A DNA stretch of 52,877 nucleotides, taken from Prolixibacteraceae bacterium (lineage in GTDB: Bacteria; Bacteroidota; Bacteroidia; Bacteroidales; Prolixibacteraceae). Below, piece by piece: positions 1 to 52,877 of the stretch. Position 1 is the first letter of the stretch, and the number at the start of each line of letters is the position of its first letter. The notes below the pieces were generated by a model. It saw nothing but the letters and a program-made list of their open reading frames with translations, ran no database searches and was not told the DNA's origin. A program made the position numbers and the translations under genes. The stretch covers positions 1 through 52,877 of the forward strand of contig JABGRN010000021.1 of the NCBI GenBank assembly GCA_018648265.1, written 5' to 3'.

Positions 1-342
1 TCTCCTGCAAGACAACTTCGGTGGGTCGGTTGCTCGTTTGCAACTTCCACCATCTTAATTACAGCATGCAATGAATGTTTATTGCCGTTCATTGCTTCTC
101 GGCACACTACGTGTAATGCTGGATTAAAAGTACGAAACTTTCAAAACCACAAGGAGCCAATTCGTTTATTCATAATTTCATGTTTTCCGTCAATCCGCCA
201 GCTGGCTGACGAATTGGCGGTGTTGCAACAACGAGCCGCAGTACAAAACACCGCTGAAACCCGCATTACAAATGACACTTTGTTATGCCGTCGTGTTTTT
301 AATTTTACGGATAATTCGTTTTTGGCTTTTTAGCTTCTGGTT
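1..342. repeat. Gene-free compound palindromic element downstream of the toxin gene
   Basis: No credible gene lies here. The stretch is visibly more GC-rich than the flanking genes and contains nested inverted repeats: GGTGG..CCACC enclosing GTTGC..GCAAC near 20-52, GCCG..CGGC near 87-103, and CCGCCA..TGGCGG near 195-222. Its right end (about 268-307, with ACTTTGTTATGCCGTCG then TTTTTAATTT) is similar to the right end of the element at 992-1130. Both sit immediately after the stop codon of a minus-strand gene. On the gene strand it begins with GCATAACAAAG, like the start of Vibrio-type attC sites. That it is an integron-type attC or other mobile recombination site is inference; no integrase gene is in the window and the left boundary may lie outside it. 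Confidence 0.5.
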
Positions 343-690
343 TTAGATTAAATCTATTAATATCATTAAATTTTCTTTTACAATTTCGATTAGGTTTTTA
401 GGTAAGGCTCCAACTTTTTTTACCAGTCGTTTATTATCAATTGCCCTAACTTGGTCAATCATTACATCACAATTTTGATGTAAATTTGCTTCTCCTTTTT
501 TTAAATGAACTCTTAAAATTTCTGAATCTTTTTTAACATTTGTGGTTATAGGACAAATAATTGTTGATGGATGCGGTATTTGATTTAGAAGATTTGTTTG
601 AACAATTAGTACTGGTCTTGTTTTTCCAGCTTCCGTTCCAATTTGTGGATTTAAATCTGCAATCCAGATTTCATATTGTTTAATCGACAT
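343..690 (-). CDS. MazF/PemK-family endoribonuclease toxin
   Basis: A protein of about 115 residues of the MazF/PemK/CcdB fold, whose members cut mRNA and halt growth until neutralised by the partner antitoxin. The N-terminus has the family signature YEIWIADLNPQIGTEAGKTRP (I keep only its first part: YEIWIADLNP), followed by RPVLIVQT, the ICPIT strand, and a DQVRAID segment, all in the expected order. The ATG at 690 is preferred to an upstream TTG because it gives the canonical start (MSIKQYEIW) and has a GAGGAG Shine-Dalgarno-like sequence eight bases before it. The ATG lies inside the 3' end of the antitoxin gene, an 11-bp overlap that implies translational coupling. The cleavage sequence cannot be predicted. 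Confidence 0.9.
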   Translation of the reverse strand: MSIKQYEIWIADLNPQIGTEAGKTRPVLIVQTNLLNQIPHPSTIICPITTNVKKDSEILRVHLKKGEANLHQNCDVMIDQVRAIDNKRLVKKVGALPKNLIEIVKENLMILIDLI

Positions 691-910
691 AATCAATCTC
701 CTCAAAATCTTTTAATACAGCCATCGACTCAGATTTTACTAAATCAGATTCTTTCTTAAGTTTTTTTTCTAAAATCGTACGTTTTTGCATTCGGTTATAA
801 TAATCAATAGCATCGTTAATATACCTGTTCCGTGGTTTTTTAATTTTTGAAAGAATCTTTTCAGTTTCTCTAAAGATTGAATCATCTATTTTTAATGATA
901 CAGTTTTCAT
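680..910 (-). CDS. Ribbon-helix-helix type antitoxin of the MazF pair
   Basis: A 76-residue acidic/basic mixed protein. It opens with a short beta strand (MKTVSLKIDDSIF) followed by two helices, the arrangement of a MetJ/Arc-type ribbon-helix-helix DNA-binding domain, and ends in a charged, probably disordered tail (ESMAVLKDFEEIDYVD) suited to wrapping the toxin. The ATG at 910 is preferred over a GTG at 934. It precedes and overlaps the toxin gene, the usual antitoxin-first order, and probably represses its own operon together with the toxin through the repeats at 937-970. The family call rests on length, predicted secondary structure and context. Confidence 0.8.
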   Translation of the reverse strand: MKTVSLKIDDSIFRETEKILSKIKKPRNRYINDAIDYYNRMQKRTILEKKLKKESDLVKSESMAVLKDFEEIDYVD

Positions 911-934
911 ATATATTCTTTTAAGTGATATCAC

Positions 935-973
935 AAAAGTATATTATATAAGTATATTAAAAAAGTATATGTT
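935..973. promoter_or_regulatory. Three 13-bp direct repeats, candidate antitoxin operator and promoter
   Basis: The octamer AAGTATAT occurs at 937-944, 950-957 and 963-970, that is, three times at an exact 13-bp spacing within 13-mers of the form aWAAGTATATTAW. The array lies 25-60 bp upstream of the antitoxin start codon, where an autoregulated toxin-antitoxin promoter is expected. Evenly spaced short repeats suit cooperative binding of ribbon-helix-helix dimers. The operator role is inferred. Confidence 0.5.
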
Positions 974-991
974 TGTTTTTGTTTCAACATG

Positions 992-1130
992 CGGCCTAAC
1001 GGTTGGTACATGTTGCGGAGCGGATTTCGTAGAGCATTCCTGTCCGCGAGGACGGAAATGCGATGCGAGAGCCGCAGTTGCTAACCGCACCAACCCCGCT
1101 CTGAAATATGTACTTTGTTGTACAACGTTT
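992..1130. repeat. attC-like imperfect palindrome downstream of the nuclease gene
   Basis: The element is GC-rich compared with its surroundings and is an imperfect palindrome: GGTTGGT (1001-1007) pairs with ACCAACC near 1090, GAGCGG near 1018 pairs with CCGCTC near 1096, and the centre is a hairpin GTCC-GCGA-GGAC. Read on the gene strand, its far end is GTTAGGC, which matches the integron core consensus GTTRRRY, and its near end is GTTGTACAACAAAG, abutting the stop codon at 1131. The next gene pair's promoter starts about 20 bp beyond GTTAGGC, as in a gene cassette. The attC identity is an inference from structure and position. Confidence 0.45.
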
Positions 1131-2141
1131 TTAATTTACATCTTCAGTTTCTTTATTTCCCAGTTCTTTAATAAACTCAAAAGGTTTGCCTTGTTCGTTC
1201 CAACATTTAGTTACAACAGATTGGGCGTGTATTATGTCTTTATTTTTAGATTGATGACTTTGTTTATGAAGTATTGTTCGACAAGGTTTTATAGATTCAA
1301 TTGACGATTCTTTTTCCTTATAAACACCTAGTCTGGTCGTTTGATAGAAGATTCCATTCCTTGCATATATCTGACTATATATTTCACCTTTGTCAAAAAC
1401 CTTTTTAAGGTTGAAACTTTTACAAAACACGTTACTTTGTGGATGCACAAATGGAAAGCTTTCGCGAATAATAAATGGTCCACCACGCTCTTTTGAAAAA
1501 CTTATAATTACGTCAAGGTCGTATATTGTATAAGTTCCGTTATTACGTACCATAGGTAAAATAGAACCTTCTGAATTTATCCCATAACTTATTGAAGGAT
1601 ATGCGTCTCCGCCAGTATATGAAGTATGTAAATCTTTTGTAGTTGCGGGATAACCACCACTTGATTTAAATTTTAAATATGAAATTGGAAAATATGCTCT
1701 AAAAACACTTTCTAGTGACGGATTTGTGATTAACTCGTTTTGAATAATTCCTTTGTCCAGATAATCAACAATGATTTTATCATTTAATCCTTTTAATGTA
1801 TCAGCAAGGCCTGAACTTGGCAAGGTAGAATAAAAGCCGAAAAATCCATCTGCTTTAAATTTTTCAACTCTGTCGCGAATATTGATTTCATCATTTACTC
1901 CAACCGACTTCCCAGAATGAGCATAATGTTTAGCGCTTAAAATCCAGATTCTTTGACTGCTTTTTCGAATTCCTGAAAGTGTTTCAGATATAATCAAATC
2001 TTTTCCTCCATCTTGACCTCTATCAGGGTGTGAAACAATTGTAAATCCAATGGCTTCAATAAAATCTCGAGCAAATAATTCAAATTGGTCTTGATTCCCA
2101 TCAGAAGAATTTGCAGGATTAATTTCGGTAAAGTCTATCAT
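1131..2141 (-). CDS. Mrr-like restriction endonuclease-fold protein
   Basis: A 336-residue protein with no signal peptide. Residues 20-75 contain the signature of a PD-(D/E)xK nuclease of the Mrr type: a helix with F-E-L-F-A-R-D-F, the turn D44-G-G-K-D48, then a strand ending S69-A-K71-H-Y. In Mrr-type enzymes the third position is usually Glu or Gln (ExK or QxK); here it is Ser. The middle and C-terminal parts (about 100-336) match nothing I recognise and include a beta-rich segment after residue 170. The role is probably cleavage of foreign or modified DNA, either as a stand-alone defence nuclease or a type IV restriction enzyme. Its single-gene setting next to a toxin-antitoxin pair and palindromic elements supports an accessory defence gene. 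The substrate is unknown. Confidence 0.65.
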   Translation of the reverse strand: MIDFTEINPANSSDGNQDQFELFARDFIEAIGFTIVSHPDRGQDGGKDLIISETLSGIRKSSQRIWILSAKHYAHSGKSVGVNDEINIRDRVEKFKADGFFGFYSTLPSSGLADTLKGLNDKIIVDYLDKGIIQNELITNPSLESVFRAYFPISYLKFKSSGGYPATTKDLHTSYTGGDAYPSISYGINSEGSILPMVRNNGTYTIYDLDVIISFSKERGGPFIIRESFPFVHPQSNVFCKSFNLKKVFDKGEIYSQIYARNGIFYQTTRLGVYKEKESSIESIKPCRTILHKQSHQSKNKDIIHAQSVVTKCWNEQGKPFEFIKELGNKETEDVN

Positions 2142-2185
2142 TTATGTTAGTTTTTAAATGTTGCACAACTTATTTATCTGTAAAA

Positions 2186-2193
2186 CAAAGTTA
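2186..2193 (-). promoter_or_regulatory. Candidate -7 box (TAACTTTG) for the nuclease gene
   Basis: Read on the minus strand, TAACTTTG fits the Bacteroidota consensus TAnnTTTG and lies about 45 bp upstream of the start codon at 2141. A weak TTTA about 20 bp upstream could act as the -33 element. Confidence 0.4.
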
Positions 2194-2237
2194 TCTCATA
2201 TTTCATCCTTTTATAAATATTCTTCACCTTTAGTTAT

Positions 2238-3674
2238 TCAAATATCCTCATCTTCTTCAAAAAACTTCCTATTAAAATTTACCAGAAAAAGTTTTTCTGT
2301 TGGCCGTGTAAACGCTGTGTACAACCAGCGGTAATATTCTGTATCGAGCATTTCCCTGGTCAGGTAACCGTGGTCGATAAAAACTGCTTTCCACTGGCCA
2401 CCCTGTGCTTTGTGGCAAGTTAAAGCGTAGGCATACTTAACCTGCAAGGCGTTGAAATAAGGATTCTCTTTCACTTTTTTCCAACGGTTACGCTTATTTT
2501 TAATGTCGGCGTAATCTTCCGAAACCGCATCAAAAAGCTGACGGTTTTGTTCCTGCGAAAACGATGCCGTTTCAATCGACAAAGTTTCGAGAAAAATTTT
2601 ACAGTCGAGCTCCACATTTTTGTAATCGACAAAATTAAGGCAAACATTGGCAAAACGAAATCCATACAGCTCTTCGTAACCATAAATATTTACAACTTCA
2701 GCAATATCGCCATTGGCAATAAAATCGAGTTCCATGTCTTCATCAATTAAAAAGTAATTGTTTTTTACTACCATTAAAAGATCGCCCTTTTCAATTTCAT
2801 TCTCTTTGTACAAAATGGAGCCGCGAATACCTTTGTTGTACAAATTGGCACGTTTATTCGAACGGGTAACTACGGTAGTTTCAAAAATTCCATATTTATC
2901 GTAACAGGTAGATATATTTTCAATTAATTCCGCTCCGGCAATTTTTTCTACATCAGGGAAAGAATTCATTTCTATAGGAAAAAAACCACTGTTGACTTGA
3001 TTTTCTCTAATTCGGTTCCTGATTTGCGTAGCATTAAAAAGTACCCCGGACCCCTCTGCCTGCCTTACCACTTCTTTTAATTCAAATTCAGCTACACCAA
3101 ATCCAAAATTTTCAAGTGTTGCCATTTCCAATGCAGGACTGATATTTAAACCCACGGGGGGCAACTGGGCAGTGTCACCCACAAGTACTAACCTGCAATT
3201 TTCGCCCGAATACACATATTCCAGTAAATCGTCGAGTAGTTTTCCACTCCCAAAAACAGAATTTTCATTTAAGGCATTTGAAATCATCGAAGCTTCATCA
3301 ACAATAAAATAAGTATTTTTATAAAGGTTTTTATCAAGAACAAATTTCCCTATGCCATCGGTTGTAGTTTTTTGCCGGTATATTTTTTTATGAATGGTAA
3401 AAGCTGTCATACCCGTGTAACCGGCCATTACTTTCGCGGCCCTTCCGGTCGGGGCCATTAAAACAGAACGAATTTTTAGAGCTGTTAAACTTTGCGTTAA
3501 CGAAAAAATCATTGTGGTTTTCCCTGTACCGGCATACCCTTTTATTAAAAATATTTCGTCTGGTTCATCAGAAAAAATATAAGCCGACAAACCCTCGATT
3601 AATCGTGACTGACAACCGGTCGGTATAAAAGCCAGATTTTGCGTCAACAATACTTTTAAATGATTTTTAATCAT
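2238..3674 (-). CDS. RecD/Pif1-like ATP-dependent DNA helicase
   Basis: A 478-residue superfamily 1B helicase. Visible motifs are Walker A GYAGTGKT (46-53), motif Ia with PTGRAA (75-80), Walker B VDEAS (125-129), a GDTAQLPP motif III, and the C-terminal UvrD_C_2-type signature LTCHKAQGGQW followed by YTAFTRP. This is the core of exodeoxyribonuclease V alpha/RecD2-type helicases without the long N-terminal region, a short stand-alone form common in Bacteroidota. It is expected to unwind DNA 5' to 3' in repair or replication restart. It begins at an ATG and is divergent from the operon starting at 3767. No RecB or RecC partner is near, so it should not be named recD. Confidence 0.88.
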   Translation of the reverse strand: MIKNHLKVLLTQNLAFIPTGCQSRLIEGLSAYIFSDEPDEIFLIKGYAGTGKTTMIFSLTQSLTALKIRSVLMAPTGRAAKVMAGYTGMTAFTIHKKIYRQKTTTDGIGKFVLDKNLYKNTYFIVDEASMISNALNENSVFGSGKLLDDLLEYVYSGENCRLVLVGDTAQLPPVGLNISPALEMATLENFGFGVAEFELKEVVRQAEGSGVLFNATQIRNRIRENQVNSGFFPIEMNSFPDVEKIAGAELIENISTCYDKYGIFETTVVTRSNKRANLYNKGIRGSILYKENEIEKGDLLMVVKNNYFLIDEDMELDFIANGDIAEVVNIYGYEELYGFRFANVCLNFVDYKNVELDCKIFLETLSIETASFSQEQNRQLFDAVSEDYADIKNKRNRWKKVKENPYFNALQVKYAYALTCHKAQGGQWKAVFIDHGYLTREMLDTEYYRWLYTAFTRPTEKLFLVNFNRKFFEEDEDI

Positions 3675-3723
3675 AACTGTTTAAAATAACATTCGCGAAA
3701 GGAAAGTAATTTATTTTTTTTTA

Positions 3724-3731
3724 TAAATTTG
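3724..3731 (+). promoter_or_regulatory. Candidate -7 box (TAAATTTG) for the 3767-6421 gene group
   Basis: A perfect TAnnTTTG match lies 36 bp before the ATG at 3767. No clear TTTG at -33 is seen, so the call is tentative. Confidence 0.4.
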
Positions 3732-3766
3732 CAAACAAACGAAATAAACTTATTAAAATTATAAAA

Positions 3767-4399
3767 ATGAAAACCGGGATTCAGATTTTACTTTTTATTG
3801 CAGCAATTGTGTTGGCCTATTTTATTTATCAAAGTATCCAGCGGCCACTCGATTTTGAAAAAGCTAAAGACGATAGATACGAGGCTACCATTGAAAAGTT
3901 AAAAGATATTCGAAAAGCTCAGTTAGAATATAGAAACGTTTACGGAAAATTTACCGGAAGTTGGGATACATTAATCAATTTTGTAGTTAACGATTCAGTA
4001 AAAAATGTACGTAAAATTGGCGAATTGACAGACAGTATGATTGAAGCAAACATTACGGAAAAAAAGGCTATTCAAATGGGATTGCTTATTCGCGACACAA
4101 TTAGGGAAAGTGTAATGGATGTAATTTTTAACGGTTCATACGATGCAGAAAACCTAAGATATGTACCTGTTTCAGACACTGTTGCCGAATTTCATTTGGG
4201 TGCCGCAATTATCACAACCGGATCGGGTATTAAAGTTCCTGTTTTTGAGGCTAAAGCACATAACAACTTAATTTTAAGGAAACTGGACAGGCAGCTAATT
4301 ATTAACCTGAATGCAACCCGCAGGGCCAATGAAAAATATCCTGGCTTAAGAGTTGGTTCGCTCACCGAAACTGTAAACAATGCAGGAAACTGGGAGTAA
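3767..4399 (+). CDS. Conserved hypothetical protein with one N-terminal membrane anchor
   Basis: A 210-residue protein with a hydrophobic segment at about residues 5-24 and no cleavage site. A charged helical stretch follows (about 35-120), then a beta-rich C-terminal region with IITTGSGIKVPVFEA. The layout is that of a single-pass inner-membrane protein with a periplasmic domain, or of a pilin-like protein with a long N-terminal helix. I do not recognise a named family. It is the first gene of a tight run: five bases separate it from the DUF3822 gene, which is followed by rsmD. The conserved company suggests a vertically inherited gene rather than an accessory one. Function unknown. Confidence 0.75.
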   Translation: MKTGIQILLFIAAIVLAYFIYQSIQRPLDFEKAKDDRYEATIEKLKDIRKAQLEYRNVYGKFTGSWDTLINFVVNDSVKNVRKIGELTDSMIEANITEKKAIQMGLLIRDTIRESVMDVIFNGSYDAENLRYVPVSDTVAEFHLGAAIITTGSGIKVPVFEAKAHNNLILRKLDRQLIINLNATRRANEKYPGLRVGSLTETVNNAGNWE

Positions 4400-4404
4400 A
4401 CCAA

Positions 4405-5223
4405 ATGTATGAATTGATTACCGATAAAACTTTTGATTTAAAAAATACAATCGAATATAAATTATCCATCCAGGTTAGCCTGGGTGGATTTTCTTTTTCT
4501 GTTGTAAACCCTGAAGAAAACCGTTTGCTGGCCCTCAAAAACTCGCCCCTCAAAATTAGCAACGAAACTTTTATTGCACGTAGGTTTAGCGAATGGATTG
4601 AATCGGAAGAAATCCTGCAACAAAAGTTTGGCGAAATGCAGATAATAGTTTCTACCAAAAATTTCACGACAGTCCCCGAAGATTTTTATTTAACTGAAAA
4701 CAGCAAAAAACTAACAGGGCTTTTTTGGGAAACCGACAAAGACACAAAAATTATTGAAAATAAAATTGATCCATTTAAACTGCATTTGCTTTTCGCTGTG
4801 CCAAACCAACTTGCAAGTTCAATTCAAAGTTCATTTGACAATTGCTCATTTTTGCACCCGGTGAAAAAAATCTGTGAACAAACCCCTGATTTTATAAGTG
4901 AAAATGGAGTAATTTTATTATTCGATGCTAACAGTTTTTACATTATTGTTTTCAATAAAAACAACTTTTTAATGGCCAACAGTTTTAATATAACATCTGC
5001 CAACGACATTTTGTACTATGTTTTAACATCAATAAAACAACTGGAAATTGATGCCGGGAAAACCCAATTGTTTTTTGCAGGGCAATTGTTTCAAAAAGAA
5101 GAAACTGAAAACAAATTAAAAGATTATTTCAAATCTGTCAAACTATTAAATCCGGGTTCGTCGTTAAAGTTCAACCCTGAGTTTTTTAATCAGCCTTTGT
5201 ACCAGTATATTTCCATACTATAA
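4405..5223 (+). CDS. DUF3822 family protein
   Basis: A 272-residue cytoplasmic protein. The N-terminal strand pattern (YKLSIQVSLGGFSFSVVN) and the later segment ILLFDANSFYIIVFNKNNFLMANSF recall the duplicated actin-like (ASKHA) fold assigned to DUF3822, a Bacteroidota family. No catalytic residues can be named. It sits between the membrane-anchored protein and rsmD, with gaps of 5 and 7 bp, so the three are surely co-transcribed. DUF3822 followed by rsmD is an arrangement I recall from other Bacteroidota, which supports the call. Its biochemical role is not known. Confidence 0.8.
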   Translation: MYELITDKTFDLKNTIEYKLSIQVSLGGFSFSVVNPEENRLLALKNSPLKISNETFIARRFSEWIESEEILQQKFGEMQIIVSTKNFTTVPEDFYLTENSKKLTGLFWETDKDTKIIENKIDPFKLHLLFAVPNQLASSIQSSFDNCSFLHPVKKICEQTPDFISENGVILLFDANSFYIIVFNKNNFLMANSFNITSANDILYYVLTSIKQLEIDAGKTQLFFAGQLFQKEETENKLKDYFKSVKLLNPGSSLKFNPEFFNQPLYQYISIL

Positions 5224-5230
5224 TAAAAAA

Positions 5231-5764
5231 ATGAGGATTTCTGGGGGAAAATATAAAAGCCGGGCATTTAAGCCAAATAAAAAATTTGCTGCCCGACCTA
5301 CCACCGACCTGGCCAAAGAGGGGCTTTTTAATATTCTTGAAAATCGCTATGATTTTGAAGGAAAAACAGTGCTCGATTTATTTTCCGGAACCGGGAGTAT
5401 TGGTTACGAATTTATTAGCCGTGGATGTAAAGAAGTTACTTTTGTTGAAAAAAACTTTAATCATTTCCGTTTTATCCAGGAAGTTATAAAGAACTTAAAA
5501 ATTGAAAATGCGCGTTTAATAAAAGGCGATGTGTTTAAATTTGTGTTTAAATTTACTGGCAAATTCGATTTTGTTTTTGCCGATCCTCCTTTCGATTTGC
5601 CGTGGTTACAGGAAATACCAAAAGCAATTTTCGATGCTGACATTCTAAACGAAAAGGGGCTTTTTATATTAGAACATCCAAAAAACTTCGAATTTTCAAG
5701 GCATCAGAATTTCAGGGAATTGCGAAATTATGGTAAAGTTAATTTCAGTTTTTTTGAAGTTTAA
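5231..5764 (+). CDS. rsmD: 16S rRNA (guanine(966)-N2)-methyltransferase RsmD
   Basis: A 177-residue class I SAM-dependent methyltransferase that modifies G966 of 16S rRNA within assembled 30S subunits. The N-terminal MRISGGKYKSR is the usual RsmD opening. Motif I is DLFSGTGSIG (49-58), acidic motif II is VEK near 72, and the catalytic motif IV is DPPF (118-121), the N2-guanine methyltransferase signature. The length is normal for the family. It lies seven bases after the DUF3822 gene and 24 bp before pdxH. Confidence 0.93.
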   Translation: MRISGGKYKSRAFKPNKKFAARPTTDLAKEGLFNILENRYDFEGKTVLDLFSGTGSIGYEFISRGCKEVTFVEKNFNHFRFIQEVIKNLKIENARLIKGDVFKFVFKFTGKFDFVFADPPFDLPWLQEIPKAIFDADILNEKGLFILEHPKNFEFSRHQNFRELRNYGKVNFSFFEV

Positions 5765-5788
5765 AAGAGCTATTATTTTTTGTAATAA

Positions 5789-6421
5789 ATGAAAATTGAC
5801 TCAATTAGGCAAGAATACAAATTTTCCGAATTATCTGAGAAGATTAATACAAACCCGATAAAATTATTCAAAAAATGGCTAAACGAAGCTATTGAATCTG
5901 AAGTTGCGTATCCAACAGCCATGTCGGTTTCTACTTTTGGAACCGATGGTTTTCCTCAATCGCGGATTGTTTTGCTGAAGTTTTTCGACAAACATGGTTT
6001 TGTGTTTTTCACCCATTACAATAGCGAAAAAGGAAGGTCGATTTATAAAAACCCGGCGGTTGGCTTACATTTTTTTTGGCCCGAATTAGAACGCCAGGTC
6101 CGGATTTCGGGTATTGCAGAAAAAACAAAAACTGAGGTGTCTGAGAAATATTTTCTGTCGCGTCCAGAATCAAGCCAAATTGGGACCTGGGTTTCAGAAC
6201 AGAGTAAAGAAATACCATCGCGAAAGTTTCTCGACAATCGTTTCATTGAACTTAGTAAACAATTTAAAAATCAGGTTCCACCAAAACCAGAATCGTGGGG
6301 AGGTTACCTTATAAAACCCGAAAAAATAGAATTTTGGCAAGGCCGGGAAAACCGCCTTCACGACCGAATTCTTTTTGAAAAGCATGATAAAATCTGGGAA
6401 ATAAAAAGGTTGGCTCCCTAA
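5789..6421 (+). CDS. pdxH: Pyridoxamine 5'-phosphate oxidase PdxH
   Basis: A 210-residue FMN enzyme that oxidises pyridoxine or pyridoxamine 5'-phosphate to pyridoxal 5'-phosphate, the last step of vitamin B6 synthesis and salvage. Recognisable segments are the FMN-binding SRIVLLKFF near residue 60, the SSQIGTWVSEQS loop near 130, the PESWGGY segment, and the C-terminal signature WQGRENRLHDR with the near-terminal RLAP. Full length, so catalytically competent. It follows rsmD on the same strand and is convergent with the TPM/LemA operon; no clear terminator hairpin is seen in the 77-bp convergent gap. Confidence 0.95.
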   Translation: MKIDSIRQEYKFSELSEKINTNPIKLFKKWLNEAIESEVAYPTAMSVSTFGTDGFPQSRIVLLKFFDKHGFVFFTHYNSEKGRSIYKNPAVGLHFFWPELERQVRISGIAEKTKTEVSEKYFLSRPESSQIGTWVSEQSKEIPSRKFLDNRFIELSKQFKNQVPPKPESWGGYLIKPEKIEFWQGRENRLHDRILFEKHDKIWEIKRLAP

Positions 6422-6498
6422 TTTTTGGACTGAAGTGCTAAATAAAAATAGTTAAATAAAAAGGATCAATAGTAGTCAACTAAAATTTAAAATAGGAT

Positions 6499-7272
6499 CT
6501 ACCAACTTCCACCAGCGCCACCGCCACCAAAACCTCCTCCACCGAAGCCACCAAAACCTCCGCTTCCTGAAGAAAAATTACCAAACGAACCTCCGCTTGA
6601 ACGTCCTCCTGACATCATTCCCATGGCTAACCAGAATGGCAAACTTCTTCCAGGAGAATAAAATCTTCGTTTTCGTCCTCTTCCAAAAACAGAAAATATT
6701 AACACAAACATTATTACGAAAAAAGGAATAACTGAACCTCCGCCACCAACATTTTGTTGGTATTGTTCCGCGGTATATTCTTCACGCGAAATTTCCATTA
6801 TTACTTTTATCCCGCTTGCCAGTCCACTGAAATAATCGTTTTGTTTAAAATAAGGGATCATTTCGTTATCGATGATTGTGCCGTTTACAACTGCATCGGG
6901 CAAAACACCTTCCAATCCGTAACCGGTGGCAATAAAAACCTGACCATTACTATTTCCTGTTTTAGGTTTCAACAGGACAACAATTCCGTTGTCTTTTCCT
7001 TTTTGTCCAACGCCCCATTTTTCGCCTAACTGAAATGCATATTCTCCCGGATCGTTCCCTTCCAAATCGGCAACAGTAACAACTACAATTTGAGTTGAAC
7101 TCTCGCGGGCAAACTGTACCAGTGCACTTTCTAACTGACTATTTTCATTGCTGTTTAAAACGCCGGCAAAATCGTTAACCAATTTTGGAGGATTTGGACG
7201 CTCAGGAATTTCGGCTTGTACAATTATTGTAAAACTGAAAACTGCTACTAATATTATTATTAATTTCTTCAT
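6499..7272 (-). CDS. TPM domain protein with Gly-rich C-terminus
   Basis: A 257-residue exported protein. A signal peptide (about 1-20, ending VQA) is followed by a TPM (TLP18.3/Psb32/MOLO-1) domain at about 30-160, with NDFAGVL, IVVVTV and the ATGYGLEGVLPDA segment typical of the family. A membrane helix at about 178-195 and a basic stretch (GRGRKRR) come next. The C-terminal 45 residues are mostly Gly, Ser and Phe and end GGGGAGGSW, a hallmark of the YgcG-like branch. The domain faces the periplasm. It is the last gene of the lemA-TPM-TPM operon, three bases after the previous stop. TPM proteins have been linked to acid phosphatase activity and membrane-protein maintenance; the role here is not known. 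Confidence 0.88.
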   Translation of the reverse strand: MKKLIIILVAVFSFTIIVQAEIPERPNPPKLVNDFAGVLNSNENSQLESALVQFARESSTQIVVVTVADLEGNDPGEYAFQLGEKWGVGQKGKDNGIVVLLKPKTGNSNGQVFIATGYGLEGVLPDAVVNGTIIDNEMIPYFKQNDYFSGLASGIKVIMEISREEYTAEQYQQNVGGGGSVIPFFVIMFVLIFSVFGRGRKRRFYSPGRSLPFWLAMGMMSGGRSSGGSFGNFSSGSGGFGGFGGGGFGGGGAGGSW

Positions 7273-7275
7273 TAT

Positions 7276-7719
7276 TTATTTGTTTTCGCCAAATGATATT
7301 TCATCTGATAATTCATTTACATCATCATCTTGATACGGAAAATGCGCTTGTAATTGTTCTCCTGCTTTTACAATTCCTTCTGCCAATCCTTCAGAAAAAA
7401 GTCCTTCCTTGAATTTTTCCAGCATCTCATTTTTTATACTTTCCCAAAAATCTCCAGGTACTTTCTGATTAATACCTGCATCGCCCAAAATGGCAAATTT
7501 GTGATCTTCAACCGCCAAATAAAATAAAACCCCGTTACGAAGTTCCGTTTTATGAATTTCTAATTTCTCGAAAACATAAGCTGCCTGATCCAATACATCA
7601 CCTTTACATTTCGATTCGATGTGAACACGAATTTCGCCTGAAGTATTTGTTTCGGCTACACGAATTGCATTTGTTATTTGCAGCTTGTTTTCTTCTGTAA
7701 AATATTTCTGAACACTCAT
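7276..7719 (-). CDS. TPM domain protein (no anchor)
   Basis: A 147-residue protein that is mostly one TPM domain: TSGEIRVHIE near 27-36, RNGVLFYLAVEDHKFAILGDAGIN in the middle and an acidic tail. It has no signal peptide or membrane segment, so it is presumably cytoplasmic, unlike its downstream TPM partner. The pairing of a short unanchored TPM protein with a Gly-rich anchored one behind lemA is common in Bacteroidota. The substrate and partner are unknown. Confidence 0.87.
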   Translation of the reverse strand: MSVQKYFTEENKLQITNAIRVAETNTSGEIRVHIESKCKGDVLDQAAYVFEKLEIHKTELRNGVLFYLAVEDHKFAILGDAGINQKVPGDFWESIKNEMLEKFKEGLFSEGLAEGIVKAGEQLQAHFPYQDDDVNELSDEISFGENK

Positions 7720-7789
7720 TTTTTGTATTTTTAATTATCTATTTATTTCGTCAGAATATTTATTATTGCAATCCTGACTCTCCCTCTTC

Positions 7790-7814
7790 TCTTTCTCAAT
7801 GATTTGAGAGGGGC
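7790..7814. repeat. Small pyrimidine/purine hairpin between lemA and the TPM genes
   Basis: TCTCAA (7794-7799) and TTGAGA (7804-7809) form a hairpin with a TGAT loop, extended outward by wobble pairs to a G-run. The 168-bp gap holding it is otherwise featureless. It resembles a degenerate version of the C-run/G-run hairpin at 46483-46504. It could be an intergenic dispersed repeat or an mRNA processing hairpin that separates lemA from the TPM pair. Confidence 0.35.
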
Positions 7815-7887
7815 AATTGGAACGAATTTCAATCAAGATGAGTTTACAAAATAATAACTGAAATCCCAATGAACAAGTTCATATTTA

Positions 7888-8466
7888 TTAAAATTGAACT
7901 TCGGGAGCTGTTTCTGCACCTTGCTGTGCTTCAAAATAGGTTTTCTTTTCAAAACCAAACCAACCCGAATAAATCAATTGCGGAAATTTCCGAATGTAAG
8001 AATTATAAGTTTGAGTAGTTTCGTTGAATTTCCTTCGTTCAACTGCAATCCGGTTTTCTGTGCCTTCTAACTGTGCTTGCAAATCCAAAAAACTCTGATT
8101 GGCTTTTAAGTCGGGATATCGTTCAACAACCACCATTAATTTACTCAATGCCGATGACAAACCTGCCTGAGCCTGATTAAATTGCTGAATGGCCTGAGGT
8201 GATAAATTCGTAGGGTCGATATTTACAGAAGTGGCTTTCGAACGAGCCTCGATTACCCCAGTTAAAGTTTCCTGTTCGTGTGCTGCATAACCTTTTACAG
8301 TATTCACCAAATTTGGTATTAAATCGGCACGACGTTGGTAAACATTTTCAACTTGTGCCCACGACGAAGTAACAGCTTCATCCATGTCAACCATTTTGTT
8401 GTAGCCGCAACTTGAAAACAAAAAACCGCTTATTACGGCCAAAATTACTATGAATATTTTTTTCAT
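7888..8466 (-). CDS. lemA: LemA family lipoprotein
   Basis: A 192-residue LemA protein. The signal peptide ends in the lipobox FSSC, with Cys20 as the lipidation site. A long helical region follows with family landmarks: VENVYQRRADLIPNLVNTVKGYA (only its core RRADLIPNLV is needed), the RYPDLKAN segment, ENRIAVERRKFNE and the closing GWFGFEKKTYFEA. The fold is a membrane-anchored four-helix bundle. It is the first gene of the lemA-TPM-TPM operon and is transcribed away from hutU. The molecular function of LemA is undefined; the conserved partnership with TPM proteins points to envelope maintenance. Confidence 0.92.
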   Translation of the reverse strand: MKKIFIVILAVISGFLFSSCGYNKMVDMDEAVTSSWAQVENVYQRRADLIPNLVNTVKGYAAHEQETLTGVIEARSKATSVNIDPTNLSPQAIQQFNQAQAGLSSALSKLMVVVERYPDLKANQSFLDLQAQLEGTENRIAVERRKFNETTQTYNSYIRKFPQLIYSGWFGFEKKTYFEAQQGAETAPEVQF

Positions 8467-8587
8467 TTTTTATTAAAATTATTGATTGATTGCAAATATT
8501 CTAAAAATGTGTTAAAAATCAGTGCTAAATTCGGGGAAAGGCAATAATTTGCCGCTGTATTTCATTTAACAAGAGATAAAGTAAAAA

Positions 8588-10594
8588 ATGAGACATTCAG
8601 TAGAAAATTTCAGTAGTGCAATTTTAGAAGGGATTCCAAATTATTTACCCGCAAAAAAACCCTATAATTTAGAAGCAAATCATGCACCGAAAAGAAAAGA
8701 TATTCTTACCCTCAAAGAAAAAAAACTGGCTCTTAAAAATGCTTTACGTTACTTCCCGGCTCAATTACATGCCGACCTGGCTCCCGAATTTTTAGATGAA
8801 TTAAACCGTTTCGGAAGAATATACATGTACCGTTTTCAGCCGGAATATAAAATTCATGCGCGACCGATTAACGAATATCCAGCCAATTCTGTGCAAGCTG
8901 CTTCAATAATGTTAATGATTCAAAACAATCTCGATCCGGCAGTTGCACAACATCCACACGAATTAATTACTTATGGTGGAAATGGCGCTGTTTTTCAAAA
9001 CTGGGCGCAGTATTTATTGACAATGAAATATCTGGCAGAAATGACAGATGAGCAAACCTTAGTTATGTATTCCGGCCACCCGATGGGATTGTTTCCTTCG
9101 CATAAAAATGCTCCGCGAGTTGTGGTAACTAATGGAATGGTTGTTCCTAACTATTCAACGCGCGATGATTATGAAAAAATGAATGCGCTGGGTGTTTCAC
9201 AATACGGACAAATGACTGCCGGTTCGTACATGTACATCGGGCCACAAGGAATTGTGCACGGAACTACAATTACAGTTATGAACGCTGCACGATTGCATTC
9301 GCCGGGCGATTTTGCCGGAAAAATTTTTGTAACCAGCGGACTTGGAGGAATGTCGGGTGCACAAGCAAAAGCAACAGTAATTGCGGGAATGATTTGTGTG
9401 GTTGGCGAAATTAATCCGAAGGTAGTAGAAACGCGTTATAAACAAGGTTGGGTAGATGAAGTTTTTACTAATTTAGATATTCTAACAACTCGCATTCAAA
9501 AAGCTCAAAAAAACAAAGAAGCAGTTTCGCTTGCCTACGAGGGAAATATTATTGATTTGTGGGAGAAATTGGCTGAACAAAATATCAAAATTGAATTGGG
9601 TTCTGACCAAACATCTTTGCATAATCCATTTGCAGGAGGTTATTATCCTGCAAAAATGTCGTTGGAAGAATCAAATAAAATGATGGCTGAACAACCTGAA
9701 CTTTTTAAAGAAAAAGTTTATGAATCGCTACGAAGGCAAGTTTCTGCAATAAATAAAATGGCAAAAAACGGAATGTATTTCTGGGATTATGGAAATGCTT
9801 TTTTGTTGGAAGCAAGCAGAGCTGGCGCAGAAATTACAAATTCTGAAGGCGATTTTATTTACCCATCGTATGTGCAAGATATTATGGGGCCACTTTTTTT
9901 CGATTACGGATTTGGTCCGTTTCGCTGGGTTTGTACTTCTGGCAAAGCAGTGGATTTGGAAAAAACAGATAAAATTGCTGCCGCTGTTTTAATGGAACTG
10001 GCTGAAAATGCGCCCGATGAAATTTCGCAACAAATGCAGGATAATATTCACTGGATAAAAGAGGCGGGAAAAAACAATTTGGTTGTTGGTTCGCAAGCCC
10101 GGATTTTATACGCAGACTGCAACGGACGAACCAAAATTGCCTTAGCATTTAACGATGCAATACAATCGGGAGAAATATCTGCACCCATTGTTTTGGGTCG
10201 CGATCACCACGATGTTTCGGGAACAGATTCGCCATACCGGGAAACTTCTAATATTTACGACGGATCGAGTTTTACCGCCGACATGGCGGTGCAAAATTTT
10301 GTTGGCGATGGTTTCCGGGGAGCAACCTGGGTTTCGTTGCACAACGGTGGCGGAGTTGGTTGGGGCGAAGTAATTAACGGTGGTTTTGGAATGACAATTG
10401 ACGGCTCAAAAGAAGCGGAATCAAGAATAGAAATGATGTTGCATTGGGATGTAAACAATGGCATTTCGCGGAGAAGTTGGGCACAAAACAAACCGGCAAA
10501 ATTTGCTATTCAACAAGCAATGAAAGAAAATAAAAAATTGAAAGTTACTTTGCCAAGTGAGGCGGATGATAAGTTTTTAGATAGATTGTTTTAA
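8588..10594 (+). CDS. hutU: Urocanate hydratase (long Bacteroidota form)
   Basis: A 668-residue urocanase, the NAD-dependent enzyme converting urocanate to imidazolone propionate in histidine breakdown. The family core is unmistakable: YGGNGAVFQNW, MYSGHPMGLFPSH, the dinucleotide-binding GLGGMSG (251-257) and the catalytic-site segment WVCTSGKA with Cys449. It is about 110 residues longer than the classical Pseudomonas-type enzyme, with extra sequence at the N-terminus and an insertion before the cysteine segment. This matches the long form found in Bacteroidota. No hutH, hutI or formimidoyl-transferase gene is adjacent, so the rest of the pathway must lie elsewhere. It begins 121 bp from the divergent lemA operon. 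Confidence 0.93.
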   Translation: MRHSVENFSSAILEGIPNYLPAKKPYNLEANHAPKRKDILTLKEKKLALKNALRYFPAQLHADLAPEFLDELNRFGRIYMYRFQPEYKIHARPINEYPANSVQAASIMLMIQNNLDPAVAQHPHELITYGGNGAVFQNWAQYLLTMKYLAEMTDEQTLVMYSGHPMGLFPSHKNAPRVVVTNGMVVPNYSTRDDYEKMNALGVSQYGQMTAGSYMYIGPQGIVHGTTITVMNAARLHSPGDFAGKIFVTSGLGGMSGAQAKATVIAGMICVVGEINPKVVETRYKQGWVDEVFTNLDILTTRIQKAQKNKEAVSLAYEGNIIDLWEKLAEQNIKIELGSDQTSLHNPFAGGYYPAKMSLEESNKMMAEQPELFKEKVYESLRRQVSAINKMAKNGMYFWDYGNAFLLEASRAGAEITNSEGDFIYPSYVQDIMGPLFFDYGFGPFRWVCTSGKAVDLEKTDKIAAAVLMELAENAPDEISQQMQDNIHWIKEAGKNNLVVGSQARILYADCNGRTKIALAFNDAIQSGEISAPIVLGRDHHDVSGTDSPYRETSNIYDGSSFTADMAVQNFVGDGFRGATWVSLHNGGGVGWGEVINGGFGMTIDGSKEAESRIEMMLHWDVNNGISRRSWAQNKPAKFAIQQAMKENKKLKVTLPSEADDKFLDRLF

Positions 10595-10640
10595 TTTTTG
10601 TGGAGTAAAGAACAAATAAAAATTAGGGGATAATAAAAGA

Positions 10641-10979
10641 TCATTCTTCTTCAAACATCATTGAATAAGGGCGTTCAATTTCTGTCTGCAATTCACTAAT
10701 ACCAATATTTCTACTTTTGCGAATGTATTCTCTTCCATCGAAAAAAACCAAAATAGTTGGTGCGGCAAAAACCTGGTTTTGAGCTGCAACTTCCGGTAAT
10801 TTATCCGACTTTATATAAACCATTTTAATTTTAGGGAATTCGTCCTGAATTAAATCATCAACTTTGGGTTTTAAAACCTTACAAACATTACAAGCTTCGG
10901 TTGAAAAATAACCCAGCAATGCCGGTTCTTTTTCCTTTAATTCTAAAAACTCTTCGAATGATTTTATTTCAACAAACAT
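10641..10979 (-). CDS. Thioredoxin-family protein with CNVC motif
   Basis: A 112-residue single-domain protein with a thioredoxin fold. The redox motif is C30-N-V-C33 rather than CGPC, followed by the usual helix, and the cis-proline loop is at APTILVFF. There is no signal peptide, so it acts in the cytoplasm. The altered dipeptide between the cysteines implies a different redox potential from TrxA. It is the last gene of a minus-strand run with the CoA-binding protein and ispF. Its partner proteins are unknown; a general disulfide reductase or thiol-buffering role is likely. Confidence 0.85.
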   Translation of the reverse strand: MFVEIKSFEEFLELKEKEPALLGYFSTEACNVCKVLKPKVDDLIQDEFPKIKMVYIKSDKLPEVAAQNQVFAAPTILVFFDGREYIRKSRNIGISELQTEIERPYSMMFEEE

Positions 10980-10991
10980 TTTTGTCTAATT

Positions 10992-11357
10992 TTAATATTG
11001 CCCGGTACTCAACATTACCAAAGTACAGGCCTCAATAACTTCAATCCCTTTGTTCTCCAACACTTCAGCTAATTCGTTGTTTTCAGCACCCGGATTAAAA
11101 ATAACTCTTTTGGGTTTTAATTCCACCAACTTATTATAATATTCCAATTGTCGTTTCTCGCCAACATACATTGTAACTGTATGAATATTTTTTGTTCCCG
11201 GAAATTCAGTTTGAATTTTAATATCTGCAATATTCCCTTTTCGTTTTGCCAATGCAACAACTTCGTTTCCATGTTTTTGTAAGGAGTGAATTGCCAGGTA
11301 CGAATAACGAGCCGGATTCATACTTGCCCCAATAACCAAAGTTCGCTTGTTTTCCAT
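10992..11357 (-). CDS. CoA-binding domain protein (YccU-like)
   Basis: A 121-residue Rossmann-fold protein of the CoA_binding_2 family. The N-terminal TLVIGASMNPARYSY gives the nucleotide-binding loop (GAS..P.RYS), followed by HSLQKHGNEVVAL and the PKRVIFNPGAENNEL helix near residue 84. Proteins of this family consist only of this domain and bind CoA or acyl-CoA; no reaction is firmly assigned. It lies 12 bp before the thioredoxin-like gene and one base after ispF, so it belongs to the porV-ispF transcription unit. Confidence 0.88.
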   Translation of the reverse strand: MENKRTLVIGASMNPARYSYLAIHSLQKHGNEVVALAKRKGNIADIKIQTEFPGTKNIHTVTMYVGEKRQLEYYNKLVELKPKRVIFNPGAENNELAEVLENKGIEVIEACTLVMLSTGQY

Positions 11358-11358
11358 T

Positions 11359-11838
11359 TTACGATTTTTTCAGCAGAACAATCGCACTGGCAGAAATCCC
11401 TTCCTCGCGACCTTCGAAACCTAATTTTTCGGTAGTTGTAGCTTTTACTGAAATTTGGTCAACATCAATTTCCAAAACAGCAGCCATAATTATTTCCATT
11501 TCAGGAATAAACGGTTTTAATTTGGGTTGCTGAGCACTTATTGTAGAATCGATATTTACAATCTCGTACCCTTTTTGCTTAACCAAATCATACGATTTCT
11601 TTAAAAGGACTTTGCTGTCAATATTTTTAAATTCATCAGAAGAATCGGGGAAATGTGTTCCAATGTCTCTAAGTTTCAAGGCTCCGAGTAAAGCATCACA
11701 AATTGCATGAATTAGAACATCACCATCGGAATGCGCAATCGTTCCTTTCGAGTGTGGAATTAAAATACCGCCAAGCCACAAAGTTTCTCCTTCGGCAAGG
11801 CGGTGCACATCATATCCTTGTCCAATCCGGAAATCCAT
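11359..11838 (-). CDS. ispF: 2-C-methyl-D-erythritol 2,4-cyclodiphosphate synthase
   Basis: A 159-residue IspF, the zinc enzyme that forms the cyclic diphosphate in the MEP isoprenoid pathway. The metal ligands D10, H12 and H44 occupy their usual places (IGQGYDVHRL, then DGDVLIHAICDALLGA). The later segments KGYEIVNIDST and the C-terminal KATTTEKLGFEGREEGISA complete the signature. Full length. Its start codon directly abuts the porV stop codon, with no intervening base, so it is read through from porV; this places an essential metabolic gene downstream of a secretion gene. Confidence 0.96.
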   Translation of the reverse strand: MDFRIGQGYDVHRLAEGETLWLGGILIPHSKGTIAHSDGDVLIHAICDALLGALKLRDIGTHFPDSSDEFKNIDSKVLLKKSYDLVKQKGYEIVNIDSTISAQQPKLKPFIPEMEIIMAAVLEIDVDQISVKATTTEKLGFEGREEGISASAIVLLKKS

Positions 11839-13014
11839 TTAACGTTGATTTCCAAAAGCATCAACATCGAATGAGAGGGTAAACCTCAAGGTATTTTCCA
11901 GTGGGTGGTTTCTTTGTGTTGGCAACAAGTACGAAAAATCGAGGGCAAAAACATTTAGCCTTAAACCGGCACCAGCTGTTAAAAATTTACGGTTACCCTT
12001 GTTTTCGTGTTCATAAAAATAACCGGCACGCAGTGCAAACTGTTTGTTATACCAATATTCAACACCAACCGATAAGTTTATTTCCTGCAGCTCCTCCGAT
12101 AAACCACCTGGTGCATCGGCAAACGATGAAAAAATACCTGAAATTGGTGATATGTCAGAATTAATCCCTCCTGGATAAATAACATCGCCATCATCAAAAC
12201 CAAGTGTGTCTATTGGAGGCGTTGGTACCAGTAATTTATTTGCTTCAACCGCAAAAGTAATACTGTTGTATTCATCCATTTCTGTGGTGTAAGAAGCTCC
12301 CAATTTTAATGTTGTCGGGATAAAATCTTTTACTTCTCCATCGGTGTACGAAATTTTTGCACCAATATTCTGAATATTAATTCCGGCAGAGAATATATTC
12401 TCACGTCGATTTGCCCTAAATTCATTGTATAAATAAAAGGCAACATCGGCAGCAAAAGAGCTTCCTGCATTGGATTCGATCCCATTAATTAATTGCCCCC
12501 CAGTTAAATCGGAACGTATGTACCTCAGTGCTACTGCCCCCGAAAAAATTTCAGAAAGTAAACGGGTGTAACCCAAATCCAGTGCAAATTCGTTTGGGCT
12601 TTGTTGCCCCATGTATTCTCCATATTCGCTTGTAAAAACAATGTCGCCAAGTGAAAAATAACGCAATGAACTACTTATAGTTTGTACTTCATCTAATTTT
12701 TTATAACCTGCAATATAGGCTAAATTAATATCGTTAACCAAGGCACGCAACCAAGGTGAATAAGATAAACCAACACCCATATCGCTTTCGATGAAAGCAT
12801 ATTTTGCAGGGTTCCAATGTTGCGAACTTACATCGGGACTGGTTCCCACCCCTACATCACCCATTCCACCCGCTCTCGAATCGGGAGTGATTGATAAAAA
12901 AGGAACTGCCGTTGTAATGGTATTTGCCCCCGAAGTGGTGGCTTGTGCATTTACACTTTCTGAAAGAGTAACTATCAATGCTATAACAAATAAAAGTCGA
13001 ATTAATTTTACCAT
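11839..13014 (-). CDS. porV: Type IX secretion outer-membrane shuttle protein PorV (LptO)
   Basis: A 391-residue outer-membrane beta-barrel of the FadL-like PorV family. A signal peptide ends near VNA-QA (residue 24). The mature N-terminus contains TTAVPFLSITPDSRAGGMGDVGVG (key part SITPDSRAGGMGD), the diagnostic PorV/PorQ segment, followed by SQHWNPAKYAF and many amphipathic strands up to a C-terminal aromatic-containing strand. PorV collects cargo from the Sov translocon and delivers it to the PorU sortase on the cell surface. It sits immediately downstream of porU, as in Porphyromonas, but a good promoter at 13038-13066 suggests it can also be transcribed alone. Confidence 0.93.
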   Translation of the reverse strand: MVKLIRLLFVIALIVTLSESVNAQATTSGANTITTAVPFLSITPDSRAGGMGDVGVGTSPDVSSQHWNPAKYAFIESDMGVGLSYSPWLRALVNDINLAYIAGYKKLDEVQTISSSLRYFSLGDIVFTSEYGEYMGQQSPNEFALDLGYTRLLSEIFSGAVALRYIRSDLTGGQLINGIESNAGSSFAADVAFYLYNEFRANRRENIFSAGINIQNIGAKISYTDGEVKDFIPTTLKLGASYTTEMDEYNSITFAVEANKLLVPTPPIDTLGFDDGDVIYPGGINSDISPISGIFSSFADAPGGLSEELQEINLSVGVEYWYNKQFALRAGYFYEHENKGNRKFLTAGAGLRLNVFALDFSYLLPTQRNHPLENTLRFTLSFDVDAFGNQR

Positions 13015-13037
13015 AATTTATCTAAAATTGAGCGCTG

Positions 13038-13066
13038 CAAAGATATAATAATTGTCTTTGTTGCAA
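13038..13066 (-). promoter_or_regulatory. Candidate promoter for porV-ispF
   Basis: On the minus strand, TTG (13064-13066), an 18-bp spacer and TATCTTTG (13038-13045) fit the Bacteroidota -33/-7 pattern. The predicted start is about 15 bp before the porV ATG, giving a very short leader. It would let porV, ispF and the following genes be transcribed independently of the long porU gene. Confidence 0.5.
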
Positions 13067-13125
13067 TAACTAAATTAAAAAAGAGAACGGTTGTTTTTAT
13101 GAAAAAGTACATTAGTAAAAAGAAA

Positions 13126-16100
13126 TTAGTGCGCAACAATCATCTTTCCTGATTTAGAAGCAATTACACCATCGTTATTTTGTGCTGTTATTTTATAAAT
13201 ATAGATCCCATTCCGAACCTGAATGCCTGTTTCGTTTAGATCCCATCTCACCGGATTACTGCTTATTCCGTTAGATCCAATTTGCCCGGTAAAATAATCT
13301 ATTCGCCTTCCGACCTGATCATAAATCTCGAATATTGCATCGAGTGTGGCATCAGATTGATTATGGCTAAATGTAAAAAAAGTATAATCGTTTACCGGAT
13401 TTGGATAGTTGCTGACTTCTGAAATAAAAAACCCGCCCGATACAACAAATTCAATTTCTACTTCAGTAGAATTGTTGGCTACGTCCCAAACTTTTAATAT
13501 TAACGAATGTTTTCCTATTGAAAGATCTCTTAATGGGTACGAAATCGTTCCACTGGTATAATCGTCGGTGTTTGCCTGGTAAAAATTATTCAGCACTAAT
13601 ACATTTGAATAATCATTGTCTAAAACCGCAGTTATGTCGTGGCCAATTCCGGTGCCTACAGTGTTAATTCCATTTTCATCAGAAATTAATGCTAACATTG
13701 TTGGGTTTTTACTGGTATTACCGCCCGGAACAAAATCTTGCGAATCCATAAACAGTTGTACTTGCGGTCCCTGATTATCCGAAATTTGAGAACCTGATGT
13801 ACCCCCAATCACAAAATTCTCGAATGCCCCGTGTGCATCAACCACATTGTTGTCGGCATAATATACCACTTTACCTTCACCCAAATTGTATGAAATATCT
13901 TTTGGGACTACAAAACTGAATGAAAAATCTCCATTGGTAACGCTTGCCAAACCTTTGTAAATCACGTTTTCCTGAACTTTAAAATCCATTGGGTTTTGTC
14001 CGCCATTTCCCAGGGTTTCCATAATAATTGCCTTGTCGTAAACTGTTGGGGTAATTTTACCCGAAAAATTATCAAGTTTATTACCAAGATTATCGGCAAT
14101 ATAACCTGAAATAGTAATTTTTTGCAAAGCCCCAATTGTGTCAGGAATCCCAGTCGCGTTTTTCTGATTTATGGTTGTTGTGGTAACCTTATTTTGAGGG
14201 TACGAAAGTTTTAAGGCAGGGTCGGCCAATAAACTAAAATTCCTTTTATTAGTTGTATTAATCGTATTGACTTTTGCCAGTCTCATAATATCTCCCATCC
14301 GGTAATGATCCCCGTTTGCATCTTTTTCAAAAACAAAATTGTAAAAACTACGGCTCAGCAAAAAATTGGAATATGCAAACACGACCCTGGTTGTTGAAAA
14401 CAGCCCGATACCGCCACCACTGGGGTTGAACAGAACATACTCACCTGCCGATGTGTCGTCGGCATCGAAGCGGCTAAATTCGCATGTAGCAGTAACAAAA
14501 ATAGGCAGTGTATTCGAATTCGACCATGAATTAATATTACTCACATCAAGCACATGTTCGTCAGCCATAAAACGTTCGTTTGCATGGCCAACGTAATTTA
14601 AAACCAGCACTCCGTCTTTTACGCGTTTATTTATGGCGTCGGTTACGTCTGGGTATCGTTCGCCGGCCGGTGTTGCTTCTTGTAAAAATGCATCAAAATA
14701 AATTTTATCTGTTACAAACTCGGTGTGATTATCGTTTATATGATTGGCCAGTTTTTCCGAATCCGACATGTGTAAATTACCGTCTTCATCGTCGCCAATA
14801 AAACAAACTACATTTCGCCAGGTACCCAAAGCTTCAGGTGAATAATAATTTAATATTTTGTTTACAACAAGCTCAGCCTGAAATGTTGAAGAAGCAGGAA
14901 TCCGGCCAATTCCCAGATCAACCGCCCCATTGTACACACTTTCATTGTTATCGAGCATAATAAAATAATCGTCGGTAATAAACGAGGCAACAGGGTTTAG
15001 CGAATTGTCTGACTGAAATGTTGGGATAAAAACCTGGCTTCCCGGATTAATATTTTTATTATCGTAGCTACCATCTCCAAGAAGCAGGACATATTTTAAA
15101 ATATCATCGCGGTCGTAAAACATTTTTATAAAATTCCGGATGCCAGTGGCACTTTTGCCCCCTGAACTAAACTCATTGTAAATTTTATCAGTTTGAACAA
15201 CTTCAACTTTCATCCCATCGTAGTTCCTGTGAAAATCTGCAAGAGCGTTTGCCGGGCTTAAAAAATTAGGATGGGTAATTATTAAAAACTCAGGTGTGTT
15301 TAAACTATGAATATCCTGGTTTTCAATTTCTCCAACCAACTCAGGTTCCGGAAAACTCCCACTGAGGTTAAAAGCACAGTATTCCCGCAATTCATTTGCA
15401 GGGCGTTTTCCTTTTGCAATGCTGCCGATTATTTGGAGTGGTACTTCTTTAACATTATTTAAATCACTTACATCGAATACAACTGTTTCTGAAGAACTGT
15501 TTTCTATTGAGAATTCAATAATATTATCATTTCCTGTCGATGTAATATCCCGAAAAAATAATGCTTCATCTTCATTTATAAGTTTTTTTCGGTAATTAAG
15601 TTCAACAAAATCGAGCCAGGCTTCCGAACTACTGTTGCTTGCCAGGTAATTTAACGAAAGTGAAAGTTGATCCCCTGATATGTTTCCTGCAATCCTGATT
15701 TCACGTTCATCGGCAAAAAGCGATGTGGGATCGCTGGTGTTCACTTTATAAAAACTAAGTTTGCCTACATTAGATTGGTTTATTGAAACTGACATTTCGG
15801 AGGTAGAAGAGGACCGGGCTGCAGCATTTACTCGAATTGAAACATTATTCAAATTGTCTAAATTTTTTAAATCAAATTCCAGGGTTTTGTTGGTTCCATT
15901 AATAAATTTATCACCAAACCATTGTTTTCCCGAATGCAATAAATTGTATTTTTCAAATTCGTATAATTCGTATGCATCGAATGTTGAAATTGTATGAGTT
16001 GAGGTCTCTTGGATTTCGGGTAAAAGTTCAATGTTTTTTGGTACACCAACATCTTCTGTTAAAAAGAAATATCCTTTTGTTGAATAATTATTTACATCGT

Positions 16101-16866
16101 GTTTAAAATACATCCCGCTGTTATCGGGTTGCCAGGAATTTGTTCCTGGCCCATAAAAAAACAAGCAGTCAATACCATTATTTTTTCCATGCCACACTGC
16201 ACTTTGGTTTAAATCGTCGTACTCAATATCTGCAGGGTTTTCCGGCAAACTGAGCCCACCGCTACCAAATAAATTAACCTGTGAGGGGTTTGAAAATCCC
16301 CACTCCGATAATAAAGAATATGGGATTTTATATAATCCATTTCCAGAGATACTGATTTTTACCCAATGCCCGCTTTTTAATACCGATTCATTTTTCCAGC
16401 CATAATTTAATACAGAAGCAGTCTTAGTTTTTATCGGAATCTGCTTTAATTCAAATGATTTTAAAAGTAGGATTTTATCACCACGCTTAATTATCGGATA
16501 TACCTGGAATTCAAGTTTTTGATTATCACCCGATTTTAACCTGAATTTTTCAATTTTTATCTCATCAGGTAATTCATTCAAAAAAGAAATTTCATCGTCC
16601 AAAACTAATTCTTCAAAAACCTCATTATCAATTACTACACGAAAATCCTGTGTAGGATTTGTCAGGGGATAAGTTTTTAGAAATACCGGGATCGAAGAAT
16701 TTACGTCAGGGAAAACTGCGTTTTCAAATGTAAAAGCGATTTTATTTTTGTCCGAAGAATTTAAGTTTGCAGGTATTTCCCAATTTAACGTAATAAAATC
16801 TTTTTGAACATCGTTTACTGAAAAACCGACGATAATTATAAATAATAAAAAAATATATTTCTTCAT
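13126..16866 (-). CDS. porU: Type IX secretion sortase PorU (C25 peptidase family)
   Basis: A protein of 1246 residues when started at the ATG at 16866, which gives a clean signal peptide (MKKYIFLLFIIIVGFS); the frame remains open to 16956 but the extra 30 residues look non-native. The central region is a gingipain-type C25 cysteine peptidase, with catalytic His761 in NYVGHANE and Cys795 in TATCEFSRFD, preceded by LLGDGSYDN and GIGRIPA segments. The C-terminal 95 residues (from NYPNP near 1153) form a T9SS type A-like sorting domain. PorU removes the C-terminal signals of T9SS cargo and attaches it to A-LPS at the cell surface. It is divergent from gldJ and upstream of porV. Confidence 0.94.
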   Translation of the reverse strand: MKKYIFLLFIIIVGFSVNDVQKDFITLNWEIPANLNSSDKNKIAFTFENAVFPDVNSSIPVFLKTYPLTNPTQDFRVVIDNEVFEELVLDDEISFLNELPDEIKIEKFRLKSGDNQKLEFQVYPIIKRGDKILLLKSFELKQIPIKTKTASVLNYGWKNESVLKSGHWVKISISGNGLYKIPYSLLSEWGFSNPSQVNLFGSGGLSLPENPADIEYDDLNQSAVWHGKNNGIDCLFFYGPGTNSWQPDNSGMYFKHDVNNYSTKGYFFLTEDVGVPKNIELLPEIQETSTHTISTFDAYELYEFEKYNLLHSGKQWFGDKFINGTNKTLEFDLKNLDNLNNVSIRVNAAARSSSTSEMSVSINQSNVGKLSFYKVNTSDPTSLFADEREIRIAGNISGDQLSLSLNYLASNSSSEAWLDFVELNYRKKLINEDEALFFRDITSTGNDNIIEFSIENSSSETVVFDVSDLNNVKEVPLQIIGSIAKGKRPANELREYCAFNLSGSFPEPELVGEIENQDIHSLNTPEFLIITHPNFLSPANALADFHRNYDGMKVEVVQTDKIYNEFSSGGKSATGIRNFIKMFYDRDDILKYVLLLGDGSYDNKNINPGSQVFIPTFQSDNSLNPVASFITDDYFIMLDNNESVYNGAVDLGIGRIPASSTFQAELVVNKILNYYSPEALGTWRNVVCFIGDDEDGNLHMSDSEKLANHINDNHTEFVTDKIYFDAFLQEATPAGERYPDVTDAINKRVKDGVLVLNYVGHANERFMADEHVLDVSNINSWSNSNTLPIFVTATCEFSRFDADDTSAGEYVLFNPSGGGIGLFSTTRVVFAYSNFLLSRSFYNFVFEKDANGDHYRMGDIMRLAKVNTINTTNKRNFSLLADPALKLSYPQNKVTTTTINQKNATGIPDTIGALQKITISGYIADNLGNKLDNFSGKITPTVYDKAIIMETLGNGGQNPMDFKVQENVIYKGLASVTNGDFSFSFVVPKDISYNLGEGKVVYYADNNVVDAHGAFENFVIGGTSGSQISDNQGPQVQLFMDSQDFVPGGNTSKNPTMLALISDENGINTVGTGIGHDITAVLDNDYSNVLVLNNFYQANTDDYTSGTISYPLRDLSIGKHSLILKVWDVANNSTEVEIEFVVSGGFFISEVSNYPNPVNDYTFFTFSHNQSDATLDAIFEIYDQVGRRIDYFTGQIGSNGISSNPVRWDLNETGIQVRNGIYIYKITAQNNDGVIASKSGKMIVAH

Positions 16867-17037
16867 TTGTAAATACCAAATTTGTAACTTTAAAACGACC
16901 ACTGAAAATAAATATTGCAATGTAAAACGTATTACAATAAACAATTTTCTCACCATCAGGTTGACAAAGATATCAACTTAGTTATGAAAAAACGCAAATA
17001 ATAAAACGGCTAAACAATAAGATTTGAACAAATTAGT

Positions 17038-17045
17038 TATATTTG
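17038..17045 (+). promoter_or_regulatory. Candidate -7 box (TATATTTG) for gldJ
   Basis: A perfect TAnnTTTG match lies 36 bp before the gldJ ATG. The nearest TTTG (17023-17026) is only 11 bp upstream, too close for a -33 element, so the call is partial. Confidence 0.4.
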
Positions 17046-17080
17046 TGTCGAACAAAAAAACAATTAAAAATATAAATTAG

Positions 17081-18523
17081 ATGAAGCTAAAAACTTTATT
17101 TATAGTGCTTTTAGCCGCATCCGTTTCAGGATGTGGTTTATTAGGGAATAAAGGTGGTGGAGAACAATCACGAACCACTGGTTGGGCTTATAATTCAGAA
17201 GAAACCGGTAGTATCCCCTACAAGTCTGGGTATGACCAGGAAACAGGTCCCGGGTTGGCTTTCATTGAGGGAGGCACTTTTACTATGGGGCGTGTTGAAC
17301 AGGATGTTATGTACCGTTGGGACAACTTCCCACGCAGGGTAACCGTTGCATCTTTTTACATGGACGAAACCGAAGTTTCAAATCAGGATTACCGTGAATT
17401 TACTCATTGGGTTAGCCGTGTTTATCCTGGTGACAGGGAAAAGATAAATTCTTCCCTGCCTGATACAGCTAAATGGCGGAGTGAATTGGCATACAACGAA
17501 CCTTACGTTAATAACTATTTCAGACACCCGGCCTACAGCGATTATCCCGTGGTTGGTGTATCATGGGAACAAGCTGAGGCATATTGTGCATGGCGTACCG
17601 ACAGGGTTAACGAACAAATCCTTGTTGACCGTGGAATTCTTCAACACGATAATGCCCAGACAGGACAAAATGTGTTCACAACAGATACATATCTTGCCGG
17701 ATTATATCAGGGAACTGAAGGAGATAAACCGGAAGAAAACCCCGATGGAACTGCACGACGTGTACAATGGGAAGATGGTATAGCACTTCCTAGTTATAGA
17801 TTACCCACCGAGGCAGAATGGGAATATGCAGCTTATGGTTTAATTGGAAATACTGAAGGGGAATTGCTGGCCGACAGAAGGATTTATCCCTGGAATGGGT
17901 CCTATTTAAGGAATGATTCTAAAAAAGAAAAGGGGCGTATGAAGGCCAATTTTGTTCGTGGACGAGGTGACATGATGGGTATGGCAGGTGCTTTAAATGA
18001 TAATGCGGACATAGCTGCACCCGTTTTTTCTTATGATCCGAACGATTATGGCCTATATTGTATGGCAGGAAATGTTAACGAGTGGGTTAACGATGTGTAC
18101 CGTCCTCAGTCATTTAACGATATGGAAGAGTTTCAACCATACCGGGGGAATGTTGTTACTGAATACGTAAGAGATCAAAATGGTACTATGTTGCGCGATG
18201 ATTATGGTGTACTTCTTAAGGACACGGTAAATGATTATAGAAACTTTAGGGATGGAGATCCTAATTCTCAAGTTGTTGAAACAGGTGATTGGAATGCGGC
18301 CCAGGATAACGAAACAGATGGAATGTATGTTCAGGATGACCGTCCGGGATATTTTTCTTCATTAATTACTGATGAAGTAAGGGTTTATAAAGGGGGTTCC
18401 TGGAAAGATCGTCCCTACTGGTTAGTTCCGGGAACAAGACGTTATGAGGAACAATCCAAAGCGCAAAACGACCTCGGATTTCGTTGTGCTATGACAAGGG
18501 TGGGAAGTCCTGAAGGATTTTAA
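17081..18523 (+). CDS. gldJ: Gliding motility/T9SS lipoprotein GldJ
   Basis: A 480-residue lipoprotein: signal peptide with lipobox SVSGC, lipidation at Cys18, then a formylglycine-generating-enzyme-like (FGE/SUMF1) domain from about 60 to the end. Landmarks are GGTFTMG, MDETEVSNQDYREF, PVVGVSWEQAEAYCAW, RLPTEAEWEYAA, MAGNVNEWVND and VYKGGSWKDRPYW. Despite the fold, GldJ is a structural part of the gliding and type IX secretion apparatus in the periplasm, not a sulfatase maturase. A long insertion between the FGE motifs is typical of GldJ. It is divergent from porU, an arrangement known in T9SS-bearing genomes, and ends at a strong terminator. Confidence 0.92.
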   Translation: MKLKTLFIVLLAASVSGCGLLGNKGGGEQSRTTGWAYNSEETGSIPYKSGYDQETGPGLAFIEGGTFTMGRVEQDVMYRWDNFPRRVTVASFYMDETEVSNQDYREFTHWVSRVYPGDREKINSSLPDTAKWRSELAYNEPYVNNYFRHPAYSDYPVVGVSWEQAEAYCAWRTDRVNEQILVDRGILQHDNAQTGQNVFTTDTYLAGLYQGTEGDKPEENPDGTARRVQWEDGIALPSYRLPTEAEWEYAAYGLIGNTEGELLADRRIYPWNGSYLRNDSKKEKGRMKANFVRGRGDMMGMAGALNDNADIAAPVFSYDPNDYGLYCMAGNVNEWVNDVYRPQSFNDMEEFQPYRGNVVTEYVRDQNGTMLRDDYGVLLKDTVNDYRNFRDGDPNSQVVETGDWNAAQDNETDGMYVQDDRPGYFSSLITDEVRVYKGGSWKDRPYWLVPGTRRYEEQSKAQNDLGFRCAMTRVGSPEGF

Positions 18524-18545
18524 AATATTAACAAAAATTAATTGT

Positions 18546-18578
18546 AAAACCTTTTGTCAAATGGCAGAAGGTTTTTTT
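18546..18578 (+). terminator. Rho-independent terminator after gldJ
   Basis: A 13-bp stem (18546-18558 with 18563-18575, two G-T wobbles) closes a four-base AAAT loop and is followed by further Ts to 18578. It begins 22 bp after the gldJ stop and ends only 11 bp before the murF start codon. Confidence 0.8.
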
Positions 18579-18589
18579 ATTTTCGATAA

Positions 18590-19885
18590 ATGACTGCAAC
18601 CGAAAAGATTTACAAGTTATTTAATGAATTTCCTTACATTTCTACCGATAGTAGGGAAATTTATAAAGACAGCATTTTTTTTGCACTAAAGGGAGAAAAC
18701 TTTAACGGGAACAAATTTGCAAAAGAGGCATTACAAAAAGGTGCGGCATTTGCAATTATAGATGAAGAGGAATATTATTATTCAGAAAAAACAATTTTAG
18801 TTAATAATGCACTCGAATCTTTACAAGATTTGGCAAGGGTTCATCGGAAAAAGTTGGGCATACTTATTTTGGCAATAACCGGAACCAATGGAAAAACAAC
18901 AACAAAAGAACTGGTTTCAATTATACTGTCGCAAAAATTTAACGTTAGTTTTACACATGGAAATTTAAATAACCACATCGGAGTTCCTTTAACATTACTA
19001 AAAATGAACTCAAAAACCGAATTCGGGGTTGTAGAAATGGGAGCCAATCATTCAGGCGAAATTGCCAATCTTTGCTCAATTGCAGACCCTGACTTTGGAC
19101 TAATTACAAATATTGGCAAAGCGCATCTCGAAGGGTTTGGTTCGTTAGAAGGTGTAAAAAAAACCAAGGCTGAATTATATCTTCATCTAAAAAAGAATGA
19201 TGGCACGATCTTCCTGAATGCCAATAACTCTGTTTTGGTAAAACTTGCAAAAGATATTTTGAATAAGGTAACTTACGGAAAAAATGATGCCGATTTTAAT
19301 GGCGAACCAATTCAATCTCCGCCATTTATTCATATTAAAGCTAAATTTCCGAAAGGTGTTTTGTACTTAAATACGAACCTGATTGGAGATTTCAATTTTG
19401 AAAATATTATGGCTGCTATTTGTATTGGAAACCACTTTGGGGTGGATCCATTAAAAATTCAAAATGCCTTAAAAGAGTACACACCTAAAAATAATCGGTC
19501 GCAGTTGATTAACAAGGGTGGCCTAAAAATAATTATGGATGCCTACAATGCTAATCCTACTAGCATGCAAGCATCCATAAAAAGTTTTATTTCTGGTTTT
19601 ACTGGTAATAACTTTCTGATATTAGGCGATATGCTTGAACTGGGTAAATCCTCCAGTCAGGAACATATCAAAATCCTAATTCAAATTCAAAAATATCAGA
19701 CTACCAATATATTTTTAATCGGACCAATTTTTACTGAAGTTGCAAAAAATTACAACTTTAGCACGTTTTTAAATGTGGACCAATTTTGCAAGTACCTTAG
19801 CGAAAACAAAATCAAAAATGGGAATATTTTGATTAAAGGATCGAGAGGGATTCAACTCGAAAAAATTCTTGACTTTATTAGTTAA
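18590..19885 (+). CDS. murF: UDP-N-acetylmuramoyl-tripeptide--D-alanyl-D-alanine ligase MurF
   Basis: A 431-residue Mur ligase that adds D-Ala-D-Ala to UDP-MurNAc-tripeptide in the cytoplasm, the final soluble step of peptidoglycan precursor synthesis. The N-terminal domain has ISTDSREI and FFALKGENFNGN; the ATP loop is GTNGKTTT (98-105); HGNLNNHIGVPLTLL and VVEMGANHSGEI follow, then MDAYNANPTSM in the C-terminal domain. The start is supported by the normal distance to ISTDSR. It is separated from gldJ only by the terminator, so how it gets its transcript is unclear. Its 3' end overlaps the convergent trxA gene by 8 bp. Confidence 0.94.
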   Translation: MTATEKIYKLFNEFPYISTDSREIYKDSIFFALKGENFNGNKFAKEALQKGAAFAIIDEEEYYYSEKTILVNNALESLQDLARVHRKKLGILILAITGTNGKTTTKELVSIILSQKFNVSFTHGNLNNHIGVPLTLLKMNSKTEFGVVEMGANHSGEIANLCSIADPDFGLITNIGKAHLEGFGSLEGVKKTKAELYLHLKKNDGTIFLNANNSVLVKLAKDILNKVTYGKNDADFNGEPIQSPPFIHIKAKFPKGVLYLNTNLIGDFNFENIMAAICIGNHFGVDPLKIQNALKEYTPKNNRSQLINKGGLKIIMDAYNANPTSMQASIKSFISGFTGNNFLILGDMLELGKSSSQEHIKILIQIQKYQTTNIFLIGPIFTEVAKNYNFSTFLNVDQFCKYLSENKIKNGNILIKGSRGIQLEKILDFIS

Positions 19886-20249
19886 GAAGTGGCTTTTCCA
19901 CTTTTAATACGTCAGCAATTGCTTTTTCGAAAGTTGGTTTTGGTAAAGCGCCCATAGCCATTTGTGGCTGTCCGTCCTGAGGTACAAAAAGCAACGAAGG
20001 GATACTTTGAACTCCAAACATACCTGCCAATTCTTGTTGTTCTTCGGTATTTACTTTGTAAATTACAATACTGTCACCGTATTCTTTTTGTAATTCCTCC
20101 AATACCGGGGCAACCATTTTGCATGGACCACACCAATCCGCGTAAAAATCAATCATACATGGTTTTGCACCTTCATATTTCCACTCTTTGTTCGCTTCAA
20201 AATTAAATACCTTTTCTTTGAAAGTTTCTTTTGTTAAATGTTCCAACAT
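19878..20249 (-). CDS. trxA: Thioredoxin
   Basis: A 123-residue cytoplasmic thioredoxin with the canonical active site W39-C40-G-P-C43-K, the cis-proline loop SIPSLLFV and the usual helix order. It reduces disulfides in ribonucleotide reductase, methionine sulfoxide reductase and other targets. The N-terminal extension of about 15 residues before the first strand is slightly longer than in E. coli TrxA. It is a single-gene unit, convergent with murF (8-bp overlap) and divergent from cca. Confidence 0.94.
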   Translation of the reverse strand: MLEHLTKETFKEKVFNFEANKEWKYEGAKPCMIDFYADWCGPCKMVAPVLEELQKEYGDSIVIYKVNTEEQQELAGMFGVQSIPSLLFVPQDGQPQMAMGALPKPTFEKAIADVLKVEKPLLN

Positions 20250-20361
20250 GATTTTATAATTTTAAAATATTTATTCATTTAAATATGTCGATGCGTGCAT
20301 TTCAATTTTAATGCCAGCACAATCCAAAGTAAATTCCAGCCCAATTTCTACCAAATAATTG

Positions 20362-20369
20362 TAATTTTG
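20362..20369 (+). promoter_or_regulatory. Candidate -7 box (TAATTTTG) for cca
   Basis: A perfect TAnnTTTG match 58 bp before the preferred cca ATG (20428). No convincing -33 element is visible. Confidence 0.35.
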
Positions 20370-20427
20370 TCACAATTTTTTTCACCATTGACAGAAAGAA
20401 ACAAGACAAATACGAATTTTGGCAGAA

Positions 20428-21837
20428 ATGAATAAAAAATTGAGTCTCAAAATATTTAGCGATATCTCAAAAGTTGCCGACGAAATGCAACAGGAAACTT
20501 ATGTTATTGGAGGTTTTGTCCGCGATATTTTTCTTAATCGTCCCTCAAAAGATATTGATATTGTGACTGTTGGCAGTGGAATTGAACTCGCTAAGAAAGT
20601 AGCAAAAAAATTGAAGCCAAGACCCGGAGTAAATATCTTTAAGAATTTTGGTACTGCAATGCTAAAATATAAAGGTATGGATATCGAATTTGTGGGTGCG
20701 CGAAAAGAATCGTACCAGAGAGATTCCAGGAAACCCATAGTTGAAAATGGCTCCTTAAATGATGATCAAAACAGGAGAGATTTTACTATCAATGCATTGG
20801 CTTTGGGTTTAAATCAAAATAATTTCGGGAAAATGGTTGATCCTTTTAATGGAGTTGAAGATTTGGAAAATAAAATAATCAAGACCCCATTGGAGCCTTC
20901 AATAACTTTTTCTGACGATCCCCTTCGAATAATGAGGGCGATCAGGTTTTCAACACAACTCGGATTTGAAATTCAAACCGAAACGATGCAAGCTATTGCA
21001 AAAAATAGAGAACGGATAAAAATTGTTTCTGAAGAACGTATTATTGACGAATTGAACAAAATTGTACTCTCCCCGAAACCTTCAATTGGTTTTAAATTAT
21101 TGGAAGAAACCGGTTTGCTTGAAATTATTTTCCCCGAACTTTTTAAACTTAAGGGGATTGAAAAGGTAAAAGGCATTTCGCACAAAGACAATTTTTACCA
21201 TACAATTGAAGTACTCGACCGGATTGCACCAAATACCGAGAATCTTTGGTTGCGGTGGTCGGCATTGTTGCACGACATTGCAAAACCAGCAACTAAAAAA
21301 TTTATTGAAGGACAAGGCTGGACTTTTTATGCGCATAACTTTGTTGGCGTAAAAATGATCCCGAAAATATTCCGAAGAATGAAACTCCCTCTAAATGATA
21401 AAATGAAATATGTGCAAAAAATGGTGCAGTTACACATGCGCCCGATTGTACTCTCGGAAGATGAAATTACCGATTCTGCAGTGCGCCGGCTACTATTTGA
21501 AGCCGGTGACGGCATCGATGATTTAATGACACTTTGCGAAGCTGATATTACTTCTAAAAATCCCGACAAAGTAAAAAGGTACATGAAAAACTTTAAAATT
21601 GTCAGGCAGAAGTTAAAAGAAATCGAAGAAAAAGATGCAATACGAAATTTTCAACCACCGGTCACAGGTGAGCTTATTATGCAAACATTTGGATTGGCTC
21701 CATGCAAGGAAGTCGGGCTAATTAAAGATGCCATTAAAGATGCCATCCTCGACGGGGAAATTCATAATAATTTTGAAGAAGCTCACGATTTTATGATTCA
21801 AAAAGCCAGTGAACTGGGACTGAAAAAGAAAGATTAA
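20428..21837 (+). CDS. cca: CCA tRNA nucleotidyltransferase with HD domain
   Basis: A 469-residue class II nucleotidyltransferase that builds or repairs the 3' CCA of tRNAs. The catalytic head has GGFVRD (28-33) and the D42-I-D44 metal-binding pair. [14 protein letters not shown] and [11 protein letters not shown] follow, with the [12 protein letters not shown] motif for nucleotide recognition, and an HD-type phosphohydrolase domain with H282-D283 (LHDIAKP). The ATG at 20428 is preferred to a TTG nine bases upstream. The head-plus-HD form matches Bacteroidota CCA enzymes, but a poly(A) polymerase-like role cannot be excluded from sequence alone. It is convergent with the EEP gene, with a 4-bp overlap. 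Confidence 0.9.
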
Positions 21838-22880
21838 TTTTCCTTCTCCAATTTAAACAAAACAGGTAGATGATCGCTAAAACCGCCATTATATTTGAAT
21901 CCAATGTAAGTTCTTTTTGGTTTCAAACCACCATATTTTTCATCTTTTTCAAACAAAAAAGATTGTTTTAGAATAGAAGCATTTTCTATTTTTACAAATA
22001 ACCCGCTTCCTTGTTTCAGCAAAGATCCAGAAACAATAATTTGATCGAATACAAACCATTGTAACTGATATTTAAGTGTCCCCAAACCTGTACCAGGCCA
22101 ATCTGCAGACAGATTGTATAAACCGGTTGGTTCAATTTGATCCGATACATTTACTGCACCCAAATGGTTTTTGATGCTTTCATCACTTGGCTGGTCATTG
22201 AAATCGCCCAGGACAATAATTTTTGGAGACGAATATTTAGATTTTAATTCATTCACTTTTTGTTTTAAAAGTTGTGCAGCTTCAATCCTTAGAGGTTTGG
22301 TTTCCAGCAATCCTGAATATCTCGAAGGCCAGTGATTTATAAAAAAATGCAAAGTATCCTGTTCATTAAAAATTCCTTTTACATATAAAATTTCACGGGT
22401 TTTAACAACTAGCCCACTTTTCGAAAGCAAAGGATGATGTTGATATTCCAGGGGGTAAAAATATTTGTCGTTGTATAGAAAAGCTACATCCGTGCCCCGG
22501 TGATCAGGCGATTCTTTATGAATAATTTTATACGGATATGCTTTTAAGGGGGTATTTTTTATCAACCGCTCCAAAACGGCACTGTTTTCAATTTCACATA
22601 AAGCAATTATTTCCGGGGGTGTCCATCCTGATGAGCTTAAAATTACTTTCGACAGGTTTAGTAATTTATTGTTTAATCTTTTATATGTCCAGTGCCTGTC
22701 CCCTTCAGGTGTAAATTCATCATCTTCAGTTTGCGGGTCATCGTCAAGGTCAAAAAGATTTTCAACATTGTAAAACAGAATTGAAAATTGATTTGAGTTA
22801 TTTTGGGGAAGACTTTTAAAGCTGAGAAATAAAAATAGAAAAACGAAATATAAAGATTTAGACAGTGTCTTAGTTTTCAT
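21834..22880 (-). CDS. Secreted endonuclease/exonuclease/phosphatase family protein
   Basis: A protein of 348 residues from the ATG at 22880, with a signal peptide ([14 protein letters not shown]). The EEP catalytic set is complete: [16 protein letters not shown] with the metal-binding Glu, NHWPSR with His, LGDFNDQP with the Asp/Asn pair, and SDHLPVL with the final Asp-His. The fold is that of DNase I and phosphoesterases; this branch resembles secreted nuclease-like EEP proteins of Bacteroidota. Substrate unknown; extracellular DNA or phosphodiesters are plausible. It overlaps the 3' end of the beta-helix lipoprotein gene by 11 bp, implying translational coupling. Confidence 0.88.
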
Positions 22881-24321
22881 CTTTTTTTTCGATACGCTCA
22901 AACGCGCCCAAATCAGGACCATCGTCGGCAGTGCGGTCTTTATTTAATATGTCCATTGGAAACAATTTGGAATATTCGAGGCTTCCAATGTCTTTTGCAG
23001 GCGATAAAGTATCTAATGCATAAATATAATCCTCGAATGGATCGACAAATTTTGGGTCAAATTCTTCTCCTTTCCAAACATTTTTAAAATGGTCTTTATT
23101 CGAAATATTAAATGTGTCGGAAACTTGAATTACACAGTGATCAAATAAATAATTAAACACATTTTCATTATTATTGCCCAATTTAATTTCATCTAAATTA
23201 TTCCCATAAATAATGCTGTTGCCAAAAACGGCATTTTCCAAATCGCCGGTGTATGATACCTTCGAACCATCTGCCTGCTCAAATACCAGAACATTAGAAA
23301 GTATCAGCGAAGAAGTTGATCTTGCCTGGCTTGAATAATTGCCCCAGTAATTGGCGATGGTAGTATGGTAAAATTCATAATCGCCTCCAATCAACAAAGC
23401 AACAGCATAAAATCCGCAATTGGCAATTAAATCGTTGTAAGCATAAATTTTCGATTTAAGTGCAAATAATCCTGCGTATGCCATATTCTCAATCCTGGAA
23501 TTTGTAAACTGAACGGAAGCAAATCCTTCGTTTTCAAGGGTTCCAACTTGTAATCCAATATTTGCATTTTTAATGGTTGTGTAATTAAAAATGTTGTCGT
23601 GGCTGCCCGAATAAAGAACAATACCATTCCACTGATCCGGAATATTTTCATATGAATCTTCCAATCGGTCGGGTAAAAATGAAATCGGTGCCTGAAAAGT
23701 TCCATTAGCCTCAATTTTACCTTTCACATATAAACCGGCCCCTTTATGAAAAAAGATTTTGGTTCCTGGTTCAATTGTTAAAGTTGAAATACTGTCAACA
23801 TAGGCATAATCGTAAACCAGATAAGGTTTTTCTGCTGTCCAGGTTGTTGTTTCAAGGGTCTCCCCTTTTATCAGTTTAAAATCCTGTCCGTAAGCAATTA
23901 ATTTGATATCCTGAATATTTGTGTTGGTTGTAAATTGAATGGAATCTTGCACGACCATCGGTAAATTTTGCCCGTTTGGGTCGATGGTTACTTCAATAAA
24001 AATATAAATACTGTCATTTGCAGGAACCTCAATTTCGTAAGCTTCGCTACTCGCAACCCCATTAATATTTATTCTAAAACTGGAGAAATCGCCCCCAGCC
24101 AACCTCACCCTCGTAATAAGGACATTCTCTTCGTAAGGATTATAAATTTTTAAATGTTGTGTGGTAGATCCAATATCAGTAAAAATTGTATCGAAAGTAA
24201 TTGTATCAGTCGAAAACTCCAATTGTGCATCAGCAGAATTAAGATATCCCTCATCTTCGCACGAAGAAAACGAGACAATTGCAACAACCACCATTAATAT
24301 TTGAAGTAGATATCGTAACAA
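22870..24321 (-). CDS. Lipoprotein with right-handed beta-helix domain
   Basis: A 483-residue lipoprotein (lipobox FSSC, Cys21 from the TTG start at 24321). An in-frame stop lies just upstream, so the start is TTG 24321 or ATG 24294; the TTG form gives a signal peptide with an Arg and a normal hydrophobic core. Residues 30-150 form a beta-sandwich resembling choice-of-anchor domains. From about 180 to 420 a parallel beta-helix is suggested by regularly spaced strands (LTIEPGTKIFFHKGAGLYVKG, then NWNGI-type turns). The C-terminal DIGSLEYS..GPDLGAFER is typical of this family. Probably cell-surface exposed; ligand unknown. Confidence 0.8.
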   Translation of the reverse strand: MLRYLLQILMVVVAIVSFSSCEDEGYLNSADAQLEFSTDTITFDTIFTDIGSTTQHLKIYNPYEENVLITRVRLAGGDFSSFRININGVASSEAYEIEVPANDSIYIFIEVTIDPNGQNLPMVVQDSIQFTTNTNIQDIKLIAYGQDFKLIKGETLETTTWTAEKPYLVYDYAYVDSISTLTIEPGTKIFFHKGAGLYVKGKIEANGTFQAPISFLPDRLEDSYENIPDQWNGIVLYSGSHDNIFNYTTIKNANIGLQVGTLENEGFASVQFTNSRIENMAYAGLFALKSKIYAYNDLIANCGFYAVALLIGGDYEFYHTTIANYWGNYSSQARSTSSLILSNVLVFEQADGSKVSYTGDLENAVFGNSIIYGNNLDEIKLGNNNENVFNYLFDHCVIQVSDTFNISNKDHFKNVWKGEEFDPKFVDPFEDYIYALDTLSPAKDIGSLEYSKLFPMDILNKDRTADDGPDLGAFERIEKKDEN

Positions 24322-24368
24322 TTCGAATTATTTTTAACTATAACGGTTTTACCAAATACTTATTACTG

Positions 24369-24376
24369 CAAAGATA
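24369..24376 (-). promoter_or_regulatory. Candidate -7 box (TATCTTTG) for the lipoprotein-EEP pair
   Basis: On the minus strand TATCTTTG matches TAnnTTTG, 48 bp before the TTG start at 24321. A TTTG lies 13 bp further upstream, shorter than the usual spacing. Confidence 0.4.
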
Positions 24377-24415
24377 AAAATTCAATTTACAAATTTTAAC
24401 ATTTATTTGCAATCA

Positions 24416-25867
24416 TTAATCTTTTAAAACATATTTCTTCGAAAATAAAAATAAGCCAACTATTGTAAGTAAACCATTGAGGATCAGAAGTTCAAAACCA
24501 AATTTATAACCATTAAAAATTATTTCAGAATATTTTGAAATGAAAAAACTTAATATTGGGGCTAAAATTCCCACAAAAGGAATCCATTTATCATTGACTT
24601 TTCTTTTTGAATAAATCCCAAATACAAATAATCCTAAAATGGGTCCGTAAGTATAACCGGCTACCCGAAATACTGCAACTACAATACTTTCGTTATTGAT
24701 TGCCCGGAATAATAAAATCAATAAAATCAATAAAACTGAAAAAAATAAGTGCGACCATTTTTTGATTTTTTGCTTTTTATGCTCTTCATATTTTTCAATT
24801 TTCAGGAAATCGATACTGAACGAGGTTGTTAATGCTGTTAAAGCCGAATCAGCACTTGAATATGCTGCTGCAGTAATTCCTAGCAAAAATGCGATTCCAA
24901 CAGGTAGTCCAAAATGATTGAGAGCTAACAAAGGATACAAATCGTCTGTATTTTCGGGCACTGTTATTCCCGATTTTTCAGCATAAATAAAAAGTAAAAC
25001 CCCTAATCCCAGAAACAAAAAAACAGTTATCAAAAAAGAGAAACTAAAAACCAACATATTTTTTTGTGCCTCTTTTTTATTTTTACAAGTGAGGTTTTTT
25101 TGCATCATATCCTGATCCATGCCCACCATAACAATAGTTATTGCCATTCCTGCAAAAAACTGTTTAAAAAAATTATTGCCCGAGCGCCAGTCCCAAAAGA
25201 ATATTTTAGAGTTGGAATTTTTAGTTATTTCATTAAACAAATCTCCAGAGTCCCAACCCAAATTTTTGGAAATGGCAACAATGGTAAAAATGACCGCACT
25301 CACCAGAAACAGTGTTTGTAAAGTGTCGGTCCAGACAATTGTTTTAATTCCCCCACGAAAAGTATAAACCCAAATTAGTGCAATTGTTACAATTACTGTT
25401 AGTGAAAATGGGATATTAAAAGCATCGAAAAAAGCAATTTGCAATACTCCGGCTACAAGATATAAACGAAAAGCTGCTCCAATTAATTTAGAAATAAGAA
25501 AAAAGAAAGAGCCTGTTTTATAAGAATTTACCCCAAATCGTTGCTCCAAAAACGAATAAATGGAAACCAGGTTTAATCGGTAATAAAGGGGCAGTAAAAT
25601 GCCTGCCACCAACCAATAACCAACAATATTTCCGAAAACAAACTGCAAATACGAAAAGGCAGTGTTACCAACTTCGCCCGGAACGGATATAAAAGTTACC
25701 CCCGAAAGTGTGGCACCCACCATTCCAAATGCAACTAAAAACCAAGGCGATTTGCGGTTGGCAGTAAAAAAAGCCTGCGTGTCGGCGTTTCGTGAAGTTA
25801 ACCACGAAATAAACATCAAAACAAAAAAATAGCCTAATATTATTCCAAGAACTAAATACGGGTTCAT
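24416..25867 (-). CDS. Sodium:solute symporter (SSS family), candidate amino-sugar importer
   Basis: A 483-residue inner-membrane protein with about 13 hydrophobic helices and SSS-family landmarks: FFTANRKSPWFLVAFGMVGATLSGVTFISVPG near the N-terminus (core: ATLSGVTF, sodium-site helix 1), RFGVNSYKT, YTFRGGIKTIVWTDTLQ and AAYSSADSALTALTTSFS with the Na2-site serines. The family uses the sodium gradient to import sugars, amino acids or vitamins. It lies two bases after the NamZ-type gene, so co-transcription is nearly certain. By context its substrate is probably MurNAc, GlcNAc or a related wall sugar. That assignment is inference. Confidence 0.88.
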   Translation of the reverse strand: MNPYLVLGIILGYFFVLMFISWLTSRNADTQAFFTANRKSPWFLVAFGMVGATLSGVTFISVPGEVGNTAFSYLQFVFGNIVGYWLVAGILLPLYYRLNLVSIYSFLEQRFGVNSYKTGSFFFLISKLIGAAFRLYLVAGVLQIAFFDAFNIPFSLTVIVTIALIWVYTFRGGIKTIVWTDTLQTLFLVSAVIFTIVAISKNLGWDSGDLFNEITKNSNSKIFFWDWRSGNNFFKQFFAGMAITIVMVGMDQDMMQKNLTCKNKKEAQKNMLVFSFSFLITVFLFLGLGVLLFIYAEKSGITVPENTDDLYPLLALNHFGLPVGIAFLLGITAAAYSSADSALTALTTSFSIDFLKIEKYEEHKKQKIKKWSHLFFSVLLILLILLFRAINNESIVVAVFRVAGYTYGPILGLFVFGIYSKRKVNDKWIPFVGILAPILSFFISKYSEIIFNGYKFGFELLILNGLLTIVGLFLFSKKYVLKD

Positions 25868-25869
25868 AA

Positions 25870-27039
25870 TTATTCAAAATCGGGGTACAATAAATATTTT
25901 TTTCGAATCTCTTTGTATTTTAATAATTCGGCTTTTAAGCCCTGGAAAATCTCCACTTCGTTTTTTCCTTCCCTGATTTGTTTTATTAAATCATCAGTTC
26001 CTGCAAGCAGGTTCAACCAGCGTTCTCGTGTCAGGAATTCTTTTTCATTTTCATACTGTTGATAAAAATCAAAGAAATATTTTAAAGTAAATTGTGGCAC
26101 TTCTTTTAATTCACGAAGATCAATGCCAAAACACTCTTTCCCAAGGTTCAACGGATTAACTGCAACTCCGGGAATACTTTCAGGAATAAATTTAAAATCG
26201 CCCAGCCGTGAATCAAGTCCACCTAAAACCTGAAACGGGAATTTAGTTCCACGGCCAACGCTCACACCGGTTGCCTCGAAAAAACAAAGCGATGGATATA
26301 AACGCACAGCCAAATCGTTAGGTAAATTTGGAGAAGGTGGAACCGGCAAAGAATACCTCATTTTATGCGTGTAATTTTTAACCGGAATAATTTCAATTTC
26401 ACATTTCCTCATGGCTTGGTGCCAATTTTCACCATTTATCATTAGTGCCAGTTCTCCAACCGTACAACCATGTACAATCGGGATTGGATCCATTCCAACA
26501 AACGATTGGAATTCCGGATCTAACACCGGTCCGGCAACATAATCACCATTTGGGTTTGGCCTGTCGAAAACCAAAAGAGGCAAATTATTTTCGGCACAAG
26601 CTTCTATAACAAAATGTAATGTCGAAATATAAGTATAAAACCGGCAGCCAACATCCTGGATATCAAAAATTACCACATCTAAATTTTGCAAATGTTCCGG
26701 GGTCGGTTTTCGGGTTTCCCCATACAACGAGAATACAGGAATTCCCGTTTTTATATCCACTCCATCTTCAATCTTTTCTCCGGCAGAAGCGTCTCCCCTA
26801 AATCCATGTTCCGGTGCAAAAATCTTTTCAACCTGAATGTTTTTCTCCAACAGAAAATCAACCAAATGATTGTCAGAAACACGCGAAGTATGATTTACTA
26901 CCAATCCCACTTTTTTATTTTGAAGAAGGGGTAAATACAGCTCAGCTTGTTGCGCACCCGTTTTTATTTCTGCTGAATTCTCACTGCCGGCACAACTCAG
27001 TGCATAAAATAAAAACAGATATCCTATAAATTTTAACAT
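25870..27039 (-). CDS. namZ: DUF1343 exo-beta-N-acetylmuramidase (NamZ-like) lipoprotein
   Basis: A protein of 389 residues from the ATG at 27039, with an N-terminal hydrophobic segment ending YALSC that probably acts as a lipoprotein signal. The DUF1343 core is clear: KKVGLVVNHTSR, KIFAPEHGFRGDASAGEKI, FSLYGETRKP, DIQDVGCRFYTYISTL and LPLLVFDRPNP. DUF1343 enzymes, exemplified by Bacillus subtilis NamZ (YbbC, GH171), release terminal MurNAc from peptidoglycan glycans. The Asp/Glu and His clusters in the APEHG and VFDRPNPN segments are candidate active-site residues. It heads a two-gene operon with the symporter and is divergent from a NagZ-AmiE-like fusion, matching the function set of the B. 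subtilis mur locus. Confidence 0.87.
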   Translation of the reverse strand: MLKFIGYLFLFYALSCAGSENSAEIKTGAQQAELYLPLLQNKKVGLVVNHTSRVSDNHLVDFLLEKNIQVEKIFAPEHGFRGDASAGEKIEDGVDIKTGIPVFSLYGETRKPTPEHLQNLDVVIFDIQDVGCRFYTYISTLHFVIEACAENNLPLLVFDRPNPNGDYVAGPVLDPEFQSFVGMDPIPIVHGCTVGELALMINGENWHQAMRKCEIEIIPVKNYTHKMRYSLPVPPSPNLPNDLAVRLYPSLCFFEATGVSVGRGTKFPFQVLGGLDSRLGDFKFIPESIPGVAVNPLNLGKECFGIDLRELKEVPQFTLKYFFDFYQQYENEKEFLTRERWLNLLAGTDDLIKQIREGKNEVEIFQGLKAELLKYKEIRKKYLLYPDFE

Positions 27040-27132
27040 CAGAATTATTAAAAAAATTTTACATTTACGAAAATACAATTTGAGTTTTCGAATATAAGAT
27101 AAAAAGAAACTAAAATTGCTTTTATTAAAAAA

Positions 27133-30096
27133 ATGAATTTAAGAATGAATCTATTTCACAAAATATTTCTAAGTATAATTTTTGTTTTGGTAGCTAAGGT
27201 TTCAAATACAATTGCTGCTGAACCACCTTTTTTGAAATTTATGAACGACAGTTGGGTAAACAGTCAATTGGAAAATATGTCGTTAGAAGACAAAATTGCC
27301 CAACTGATGATGATTACCGTTTATCCGAAACAAAACGAAGACAGTAAAAAAAATATTATTGAGCAAATTGAAACCTGGAAGCCGGGTGGAATTATTGTTA
27401 TGCAGGGAAGTCCGGTAAAAACTACTTCGTGGATTAACGAATTTCAGGAAAAATCGAAAACACCACTTTTGGTTGCCATCGACGCTGAGTGGGGATTAAC
27501 AATGCGAATCGACAGCACAATAAGATATCCAAATGCGCAGGCAGTTGGCGCAGTGCAAGATTCAACATTTATTTACCAAATGGGTCGCGATTTCGGTAAT
27601 CAATTGAAACAAATGGGAATTCATATAAATTTTGCACCGGTGGCCGATGTAAACACAACACCTAATAATCCGGTTATAAATTTTCGCTCGTTTGGCGAAG
27701 ACAAAAAAAATGTGGCAGAAAAAGCCTGGCTGGTTTCCAAAGGAATGCAGGACGCCGGGGTTATTCCAGTTGCCAAACATTTTCCGGGGCATGGTGACAC
27801 AGAAACCGATTCTCACAAAACCCTTCCCAATTTAATACATTCAAAAGAAAGAATGGATTCTGTTGAAAGTTATCCGTTTCGATTTCTTGCCGAAAAAGGA
27901 ATCAGTGGAATTATGTCGGCTCACCTGAATGTACCATCTCTCGATCCTTCAGAAACTCCGTCTTCTCTTTCAAAAAAAATAATTACCGATTACCTAAAAA
28001 ATGAAATTGGTTTTTCGGGATTTATTATAACCGACGCAATTAATATGCAGGGTGTGAGAACCGAAGCGGGAAACACGGAACTGGAAGCGTTGAAAGCCGG
28101 AAACGACATGGTTGAATTTGTGCCCGATGTTGGAAAAGCCATCGAATCGGTTAAACAGGCAATAGAAAAAGGCGAGTTAACAAACACCGAAATTGAAGAT
28201 AAATGCCGAAAAATACTGGCGTTAAAACGCTGGGTGAATTTAAATGAATATAAACCAGCGAGAACTGAGAATTTAACGGCTCGCTTAAATTCTCCGTATT
28301 ACGAAGTAACCAGCCGAAAACTTGTTCAGGGCTCGTTAACCGTGTTGAAGAACGACGAAATTTTACCTGTCCAACACCTCGATTCGTTTAAAATTGCCTC
28401 CGTTATGATTGGCAGCAATGAAGTTTCTCCCTTTCAAAATATGTTGGCAAAATATACTCAAGTCGATCATTATTATTTAGCGAAAAATGCTTCGGAACGC
28501 GATTGGGCAAACTTGCGAATTAAGCTGGGAAATTACAATCTTGTAATTGCCGGAATCCAGGGAATAAATATTTACCCCTCCAGAAAATATGGAACCAACG
28601 AAATTCAACGAAAAGCTGTAGCTGAAATAATTCAGGAAAATAATGCTGTGGCAGTTTTCTTCGGAAACGCTTACGCAATTAAATATTTTGAAAATATTCA
28701 TAATGCAAGTGGATTAATTTTGGCCTATCAAAACAATGTATTAACACAGGAATTAGCGGCTCAGTTGGTTTTTGGTGCTATTGATGCTGATGCAAAATTG
28801 CCGGTTTCGATTGACCAGCGTTATAAATTAAATGATGGGATTCAGCTAAAAAAAAATGATTGTTTATCGTACACAATTCCAGAAGAAATTGAAATAAATT
28901 CGGCAAATCTGCATCATCAGATTGATTCGATTGCAAATTTAGGAATCGATTCGGAGGCTTATCCGGGCTGCCAGGTTTTAATTGCAAAAAACGGGAAGGT
29001 AATTTTCCATAAATGTTATGGTTATCATACCTACGAAAAAAGGCAAAATGTAGAGCAGGTGAATTTGTACGACTGGGCCTCGGTAACCAAAGTCACCGGA
29101 CCGCTCCCTGCAATTATGAAACTGGTTGAAAGGGAGAAAATAAACCTCGACGCAAAATTTAGCAATTACTGGCCCGATTTTAAAGGAACTGAAAAAGAAA
29201 ATCTAAATGTCCGTGAAATTCTTGCACACCAGTCGAGCCTGGCTTCGTGGATTCCTTTCTGGCAAATGACGGTTGACAAAAATGGGAATCTCGACCGTTC
29301 TATTTTTAAAAACCGGCCGACCAAAAAATTTAATGTTCAGGTTTCTGGTGAATTATTTATGAATAAGAATTTCCGTAAAACTATGAACGATACAATCCGG
29401 GATTCTAAACTATTACCCCGTAAAAAATATTTGTATTCAGGGCTAAGCTTTTATCTCTATCCGGAAATTATCTCCAATTTTACCGGAGAACCTTACGAAA
29501 ATTACTTGAAAAAAACTTTCTACAAACCACTTGGAGCCCACACGGTTACTTACAATCCTTATAAATATTTCCCCCTGAATAATATAGTCCCAACCGAAAC
29601 CGATGATTTTTTCAGAAAAGAAATATTGCATGGATTTGTTCACGACGAGGGTGCCGCAATGATGGGTGGAGTTTCAGGAAATGCCGGATTATTTGGAACA
29701 ACAAACGACCTCGCGAAACTTTTTCAAATGTACCTTCAAAAAGGATATTTTGGTGGCAAACGATATATTTCGGAAGAAACTATAAATGAATTTATCAGGA
29801 TTCAGTTTCCTGAAAATGACAATCGGCGCGGATTAGGTTTTGATAAACCATTAATCGACAATTTTAAAAATGAATTAAAAGATGCTTATCCGGCAGTTGA
29901 TGCAAGTGAAAATAGTTTTGGGCACAGTGGTTTTACCGGCACTTTTGCCTGGGCCGACCCCGACAATCAGCTATTATTTATTTTTATGTCGAACCGCGTT
30001 TACCCAACACGTGAGAATCAAAAATTATATCGACTAAATATCCGAACTGCAATGCACCAGGCCATTTACGACAATATACCAAATAGCGTTGATTAA
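27133..30096 (+). CDS. Fusion of GH3 beta-N-acetylglucosaminidase and serine hydrolase (NagZ-AmiE-like)
   Basis: A 987-residue exported protein with a signal peptide ending near AAEPP (about residue 30). Residues 45-370 are a GH3 catalytic domain with the NagZ signature KHFPGHGDTETDSH (215-228; acid-base His228) and the nucleophile Asp301 in FIITDA. A second GH3-associated alpha/beta domain covers about 390-580. From about 600 to 985 a beta-lactamase-fold serine hydrolase follows: Ser650-V-T-Lys653, Y768-S-G (usually YSN) and G930-H-S-G. In B. subtilis, NagZ and AmiE (YbbE, of this serine-hydrolase family) are separate neighbouring enzymes that remove GlcNAc and cleave the MurNAc-peptide amide; here both seem joined. 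Activity of the second domain is inferred. Confidence 0.9.
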   Translation: MNLRMNLFHKIFLSIIFVLVAKVSNTIAAEPPFLKFMNDSWVNSQLENMSLEDKIAQLMMITVYPKQNEDSKKNIIEQIETWKPGGIIVMQGSPVKTTSWINEFQEKSKTPLLVAIDAEWGLTMRIDSTIRYPNAQAVGAVQDSTFIYQMGRDFGNQLKQMGIHINFAPVADVNTTPNNPVINFRSFGEDKKNVAEKAWLVSKGMQDAGVIPVAKHFPGHGDTETDSHKTLPNLIHSKERMDSVESYPFRFLAEKGISGIMSAHLNVPSLDPSETPSSLSKKIITDYLKNEIGFSGFIITDAINMQGVRTEAGNTELEALKAGNDMVEFVPDVGKAIESVKQAIEKGELTNTEIEDKCRKILALKRWVNLNEYKPARTENLTARLNSPYYEVTSRKLVQGSLTVLKNDEILPVQHLDSFKIASVMIGSNEVSPFQNMLAKYTQVDHYYLAKNASERDWANLRIKLGNYNLVIAGIQGINIYPSRKYGTNEIQRKAVAEIIQENNAVAVFFGNAYAIKYFENIHNASGLILAYQNNVLTQELAAQLVFGAIDADAKLPVSIDQRYKLNDGIQLKKNDCLSYTIPEEIEINSANLHHQIDSIANLGIDSEAYPGCQVLIAKNGKVIFHKCYGYHTYEKRQNVEQVNLYDWASVTKVTGPLPAIMKLVEREKINLDAKFSNYWPDFKGTEKENLNVREILAHQSSLASWIPFWQMTVDKNGNLDRSIFKNRPTKKFNVQVSGELFMNKNFRKTMNDTIRDSKLLPRKKYLYSGLSFYLYPEIISNFTGEPYENYLKKTFYKPLGAHTVTYNPYKYFPLNNIVPTETDDFFRKEILHGFVHDEGAAMMGGVSGNAGLFGTTNDLAKLFQMYLQKGYFGGKRYISEETINEFIRIQFPENDNRRGLGFDKPLIDNFKNELKDAYPAVDASENSFGHSGFTGTFAWADPDNQLLFIFMSNRVYPTRENQKLYRLNIRTAMHQAIYDNIPNSVD

Positions 30097-30340
30097 CCCT
30101 TAAAAAATGTTAATATTAATAGCGGAAACATTCTGTTAAACAGGCGATTACATCGTTCTTATTGTTTAAAATTCAATCGTTTACAAAAGATAACCTTAAA
30201 CAACTTTTTTTCGTAGAAATTTACTGGTAGGGAAAACTAAAAATATCTTAATAGTTAATTGTGGTTATTTAATTATAAATCCTATTTTTACGTTTTCAGA
30301 GAAGTTCTTTAAATAATTAATACTATAAATTTTTACAGAT

Positions 30341-30595
30341 ATGGAGCGAAAAATCACTTTTAACGAGCTGCGTAAAATCAAAGACAGCTTACCTGACGGT
30401 TCAATTAGAAAAATGGCGCAAGAATTTGAAGTAACCGAGGAAACCGTCAGGAATTATTTTGGTGGCGCTAATTACACCAACGGGGCAGCAGTAGGAATTC
30501 ACATGGAACCGGGACCAAACGGCGGAATAGTACTTATCGACGACTCAGCCATACTCGACAGGGCCAAAGAAATTTTAGAAGCAGAAGCAGTTTAA
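30341..30595 (+). CDS. Small helix-turn-helix DNA-binding protein
   Basis: An 84-residue protein. Residues 5-42 contain a helix-turn-helix (FNELRKIKDSL, then IRKMAQEFEVTEETVRNYF) in which the recognition helix VTEETVRNYF resembles that of small Trp-repressor-like or Crp-like HTH folds. The middle is Gly- and Asn-rich (YFGGANYTNGAA) and the C-terminus has a strand and a helix (IVLIDDSAILDRAKEILEAE). It looks like a conserved Bacteroidota protein. It is monocistronic, with a 244-bp upstream gap and a strong terminator just after it, consistent with high, independent expression. Targets unknown. Confidence 0.8.
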   Translation: MERKITFNELRKIKDSLPDGSIRKMAQEFEVTEETVRNYFGGANYTNGAAVGIHMEPGPNGGIVLIDDSAILDRAKEILEAEAV

Positions 30596-30627
30596 CAAAA
30601 AACAGAGATTTCATTAAAAATATTAAT

Positions 30628-30660
30628 AAAACTGTCCTATATTTATCGGGCAGTTTTTTT
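30628..30660 (+). terminator. Rho-independent terminator after the HTH gene
   Basis: AAAACTGTCC (30628-30637) pairs with GGGCAGTTTT (30648-30657) through one G-T wobble, around a 10-base loop, followed by more Ts. It begins 33 bp after the stop codon. Confidence 0.8.
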
Positions 30661-30687
30661 GTATTAACTTTTTCTAAACCTTTTACC

Positions 30688-31488
30688 ATGAAAAAAATAT
30701 TATTCTTATTTCTTATCACAGTTACAATTCTGACATTTAATTCGTGTGAAACCGAACAACCCTGGCAACCACTTTTCAATGGCGAAAACCTGGACAATTG
30801 GGACAAATATTTAGGCACTCCGCTTAGAGGGTTCGATAGTTTAGCACAGTTAGCTTCTGTCGAAAATGTTTTTTCCGTTATTGAAGAAAACGGCGAAAAA
30901 ATAATTCAAATATCCGGAGAGGTGAACGGCTCATTAGCAACCCGGGAATCTTTTTCTGATTATCATTTGCAACTTGTTTTTAAATGGGGCGAAACCGTTT
31001 ATACTACAAGAAACAGTGGACTTTTGTACCATAGTTTTGGCGATTTTGGTGCAGCCATAGGAACCTGGATGGTAAATATTGAGTGCCAGTTAAAACACGA
31101 AAACCTGGGAGATACTTATTTAATGAATAATACTTATTGCGAAACAGCCGTTGGAGAAGAAGACGGAAGGTTTATTTTTACCAAAGACGGTGAAGTAAAA
31201 AAGTTTGGCAAAGAATTTAACGGGGCTGGAATTAAAAAAGCTGTTGATGCAGAAAATCCCCTGGGCGAGTGGAACACAGTTGAATTGTACAGTGTTGGCG
31301 GAACAACAGTGCATGTTGTAAACGGGCAAGTTACAATGGTGAACAACAACACCGGGAAAGTTGAAAACGGGGAAGTAATTCCATTAACAGGTGGAAAAAT
31401 TCAGTTACAATCTGAAGGTGGAGATATGTTTGTTAAAAGCATTCAGGTAAAACCGATTAAAGAAATTCCCAAGGAATTCTTAAAGTAA
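30688..31488 (+). CDS. DUF1080 (3-keto-disaccharide hydrolase-like) lipoprotein
   Basis: A 266-residue lipoprotein with lipobox FNSC (Cys20). The rest is one DUF1080 domain with a concanavalin-like jelly-roll: PLFNGENLDNWDKYLG, YHLQLVFKWGE, RNSGLLYHSFGD and LGEWNTVELYSVGGTTVHVVNG (cores: LFNGENLDNW and GEWNTVELY). DUF1080 members include 3-keto-glycoside hydrolases and carbohydrate-binding proteins found with sugar-degradation genes. The start at the ATG gives a normal signal peptide. It stands alone between two terminators. Whether it hydrolyses or only binds a sugar is unknown. Confidence 0.85.
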   Translation: MKKILFLFLITVTILTFNSCETEQPWQPLFNGENLDNWDKYLGTPLRGFDSLAQLASVENVFSVIEENGEKIIQISGEVNGSLATRESFSDYHLQLVFKWGETVYTTRNSGLLYHSFGDFGAAIGTWMVNIECQLKHENLGDTYLMNNTYCETAVGEEDGRFIFTKDGEVKKFGKEFNGAGIKKAVDAENPLGEWNTVELYSVGGTTVHVVNGQVTMVNNNTGKVENGEVIPLTGGKIQLQSEGGDMFVKSIQVKPIKEIPKEFLK

Positions 31489-31506
31489 AAAATATTAGAA
31501 GTTTAC

Positions 31507-31539
31507 AAACCCGTTTCCAAAAGAGGCGGGTTTCTTTTT
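31507..31539 (+). terminator. Rho-independent terminator after the DUF1080 gene
   Basis: AAACCCG (31507-31513) pairs with CGGGTTT (31527-31533) around a 13-base loop, followed by CTTTTT. It begins 18 bp after the stop codon. Confidence 0.75.
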
Positions 31540-31648
31540 GCTCTTTTATTGAGTTACCAACACTTTCATATATTTCCGTTAACATCTTTTTTTGATAAAA
31601 CAGGCAGAAAAAGTTATTCTTGCATCAAACTTATTAGAACCTAACATT

Positions 31649-32854
31649 ATGAAACCTATTTCATTCCGTGATCAATTAACGTTCAAAAATTCAATTTTAG
31701 GTGTTCAATTTCTTTTTGTTGCTTTTGGAGCCACAGTTCTTGTACCGTTGCTGGTAGGAATCGATCCGGCAGTTGCCTTGTTTACAGCAGGGATTGGCAC
31801 ACTACTTTTTCATTTAATTACTAAAGGGCAGGTTCCCGTTTTTTTAGGAAGTAGCTTCGCATTTATTGCCCCGATAATTGAAGCCACCAGATTATTTGGC
31901 TGGCCGGGTACATTATCAGGAATAATTGCTGTGGGAATTGTGTACGGAATTGTTTCTGCAATAATTAAAGCTCGTGGTTTAAAATTTGTCGAAAGGTTAT
32001 TCCCATCGGTAGTGGTCGGGCCGGTGATTATGATTATTGGGTTATCGCTTGCTACGGCTGCAGTTGACATGGCCAAAACCAACTGGATTTTAGCAGTAAC
32101 TACTCTCTCAATTGCAATCCTGGTAATTATTCTTGGGAAAGGAATGATAAAACTTATTCCAATATTTATCGCAATTAGTGTTGCGTATATTGTTGCAGTA
32201 ATTTGGGGAAAGGTTGATTTTACTGCAATTCAGGAATCAGCATGGTTTTCGCTGCCCGCTTTTACAACACCAAAATTTAGCTGGCAGGCAATTTTATATA
32301 TGATACCGGTAGCCATTGCGCCTATTATAGAACACGTTGGCGATATGTACGCCATTGGCGGGGTTTGCGATAAAAATTTTGTTGAGAAACCAGGATTGCA
32401 CCGCACTTTACTTGGCGATGGGATTGCTACTGCGTTAGCCGGATTTTTTGGCGGTGTTCCAAATACCACATATTCAGAAATAACCGGTGCAATTTTGCTG
32501 ACTAAAATTACTAATCCATTTATTTTACGGATTGCAGCAATCACAGCTATTGTTTTTGCATTTATCGGAAAAATAAGTGGTTTTCTGAAAACTATACCGC
32601 AATCAATTCTTGGAGGAATTATGTTGCTTCTTTTTGGAATGATTGCTTCTATCGGAATAAAAACCCTGATTGATTCGAAAACAAATTTAGCAGAAACACG
32701 TAACCAGGTAATTGTTTCAGTGGTTTTAACAATTGGAATCGGGGGTGCCATAATTCAGTATGGAAGTTTCTCACTGGCCGGAATTGGATTGGCTGCAACT
32801 GTTGGGATAATTTTAAATTTAGTCCTGCCTAAAACCAAAGTTGGAGAAGCATGA
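31649..32854 (+). CDS. Uracil/xanthine permease (NCS2 family)
   Basis: An inner-membrane protein of about 401 residues from the ATG at 31649; 19 further upstream codons are open but lack a better start. It has about 12-14 hydrophobic helices. NCS2 landmarks include QFLFVAFGATVLVPLLVGIDPAVALFTAGIGT (core FGATVLVPLL), PVFLGSSFAFIAP with the substrate-proximal segment, MIPVAIAPIIEHVGDM with the conserved Glu of TM8, and GFFGGVPNTTYSENTG-like NTTYSEITGAI. UraA/PbuX-type transporters import nucleobases with protons or sodium. No purine or pyrimidine gene is adjacent, so uracil versus xanthine cannot be decided. Confidence 0.9.
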   Translation: MKPISFRDQLTFKNSILGVQFLFVAFGATVLVPLLVGIDPAVALFTAGIGTLLFHLITKGQVPVFLGSSFAFIAPIIEATRLFGWPGTLSGIIAVGIVYGIVSAIIKARGLKFVERLFPSVVVGPVIMIIGLSLATAAVDMAKTNWILAVTTLSIAILVIILGKGMIKLIPIFIAISVAYIVAVIWGKVDFTAIQESAWFSLPAFTTPKFSWQAILYMIPVAIAPIIEHVGDMYAIGGVCDKNFVEKPGLHRTLLGDGIATALAGFFGGVPNTTYSEITGAILLTKITNPFILRIAAITAIVFAFIGKISGFLKTIPQSILGGIMLLLFGMIASIGIKTLIDSKTNLAETRNQVIVSVVLTIGIGGAIIQYGSFSLAGIGLAATVGIILNLVLPKTKVGEA

Positions 32855-33027
32855 TATTATACCAAATGCATATTAAAATGATTGATGAAAAAATTGGATT
32901 ATTTTATTCTTGTTCGAAGCGAAAAATCTTTTCATAGCCATAGTTACGAAACTGTTTTTCAATGAAGAAGAAGGGAAAAAGAAACAATTTTTATCACTCA
33001 TTTTGATATGTTTTTGGTATTAGTATA

Positions 33028-33112
33028 TTCATCGGGTGAACTTTAGTCACCCGGTGAAAAATACAAGCAACTAAACAACGTTTCACCCGCTGACTTCAGT
33101 TCACCGGGTGAA
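33028..33112. repeat. REP/BIME-like double palindrome
   Basis: Two hairpins are built from one module. TTCATCGGGTGA (33028-33039) pairs with TCACCCGGTGAA (33047-33058) around a 7-base loop. TTCACCCGCTGA (33082-33093) pairs with TTCACCGGGTGAA (33100-33112) with one mismatch. The outermost arms are also complementary, so the 85-bp unit is itself an inverted repeat. The arrangement is like REP/BIME elements mobilised by TnpA-REP transposases; none is in the window. Confidence 0.65.
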
Positions 33113-33177
33113 TAAACAAGCAAAATTCCATCAAATAATATCATTATTAAAAAAGATATCGTCTCCTCCCCTTTTTG

Positions 33178-33185
33178 TAACTTTG
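33178..33185 (+). promoter_or_regulatory. Candidate -7 box (TAACTTTG) for the radical SAM gene
   Basis: Perfect TAnnTTTG match 19 bp before the ATG at 33205; a GGAGAAGG stretch sits between them, unusually strong for this phylum. No -33 TTTG is seen. Confidence 0.45.
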
Positions 33186-33204
33186 GAAAAACGGAGAAGG
33201 TAAA

Positions 33205-34212
33205 ATGAAAGAAGCACTTTTTTATTCAAAACAAGAAAACAACAAAGTTCGCTGTGAACTTTGTCCGTGGTATTGCGAATTAAATTTAGGGCAAACTGGA
33301 AATTGTAAAGTACGGATTAATGTAGGCGGGGAATTATTCACCGGCGTTTACAATAAAGTGGCAGCTCTTGGAACCGACCCAATAGAAAAAAAACCTCTGT
33401 ACCATTTTCACCCCGGAAAAAATATTTTATCAATTGGTGAAGTTGGGTGCAACTTACATTGCAGTTTTTGCCAGAACCATAATATATCGCAATGTTTTGC
33501 AAGCGATTTCAGGGGTTTTAAGAATGTAACTTCAGAACAAATTGTTAACGAAGCATTAAAAACATATCAGAATATTGGTATTGCTTACACCTACAACGAA
33601 CCGTTTACCTTTTATGAATTTATGCTCGACACTGCAAAACTTGCTCATATAAAAGGACTTAAAAATGTTGTGGTTTCAAATGGTTACATAAACACCGGGC
33701 CGTTAGAATTTGCTCTTCCTTTTCTCGATGCATTCAACATCGACTTAAAAGCTTTTACCAGCCATTTTTACAATAAATATACAAAAGGACAACTGGAACC
33801 AGTTTTGCAAACCCTGAAAATTATTGCTGAAAGTAAAACCCATTTGGAGATTACAAACCTTATAATTCCTGGTTTAAATGATGATGAAAAAGAGTTTGAA
33901 ATTATGGTAAAGTGGATTAGTTTTGAATTGGGCAATCAAATTCCATTGCATCTTTCGCGATACTTTCCGCAACATAAATTACATCTTTCTCCAACCCCAA
34001 TTGAAAAACTTGAATCGCTTTACGAAATTGCAAAAAAACACCTTCAGCATGTTTATCTCGGAAATGTTAATGATGAAAAACGATCATCAACTTATTGCCG
34101 GGAATGTGGCGAAATGTTAATTAAGCGAAATTGGTTTCTAACAAAAATTATTCAAATCGATTCTAATGGAAATTGTGACAATTGTGGTATTTCTTCAAAG
34201 ATAGTTTTTTAA
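33205..34212 (+). CDS. amrS: AmmeMemoRadiSam-system radical SAM enzyme (AmrS-type)
   Basis: A 335-residue radical SAM protein related to pyruvate formate-lyase activases. The 4Fe-4S cluster motif is C82-N-L-H-C86-S-F-C89, preceded by GEVG. An N-terminal Cys cluster (C17, C20, C24, C34: CELCPWYCELNLGQTGNC) and the segment ALGTDPIEKKPLYHFHPG (core DPIEKKPLYHF) are the signature of the AmrS branch. A C-terminal CRECG..CDNCG pair adds a probable zinc or iron site. The usual partners, AMMECR1 and Memo-like proteins, are not in the window. The reaction is not established; a glycyl-radical activase-like or small-molecule modifying role is possible. Confidence 0.85.
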   Translation: MKEALFYSKQENNKVRCELCPWYCELNLGQTGNCKVRINVGGELFTGVYNKVAALGTDPIEKKPLYHFHPGKNILSIGEVGCNLHCSFCQNHNISQCFASDFRGFKNVTSEQIVNEALKTYQNIGIAYTYNEPFTFYEFMLDTAKLAHIKGLKNVVVSNGYINTGPLEFALPFLDAFNIDLKAFTSHFYNKYTKGQLEPVLQTLKIIAESKTHLEITNLIIPGLNDDEKEFEIMVKWISFELGNQIPLHLSRYFPQHKLHLSPTPIEKLESLYEIAKKHLQHVYLGNVNDEKRSSTYCRECGEMLIKRNWFLTKIIQIDSNGNCDNCGISSKIVF

Positions 34213-34298
34213 AATCCATCATCCTTATTTATATTCCGTCTAAATTCCGTATCTTTTTATCCGCAAAATTAAATTTTATACTATTAAATTATTAAAAA

Positions 34299-35540
34299 AT
34301 GACTTACGAAGATTTTACAAATCAACCTGAATTTCGGCAAATGCTTATAGATGCTGAGAATTTAAAAGGAAAAATATTTTCTGATGTAATTGATGGTGAA
34401 GGCAACCAGTACGTTGATCTGGTACAAGAAGGAGGGGGAGTTTTGGGAATAGCACTTGTTGGTTATACCTACATTTTGGAAACTGCGGGAATCCGTTTTT
34501 TTCACCTGGCAGGAACTTCGGCAGGTGCAATTAATACACTTGTATTGGCTGGAATTGATAGCATTGACAAAGCAAAATCGGAACAAGTTTTAGATATTCT
34601 TGCAAAACAGGATTTATTCGATTTTGTGGATGGCGACCCTGTATTGAAAGGTATAATCCAGAAAGTGATTGACGGTACTCCCTTTAAAAAGGTTTTGGGG
34701 AAATTAATGTGGAATTACAAAAAAGTAAAAAAAGCATTGTTTGTAAATCTTGGTTTGAATCCCGGGAAAGAATTTGAAAAGTGGATTGAAAAAGTGTTGT
34801 TAGAATCCCCAAACCAAATTACAAGCATTGGCGAACTTATCAAGAAACGTGGAAAAGCATACTTTCCTGCCGGATTGAAACACCGCATTTCGGGAGAGCC
34901 CTTAACCGACGATTATTCTCACATGCATATTATTACAGCCGATGTGACTACACAAACCAAAGTACAGTTCCCAAAAATGGCACATTTATATTGGGGAGAA
35001 AAAATGTGGACAGAGTCGCCGGCCAAAATGGTGCGGGCTTCAATGTCTGTTCCCTTCTTTTTTGTTCCGTTCGAAATTGACAATATTCCGGGAGGTGGCG
35101 AACCTGCAAATAAAGCCTGGATTGATTCTGCAAATTTTCACGGGCCAATTCCCAAAAAAGTAAAATTTGTTGACGGGGGAATGATTTCCAATTTCCCAAT
35201 AAACGTATTTCATTCAAAAACCGGGGCAACACCTCGCAAACCCACATTCGGTGTTAAACTAAGTTCGTATCGCGAAGAATGTGCTGATGTTGACGATTTA
35301 GGTGGCTTGATGGGATCGATGATAAACACAATGCGTCACGATTCTGACAATGAATTTTTAATTCAAAACCCAGACTTTAAAAAACTGATTTGTTTTATCG
35401 ATGCCGATAAAGATTTTAATTGGTTGAATTTTAAAATGAGCAATGAAAAGAAAAAGAAACTTTTCCTTTTAGGTGCAAAAAAAGCCATTGATTTTATTAA
35501 TACTTTCGATTGGGAAAGTTACAAAAAGGTACGCTCCTGA
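34299..35540 (+). CDS. Patatin-like phospholipase
   Basis: A 413-residue protein without a signal peptide. The patatin catalytic elements are all present: the glycine-rich oxyanion loop EGGGVLG (44-50), the nucleophile elbow G72-T-Ser74-A-G76, and the catalytic Asp292 in VDGGMISNFP. Patatins are Ser-Asp dyad lipid acyl hydrolases. A long insertion between residues 90 and 290 and a Lys-rich C-terminus are not diagnostic. It follows the radical SAM gene with an 86-bp gap, so it is probably separately transcribed. No CD-NTase or cyclase is adjacent, so there is no sign of a CBASS defence effector. Likely a cytoplasmic or membrane-associated lipase of unknown substrate. Confidence 0.88.
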   Translation: MTYEDFTNQPEFRQMLIDAENLKGKIFSDVIDGEGNQYVDLVQEGGGVLGIALVGYTYILETAGIRFFHLAGTSAGAINTLVLAGIDSIDKAKSEQVLDILAKQDLFDFVDGDPVLKGIIQKVIDGTPFKKVLGKLMWNYKKVKKALFVNLGLNPGKEFEKWIEKVLLESPNQITSIGELIKKRGKAYFPAGLKHRISGEPLTDDYSHMHIITADVTTQTKVQFPKMAHLYWGEKMWTESPAKMVRASMSVPFFFVPFEIDNIPGGGEPANKAWIDSANFHGPIPKKVKFVDGGMISNFPINVFHSKTGATPRKPTFGVKLSSYREECADVDDLGGLMGSMINTMRHDSDNEFLIQNPDFKKLICFIDADKDFNWLNFKMSNEKKKKLFLLGAKKAIDFINTFDWESYKKVRS

Positions 35541-35720
35541 CAAGAAATCAGATAACTTCAACTGAATGTAAACATTTTAGCTACTTTTGAAGCATCAAAA
35601 AATGTAACTGATTTTTATGAAACGAACATAAAAATTATTCGCTTTGCTTTCCATAAAAGGATGCCAATAATTTTAATCGCGAGTTACATACTTAACTTTA
35701 GAGATTTAATTTATATATGT

Positions 35721-36968
35721 ATGAAATTTACTGAATTAGGAATACACGACGATCTGCTTGATGCCATTTCGTACATGGGTTTTGATAACGCCACACCAAT
35801 TCAAGAAAAGGCAATTCCGGAAATACTGGCTGGCAAAGATTTAATTGCCTGCGCTCAAACCGGAACTGGGAAAACGGCTGCTTTTTTGTTGCCCATCCTC
35901 GATTTACTTGCCGATTTGCAGGGAGGAGAAACAACAACTTTAATTATTGTTCCCACGCGCGAACTGGCAATGCAAATCGACCAGCAGGTGCAGGGTGTTG
36001 GGTATGTGCTGGGAATTCATTCCATTGCAATTTACGGCGGGGGCGATGGCGATAATTGGGGACAACAAAAACTTGCGCTCACACAAGGAGCAGACATTGT
36101 TGTTGCCACCCCCGGAAAACTCATTTCGCATTTAAATTTGGGGTACGTAAAATTCGATACCATAAAATTTCTTATTCTCGACGAAGCAGACAGAATGCTG
36201 GACATTGGATTTTATGACGATATCATAAAAATTATTTCTTTCCTTCCTAAAAAGCGACAGACGCTGATGTTCAGCGCAACGATGGCACCTAAAATAAGAA
36301 CACTCACTTCAAGGATCCTGGTTGATCCGGTTGAAATAAATATTGCCATGTCGAAACCTGCCGAAGGAGTTTTGCAGGCAGCTTATCTTTGTTATAACAA
36401 TCAAAAAAACGATCTAATAAACCAGCTCATTTCCGACAAACCTGATTATTCAAGTATCCTGATTTTCTGCTCCACAAAAAAGAAAGTAACAGAGTTAGCC
36501 CGCTCATTAAAAAAGAACAAATTTCAGGCAGAGCCAATTTCGTCCGATTTAGAACAAGATAAGCGGGAAGAAGTTTTACAGGGGTTCAAATCGAAAAGGA
36601 CACGAATACTGGTAGCCACGGATGTAATGAGCCGGGGAATCGATATAAAAGATATTAACCTGATAATTAATTTCGATGTCCCTCAGGATGCTGAAGATTA
36701 TGTTCACCGGGTAGGCCGAACAGCCCGGGCCGATGCAACTGGTGTGGCACTGACGTTGGTAAATGAAGACGACATGTATAAATTTCACCAGATTGAACAA
36801 TTAATCGAAAAGGAAGTTTTTAAAATCCCAATGCCTGCACGTTTAGGCGAAGGACCCGAATGGAAAATATCTGGTTTAAACCGTAATCCACGAAAAGGGA
36901 ATTTTAATAAAAGGAAAAAGGGAGGTAAACAGGGAAACTACAACAAAAACTTCAGGAAAAAATTTTAA
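35721..36968 (+). CDS. DEAD-box ATP-dependent RNA helicase
   Basis: A protein of 415 residues from the ATG at 35721; the frame is open 60 bp further upstream, but that extension encodes a hydrophobic stretch atypical of the family. Motifs in order are the Q motif (FDNATPIQEKAIP), Walker A AQTGTGKT (45-52), PTRELA, DEAD (154-157), SAT, a C-terminal RecA domain with RGIDI and HRVGRTAR, then a Lys/Arg/Asn-rich tail (RKGNFNKRKKGGK). It is a RhlE-type helicase expected to remodel RNA in ribosome assembly or decay, often important in the cold. The long untranslated gap before it (180 bp) could carry cold-responsive control, but nothing specific is seen. Confidence 0.93.
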   Translation: MKFTELGIHDDLLDAISYMGFDNATPIQEKAIPEILAGKDLIACAQTGTGKTAAFLLPILDLLADLQGGETTTLIIVPTRELAMQIDQQVQGVGYVLGIHSIAIYGGGDGDNWGQQKLALTQGADIVVATPGKLISHLNLGYVKFDTIKFLILDEADRMLDIGFYDDIIKIISFLPKKRQTLMFSATMAPKIRTLTSRILVDPVEINIAMSKPAEGVLQAAYLCYNNQKNDLINQLISDKPDYSSILIFCSTKKKVTELARSLKKNKFQAEPISSDLEQDKREEVLQGFKSKRTRILVATDVMSRGIDIKDINLIINFDVPQDAEDYVHRVGRTARADATGVALTLVNEDDMYKFHQIEQLIEKEVFKIPMPARLGEGPEWKISGLNRNPRKGNFNKRKKGGKQGNYNKNFRKKF

Positions 36969-37055
36969 TTATTATTATTGCGAACATGTGGCTGAGATAA
37001 AAAAAATCCTTAACTTTTGAAATAATTATATAGTGTCAAACTTAATTTTAAAATT

Positions 37056-37937
37056 ATGAAAACGACAATAACTTTTTTATTGCTTATTTTTTTTCTTTTG
37101 GCAAGCCATATTTTACAGGCACAAACTAAACAGGACACTTCAATTATAAGGGTTGAAACCAATGACGGGAACTGGTTTATGGGAGAAATAGTTGGTGAAG
37201 ACTCATTAAAACTAGTATTAAAAACAGAAAAATTAGGTGAAATTTCTATTTCCAAAAACGATATTAAATTTCGGGAGAAGGTAAATGTCCAACAAATAAA
37301 AGATGGGAAATTATGGTTCGACAATCCGCAGGCAACACGGTATTTTTGGGCACCAAATGGTTATGGTTTAAAAAAAGGAGAAGGATACTACCAAAATATT
37401 TATGTGCTTTGGAACCAATTTGCCGTTGGAGTTACCGATAATTTTTCGATTGGAGGCGGGGTAATTCCACTATTTTTATTTGCTGGTGGGCCAACCCCCG
37501 TTTTTATCACCCCAAAATTTTCGATTCCCATTGAAAAAGACAAATTCAATATTGGCGGGGGTGCTTTGTTGGGAACTGTTTTAGGAGAACCAGATACCGG
37601 GTTTGGGATTGTTTATGGGCTTTCAACTTATGGGACACGCGATAATAATGTGAGTTTAAGCCTTGGTTATGGTTTTGCAGCAGGCGAATGGGCAAAGTCG
37701 CCATTAATTAATTTTAGCGGATTATTCCGGGTTTCTAGCCGTGGCTATTTTATTACCGAAAACTATTACATAAACGTTGACGGTTACGGGCTTGGAGTAA
37801 TTGGACTGGGGGGAAGATGGATAATCAGAAAAGCCGCTCTCGACTTTATTCTTGCAATCCCGGTGGCAGAGGATATGGATGTTTTTATTGCTGCACCTTT
37901 GATAGGTTTTACAATTCCTTTTGGTAATTCGAATTAA
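37056..37937 (+). CDS. Exported beta-rich outer-membrane protein of unknown function
   Basis: A 293-residue protein with a signal peptide ending LQAQ (about residue 22). Residues 28-75 form a small beta domain (IIRVETNDGNWFMGEIVGED.. then LGEISISKNDI) that resembles an LSm/SH3-like barrel, and residues 100-290 are alternating hydrophobic/aromatic strands with Gly-rich turns (FSIGGGVIPLF, NIGGGALLG, LGYGFAAGEW), consistent with an 8-10-strand outer-membrane barrel. I do not recognise a named family. It is followed 44 bp later by the GH67-like lipoprotein gene. Confidence 0.75.
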   Translation: MKTTITFLLLIFFLLASHILQAQTKQDTSIIRVETNDGNWFMGEIVGEDSLKLVLKTEKLGEISISKNDIKFREKVNVQQIKDGKLWFDNPQATRYFWAPNGYGLKKGEGYYQNIYVLWNQFAVGVTDNFSIGGGVIPLFLFAGGPTPVFITPKFSIPIEKDKFNIGGGALLGTVLGEPDTGFGIVYGLSTYGTRDNNVSLSLGYGFAAGEWAKSPLINFSGLFRVSSRGYFITENYYINVDGYGLGVIGLGGRWIIRKAALDFILAIPVAEDMDVFIAAPLIGFTIPFGNSN

Positions 37938-37981
37938 AAAGAAATTTGCTATTTTAGGACTTCCAACATTTATCTAATCGT

Positions 37982-39718
37982 ATGATAAAATCACATCAAT
38001 TAATTATTGTGGTTTTGTTGTTTTTTGGCCAAAGCTGCGAACATCAAAATCAAAATGAAGAAAAAATAAAAATACGTGGCTGGAATATTTTAACAGATCA
38101 TACAACTACTGCTCTAAAAACTATTGAAGTCAGCAAAAACTATGAAGTTAACCACTTGCAACTTTCACACGAAATTTGCCACGATTTAAAAGATGTTAAA
38201 CACCAATGGAACCGTAACATTGTTAATAACCTGACAACAAAAGCACATAAAGCTGGAATTCCTGAAGTAGTGGTTTGGGATCATGCCTTGTATAATCTTG
38301 ATTACTACCCCGACCGTTTCAAAATAAAAGAAAGTGGTTTGCTCAATCTCGATAATCCTGAATTCTGGCTTTGGTTTAAAACCGACTACCGAAAAATGCT
38401 CGACAAAATACCTGAAGTAAATGGTATCGTTTTAACATTTATTGAAACAGGTGCAAGAGTTGAAAACCAACATTCCGAAATCTTAAAAACACCACAAGAA
38501 AAACTGGCAGCTCTTGTCGATTCGGTGGCATCTGTGATTGTAAACGAGCGAAACCTGAAATTGTACATTCGCAGTTTTATGTACAATCGCGACGAGCTAA
38601 AGAATTTAATGCAGTGTTTTGGATTGATAAAATGCCCCGATATTGTTGTAATGGCAAAGGAAACGCCACACGATTTTTTCGTGACCCACCCGGTTTCGTG
38701 GTGGATTGAGGATATTCCATTTCCAGTAATTATAGAATTTGATTGCGCTCACGAGTTTAACGGACAGGGAATTGTTGCCAGCATTTTCCCCGAAACACAT
38801 TTAAAACGATGGAAACATTATCAAAAATTACCAAATGTAATTGGCTATTCCATTCGTACCGACCGTTATGGAAAAACCTCCATTCTAGGAACCCCATCCG
38901 AAATAAATCTTTTCGCCGTTCACGAATCAACAAAAAACCCTGAAATAAAAGTTGACGAAATAATTGAAAAATTTATTGCTGAAAAATACGATTCAGCGGC
39001 AATTCCGACTCTAAAACCGGTTTTTGAAAAGGCCCCTGAAATAATTTTATCATCGTTTTATACCCTTGGGTTAAACACAACAAATCACTCAAAACTCGAT
39101 TTTGATTATCGCTCAATTTACACTCGCCATGTTTCAGGTCGCTGGATGGACAAACCGGAAATCCAGATCGATCACGGTGTGAACAAAGAATTTCATTATT
39201 GGACTGATATTGTCAACCATCTGGCGCCTGCCAATCGAAAGCTTGCTGAAGGTGTGAACCTGAAAGAGTTGGGAGAGGTTTTTGAAAACCAGTGGATTCA
39301 GCCGGAAGAGTTAATGGATACAATTTTTCTTAGTTATGTTCTAACAGAAAAAGAGTTTGGTGTGAGTTTGGCAAAAGAAGCAATTTCAATAGTCAACTCA
39401 GCGAAGCCATTTTGTTCGGATTCAAAAAAATTCAATATTATTTTCCACACTTTCAATCGTACTTTAATGAGTGCAAAATTACGGAAAGCTTATGCACAGG
39501 TTTATTATTCACAACGAATCTGGAATCGCGGTTTAGAATTTCAAAACGAAAAATTATTAATGCTCATTGAACAAGGTATCGAAGAAATGAAATTGATTTC
39601 GGAAGAAATGAAATTATACCGTAGAAAAGGATCGGTTGGCCAATACAATTGGGTTAAAGATGCCGATATTGCAATTGAATTAATTAATGAAATAGAAAAT
39701 TCTAATATTTTACCGTAA
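37982..39718 (+). CDS. Lipoprotein with alpha-glucuronidase-like (GH67-type) TIM barrel
   Basis: A 578-residue protein with a hydrophobic N-terminus ending FGQSC (Cys19), a non-classical lipobox acceptable in Bacteroidota. The central region (about 30-330) looks like a TIM barrel: EVNHLQLSHEICHDL, PEVVVWDHALYNLDYYP, GIVLTFIETGARVE, and PVIIEFDCAHEFNGQGIVASIFPE. The last, with IGYSIRTDRYG, recalls the EFQITQEYLGQ segment of GH67 alpha-glucuronidases. The C-terminal 200 residues are helical, as in GH67. Conserved acidic residues in FIETG and EFDCAHEF are candidate catalytic ones. Substrate unconfirmed; glucuronosyl-glycan side chains are plausible. Ten bases separate it from the next gene. Confidence 0.6.
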   Translation: MIKSHQLIIVVLLFFGQSCEHQNQNEEKIKIRGWNILTDHTTTALKTIEVSKNYEVNHLQLSHEICHDLKDVKHQWNRNIVNNLTTKAHKAGIPEVVVWDHALYNLDYYPDRFKIKESGLLNLDNPEFWLWFKTDYRKMLDKIPEVNGIVLTFIETGARVENQHSEILKTPQEKLAALVDSVASVIVNERNLKLYIRSFMYNRDELKNLMQCFGLIKCPDIVVMAKETPHDFFVTHPVSWWIEDIPFPVIIEFDCAHEFNGQGIVASIFPETHLKRWKHYQKLPNVIGYSIRTDRYGKTSILGTPSEINLFAVHESTKNPEIKVDEIIEKFIAEKYDSAAIPTLKPVFEKAPEIILSSFYTLGLNTTNHSKLDFDYRSIYTRHVSGRWMDKPEIQIDHGVNKEFHYWTDIVNHLAPANRKLAEGVNLKELGEVFENQWIQPEELMDTIFLSYVLTEKEFGVSLAKEAISIVNSAKPFCSDSKKFNIIFHTFNRTLMSAKLRKAYAQVYYSQRIWNRGLEFQNEKLLMLIEQGIEEMKLISEEMKLYRRKGSVGQYNWVKDADIAIELINEIENSNILP

Positions 39719-39727
39719 AAAACAAAA

Positions 39728-40261
39728 ATGAAATTCACAAAAATTTTAACATTATTTACCCTCTTATTTTCAACTACTTTTCTGTTCGCCCAGGAAAACC
39801 CACTCGAAAAATTTAATACACTTATTGGAAAATGGGAAGGTGGAGGTTCTGGTTTCAGTTCTTCAAAATCAGTGATTCAATCGGAATTTAACTGGATAAT
39901 GAAGAATACATTTATTGAAGTAAAAAACCGTTCCGAATTTGAACCAACTCCACAACAACCAGAAGGGGAAATTCACGAAGATTATGGAATAATAAGTTTC
40001 GACAAGGCACGTAAAATTTTTGTTTTTCGTCAATTTCATGTCGAGGGTTTTATAAATCAATATATTCTAAACGATTCTGTTTCCAGCGAATCGACATTTA
40101 TTTTTGAGTCCGAAAGTATTGAAAATTTTGTTCCCGGAGGAACTGCCCGTTTTACAATCAACATTAAAAACGAATCTGAAATCGAAACTATTTTCGATGT
40201 TGGTTTCCCCGGAAAGGAAATGTCTTGTTTTGGAAATAACAAGTTGAAAAAACTAAAATAA
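39728..40261 (+). CDS. Secreted DUF1579/nitrobindin-like beta-barrel protein
   Basis: A 177-residue protein with a signal peptide ending LFAQ (about residue 22). The mature part opens with LEKFNTLIGKWEGGGSG, the short W-x-G strand that starts DUF1579 and related ten-strand barrels, and continues as antiparallel strands (FNWIMKNTFIEVKNRSEF, DYGIISFDKARKIFVFRQFHVEG). These barrels bind hydrophobic ligands or heme; the heme-ligand His of nitrobindins is not clearly present. Co-transcribed with the GH67-like gene by its 9-bp spacing. Confidence 0.78.
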   Translation: MKFTKILTLFTLLFSTTFLFAQENPLEKFNTLIGKWEGGGSGFSSSKSVIQSEFNWIMKNTFIEVKNRSEFEPTPQQPEGEIHEDYGIISFDKARKIFVFRQFHVEGFINQYILNDSVSSESTFIFESESIENFVPGGTARFTINIKNESEIETIFDVGFPGKEMSCFGNNKLKKLK

Positions 40262-40358
40262 TTTTTATCTGCAATTTAGATGCTCTCCTTCCAAAAAGAA
40301 TTTGTTAAATTGAATATGGCGGATTGGTTGTTATTCTCAAGATGAATAAAAAAAAAGA

Positions 40359-40366
40359 TACTTTTG
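40359..40366 (+). promoter_or_regulatory. Candidate -7 box (TACTTTTG) for gpmI
   Basis: Perfect TAnnTTTG match 39 bp before the gpmI ATG. No -33 TTTG at a suitable distance. Confidence 0.4.
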
Positions 40367-40405
40367 CCTGTTCAAATTAATAAAATTAAACAACAATAAT
40401 ACAGG

Positions 40406-41935
40406 ATGGACAAGATACAAAAAACGCTGTTAATGATCCTCGACGGTTGGGGAATTGGGAATGGGACAAAAAGCGATATAATTGCAACTGCCCCAACTCC
40501 TTTTATTGATTCACTAATGAAAGATTACCCGCATTCGCAATTGCTTGCATCGGGCGAAAATGTGGGGTTACCCGATGGGCAAATGGGGAATTCTGAAGTT
40601 GGGCACCTTAGTATTGGTGCTGGCCGCGTATTGTACCAGGATATGGTGAAGATTACAAAATCAATTCGCGATAAATCGTTGTGGGAAAATCAGCAAATTG
40701 TTGAAGCATATTCGTACGCCAAAGAAAACAATAAAAAGGTGCATTTGGTTGGTTTAATTGGCCCGGGAGGGGTACACGCTCTTAGTACCCACATGGTGGC
40801 ACTTTGCCAGATTGCTACAGATATGGGATTAAACGACATATTTGTACATGGGTTAACCGATGGCCGCGATACCGACCCTCGTTCGGGCCATGGTTTTTTA
40901 GAAACCGATTTAAAAGCACTGGAAAGTACAAATGCACGATTTGCTTCAATAATTGGCCGCTATTATGGAATGGACCGGGATAAAAATTACGACCGCCTTA
41001 AATTAGCATACGATCTGTACACAAAAGGAAAAGGTGAAAAATCTACCGATTTGCTGGCAACAGTTCAGGCTTCATACAATAACGGGGTAACCGATGAGTT
41101 TTTGAAACCAATTGTAATGGTCGATGAAAAAGGTAGCCAGATCGGTAAATTTGAAAATGGAGACGTTGTAATTTGTTTTAATTTCCGCACCGACAGGTTA
41201 CGTCAAACAACCATTGCTTTTACCCAGGAAAATCTTCCCGAATTTGGTATGCACACTATGGATTTGAAATGGTTTACCCTTACAAATTATAAAGCCGATT
41301 TTAAGGGAATTAACGTTATTTTCGACAAAGAGAATGTTTCAAATACTATGGGTGATGTAATTTCGAAAGCAGGATTGAAACAAATCAGGATTGCCGAGAC
41401 CGAAAAATATGCCCATGTTACTTTCTTTTTCAGTGGTGGCCGTGAAGATGAATTTGAAGGTGAAACCAGAATATTGATTCCATCGCCAAAAGTTGCTACT
41501 TACGATTTACAGCCCGAAATGTCGGCACCAAAAGTAAAGGAAGCGATTGTGCCAAAATTAAAAAACGGTGAAGCTGATTTTGTTTGCCTGAATTTTGCCA
41601 ACGGTGACATGGTTGGGCATACCGGAGTTTACGAGGCCATTTACAAAGCCGTTGTTGCGGTTGACCGGTGTGTGAAAGATGTTGTGGAAGCTGCTCTGGA
41701 AGGGGATTATAATGTTATGATTATTGCCGACCATGGAAATGCAGACTATGTTATTAATGAAGATGGTTCGGAAAATACAGCACACTCGCTGAATCCTGTT
41801 CCCTGTATTTTTATCAATAACAAAAAAATTATTCAACTTGAAAACGGGATTTTAGCAGATGTTGCCCCTACACTGATTTCTGTAATGGGATTGGAAATTC
41901 CCAAAGAAATGACGGGTAAAAATTTGATAAAATAA
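40406..41935 (+). CDS. gpmI: 2,3-bisphosphoglycerate-independent phosphoglycerate mutase
   Basis: A 509-residue metal-dependent phosphoglycerate mutase of the alkaline-phosphatase superfamily, interconverting 3- and 2-phosphoglycerate in glycolysis. The N-terminal metal site is ILDGWG (11-16), the phosphorylated Ser63 is in MGNSEVGH, and FVHGLTDGRDTDP, GRYYGMDRD, FNFRTDR and the C-terminal IADHGNAD metal motif are all present. Full length and expected to be functional. Typical of Bacteroidota that use the cofactor-independent enzyme. Confidence 0.96.
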   Translation: MDKIQKTLLMILDGWGIGNGTKSDIIATAPTPFIDSLMKDYPHSQLLASGENVGLPDGQMGNSEVGHLSIGAGRVLYQDMVKITKSIRDKSLWENQQIVEAYSYAKENNKKVHLVGLIGPGGVHALSTHMVALCQIATDMGLNDIFVHGLTDGRDTDPRSGHGFLETDLKALESTNARFASIIGRYYGMDRDKNYDRLKLAYDLYTKGKGEKSTDLLATVQASYNNGVTDEFLKPIVMVDEKGSQIGKFENGDVVICFNFRTDRLRQTTIAFTQENLPEFGMHTMDLKWFTLTNYKADFKGINVIFDKENVSNTMGDVISKAGLKQIRIAETEKYAHVTFFFSGGREDEFEGETRILIPSPKVATYDLQPEMSAPKVKEAIVPKLKNGEADFVCLNFANGDMVGHTGVYEAIYKAVVAVDRCVKDVVEAALEGDYNVMIIADHGNADYVINEDGSENTAHSLNPVPCIFINNKKIIQLENGILADVAPTLISVMGLEIPKEMTGKNLIK

Positions 41936-42027
41936 TCCTTTTATTATACTTGCGAGGGAAAGAAATTTGGGCATTATAAAATGTTGTTCCAACTCGCAGA
42001 GAATGATAAATTGATAATAAAATAAAA

Positions 42028-42597
42028 ATGGTCGAAATCGGACGTACAATAATCAGCCGCGATATTTTTGAAAAACATTTTCTTTGCGACCTGTCAAAAT
42101 GTAAAGGTGCGTGCTGTGTTGAAGGAGATTCGGGCGCCCCGCTAACAGAAGAAGAAGCAAAAATTATTGCGCGCGACTACCCTCACTTTCAGAATTATAT
42201 TTCTGGCAAACATCGAAGGGAAATCGAAAAACATGGATTTTCGATTATCGACAGCGATGGCGATTTGGTTACTCCATTAGTAAACAACAAACAGTGTGTT
42301 TACTCTTTTTACGATAAAAAGAAAATATTAAAGTGTAGTATTGAGAAAGCCTTTTTTGAAGGCAAAATCAAATTCAAAAAGCCAGTTTCATGTCATCTTT
42401 TTCCTATTAGGGTTACAGAATACAAACGTTTCGATGCCATAAATTACGAGGAACTTGACATTTGTAAACCGGGTCGGGCTTGCGGGCAATCGGAACAACT
42501 TCCGATGTATAAATTTTTAAAAGAACCACTTATTAAAAAATACGGTGAAGAGTGGTATAAAGAAGTTGAAATTGCTGCCGGTTATTTAATAAAATGA
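42028..42597 (+). CDS. DUF3109 family cysteine-rich protein
   Basis: A 189-residue cytoplasmic protein. Nine or more cysteines lie in the pattern CDLSKCKGACC (20-30), NKQCVYS, LKCSIEKAF, SCHLFPIR and CKPGRACGQ. The spacing resembles the YkgJ-type zinc/iron-binding cysteine cluster, and the whole matches the Bacteroidota DUF3109 family. The cysteines probably bind zinc or an iron-sulfur cluster. It lies between gpmI and ribBA without a tight operon to either, so context gives little. Function unknown. Confidence 0.85.
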   Translation: MVEIGRTIISRDIFEKHFLCDLSKCKGACCVEGDSGAPLTEEEAKIIARDYPHFQNYISGKHRREIEKHGFSIIDSDGDLVTPLVNNKQCVYSFYDKKKILKCSIEKAFFEGKIKFKKPVSCHLFPIRVTEYKRFDAINYEELDICKPGRACGQSEQLPMYKFLKEPLIKKYGEEWYKEVEIAAGYLIK

Positions 42598-42610
42598 TGG
42601 TTTAATTTTT

Positions 42611-42651
42611 AGGGGCAATTAATAGTACCCGTTTTTAATCTGTTAGCCCCT
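42611..42651 (+). terminator. Weak hairpin after DUF3109
   Basis: AGGGGC (42611-42616) can pair with GCCCCT (42646-42651) around a 29-base loop. No T-run follows at once, so this is at best a weak terminator. Confidence 0.25.
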
Positions 42652-42755
42652 TAATGAAATACTTTTTCGATCATTTTTTTCCTTATTACGATTAATGAAA
42701 GGTTATTTAACCACTGACTAATTGCCCGCATTACTTCACATTCGAATATTTAATG

Positions 42756-42763
42756 TAATTTTG
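42756..42763 (+). promoter_or_regulatory. Candidate -7 box (TAATTTTG) for ribBA
   Basis: Perfect TAnnTTTG match 24 bp before the ribBA ATG. There is no room for an FMN riboswitch between it and the start codon. Confidence 0.4.
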
Positions 42764-42787
42764 TGCTGATTTTTAAAGAGCTTTTGC

Positions 42788-44014
42788 ATGACTGAAATTA
42801 AGCTGAATACAATTCCTGAAGCCATTTCCGCAATTAAAAAGGGCGAATTGGTAATTGTTGTTGACGATGAGGACAGGGAGAATGAGGGGGATTTTATTGT
42901 TGCTTCAGAATTAATTACTCCTGAGATAATCAATTTTATGTCTATCCAGGGACGAGGATTAATTTGTGTTGCATTAACCGAAATGCGGTGCGAAGAATTG
43001 AGCCTGGAATTAATGGTAGGTAAAAATACATCGTCGCACGAAACACAATTTACGGTTTCTGTTGACGCAATTGATCCTGAAGTTACCACAGGAATTTCAG
43101 CTAAAGACAGGGCAATTACTATAAAAATGTTGGTTGACCAAAAAACCAAACCGGGCGATTTGGGGCGTCCCGGACATATCTTTCCATTAAAAGCAAAAAA
43201 CCGAGGGGTACTTCGAAGAAGTGGGCATACTGAAGCTGCCGTTGATTTGGCCCGCTTGGCAGGATTGTATCCATCAGGCGTTTTAGTGGAAATAATGAAT
43301 GACGATGGAACAATGGCACGTTTGCCACAACTGGCGGAAATAGCAAAGAAATTCGACCTTAAGATAGTTACTATAAAAGACCTGATTTCATTTTCACTTC
43401 AAAAGGAAAGTTTAATCGAGCGGGGTGAAGAAGTGGTTTTACCAACCCGTTGGGGAGATTTTAGAATTGTTCCGTTCAGGCAAAAATCAAATGGTGTGGA
43501 ACATGTTGCCCTTATCAAAGGTAGTTGGCATGCAAATGAACCTGTTTTAGCGAGGGTGCATTCATCGTGCATGACAGGCGATATTTTTGGATCGCTGCGT
43601 TGCGAATGTGGCGACCAGTTGCATAAATCGATGGAACTTGTTGAAAAAGAAGGGAAAGGTGTAATTGTTTATATGATGCAAGAGGGACGTGGAATTGGAT
43701 TGTTAAATAAAATTGCAGCATATAAATTGCAAGATCAAGGCCTGGATACTATTGATGCAAATCTTCATCTCGGATTTAAAGCCGATGAACGTGACTATGG
43801 AGTAGGGGCACAAATTTTATCTAATCTTGGTATAACAAAAATGAAATTGTTAACAAATAACCCGGTAAAAAGGGTTGGCCTGGAAGGTTTTGGTTTGGAG
43901 GTTGTAGAAATAATCCCTTTGGAAGTTGAACCCAACGAACATAACCAAAAATACATGAAAACCAAACGCGACCGCATGGGACATCACCTTAAAGGATTTA
44001 ATTACGATTTGTAA
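42788..44014 (+). CDS. ribBA: Bifunctional DHBP synthase / GTP cyclohydrolase II
   Basis: A 408-residue two-domain riboflavin-synthesis enzyme. The N-terminal domain (about 1-205) makes 3,4-dihydroxy-2-butanone 4-phosphate: [36 protein letters not shown] and [14 protein letters not shown] carry the metal and substrate residues. The C-terminal domain (about 210-408) is GTP cyclohydrolase [24 protein letters not shown] with the three zinc cysteines and [11 protein letters not shown] with the catalytic Arg. Both domains look intact, so both activities are expected. The later rib genes are not in the window. Confidence 0.96.
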
Positions 44015-44125
44015 CCTTTAAGAAAGGTATGAACGTTTAACCCCGGCAAATTTTCAAAAATAAAATATTGGCTGTTTTTCGTGATATTCATTTAAGCATT
44101 TAAATTTTAATTTGTTATTGTGTTG

Positions 44126-44158
44126 TTTGAATTATCTTACAACTATTCATTAGTTTTG
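44126..44158 (+). promoter_or_regulatory. Candidate promoter for the sulfatase operon
   Basis: TTTG (44126-44129), a 21-bp spacer and TAGTTTTG (44151-44158) match the Bacteroidota -33/-7 consensus in both boxes. The predicted start is about 10 bp before the first ATG (44177). No comparable site was seen in the gaps of the next four genes, which supports one operon to 51102. Confidence 0.5.
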
Positions 44159-44176
44159 TAAGCAATACAATAACAA

Positions 44177-45133
44177 ATGAAGCAGTTAATTTTCCTGTTT
44201 ATTATTCTACTTCTTTTTTCATGCGAGAAAGGAAAAACAATAAGATTTGCTGTTTGTACAGATGTTCATCACGATTTGATATACGATGCAACAAACAGGA
44301 TTGAAAAATTCATTAAAGTAGCTGAAAAGGAGAAGGTTGATTTTATTATTCAACTTGGCGACTTTTGTATGCCTCTTGAAAAAAATAAACCATTTCTGAA
44401 AGTTTGGAATTCTTTTGAGGGACAGAAGTATCATGTTTTAGGAAATCACGATATGGACGTTTCACCTAAAATTGTTACACAAGATTTTTGGGGAATGGAA
44501 AAGTCATATTACTCGTTTGAAAGGGGTGATTTTCATTTTATAGTTTTAGATGCTAATTTTTTTAAGTCCGGAGAAAAATATGTAGGTTACGAAAATGGAA
44601 ATTATTTTGCTAATCTGGAATCAAGAGCATATATTCCACCACAGCAAATAAATTGGCTAAAAAAAGATATTTCTCAAACCGATAAATTGGTGGTGGTGTT
44701 TTCACATCAAAGCCTGGAGCATTGGGGCGGGATAAAAAACCGCACAGAAATTCATCGTATATTTAAGGAAGCCAATCAAAAAAAGAAAAAAGTAGTTGCC
44801 TGTTTTTGTGGACATGATCATGAGGACAGGTATGCTGAAATTGATGATGTTCATCACATTGGATTAAATAGTTTATCGTATGCCTGGGTAGGAAGTAAAT
44901 TAGAATATTCGGGACGTTTCCCGGAAAGTATTGAAGAAAAATATCCAAATTTGAAATACACCTTACCTTATCGGGAACCTGTTTTCGCTATGGTAGAAAT
45001 TAGTTCAAAAGGAATTTTGAAAATCAAAGGGATTCAAAGTGATTTTATAAAACCCGGACCTGACGAATTGGGAGCTGAAAATCATCATTTTTCTTCAAAA
45101 ATTACAAATAGAGCTTTAACTTTTTATAAATGA
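44177..45133 (+). CDS. Metallophosphoesterase lipoprotein
   Basis: A 318-residue protein with a lipobox LFSC (Cys16). The calcineurin-like motif set is complete: CTDVHHD (Asp29, His31), QLGDF, LGNHDMD, FSHQSLEHWGG, and CGHDHEDRY. Such enzymes use a two-metal centre to hydrolyse phosphoesters, here in the periplasm or at the cell surface. First gene of the run that leads to the three sulfatases; it may remove phosphate groups from the same substrate or from solutes released by it. The second half is not diagnostic. Confidence 0.9.
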   Translation: MKQLIFLFIILLLFSCEKGKTIRFAVCTDVHHDLIYDATNRIEKFIKVAEKEKVDFIIQLGDFCMPLEKNKPFLKVWNSFEGQKYHVLGNHDMDVSPKIVTQDFWGMEKSYYSFERGDFHFIVLDANFFKSGEKYVGYENGNYFANLESRAYIPPQQINWLKKDISQTDKLVVVFSHQSLEHWGGIKNRTEIHRIFKEANQKKKKVVACFCGHDHEDRYAEIDDVHHIGLNSLSYAWVGSKLEYSGRFPESIEEKYPNLKYTLPYREPVFAMVEISSKGILKIKGIQSDFIKPGPDELGAENHHFSSKITNRALTFYK

Positions 45134-45180
45134 ACTTTTAAAGTTGAGTAAAAATTATATAGAAAATTAAATATACACTT

Positions 45181-46464
45181 ATGAAATTACCAATTATTTA
45201 CATTGTATTGCTGACTTTTGGTTTTGGTTGCGCCAATTCTCAGGATTGGCCAGATTGGCGCGGGGCAAACCGCGATGGAACCTGGAATGAAACTGGGATT
45301 ATTGAAAAATTTGATTCAGAAACAATAAAAACTAAATGGTCGGTTCCTATTGGTTCCGGTTATTGTGGCCCTACAGTTTCTAATGGAAAAGTTTATTTAA
45401 GCGATTTGCTTGTTAAACCTTCGCAAACGGAAGGTGTACTTTGTTTCAACGAAAAAACCGGAGAAAAAATATGGGAGTTCCGTTACGAATGTATTTACGA
45501 AGGAGTTGGATATCCTGCCGGTCCGCGAGCTTCGGTTATTATTAACGATGACAAAGCATATTCGCTTGGTACAATGGGGAATTTATTCTGTTTTAATGCC
45601 GAAAATGGTGAAGTATTGTGGCAGAAAAATCTCAATAAAGAATATGAAATTCAAATGCCAACGTGGGGAATTGCTTCCACTCCGTTAATAATTGATGATA
45701 AAATTATAATTCATGTAAGTGGCAGTAAAAATGCGGGTGTTGTTGCATTTAATAAAAACTCCGGGGAAGAAATTTGGCGAAATCTTGATGATCGGGCTGG
45801 TTATTCAGCACCAATTCTTATTGAAAAAATGGATAAAAGTGTAGTAGTTAATTGGACAGAACACAGTTTGTCAGGATTAAATCCGGAAACAGGTGAAGTC
45901 TTTTGGAGGTTTCCCTGGAAAACTGGTTCGGGCATGAGCATTGCCACACCGGTTTTATACAACGACCACATTTTTGTAAGTGCTTTTTACAGTGGCTCGC
46001 TACTTATAAAACTGGGTGAAGATTATACAACTGCTGAAAAAGTTTGGCAACGAAGCGGCGAAAGTGAACGAAAAACCGATGCATTGCATTGTGTTATGAA
46101 TACTCCGGTTATTATCGACGATTTTATTTATGGTGTTGATAGTTACGGTGAATTGAGATGTTTGGAATTTGAAACCGGAGATCGTATTTGGGAAGACCAA
46201 ACGGCGGTAAACCGGGCCCGCTGGGCAAACATTCATTTTGTTCAGAATAAAGACAAAATTTGGATGTTTAACGAACAAGGCGAATTGATAATTTCGAAAC
46301 TTTCACCACAGGGATTTACAGAAATAAGCCGGGCTAAACTAATCGAACCATCAAAAAAACAACACCCGCGAGGTGTGGTTTGGACTCATCCGACATTTGC
46401 TAATAAACATGTTTTTGTACGAAACGACAACCAACTAATTTGTGCCGATTTATCAAAAAAATGA
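45181..46464 (+). CDS. PQQ-like beta-propeller lipoprotein
   Basis: A 427-residue protein with a lipobox-like FGFGC (Cys17) and the opening WPDWRGANRDGTWNETGI typical of outer-membrane assembly/quinoprotein-like propellers found next to sulfatases and planctomycete-style genes. Repeated strands with AxDxxTGxxxW character are visible: LCFNEKTGEKIWEF, CFNAENGEVLWQK, AFNKNSGEEIWRN, GLNPETGEVFWRF and CLEFETGDRIWED. This gives seven or eight blades. PQQ-binding residues cannot be confirmed, so it may be a structural or sugar-binding propeller rather than a dehydrogenase. Spaced 47 bp after the phosphoesterase. Confidence 0.85.
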   Translation: MKLPIIYIVLLTFGFGCANSQDWPDWRGANRDGTWNETGIIEKFDSETIKTKWSVPIGSGYCGPTVSNGKVYLSDLLVKPSQTEGVLCFNEKTGEKIWEFRYECIYEGVGYPAGPRASVIINDDKAYSLGTMGNLFCFNAENGEVLWQKNLNKEYEIQMPTWGIASTPLIIDDKIIIHVSGSKNAGVVAFNKNSGEEIWRNLDDRAGYSAPILIEKMDKSVVVNWTEHSLSGLNPETGEVFWRFPWKTGSGMSIATPVLYNDHIFVSAFYSGSLLIKLGEDYTTAEKVWQRSGESERKTDALHCVMNTPVIIDDFIYGVDSYGELRCLEFETGDRIWEDQTAVNRARWANIHFVQNKDKIWMFNEQGELIISKLSPQGFTEISRAKLIEPSKKQHPRGVVWTHPTFANKHVFVRNDNQLICADLSKK

Positions 46465-46482
46465 ACTTAAACACTCCTAACT

Positions 46483-46504
46483 TCTCCCCTGTTTTCAGGG
46501 GAGA
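46483..46504. repeat. Perfect 9-bp hairpin with flanking G-runs
   Basis: TCTCCCCTG (46483-46491) and CAGGGGAGA (46496-46504) form a perfect stem with a TTTT loop, followed by TTCCCGAAGGGGAGAGGGG, which offers an alternative partner for the C-run. There is no T-tract, so it is not a canonical terminator. It sits between the PQQ-like gene and the first sulfatase and is C/G-rich unlike its surroundings. It may be a dispersed intergenic repeat or an mRNA-processing hairpin. Confidence 0.6.
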
Positions 46505-46541
46505 TTCCCGAAGGGGAGAGGGGTAAAAACAATAATTTAAA

Positions 46542-47969
46542 ATGAAAATCAACCTAATTCTACTAATCCTAACATCCATTCTATTTGTAGGCTGCCAACA
46601 AATCCCGGAATCCCAAGATCCAAATATCATCTTAATTATGTGCGACGACCTTGGCTGGGGAGATACAGGATTTAATGGAAATGAAATTATCCAAACTCCC
46701 AATCTCGATTTTCTGGCAGGGAAAGGAATTACATTTAACCGGTTTTATTCGGCATCGGCAGTTTGCTCTCCTACCCGCGGAAGTTGTTTAACGGGCAGAA
46801 ATCCTTATCGATACGGAATTCCAACGGCAAATGCCGGGCACATGAAAATTGAGGAAATTACCTTGCCCGAATTGCTAAAAGAGCGTGGGTATTCAACTGG
46901 TCATTTTGGGAAATGGCATCTGGGAACGCTCACTACAAAAGTGAAAGATGCTAACCGTGGTAAACCCGGAGATTCAACAAATTATAGTATTCCAACCATG
47001 CACGGTTACGACTCTTATTTTGTAACCGAATCGAAGATACCAACTTATGACCCAATGTGGAAACCAAAAATGTTTGATACTGACAAAGGCGAAGGTTTAA
47101 GATATGGTTGGAAAGCGGTTCAAAATAAAAATGATGCTGAAAAATATGGTACTCATTATTGGAAGGGAGTTGAAAATGCCGAAACAACAAATATGGAGGG
47201 TGACAATTCAAAAGTAGTAATGGACAGGGTGATTCCATTTATTGAGAATTCAGCCGATAATAGTAATCCTTTCTTTTCTGTAATTTGGTTTCAAACACCG
47301 CATTTACCTGTTGTAGCTAACGAAAAGATGATGGCAGAATACAGTAAATATTCGCATCAGGAACAAATTTATTTCGCAACAATTTCTGGAATGGACGAAC
47401 AAGTTGGGCGACTTTGGGAAAAACTTGAGGAACTAGGCCAGGCAGAAAATACAATGATATGGTTTTGTAGCGACAATGGCCCGGAAAGAGATACACCGGG
47501 TAGTTCCGGTCCGTTTCGAGAAAGAAAACGTTCGCTTTACGAAGGGGGTGTTCGCGTGCCCGCGTTTTGTGTTTGGCCAAATAAAATTGAGGCAGATCAA
47601 AAAACAGATTTCCCTGCATTTACCAGCGATTATCTACCAACAATAACAGAAATTCTTAATCTTGATTATCCTGTTGAAAGACCGATTGACGGAGTCAGCC
47701 TTTCAAAATTATTAAACGGAGAATCTGTTAATAGAGAGAAACCAATGGGTTTTCAATATGGAGGGAAAATGTCTTGGGTGACACAAGAATTCAAATTAAT
47801 TAGTACTGACAAAGGAGAAACTTTCGAATTATACAATCTTATAGACGACCCAAGTGAAAAAGAGAATATTATAGAAGAGAAACAGGAGTTGGCAAAACGA
47901 ATGAAAAAAGAACTGTTAAATTGGATTGAATCCTGTAAAAAATCGGCTAATGGTGCCGACTATTTATAA
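46542..47969 (+). CDS. Sulfatase (S1 family, Cys type), first of three
   Basis: A 475-residue lipoprotein (lipobox FVGC, Cys18). The catalytic cysteine, Cys75 in C-S-P-T-R, matures to formylglycine; metal ligands start with D35-D36 (MCDDLGWGD) and continue with WFCSDNGPE in the middle. LPELLKERGYSTGHFGKWHLG is the usual sulfatase Lys/His segment (core GKWHLG). The C-terminal part has the expected small domain. The specific sulfate ester cannot be told from sequence. It heads the run of three sulfatases with gaps of 12 and 22 bp to the next two. Confidence 0.93.
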   Translation: MKINLILLILTSILFVGCQQIPESQDPNIILIMCDDLGWGDTGFNGNEIIQTPNLDFLAGKGITFNRFYSASAVCSPTRGSCLTGRNPYRYGIPTANAGHMKIEEITLPELLKERGYSTGHFGKWHLGTLTTKVKDANRGKPGDSTNYSIPTMHGYDSYFVTESKIPTYDPMWKPKMFDTDKGEGLRYGWKAVQNKNDAEKYGTHYWKGVENAETTNMEGDNSKVVMDRVIPFIENSADNSNPFFSVIWFQTPHLPVVANEKMMAEYSKYSHQEQIYFATISGMDEQVGRLWEKLEELGQAENTMIWFCSDNGPERDTPGSSGPFRERKRSLYEGGVRVPAFCVWPNKIEADQKTDFPAFTSDYLPTITEILNLDYPVERPIDGVSLSKLLNGESVNREKPMGFQYGGKMSWVTQEFKLISTDKGETFELYNLIDDPSEKENIIEEKQELAKRMKKELLNWIESCKKSANGADYL

Positions 47970-47981
47970 AAATCTAAAAGA

Positions 47982-49526
47982 ATGAAAACACATACAATTT
48001 TATTTTCAACACTATTTTTATTTGGAATTTTATCGGCTTGCTCCGAACCTGAAAAGCCGTTAAAAGAACCAAACATTCTTTTTATAATGACTGACGACCA
48101 TTCGTACCAAACATTAAGTGCTTACAGTAATAAATTAATTGAAACTCCCAATCTCGATAGAATTGCAAACGAAGGAGTATTATTCAAAAATAGTTTTGTC
48201 GGAAACTCAATCTGCGCACCCAGTCGTGCCACTCTTCTAACAGGAAAACACACGCATAAAAACGGGCAAATAAATAATTCTCATACATTCGATGGGGGGC
48301 AAGTAACTTTCCCAAAACTGTTGCAACAGGCAGGTTATCAAACTGCATTGGTAGGAAAATGGCACTTGAAAAGCGATCCCACTGGATTCGACTACTGGAA
48401 TATTCTGCCCGGACAAGGTCAATACTACAATCCCGATTTTATTGAAATGGGTGAGAAAAAACAATTTGAAGGATATTGCACAACTTTAACTACCGATTTC
48501 GGTTTGAACTGGTTGGAGAATCGCGATAAAGAAAAACCATTCTGTTTACTACTTCATCACAAAGCACCCCACCGAACATGGCAACCCGACACAATTCATT
48601 TTGCTGAATTTAAAGACAAAGTTTATCCGGTTCCGGAAAACTTTTTTGATAATTATGAAGGCCGTTTGGCAGCTGCTGAACAGAAATTAAGTATCCGTGC
48701 TGCAGACATGGATATTCAGTATGATTTGAAAATGGAAGATTCGGAAGGTCGGATTGTATCTCGTTTCCCACGGATGAAACACACAAGTAGAATGAATGAA
48801 TTACAGAAAAATGCATGGGAGAAACATTACAAACCAATTACCAAAGATTTTCTGGGAAAAGATCTGGAAGGGGACGAATTATATCTTTGGAAATATCAGA
48901 GGTACATGCGTGATTATCTGGCCTGCATTCGTTCTGTTGACGAAAATGTGGGACGGGTTTTAGATTATCTAAAAGAAAATGGTTTGGACGAAAACACACT
49001 TGTTGTTTATACTTCCGACCAGGGATTTTATATGGGAGAACACGGTTGGTTCGATAAAAGATTTATGTACGAACAGTCGTTGCGTACTCCCTTGTTAATG
49101 AGACTTCCAAAAGGTTATTCTAAAAAAGGTGAAATTGCAGAATTAGTTCAGAATATCGATTTTGCACCAACTTTTCTAGATTTTGCAGGAGTTGACATCC
49201 CTGCTGAAATTCAGGGAAAATCGTTAAAGCCAATTCTTTCAAAAGAAAAAAATATTGAATGGCGAGATGGGATTTACTATCATTATTATGAATTTCCGAA
49301 TGAACATGCCGTGAAACGACATTATGGAATTAGAACCGACCGTTATAAATTAATTCATTTTTATAATGATATTGATGAATGGGAATTATATGATTTACAA
49401 ACCGATCTGGAAGAAATGGATAATCTGATTAACTCCGAAAAACATGTAGAAATAATTATCGGTTTAAAAACGGAATTAACTAAATTGCAAGTGTTGTACG
49501 AAGACACTGATCGATCTACATATTAA
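47982..49526 (+). CDS. Sulfatase (S1 family, Cys type), second of three
   Basis: A 514-residue lipoprotein (lipobox LSAC, Cys20). Catalytic Cys78 in C-A-P-S-R, metal pair D38-D39 (MTDDHSY), GKWHLKSDPTG, HHKAPHRTW and YTSDQGFYMGEHGWFDKRFMYE (core SDQGFYMGEHGW) are visible. This DQGFxxGEHG form and the following Lys-Arg-x-x-Tyr-Glu are characteristic of the glucosamine-6-sulfatase-like branch of S1 sulfatases, although the substrate is not proven. An insertion around residues 215-290 with an Asp/Glu-rich segment is a distinguishing feature. 12 bp after the first sulfatase. Confidence 0.93.
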   Translation: MKTHTILFSTLFLFGILSACSEPEKPLKEPNILFIMTDDHSYQTLSAYSNKLIETPNLDRIANEGVLFKNSFVGNSICAPSRATLLTGKHTHKNGQINNSHTFDGGQVTFPKLLQQAGYQTALVGKWHLKSDPTGFDYWNILPGQGQYYNPDFIEMGEKKQFEGYCTTLTTDFGLNWLENRDKEKPFCLLLHHKAPHRTWQPDTIHFAEFKDKVYPVPENFFDNYEGRLAAAEQKLSIRAADMDIQYDLKMEDSEGRIVSRFPRMKHTSRMNELQKNAWEKHYKPITKDFLGKDLEGDELYLWKYQRYMRDYLACIRSVDENVGRVLDYLKENGLDENTLVVYTSDQGFYMGEHGWFDKRFMYEQSLRTPLLMRLPKGYSKKGEIAELVQNIDFAPTFLDFAGVDIPAEIQGKSLKPILSKEKNIEWRDGIYYHYYEFPNEHAVKRHYGIRTDRYKLIHFYNDIDEWELYDLQTDLEEMDNLINSEKHVEIIIGLKTELTKLQVLYEDTDRSTY

Positions 49527-49548
49527 GAATATCTAAAACCTAATTAAA

Positions 49549-51102
49549 ATGAAATCAAACAACTCGGGACTTAAATTACTTGCTTTAGTTTTAATTGCGA
49601 CAACTATAATTAGCTGCAACCAAAGTACAAACCAAAAGGAACAATCTGCAAAACCAAATATTATTTACATTTTGGCCGATGATTTGGGTTATTCTGAAGT
49701 TGGTTGCTACGGACAGGAAAAAATAGAAACTCCAAATATTGATTTACTTGCGGCAAACGGAATGCGTTTTACACAACATTATGCCGGGGCCCCTGTTTGC
49801 GCACCATCCCGTTGCGTTCTTTTAACCGGAAAACATTTGGGTCACGCGCAAATTAGAGGAAACGACGAGTGGGCATCGAGAGGTCCTGTTTGGGATTTTG
49901 AAGCCATGGCAAAAGACCCGAATTTGGAAGGGCAGCGGCCACTTAAACCGGGGACTAAAACAATTGGAAGGCTTTTGCAAGGTGCTGGTTACAAAACGGG
50001 TGTTGTTGGAAAATGGGGACTTGGTGCACCGCTAACAGAAGGTATTCCAAATAAACAAGGCTTCGATTTTTTTTACGGTTACAATTGCCAGCGGCAGGCA
50101 CATACTTTTTTTCCGGTTCACCTTTGGAAAGACACAACAAAAGTATTGCTGAATAACAAAATGGTGCCTCCACGGACTAAACTTCCCGAAGATGCCGATT
50201 TGTACAAACAGGAAACGTATGCTGATTTTTGGCTCACCGATTATTCTTCGGAGCTGATGCAAAAAGAAGTAATCAATTTTATTAAAGAAAATAAAGAACA
50301 ACCTTTTTTTATGTATTATGCCAATCCCATTCCGCATAATCCCTTGCAGGCTCCTAAAAACTGGATCGCTTATTATGTCGAAAAATTTGGCAATGAAGAT
50401 CCTTACGACGGTAGCCGTGGTTATTTTCCACATCGCTACCCACATGCTTGTTATGCGGCAATGGTTTCGTATTTCGATGCACAGGTTGGAGAGATTGTGG
50501 CAACATTAAAAGAACAGGGATTGTACGAAAACACGATAATCATGTTTAGCAGCGACAACGGTCCAACGTACAGTGGAGGTGCAGATTCCCCATGGTTCGA
50601 CAGTGCAAAACCATTTAAAAGTGAACGTGGCTGGGGAAAAGGAAATGTTACAGAAGGAGGAATCCGTGTGCCAATGATTGCCCAGTGGCCTGGAAAAATT
50701 GAAGCAGGTTCTGAAACCGGCCTGATTTCAGCTTTTTACGATGTGCTGCCCACAGTTTGCGATATTGCAGGAATTGAAGCCCCTGAAGATATTGATGGAA
50801 AAAGTTTTCTTCCAACTCTTATAGGAAAAAAAGGGCAGGAAGAACATGAGTTTTTGTACTGGGAATTTCCAGCTTCAGGTGGGCAACAGGCAATTAGAAT
50901 GGGAAAATGGAAAGGAATCCGTAAAAATATATTCAAAGACAGCCTTCAGGTTCAGTTATATAATTTAGAAGAAGATATTCAGGAATTGAATGATGTTTCA
51001 AAACAAAATCCCGAAGTAGTTCGAAAAATTGAAGCTCTTTTTATTCAGGAACATACATCTGCAGAAATTGAGAGATTTAAGATTAAACAGTTAGGTGATT
51101 AA
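49549..51102 (+). CDS. Sulfatase (S1 family, Cys type), third of three
   Basis: A 517-residue lipoprotein (lipobox IISC, Cys23). Catalytic Cys84 in C-A-P-S-R, metal pair D44-D45 (LADDLGYSE), VGKWGLGAPLTEGIPNKQGFDFFYGYNCQ (core VGKWGLG), YANPIPHNPLQAP and MFSSDNGPTY are present. The GKWGLG variant and HNPLQAP segment are typical of the arylsulfatase A-like group. It ends the run; 350 bp of non-coding DNA follow. With the other two sulfatases it suggests a substrate carrying more than one type of sulfate ester. Confidence 0.93.
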   Translation: MKSNNSGLKLLALVLIATTIISCNQSTNQKEQSAKPNIIYILADDLGYSEVGCYGQEKIETPNIDLLAANGMRFTQHYAGAPVCAPSRCVLLTGKHLGHAQIRGNDEWASRGPVWDFEAMAKDPNLEGQRPLKPGTKTIGRLLQGAGYKTGVVGKWGLGAPLTEGIPNKQGFDFFYGYNCQRQAHTFFPVHLWKDTTKVLLNNKMVPPRTKLPEDADLYKQETYADFWLTDYSSELMQKEVINFIKENKEQPFFMYYANPIPHNPLQAPKNWIAYYVEKFGNEDPYDGSRGYFPHRYPHACYAAMVSYFDAQVGEIVATLKEQGLYENTIIMFSSDNGPTYSGGADSPWFDSAKPFKSERGWGKGNVTEGGIRVPMIAQWPGKIEAGSETGLISAFYDVLPTVCDIAGIEAPEDIDGKSFLPTLIGKKGQEEHEFLYWEFPASGGQQAIRMGKWKGIRKNIFKDSLQVQLYNLEEDIQELNDVSKQNPEVVRKIEALFIQEHTSAEIERFKIKQLGD

Positions 51103-51452
51103 AATTATTTAAACCTTAGCCAAAATTAATTGTAGAATTATGCTAGGTGCTTCTTAAATTAATTTATGACAATAACATTTCGACCTTATGGTCGTTATGA
51201 AATTGGCTTAATACTGGTCGATTTTACAAATATCCTTTATTCAAAAAATTAAAATCCCGTTTTACCAATGAAAACAGGGCTTTGCACAACAAAATAAATT
51301 ACCCTGAAAACATAATTAAATAATTAACTTACAAGTACTTGCTTCGTGTTGATAAAAGTCATAACTTGATTAAAAATAGATCCATCTTATCTTTTTAGAT
51401 TATTTGAATAGATGTTTTTATTGATTTTATTAACCATTATAACTCATAAATT
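51103..51452. other. Gene-free 350-bp gap before the collagen-like gene
   Basis: AT-rich, with no credible small gene. Two weak hairpins occur: CGACC-TTAT-GGTCG (51181-51194) and one near 51259-51283 (CCCGTTTT with AAAACAGGG). A candidate promoter for the next gene is near 51366-51395. No operator or riboswitch is recognised. Confidence 0.5.
51366..51395 (+). promoter_or_regulatory. Tentative promoter of the collagen-like gene
   Basis: TTG (51366-51368), a 19-bp spacer and TATCTTTT (51388-51395) match the Bacteroidota pattern with one mismatch at the last base of the -7 box. It leaves a leader of about 50 nt to the ATG. Confidence 0.3.
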
Positions 51453-52877
51453 ATGAAGCAATTTACTTTACTAAAAGCCTTTTTGGCAATTGTATTAGTT
51501 GTCGGAATAGGAGTTCATGGTCAAGCTCAGATTCCTAAAACCCCAACTGTTCAAATGCTCCTAACCGATGGTGCAGGCAATCCTGTTTCGGACGGTGCTT
51601 ACAATGTAACTGTTGCATTATACAATGTTTTAACCGGAGGAGCTGCTCTTTGGAATGAAACCCAAAGTGTAAATGTAAGCGACGGTTTAGCAAATATTGT
51701 TTTGGGAACCGTAACACCCTTGAATTTAAAATTCGATATACAATATTTTGTTGGATTGTCAGTAGCGGGAGGTGTGGAATTATCTCCTCGCCTTGCCTTG
51801 AATCCGGCAACTTATAGTTTATCTGCGCGTGCCGTTTATGGTTCTACAAATGTTTTTCCGGCCGACGGCGATGTTGGTGTAGGTACACTCTCACCCCTTG
51901 CAAAAGTTGATATTGAAGGGAAATTACGAATTGCAGATGTTCCTGATGTTGATACTTTTTTAAGGGTTTTAGTTCAGGATACTTTAAACGACCAGATTGT
52001 AAAATCAATCCGGCTTGATTCTCTGGTACATGTTATAAATAAAGTTAGCTGGCAATTTTGGTGGTGGGCATGGCCAGGCCCCCCAGGCCCCGTTGGTCCA
52101 ATGGGTCCGATGGGTCCTCCAGGCCCACAAGGAATCCAGGGGCCAAGGGGGCTTCCTGGAGTAGATGGTATTGACGGTCTTGATGGATTAGATGGATGGG
52201 ATGGAGTAGATGGTATTGATGGAGTGGATGGTATTGACGGTCTTGATGGATTGGATGGATTAGATGGGCTTCAAGGACCTCAAGGGGATCCCGGCGTAGT
52301 AGGAATTCCAGGTGAGGATTTTGTTGTGCGCGATGCAGCAGGTAATATTGTATTCTGGGTTGATGCCGCAACGGGAGAATCATACCACATGGGATACGAA
52401 TGGTTTGAAAGTGGTTTATGGGTTGGAGCCGATCCTACCGGAGCAGGTGTGGAGATAGATCCTGACGGGACTATTACTATTTACGATAAAGATGGCTTTC
52501 CGGTGAGCATATTTTATCCCGACGGTACTTCCTGGCATAGTGGAAGGGAGACTTATGAAGGTGGAATAGAAATCCCACTTGAAGGCGGAGGCAAAATTGT
52601 CATCGATTCAGATGGAATTACTATTTATGATGCTGAAGGATTTCCTGTAACTACATTTTATCCCGATGGCACTTCTTTTCATTATGGTTTAGAAACATAT
52701 TATGGTGGCCTTGAAATTCCTCTTGCCGATGGAGGAAAAATTGTAATCGGTTCAGATGGAATTACTATTTACGATGCCAACGGATTTCCGGTAACTACAT
52801 TTTATTCCGATGGTACTTCTTATCATTATGGTTTAGAAACATATTATGGTGGCCTTGAAATTCCTCTTGCCGATGGA
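51453..52877 (+). CDS. Partial surface protein with collagen-like triplets and 48-residue tandem repeats
   Basis: An open frame of 475 codons that runs off the window end with no stop. It starts at ATG 51453 with a signal peptide (LLKAFLAIVLVVGIGVHGQAQ). Residues 25-200 resemble phage-tail-fibre or adhesin-like head domains (DGAYNVTVALYN, LSPRLALNPATYS, VGVGTLSPLAKVDIEGKLRI). Residues 209-289 are 27 uninterrupted Gly-X-Y triplets, from GPPGPV to GIPGED, 12 consecutive ones being Gly-X-Asp. From 323 to the end are 48-residue repeats built around DGITIYD and FPVTTFY. It is a probable cell-surface fibre secreted by Sec and, conceivably, T9SS; the C-terminal sorting signal would be outside the window. 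Collagen-like triple helix formation is inferred. Confidence 0.85.
   Translation, partial: MKQFTLLKAFLAIVLVVGIGVHGQAQIPKTPTVQMLLTDGAGNPVSDGAYNVTVALYNVLTGGAALWNETQSVNVSDGLANIVLGTVTPLNLKFDIQYFVGLSVAGGVELSPRLALNPATYSLSARAVYGSTNVFPADGDVGVGTLSPLAKVDIEGKLRIADVPDVDTFLRVLVQDTLNDQIVKSIRLDSLVHVINKVSWQFWWWAWPGPPGPVGPMGPMGPPGPQGIQGPRGLPGVDGIDGLDGLDGWDGVDGIDGVDGIDGLDGLDGLDGLQGPQGDPGVVGIPGEDFVVRDAAGNIVFWVDAATGESYHMGYEWFESGLWVGADPTGAGVEIDPDGTITIYDKDGFPVSIFYPDGTSWHSGRETYEGGIEIPLEGGGKIVIDSDGITIYDAEGFPVTTFYPDGTSFHYGLETYYGGLEIPLADGGKIVIGSDGITIYDANGFPVTTFYSDGTSYHYGLETYYGGLEIPLADG
52077..52319 (+). repeat. 27 Gly-X-Y triplets (collagen-like tract)
   Basis: 27 in-frame nine-base units starting GGN encode residues 209-289 of the partial surface protein. 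Nine are Pro/Met/Gln-type triplets, then 12 Gly-X-Asp triplets (X is Val, Ile, Leu or Trp), then six mixed ones. At DNA level, units such as GGTATTGAC and GGATTAGAT recur, giving a nine-base periodicity prone to slippage. Confidence 0.9.
52419..52877 (+). repeat. 144-bp tandem repeats (48 residues each), open at window end
   Basis: Units begin at 52419, 52563, 52707 and 52851, exactly 144 bp apart. The first is diverged in its N-terminal third; the second and third are close, sharing most codons; the fourth is cut by the window end after 27 bp. A shorter, degenerate relative (FVVRDAAGNIVFWVD onwards) lies just upstream. The shared core is DG-ITIYD-x-x-GFPV-x-x-FY-x-DGTS. Near-identity of the later copies implies recent duplication. 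Confidence 0.9.

Follow-up and report, generated by a model that had tools for sequence, protein, structure and literature searches.

A collagen-like fibre gene with a MAT-type N-domain adjoins the gene of a predicted T9SS substrate in a Prolixibacteraceae bacterium

The window analysed here covers positions 1 to 52,877 of contig C160 in a genome of 5.58 Mb, and it stops inside a gene: an open reading frame that begins at 51453 stays open to the final base, in agreement with the original prediction of a gene running off the window. We refer to the part of this fibre before the assembly gap described below as P0001, to the part after it as P0002, and to the product of the downstream gene as P0003. 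The features of the window that matter here are the following.

51453..52877, + strand: 5' part of the fibre gene, 475 aa, ATG start at 51453, no stop before the window's last base
51453..51524, + strand: putative signal peptide, from the hydrophobic N-terminal helix
51525..51872, + strand: N-domain (ND) of MAT type, residues 25-140, with a profile match over residues 25-140
51873..51920, + strand: VGVGTLSPLAKVDIEG segment, residues 141-156, low model confidence
52077..52319, + strand: collagen-like stretch, residues 209-289, 27 Gly-X-Y triplets without interruption
52320..52445, + strand: degenerate first repeat segment, residues 290-331
52446..52589, + strand: 48-residue repeat unit 1, residues 332-379
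52590..52733, + strand: 48-residue repeat unit 2, residues 380-427
52734..52877, + strand: 48-residue repeat unit 3, residues 428-475, its last base abutting the assembly gap
11866-12915, - strand: PorV gene
13135-16383, - strand: PorU gene

In the single-chain structure model of P0001, a helix of hydrophobic sequence is predicted at residues 2-21, which is consistent with a signal peptide. The VGVGTLSPLAKVDIEG segment is presumably of a kind often met in tail-fibre-like proteins. The unbroken Gly-X-Y run of 81 residues is collagen-like and no chance product, since Pfam Collagen scores 55.6 bits on P0001 (E 4.4e-15; cut-off 27.2). Behind it, self-identity reaches 0.54 at lag 48 and 0.15 at the best lag besides 48 and 96, TRF reports a period of 144 bp, and units 2 and 3 are 92% identical. 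The model, the Pfam match and the lag-48 identity thus bear out the predicted series of signal peptide, N-domain, 81-residue Gly-X-Y stretch and 48-residue repeats, and the proposal of a long extracellular fibre is likewise supported.

The window ends right where a gap of 100 N begins (contig 52878-52977; L004:1878-1977). The last base before the gap completes a codon as well as a repeat unit, while the first base after it opens the next unit (GKIV...) in phase; judging from this phase, the missing piece probably measures a whole number of 144-bp periods, which may be zero, and its true length may deviate from the 100 N. No stop codon or frameshift was seen just past the window, though a gap of uncertain length sits there. 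Past the gap, P0002 continues with four more units (the post-gap units being 62-90% identical among themselves or to the pre-gap units), one degenerate unit and a C-terminal domain (CTD) of ~130 aa, and the gene stops at contig position 54153. Immediately upstream of the fibre gene, at 46542-51102 (+), three sulfatase-like lipoprotein genes stand in a row, and a related sulfatase is also found near the fibre gene of genome G027 (both by eye).

In the model each repeat unit has about five strands (10-residue pLDDT means of 73-93 over residues 331-470), and the repeats are predicted as extended β-structure, not as the compact globule that would have spoken against a fibre. Foldseek and VIA offered propeller, RHS, OspA and TCP10 sheets as counterparts for the repeats of P0001; the superpositions were poor, and for this reason we take the repeats merely as open β-structure. 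A search with the repeat sequence found at least six proteins among 7999 candidates scored. With so few relatives, the 48-aa repeat looks lineage-restricted at the sensitivity of this search. The complete architecture is present within the single chain of P0004 (754 aa).

The partner gene starts 19 bp after the fibre stop and encodes a secreted protein of 169 aa. P0003 carries a type A sorting domain of the type IX secretion system (T9SS), with 34.4 bits against a cut-off of 23 for TIGR04183 and 31.5 against 27 for PF18962. The machinery is present in the same genome (PorU 1259 bits, PorV 443.7 bits). It had been suggested that the fibre itself might be a T9SS substrate; neither P0001 nor P0002 matches a T9SS sorting family at E<=1, so that by sequence signs it is not one. 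Of the two things expected downstream, the stop codon was found, while the sorting domain is missing from the fibre and occurs, as type A, on the product of the next gene. We conclude from the sequences that the fibre gene is coupled to the gene of a T9SS substrate and is itself without a recognisable T9SS signal.

The N-terminal part of P0003 is a domain of ~60 aa, which we call GQ after its pattern (..SGGG...GTxGQ..IG....GFW), and it has no match among Pfam families or PDB chains. Among 31 GQ proteins scanned against NCBIfam, a subset in which some have no ND gene beside them, 23 score above the type A cut-off (P0003, then 7/10, 8/10 and 7/10). Other GQ proteins bear a dockerin (L053), choice-of-anchor U (L152) or no recognised module. 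In 3 of 30 GQ proteins the GQ region partially matches the NCBIfam family 'CPR-type pilus protein PamT', at 29 bits (L053:5527-6012), 18.5 bits (L142:3861-5243) and 16.9 bits (L150:4713-5300), far short of the cut-off of 240 bits; our genome has no PamT match above cut-off, and the name PamT was not found in the literature among the matches listed. These partial matches suggest that CPR bacteria, too, may carry GQ, in their pilus-like surface systems.

Among 60 related genomes searched, two of the same genus, G012 and G027, carry the fibre gene. G012 has it as a single uninterrupted ORF of 955 aa, with a small T9SS gene of its own next downstream. In G027 the gene is divided between two contigs, and a small T9SS gene likewise comes after its 3' part. 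Our genome holds a second pair on contig C126, where ND and CTD without collagen or repeats precede a small T9SS gene. The partner therefore adjoins the CTD-ending fibre in all four genus loci that include the 3' end (C160, C126, G012 and G027). Within the genome the tips linked to ND differ: CTD on C160 and C126, Peptidase_S74 on C38, where the fibre adjoins a weak GQ gene, and Fib_succ_major on C157. The last belongs to a fourth ND protein (L174:1822-2928; G000:C157), whose contig has no GQ match. Elsewhere in the genome, L006:550-1653 (G000:C124) encodes a lipoprotein-like product in which a short collagen-like stretch, below the Pfam cut-off, is followed by haem motifs of cytochrome c7/c3 type; it might be a multihaem cytochrome carried by a Gly-X-Y stalk.

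Outside our genome, we scanned the tips of ten GQ-linked ND fibres that lack a CTD and are not cut by the fetched stretch. Three end in S74 (L134, L139, L142) and one in Collar (L144, whose GQ gene is 1.7 kb away), while six have no cap above cut-off; of these, L145 and L148 show β-roll or UspA1 repeats and L138, L168, L171 and L172 nothing above cut-off.

The CTD is widespread: 1793 of 1855 candidates are relatives at E<=1e-3. Our own copy has no Pfam, NCBIfam, PDB or PHROGs sequence match, and its single-chain model resembles the tips of phage tail fibres and tailspikes. In one relative, P0127, a stretch that includes the CTD matches phrog_17490, a phage family with no assigned function, at E 2.4e-6. 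The best 25 of 37 PHROG matches of P0001 fall within the collagen part or overlap it; they were not counted for phage origin. The original prediction saw a tail-fibre-like head at the N-terminal end. The polarity is the reverse, with a conserved MAT-type domain at that end and the phage-like part in the CTD past the gap. On two viral contigs, L129:4692-5366 and L132:4680-5354, near-identical ORFs of 224 aa end in a CTD relative; the L129 protein has no Pfam match.

The ND itself is predicted as a β-domain at residues 31-119 (pLDDT block means 78-97). It matches no Pfam or NCBIfam family above cut-off, and against PDB sequences its profile gives one weak match, PkwA (E 0.0014, 29 columns); VIA superpositions covered just a small part of the domain. 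A relation was found with the mosaic adhesive trimers (MATs) of Bdellovibrio bacteriovorus, a predator that uses these fibres for prey recognition; according to the main text of the MAT study, all 21 have a β-rich domain of ~130 aa after the signal peptide, their tips are of S74 or other types, and the N-domain is believed to bind a surface element whose identity is left open (PMC10769870). We compared the ND profile, whose seeds include no named Bdellovibrio sequence, with 120 of 154 MAT-like proteins found, the named ones being mostly from Bdellovibrio. It matches the N-terminus of all 120 listed at E<=1e-3, among them P0233, a protein with a match to the solved MAT Bd2133 (residues 663-1031); 115 of the 120 are matched at E<=1e-5 (E computed for 120 sequences), and an 8-seed forerunner of the profile matched 72 of the 120. 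The best E against reversed sequences is 0.003. In hhalign, ND and the MAT N-domain align with a probability of 94.3% (E 1e-7), over 63 columns only, whereas the CTD and GQ controls give 0.1%; the 120 listed MAT-like proteins gave no match to either CTD or GQ. On the strength of the profile matches and of hhalign against its controls, the ND is, at the level of sequence, a distant relative of the MAT N-domains.

We surveyed the linkage of these domains in 198 Bacteroidota genomes, which yielded 41 GQ (E<=1e-4), 123 ND (E<=1e-6) and 15 CTD genes (E<=1e-8). A same-strand ND gene lies within 6 kb of GQ in 30 of the 41 cases, from 20 genomes, against a rough chance expectation of about 0.3 pairs at 3.5 Mb per genome, and in 27 of 38 with our own genome excluded. 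No opposite-strand pair within 6 kb was seen in the 198 genomes. Both gene orders occur. Seen from the other side, only 32 of the 123 ND genes have a GQ neighbour and 91 have none, and among the 69 strongest ND matches 43 are without one. For 28 hand-picked pairs, ND and GQ distances correlate with r 0.46 (0/5000 permutations), a figure in which species descent is still included. In the openly accessible literature, among the papers listed and as far as titles and abstract openings go, the ND-GQ pair was not found described.

The same linkage was seen in 80 CTD loci from several phyla. Here 24 loci contain 25 separate GQ ORFs (E<=1e-4), all on the strand of the fibre; one of them, in L071, is doubtful, lies in a frame overlapping the CTD gene and was excluded from the adjacent ones. 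Fibre gene and GQ are no more than 1 kb apart in 21 of the 80 loci; L062 and L075 have same-strand GQ ORFs more than 1 kb away. GQ adjoins 17 of the 44 CTD ORFs that have an ND and 1 of the 34 that lack one (Fisher p 1.2e-4), a count that leaves out 17 of 95 ORFs whose start falls outside the locus. Eleven of the 15 seeds of the GQ profile came from these very loci (12 counting G012, which is L045), and we therefore rebuilt the profile from five Bacteroidota sequences. Run on 2940 ORFs, it returned two of its own seeds and next 11 matches, the weakest at E 5.2e-4, every one of them an adjacent gene. Among reversed ORFs, the 15-seed profile found nothing at E<=1e-4.

We had also considered GQ as a partner of the CTD. 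In the 198 genomes only 2 of 15 CTD genes have a GQ neighbour, both in our own genome (by eye), and this reading was dropped because ND, not CTD, explained the linkage of GQ. A candidate for a natural CTD-GQ fusion, L050, has a frame that crosses a short N stretch and was not counted as a pair. In L166 (G220:C43), an ND stands at the end of an ORF of 691 aa; a GQ ORF of 3098 aa overlaps this one in a different frame, which is possibly a frameshift.

Taken together, we favour, with a little better than even confidence, the view that the gene encodes a MAT-type adhesive fibre, probably trimeric, that is held in this member of the Bacteroidota by a T9SS-sorted GQ anchor. This view draws on the architecture of the fibre, a sorting domain that is confined to the partner, the T9SS genes and the ND-GQ linkage, and also on tips that vary while the ND type stays the same, a distant kinship between ND and the MAT N-domains and the phage-tip-like model of the CTD. 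T9SS type A domains are established for their family as domains of surface sorting and attachment. Both proteins would reach the periplasm by Sec; the T9SS would then move the GQ protein to the surface and fix it there through its type A domain. The GQ domain may grip the fibre through the ND, which would be its cell-proximal end, a binding that we propose from the gene linkage. The shaft of collagen and 48-residue β-repeats would extend the tip outward, and the CTD would be a distal trimerising cap that meets the target, likely as a carbohydrate-binding tip; a glycan is the probable target in view of the predicted phage-tip-like fold. The weak step is how a fibre that bears no signal of its own would cross the outer membrane; it may travel together with the partner, follow it or take a different path.

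The two genes could instead form an operon of independent secreted surface or matrix proteins, linked by regulation or function without binding, the fibre being exported by some other route. The 91 of 123 ND genes without GQ within 6 kb and the occurrence of both gene orders speak for such an operon, and the ND-GQ interaction is after all deduced from linkage. However, this linkage recurs across 20 genomes of Bacteroidota as well as in loci from other phyla, GQ tracks the ND and not the tip, and the distances of the two domains correlate; we regard independence as rather unlikely, while still the most serious competitor to an anchored fibre. An arrangement with the opposite polarity seems improbable to us. 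Here the CTD would anchor the fibre in the manner of trimeric autotransporters, the ND would point outward and be adhesive, and the T9SS neighbour would be an accessory. YadA-type anchors lie near the C-terminal end, as does the widespread and conserved CTD, and 3 among 120 relatives listed are named 'trimeric autotransporter adhesin'. Yet the model of the CTD is a soluble phage-tip-like β-domain, P0002 shows no YadA anchor family, distant CTD relatives occur in large viral contigs, and the tips vary while the ND stays constant.

The predicted fold of the CTD, the collagen profile matches among phage fibres and the match of the P0127 stretch to phrog_17490 also bring to mind a recently acquired receptor-binding fibre of a phage or a tail-like (eCIS) particle, serving a prophage or an injection particle. 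We consider this very improbable: the fibre has a putative signal peptide, no phage structural genes were recognised by eye among the ORFs listed at contig 44000-63897, and in two other genomes of the genus the gene pair stands among cellular-looking genes (by eye).

A wider reading, which we put forward tentatively and hold somewhat below an even chance, is that the GQ protein may be a general surface anchor for MAT-type fibres, in a two-gene 'socket and fibre' cassette of many phyla in which the ND plugs into GQ, each lineage supplies its own anchor module (such as T9SS type A or dockerin) and the phage-like tips are exchangeable. The GQ protein would then be the surface element to which the MAT study could not yet give a name. 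The linkage offers a small, expressible candidate for the MAT anchor and makes the anchor question testable, and it places MAT-like fibres well beyond predators. ND, GQ and CTD are three domain families without a Pfam name that share a common context and have testable roles, and one of them comprises at least 1793 proteins.

Several known systems share single parts with this locus. Models of the bacterial collagen-like adhesins Scl and Lcl have the Gly-X-Y region in common with the fibre, but their match is confined to the collagen part and stays far below the family cut-offs. P0002 matches no YadA-type anchor family at E<=1 and in this respect does not group with trimeric autotransporter adhesins. 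The predicted fold of the CTD is comparable to the tips of the Pam1 tailspike (7eea), AP22 gp53 (4mtm), the R2 pyocin (6ct8) and Sf6 (2vbk); unlike these phage tip domains, it sits on a cellular secreted protein. Like T9SS type A surface proteins, P0003 is above both family cut-offs, whereas the fibre itself has no sorting domain.

The closest comparison is with the MATs. The host here belongs to the Bacteroidota, the shaft consists of collagen and 48-aa repeats, the tip is a CTD with no match among the 120 listed MAT-like proteins, and the adjacent GQ gene bears a T9SS domain; the terms 'collagen' and 'type IX' do not occur in the main text of the MAT study (PMC10769870). In common with MATs, the fibre has a β-rich N-domain of similar size, directly behind the putative signal peptide and detectably, if distantly, related in sequence. 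It also belongs to a fibre family with a long shaft that shows the mosaic build of MATs, in which a constant N-terminal end is combined with varied C-terminal tips, S74 among them.
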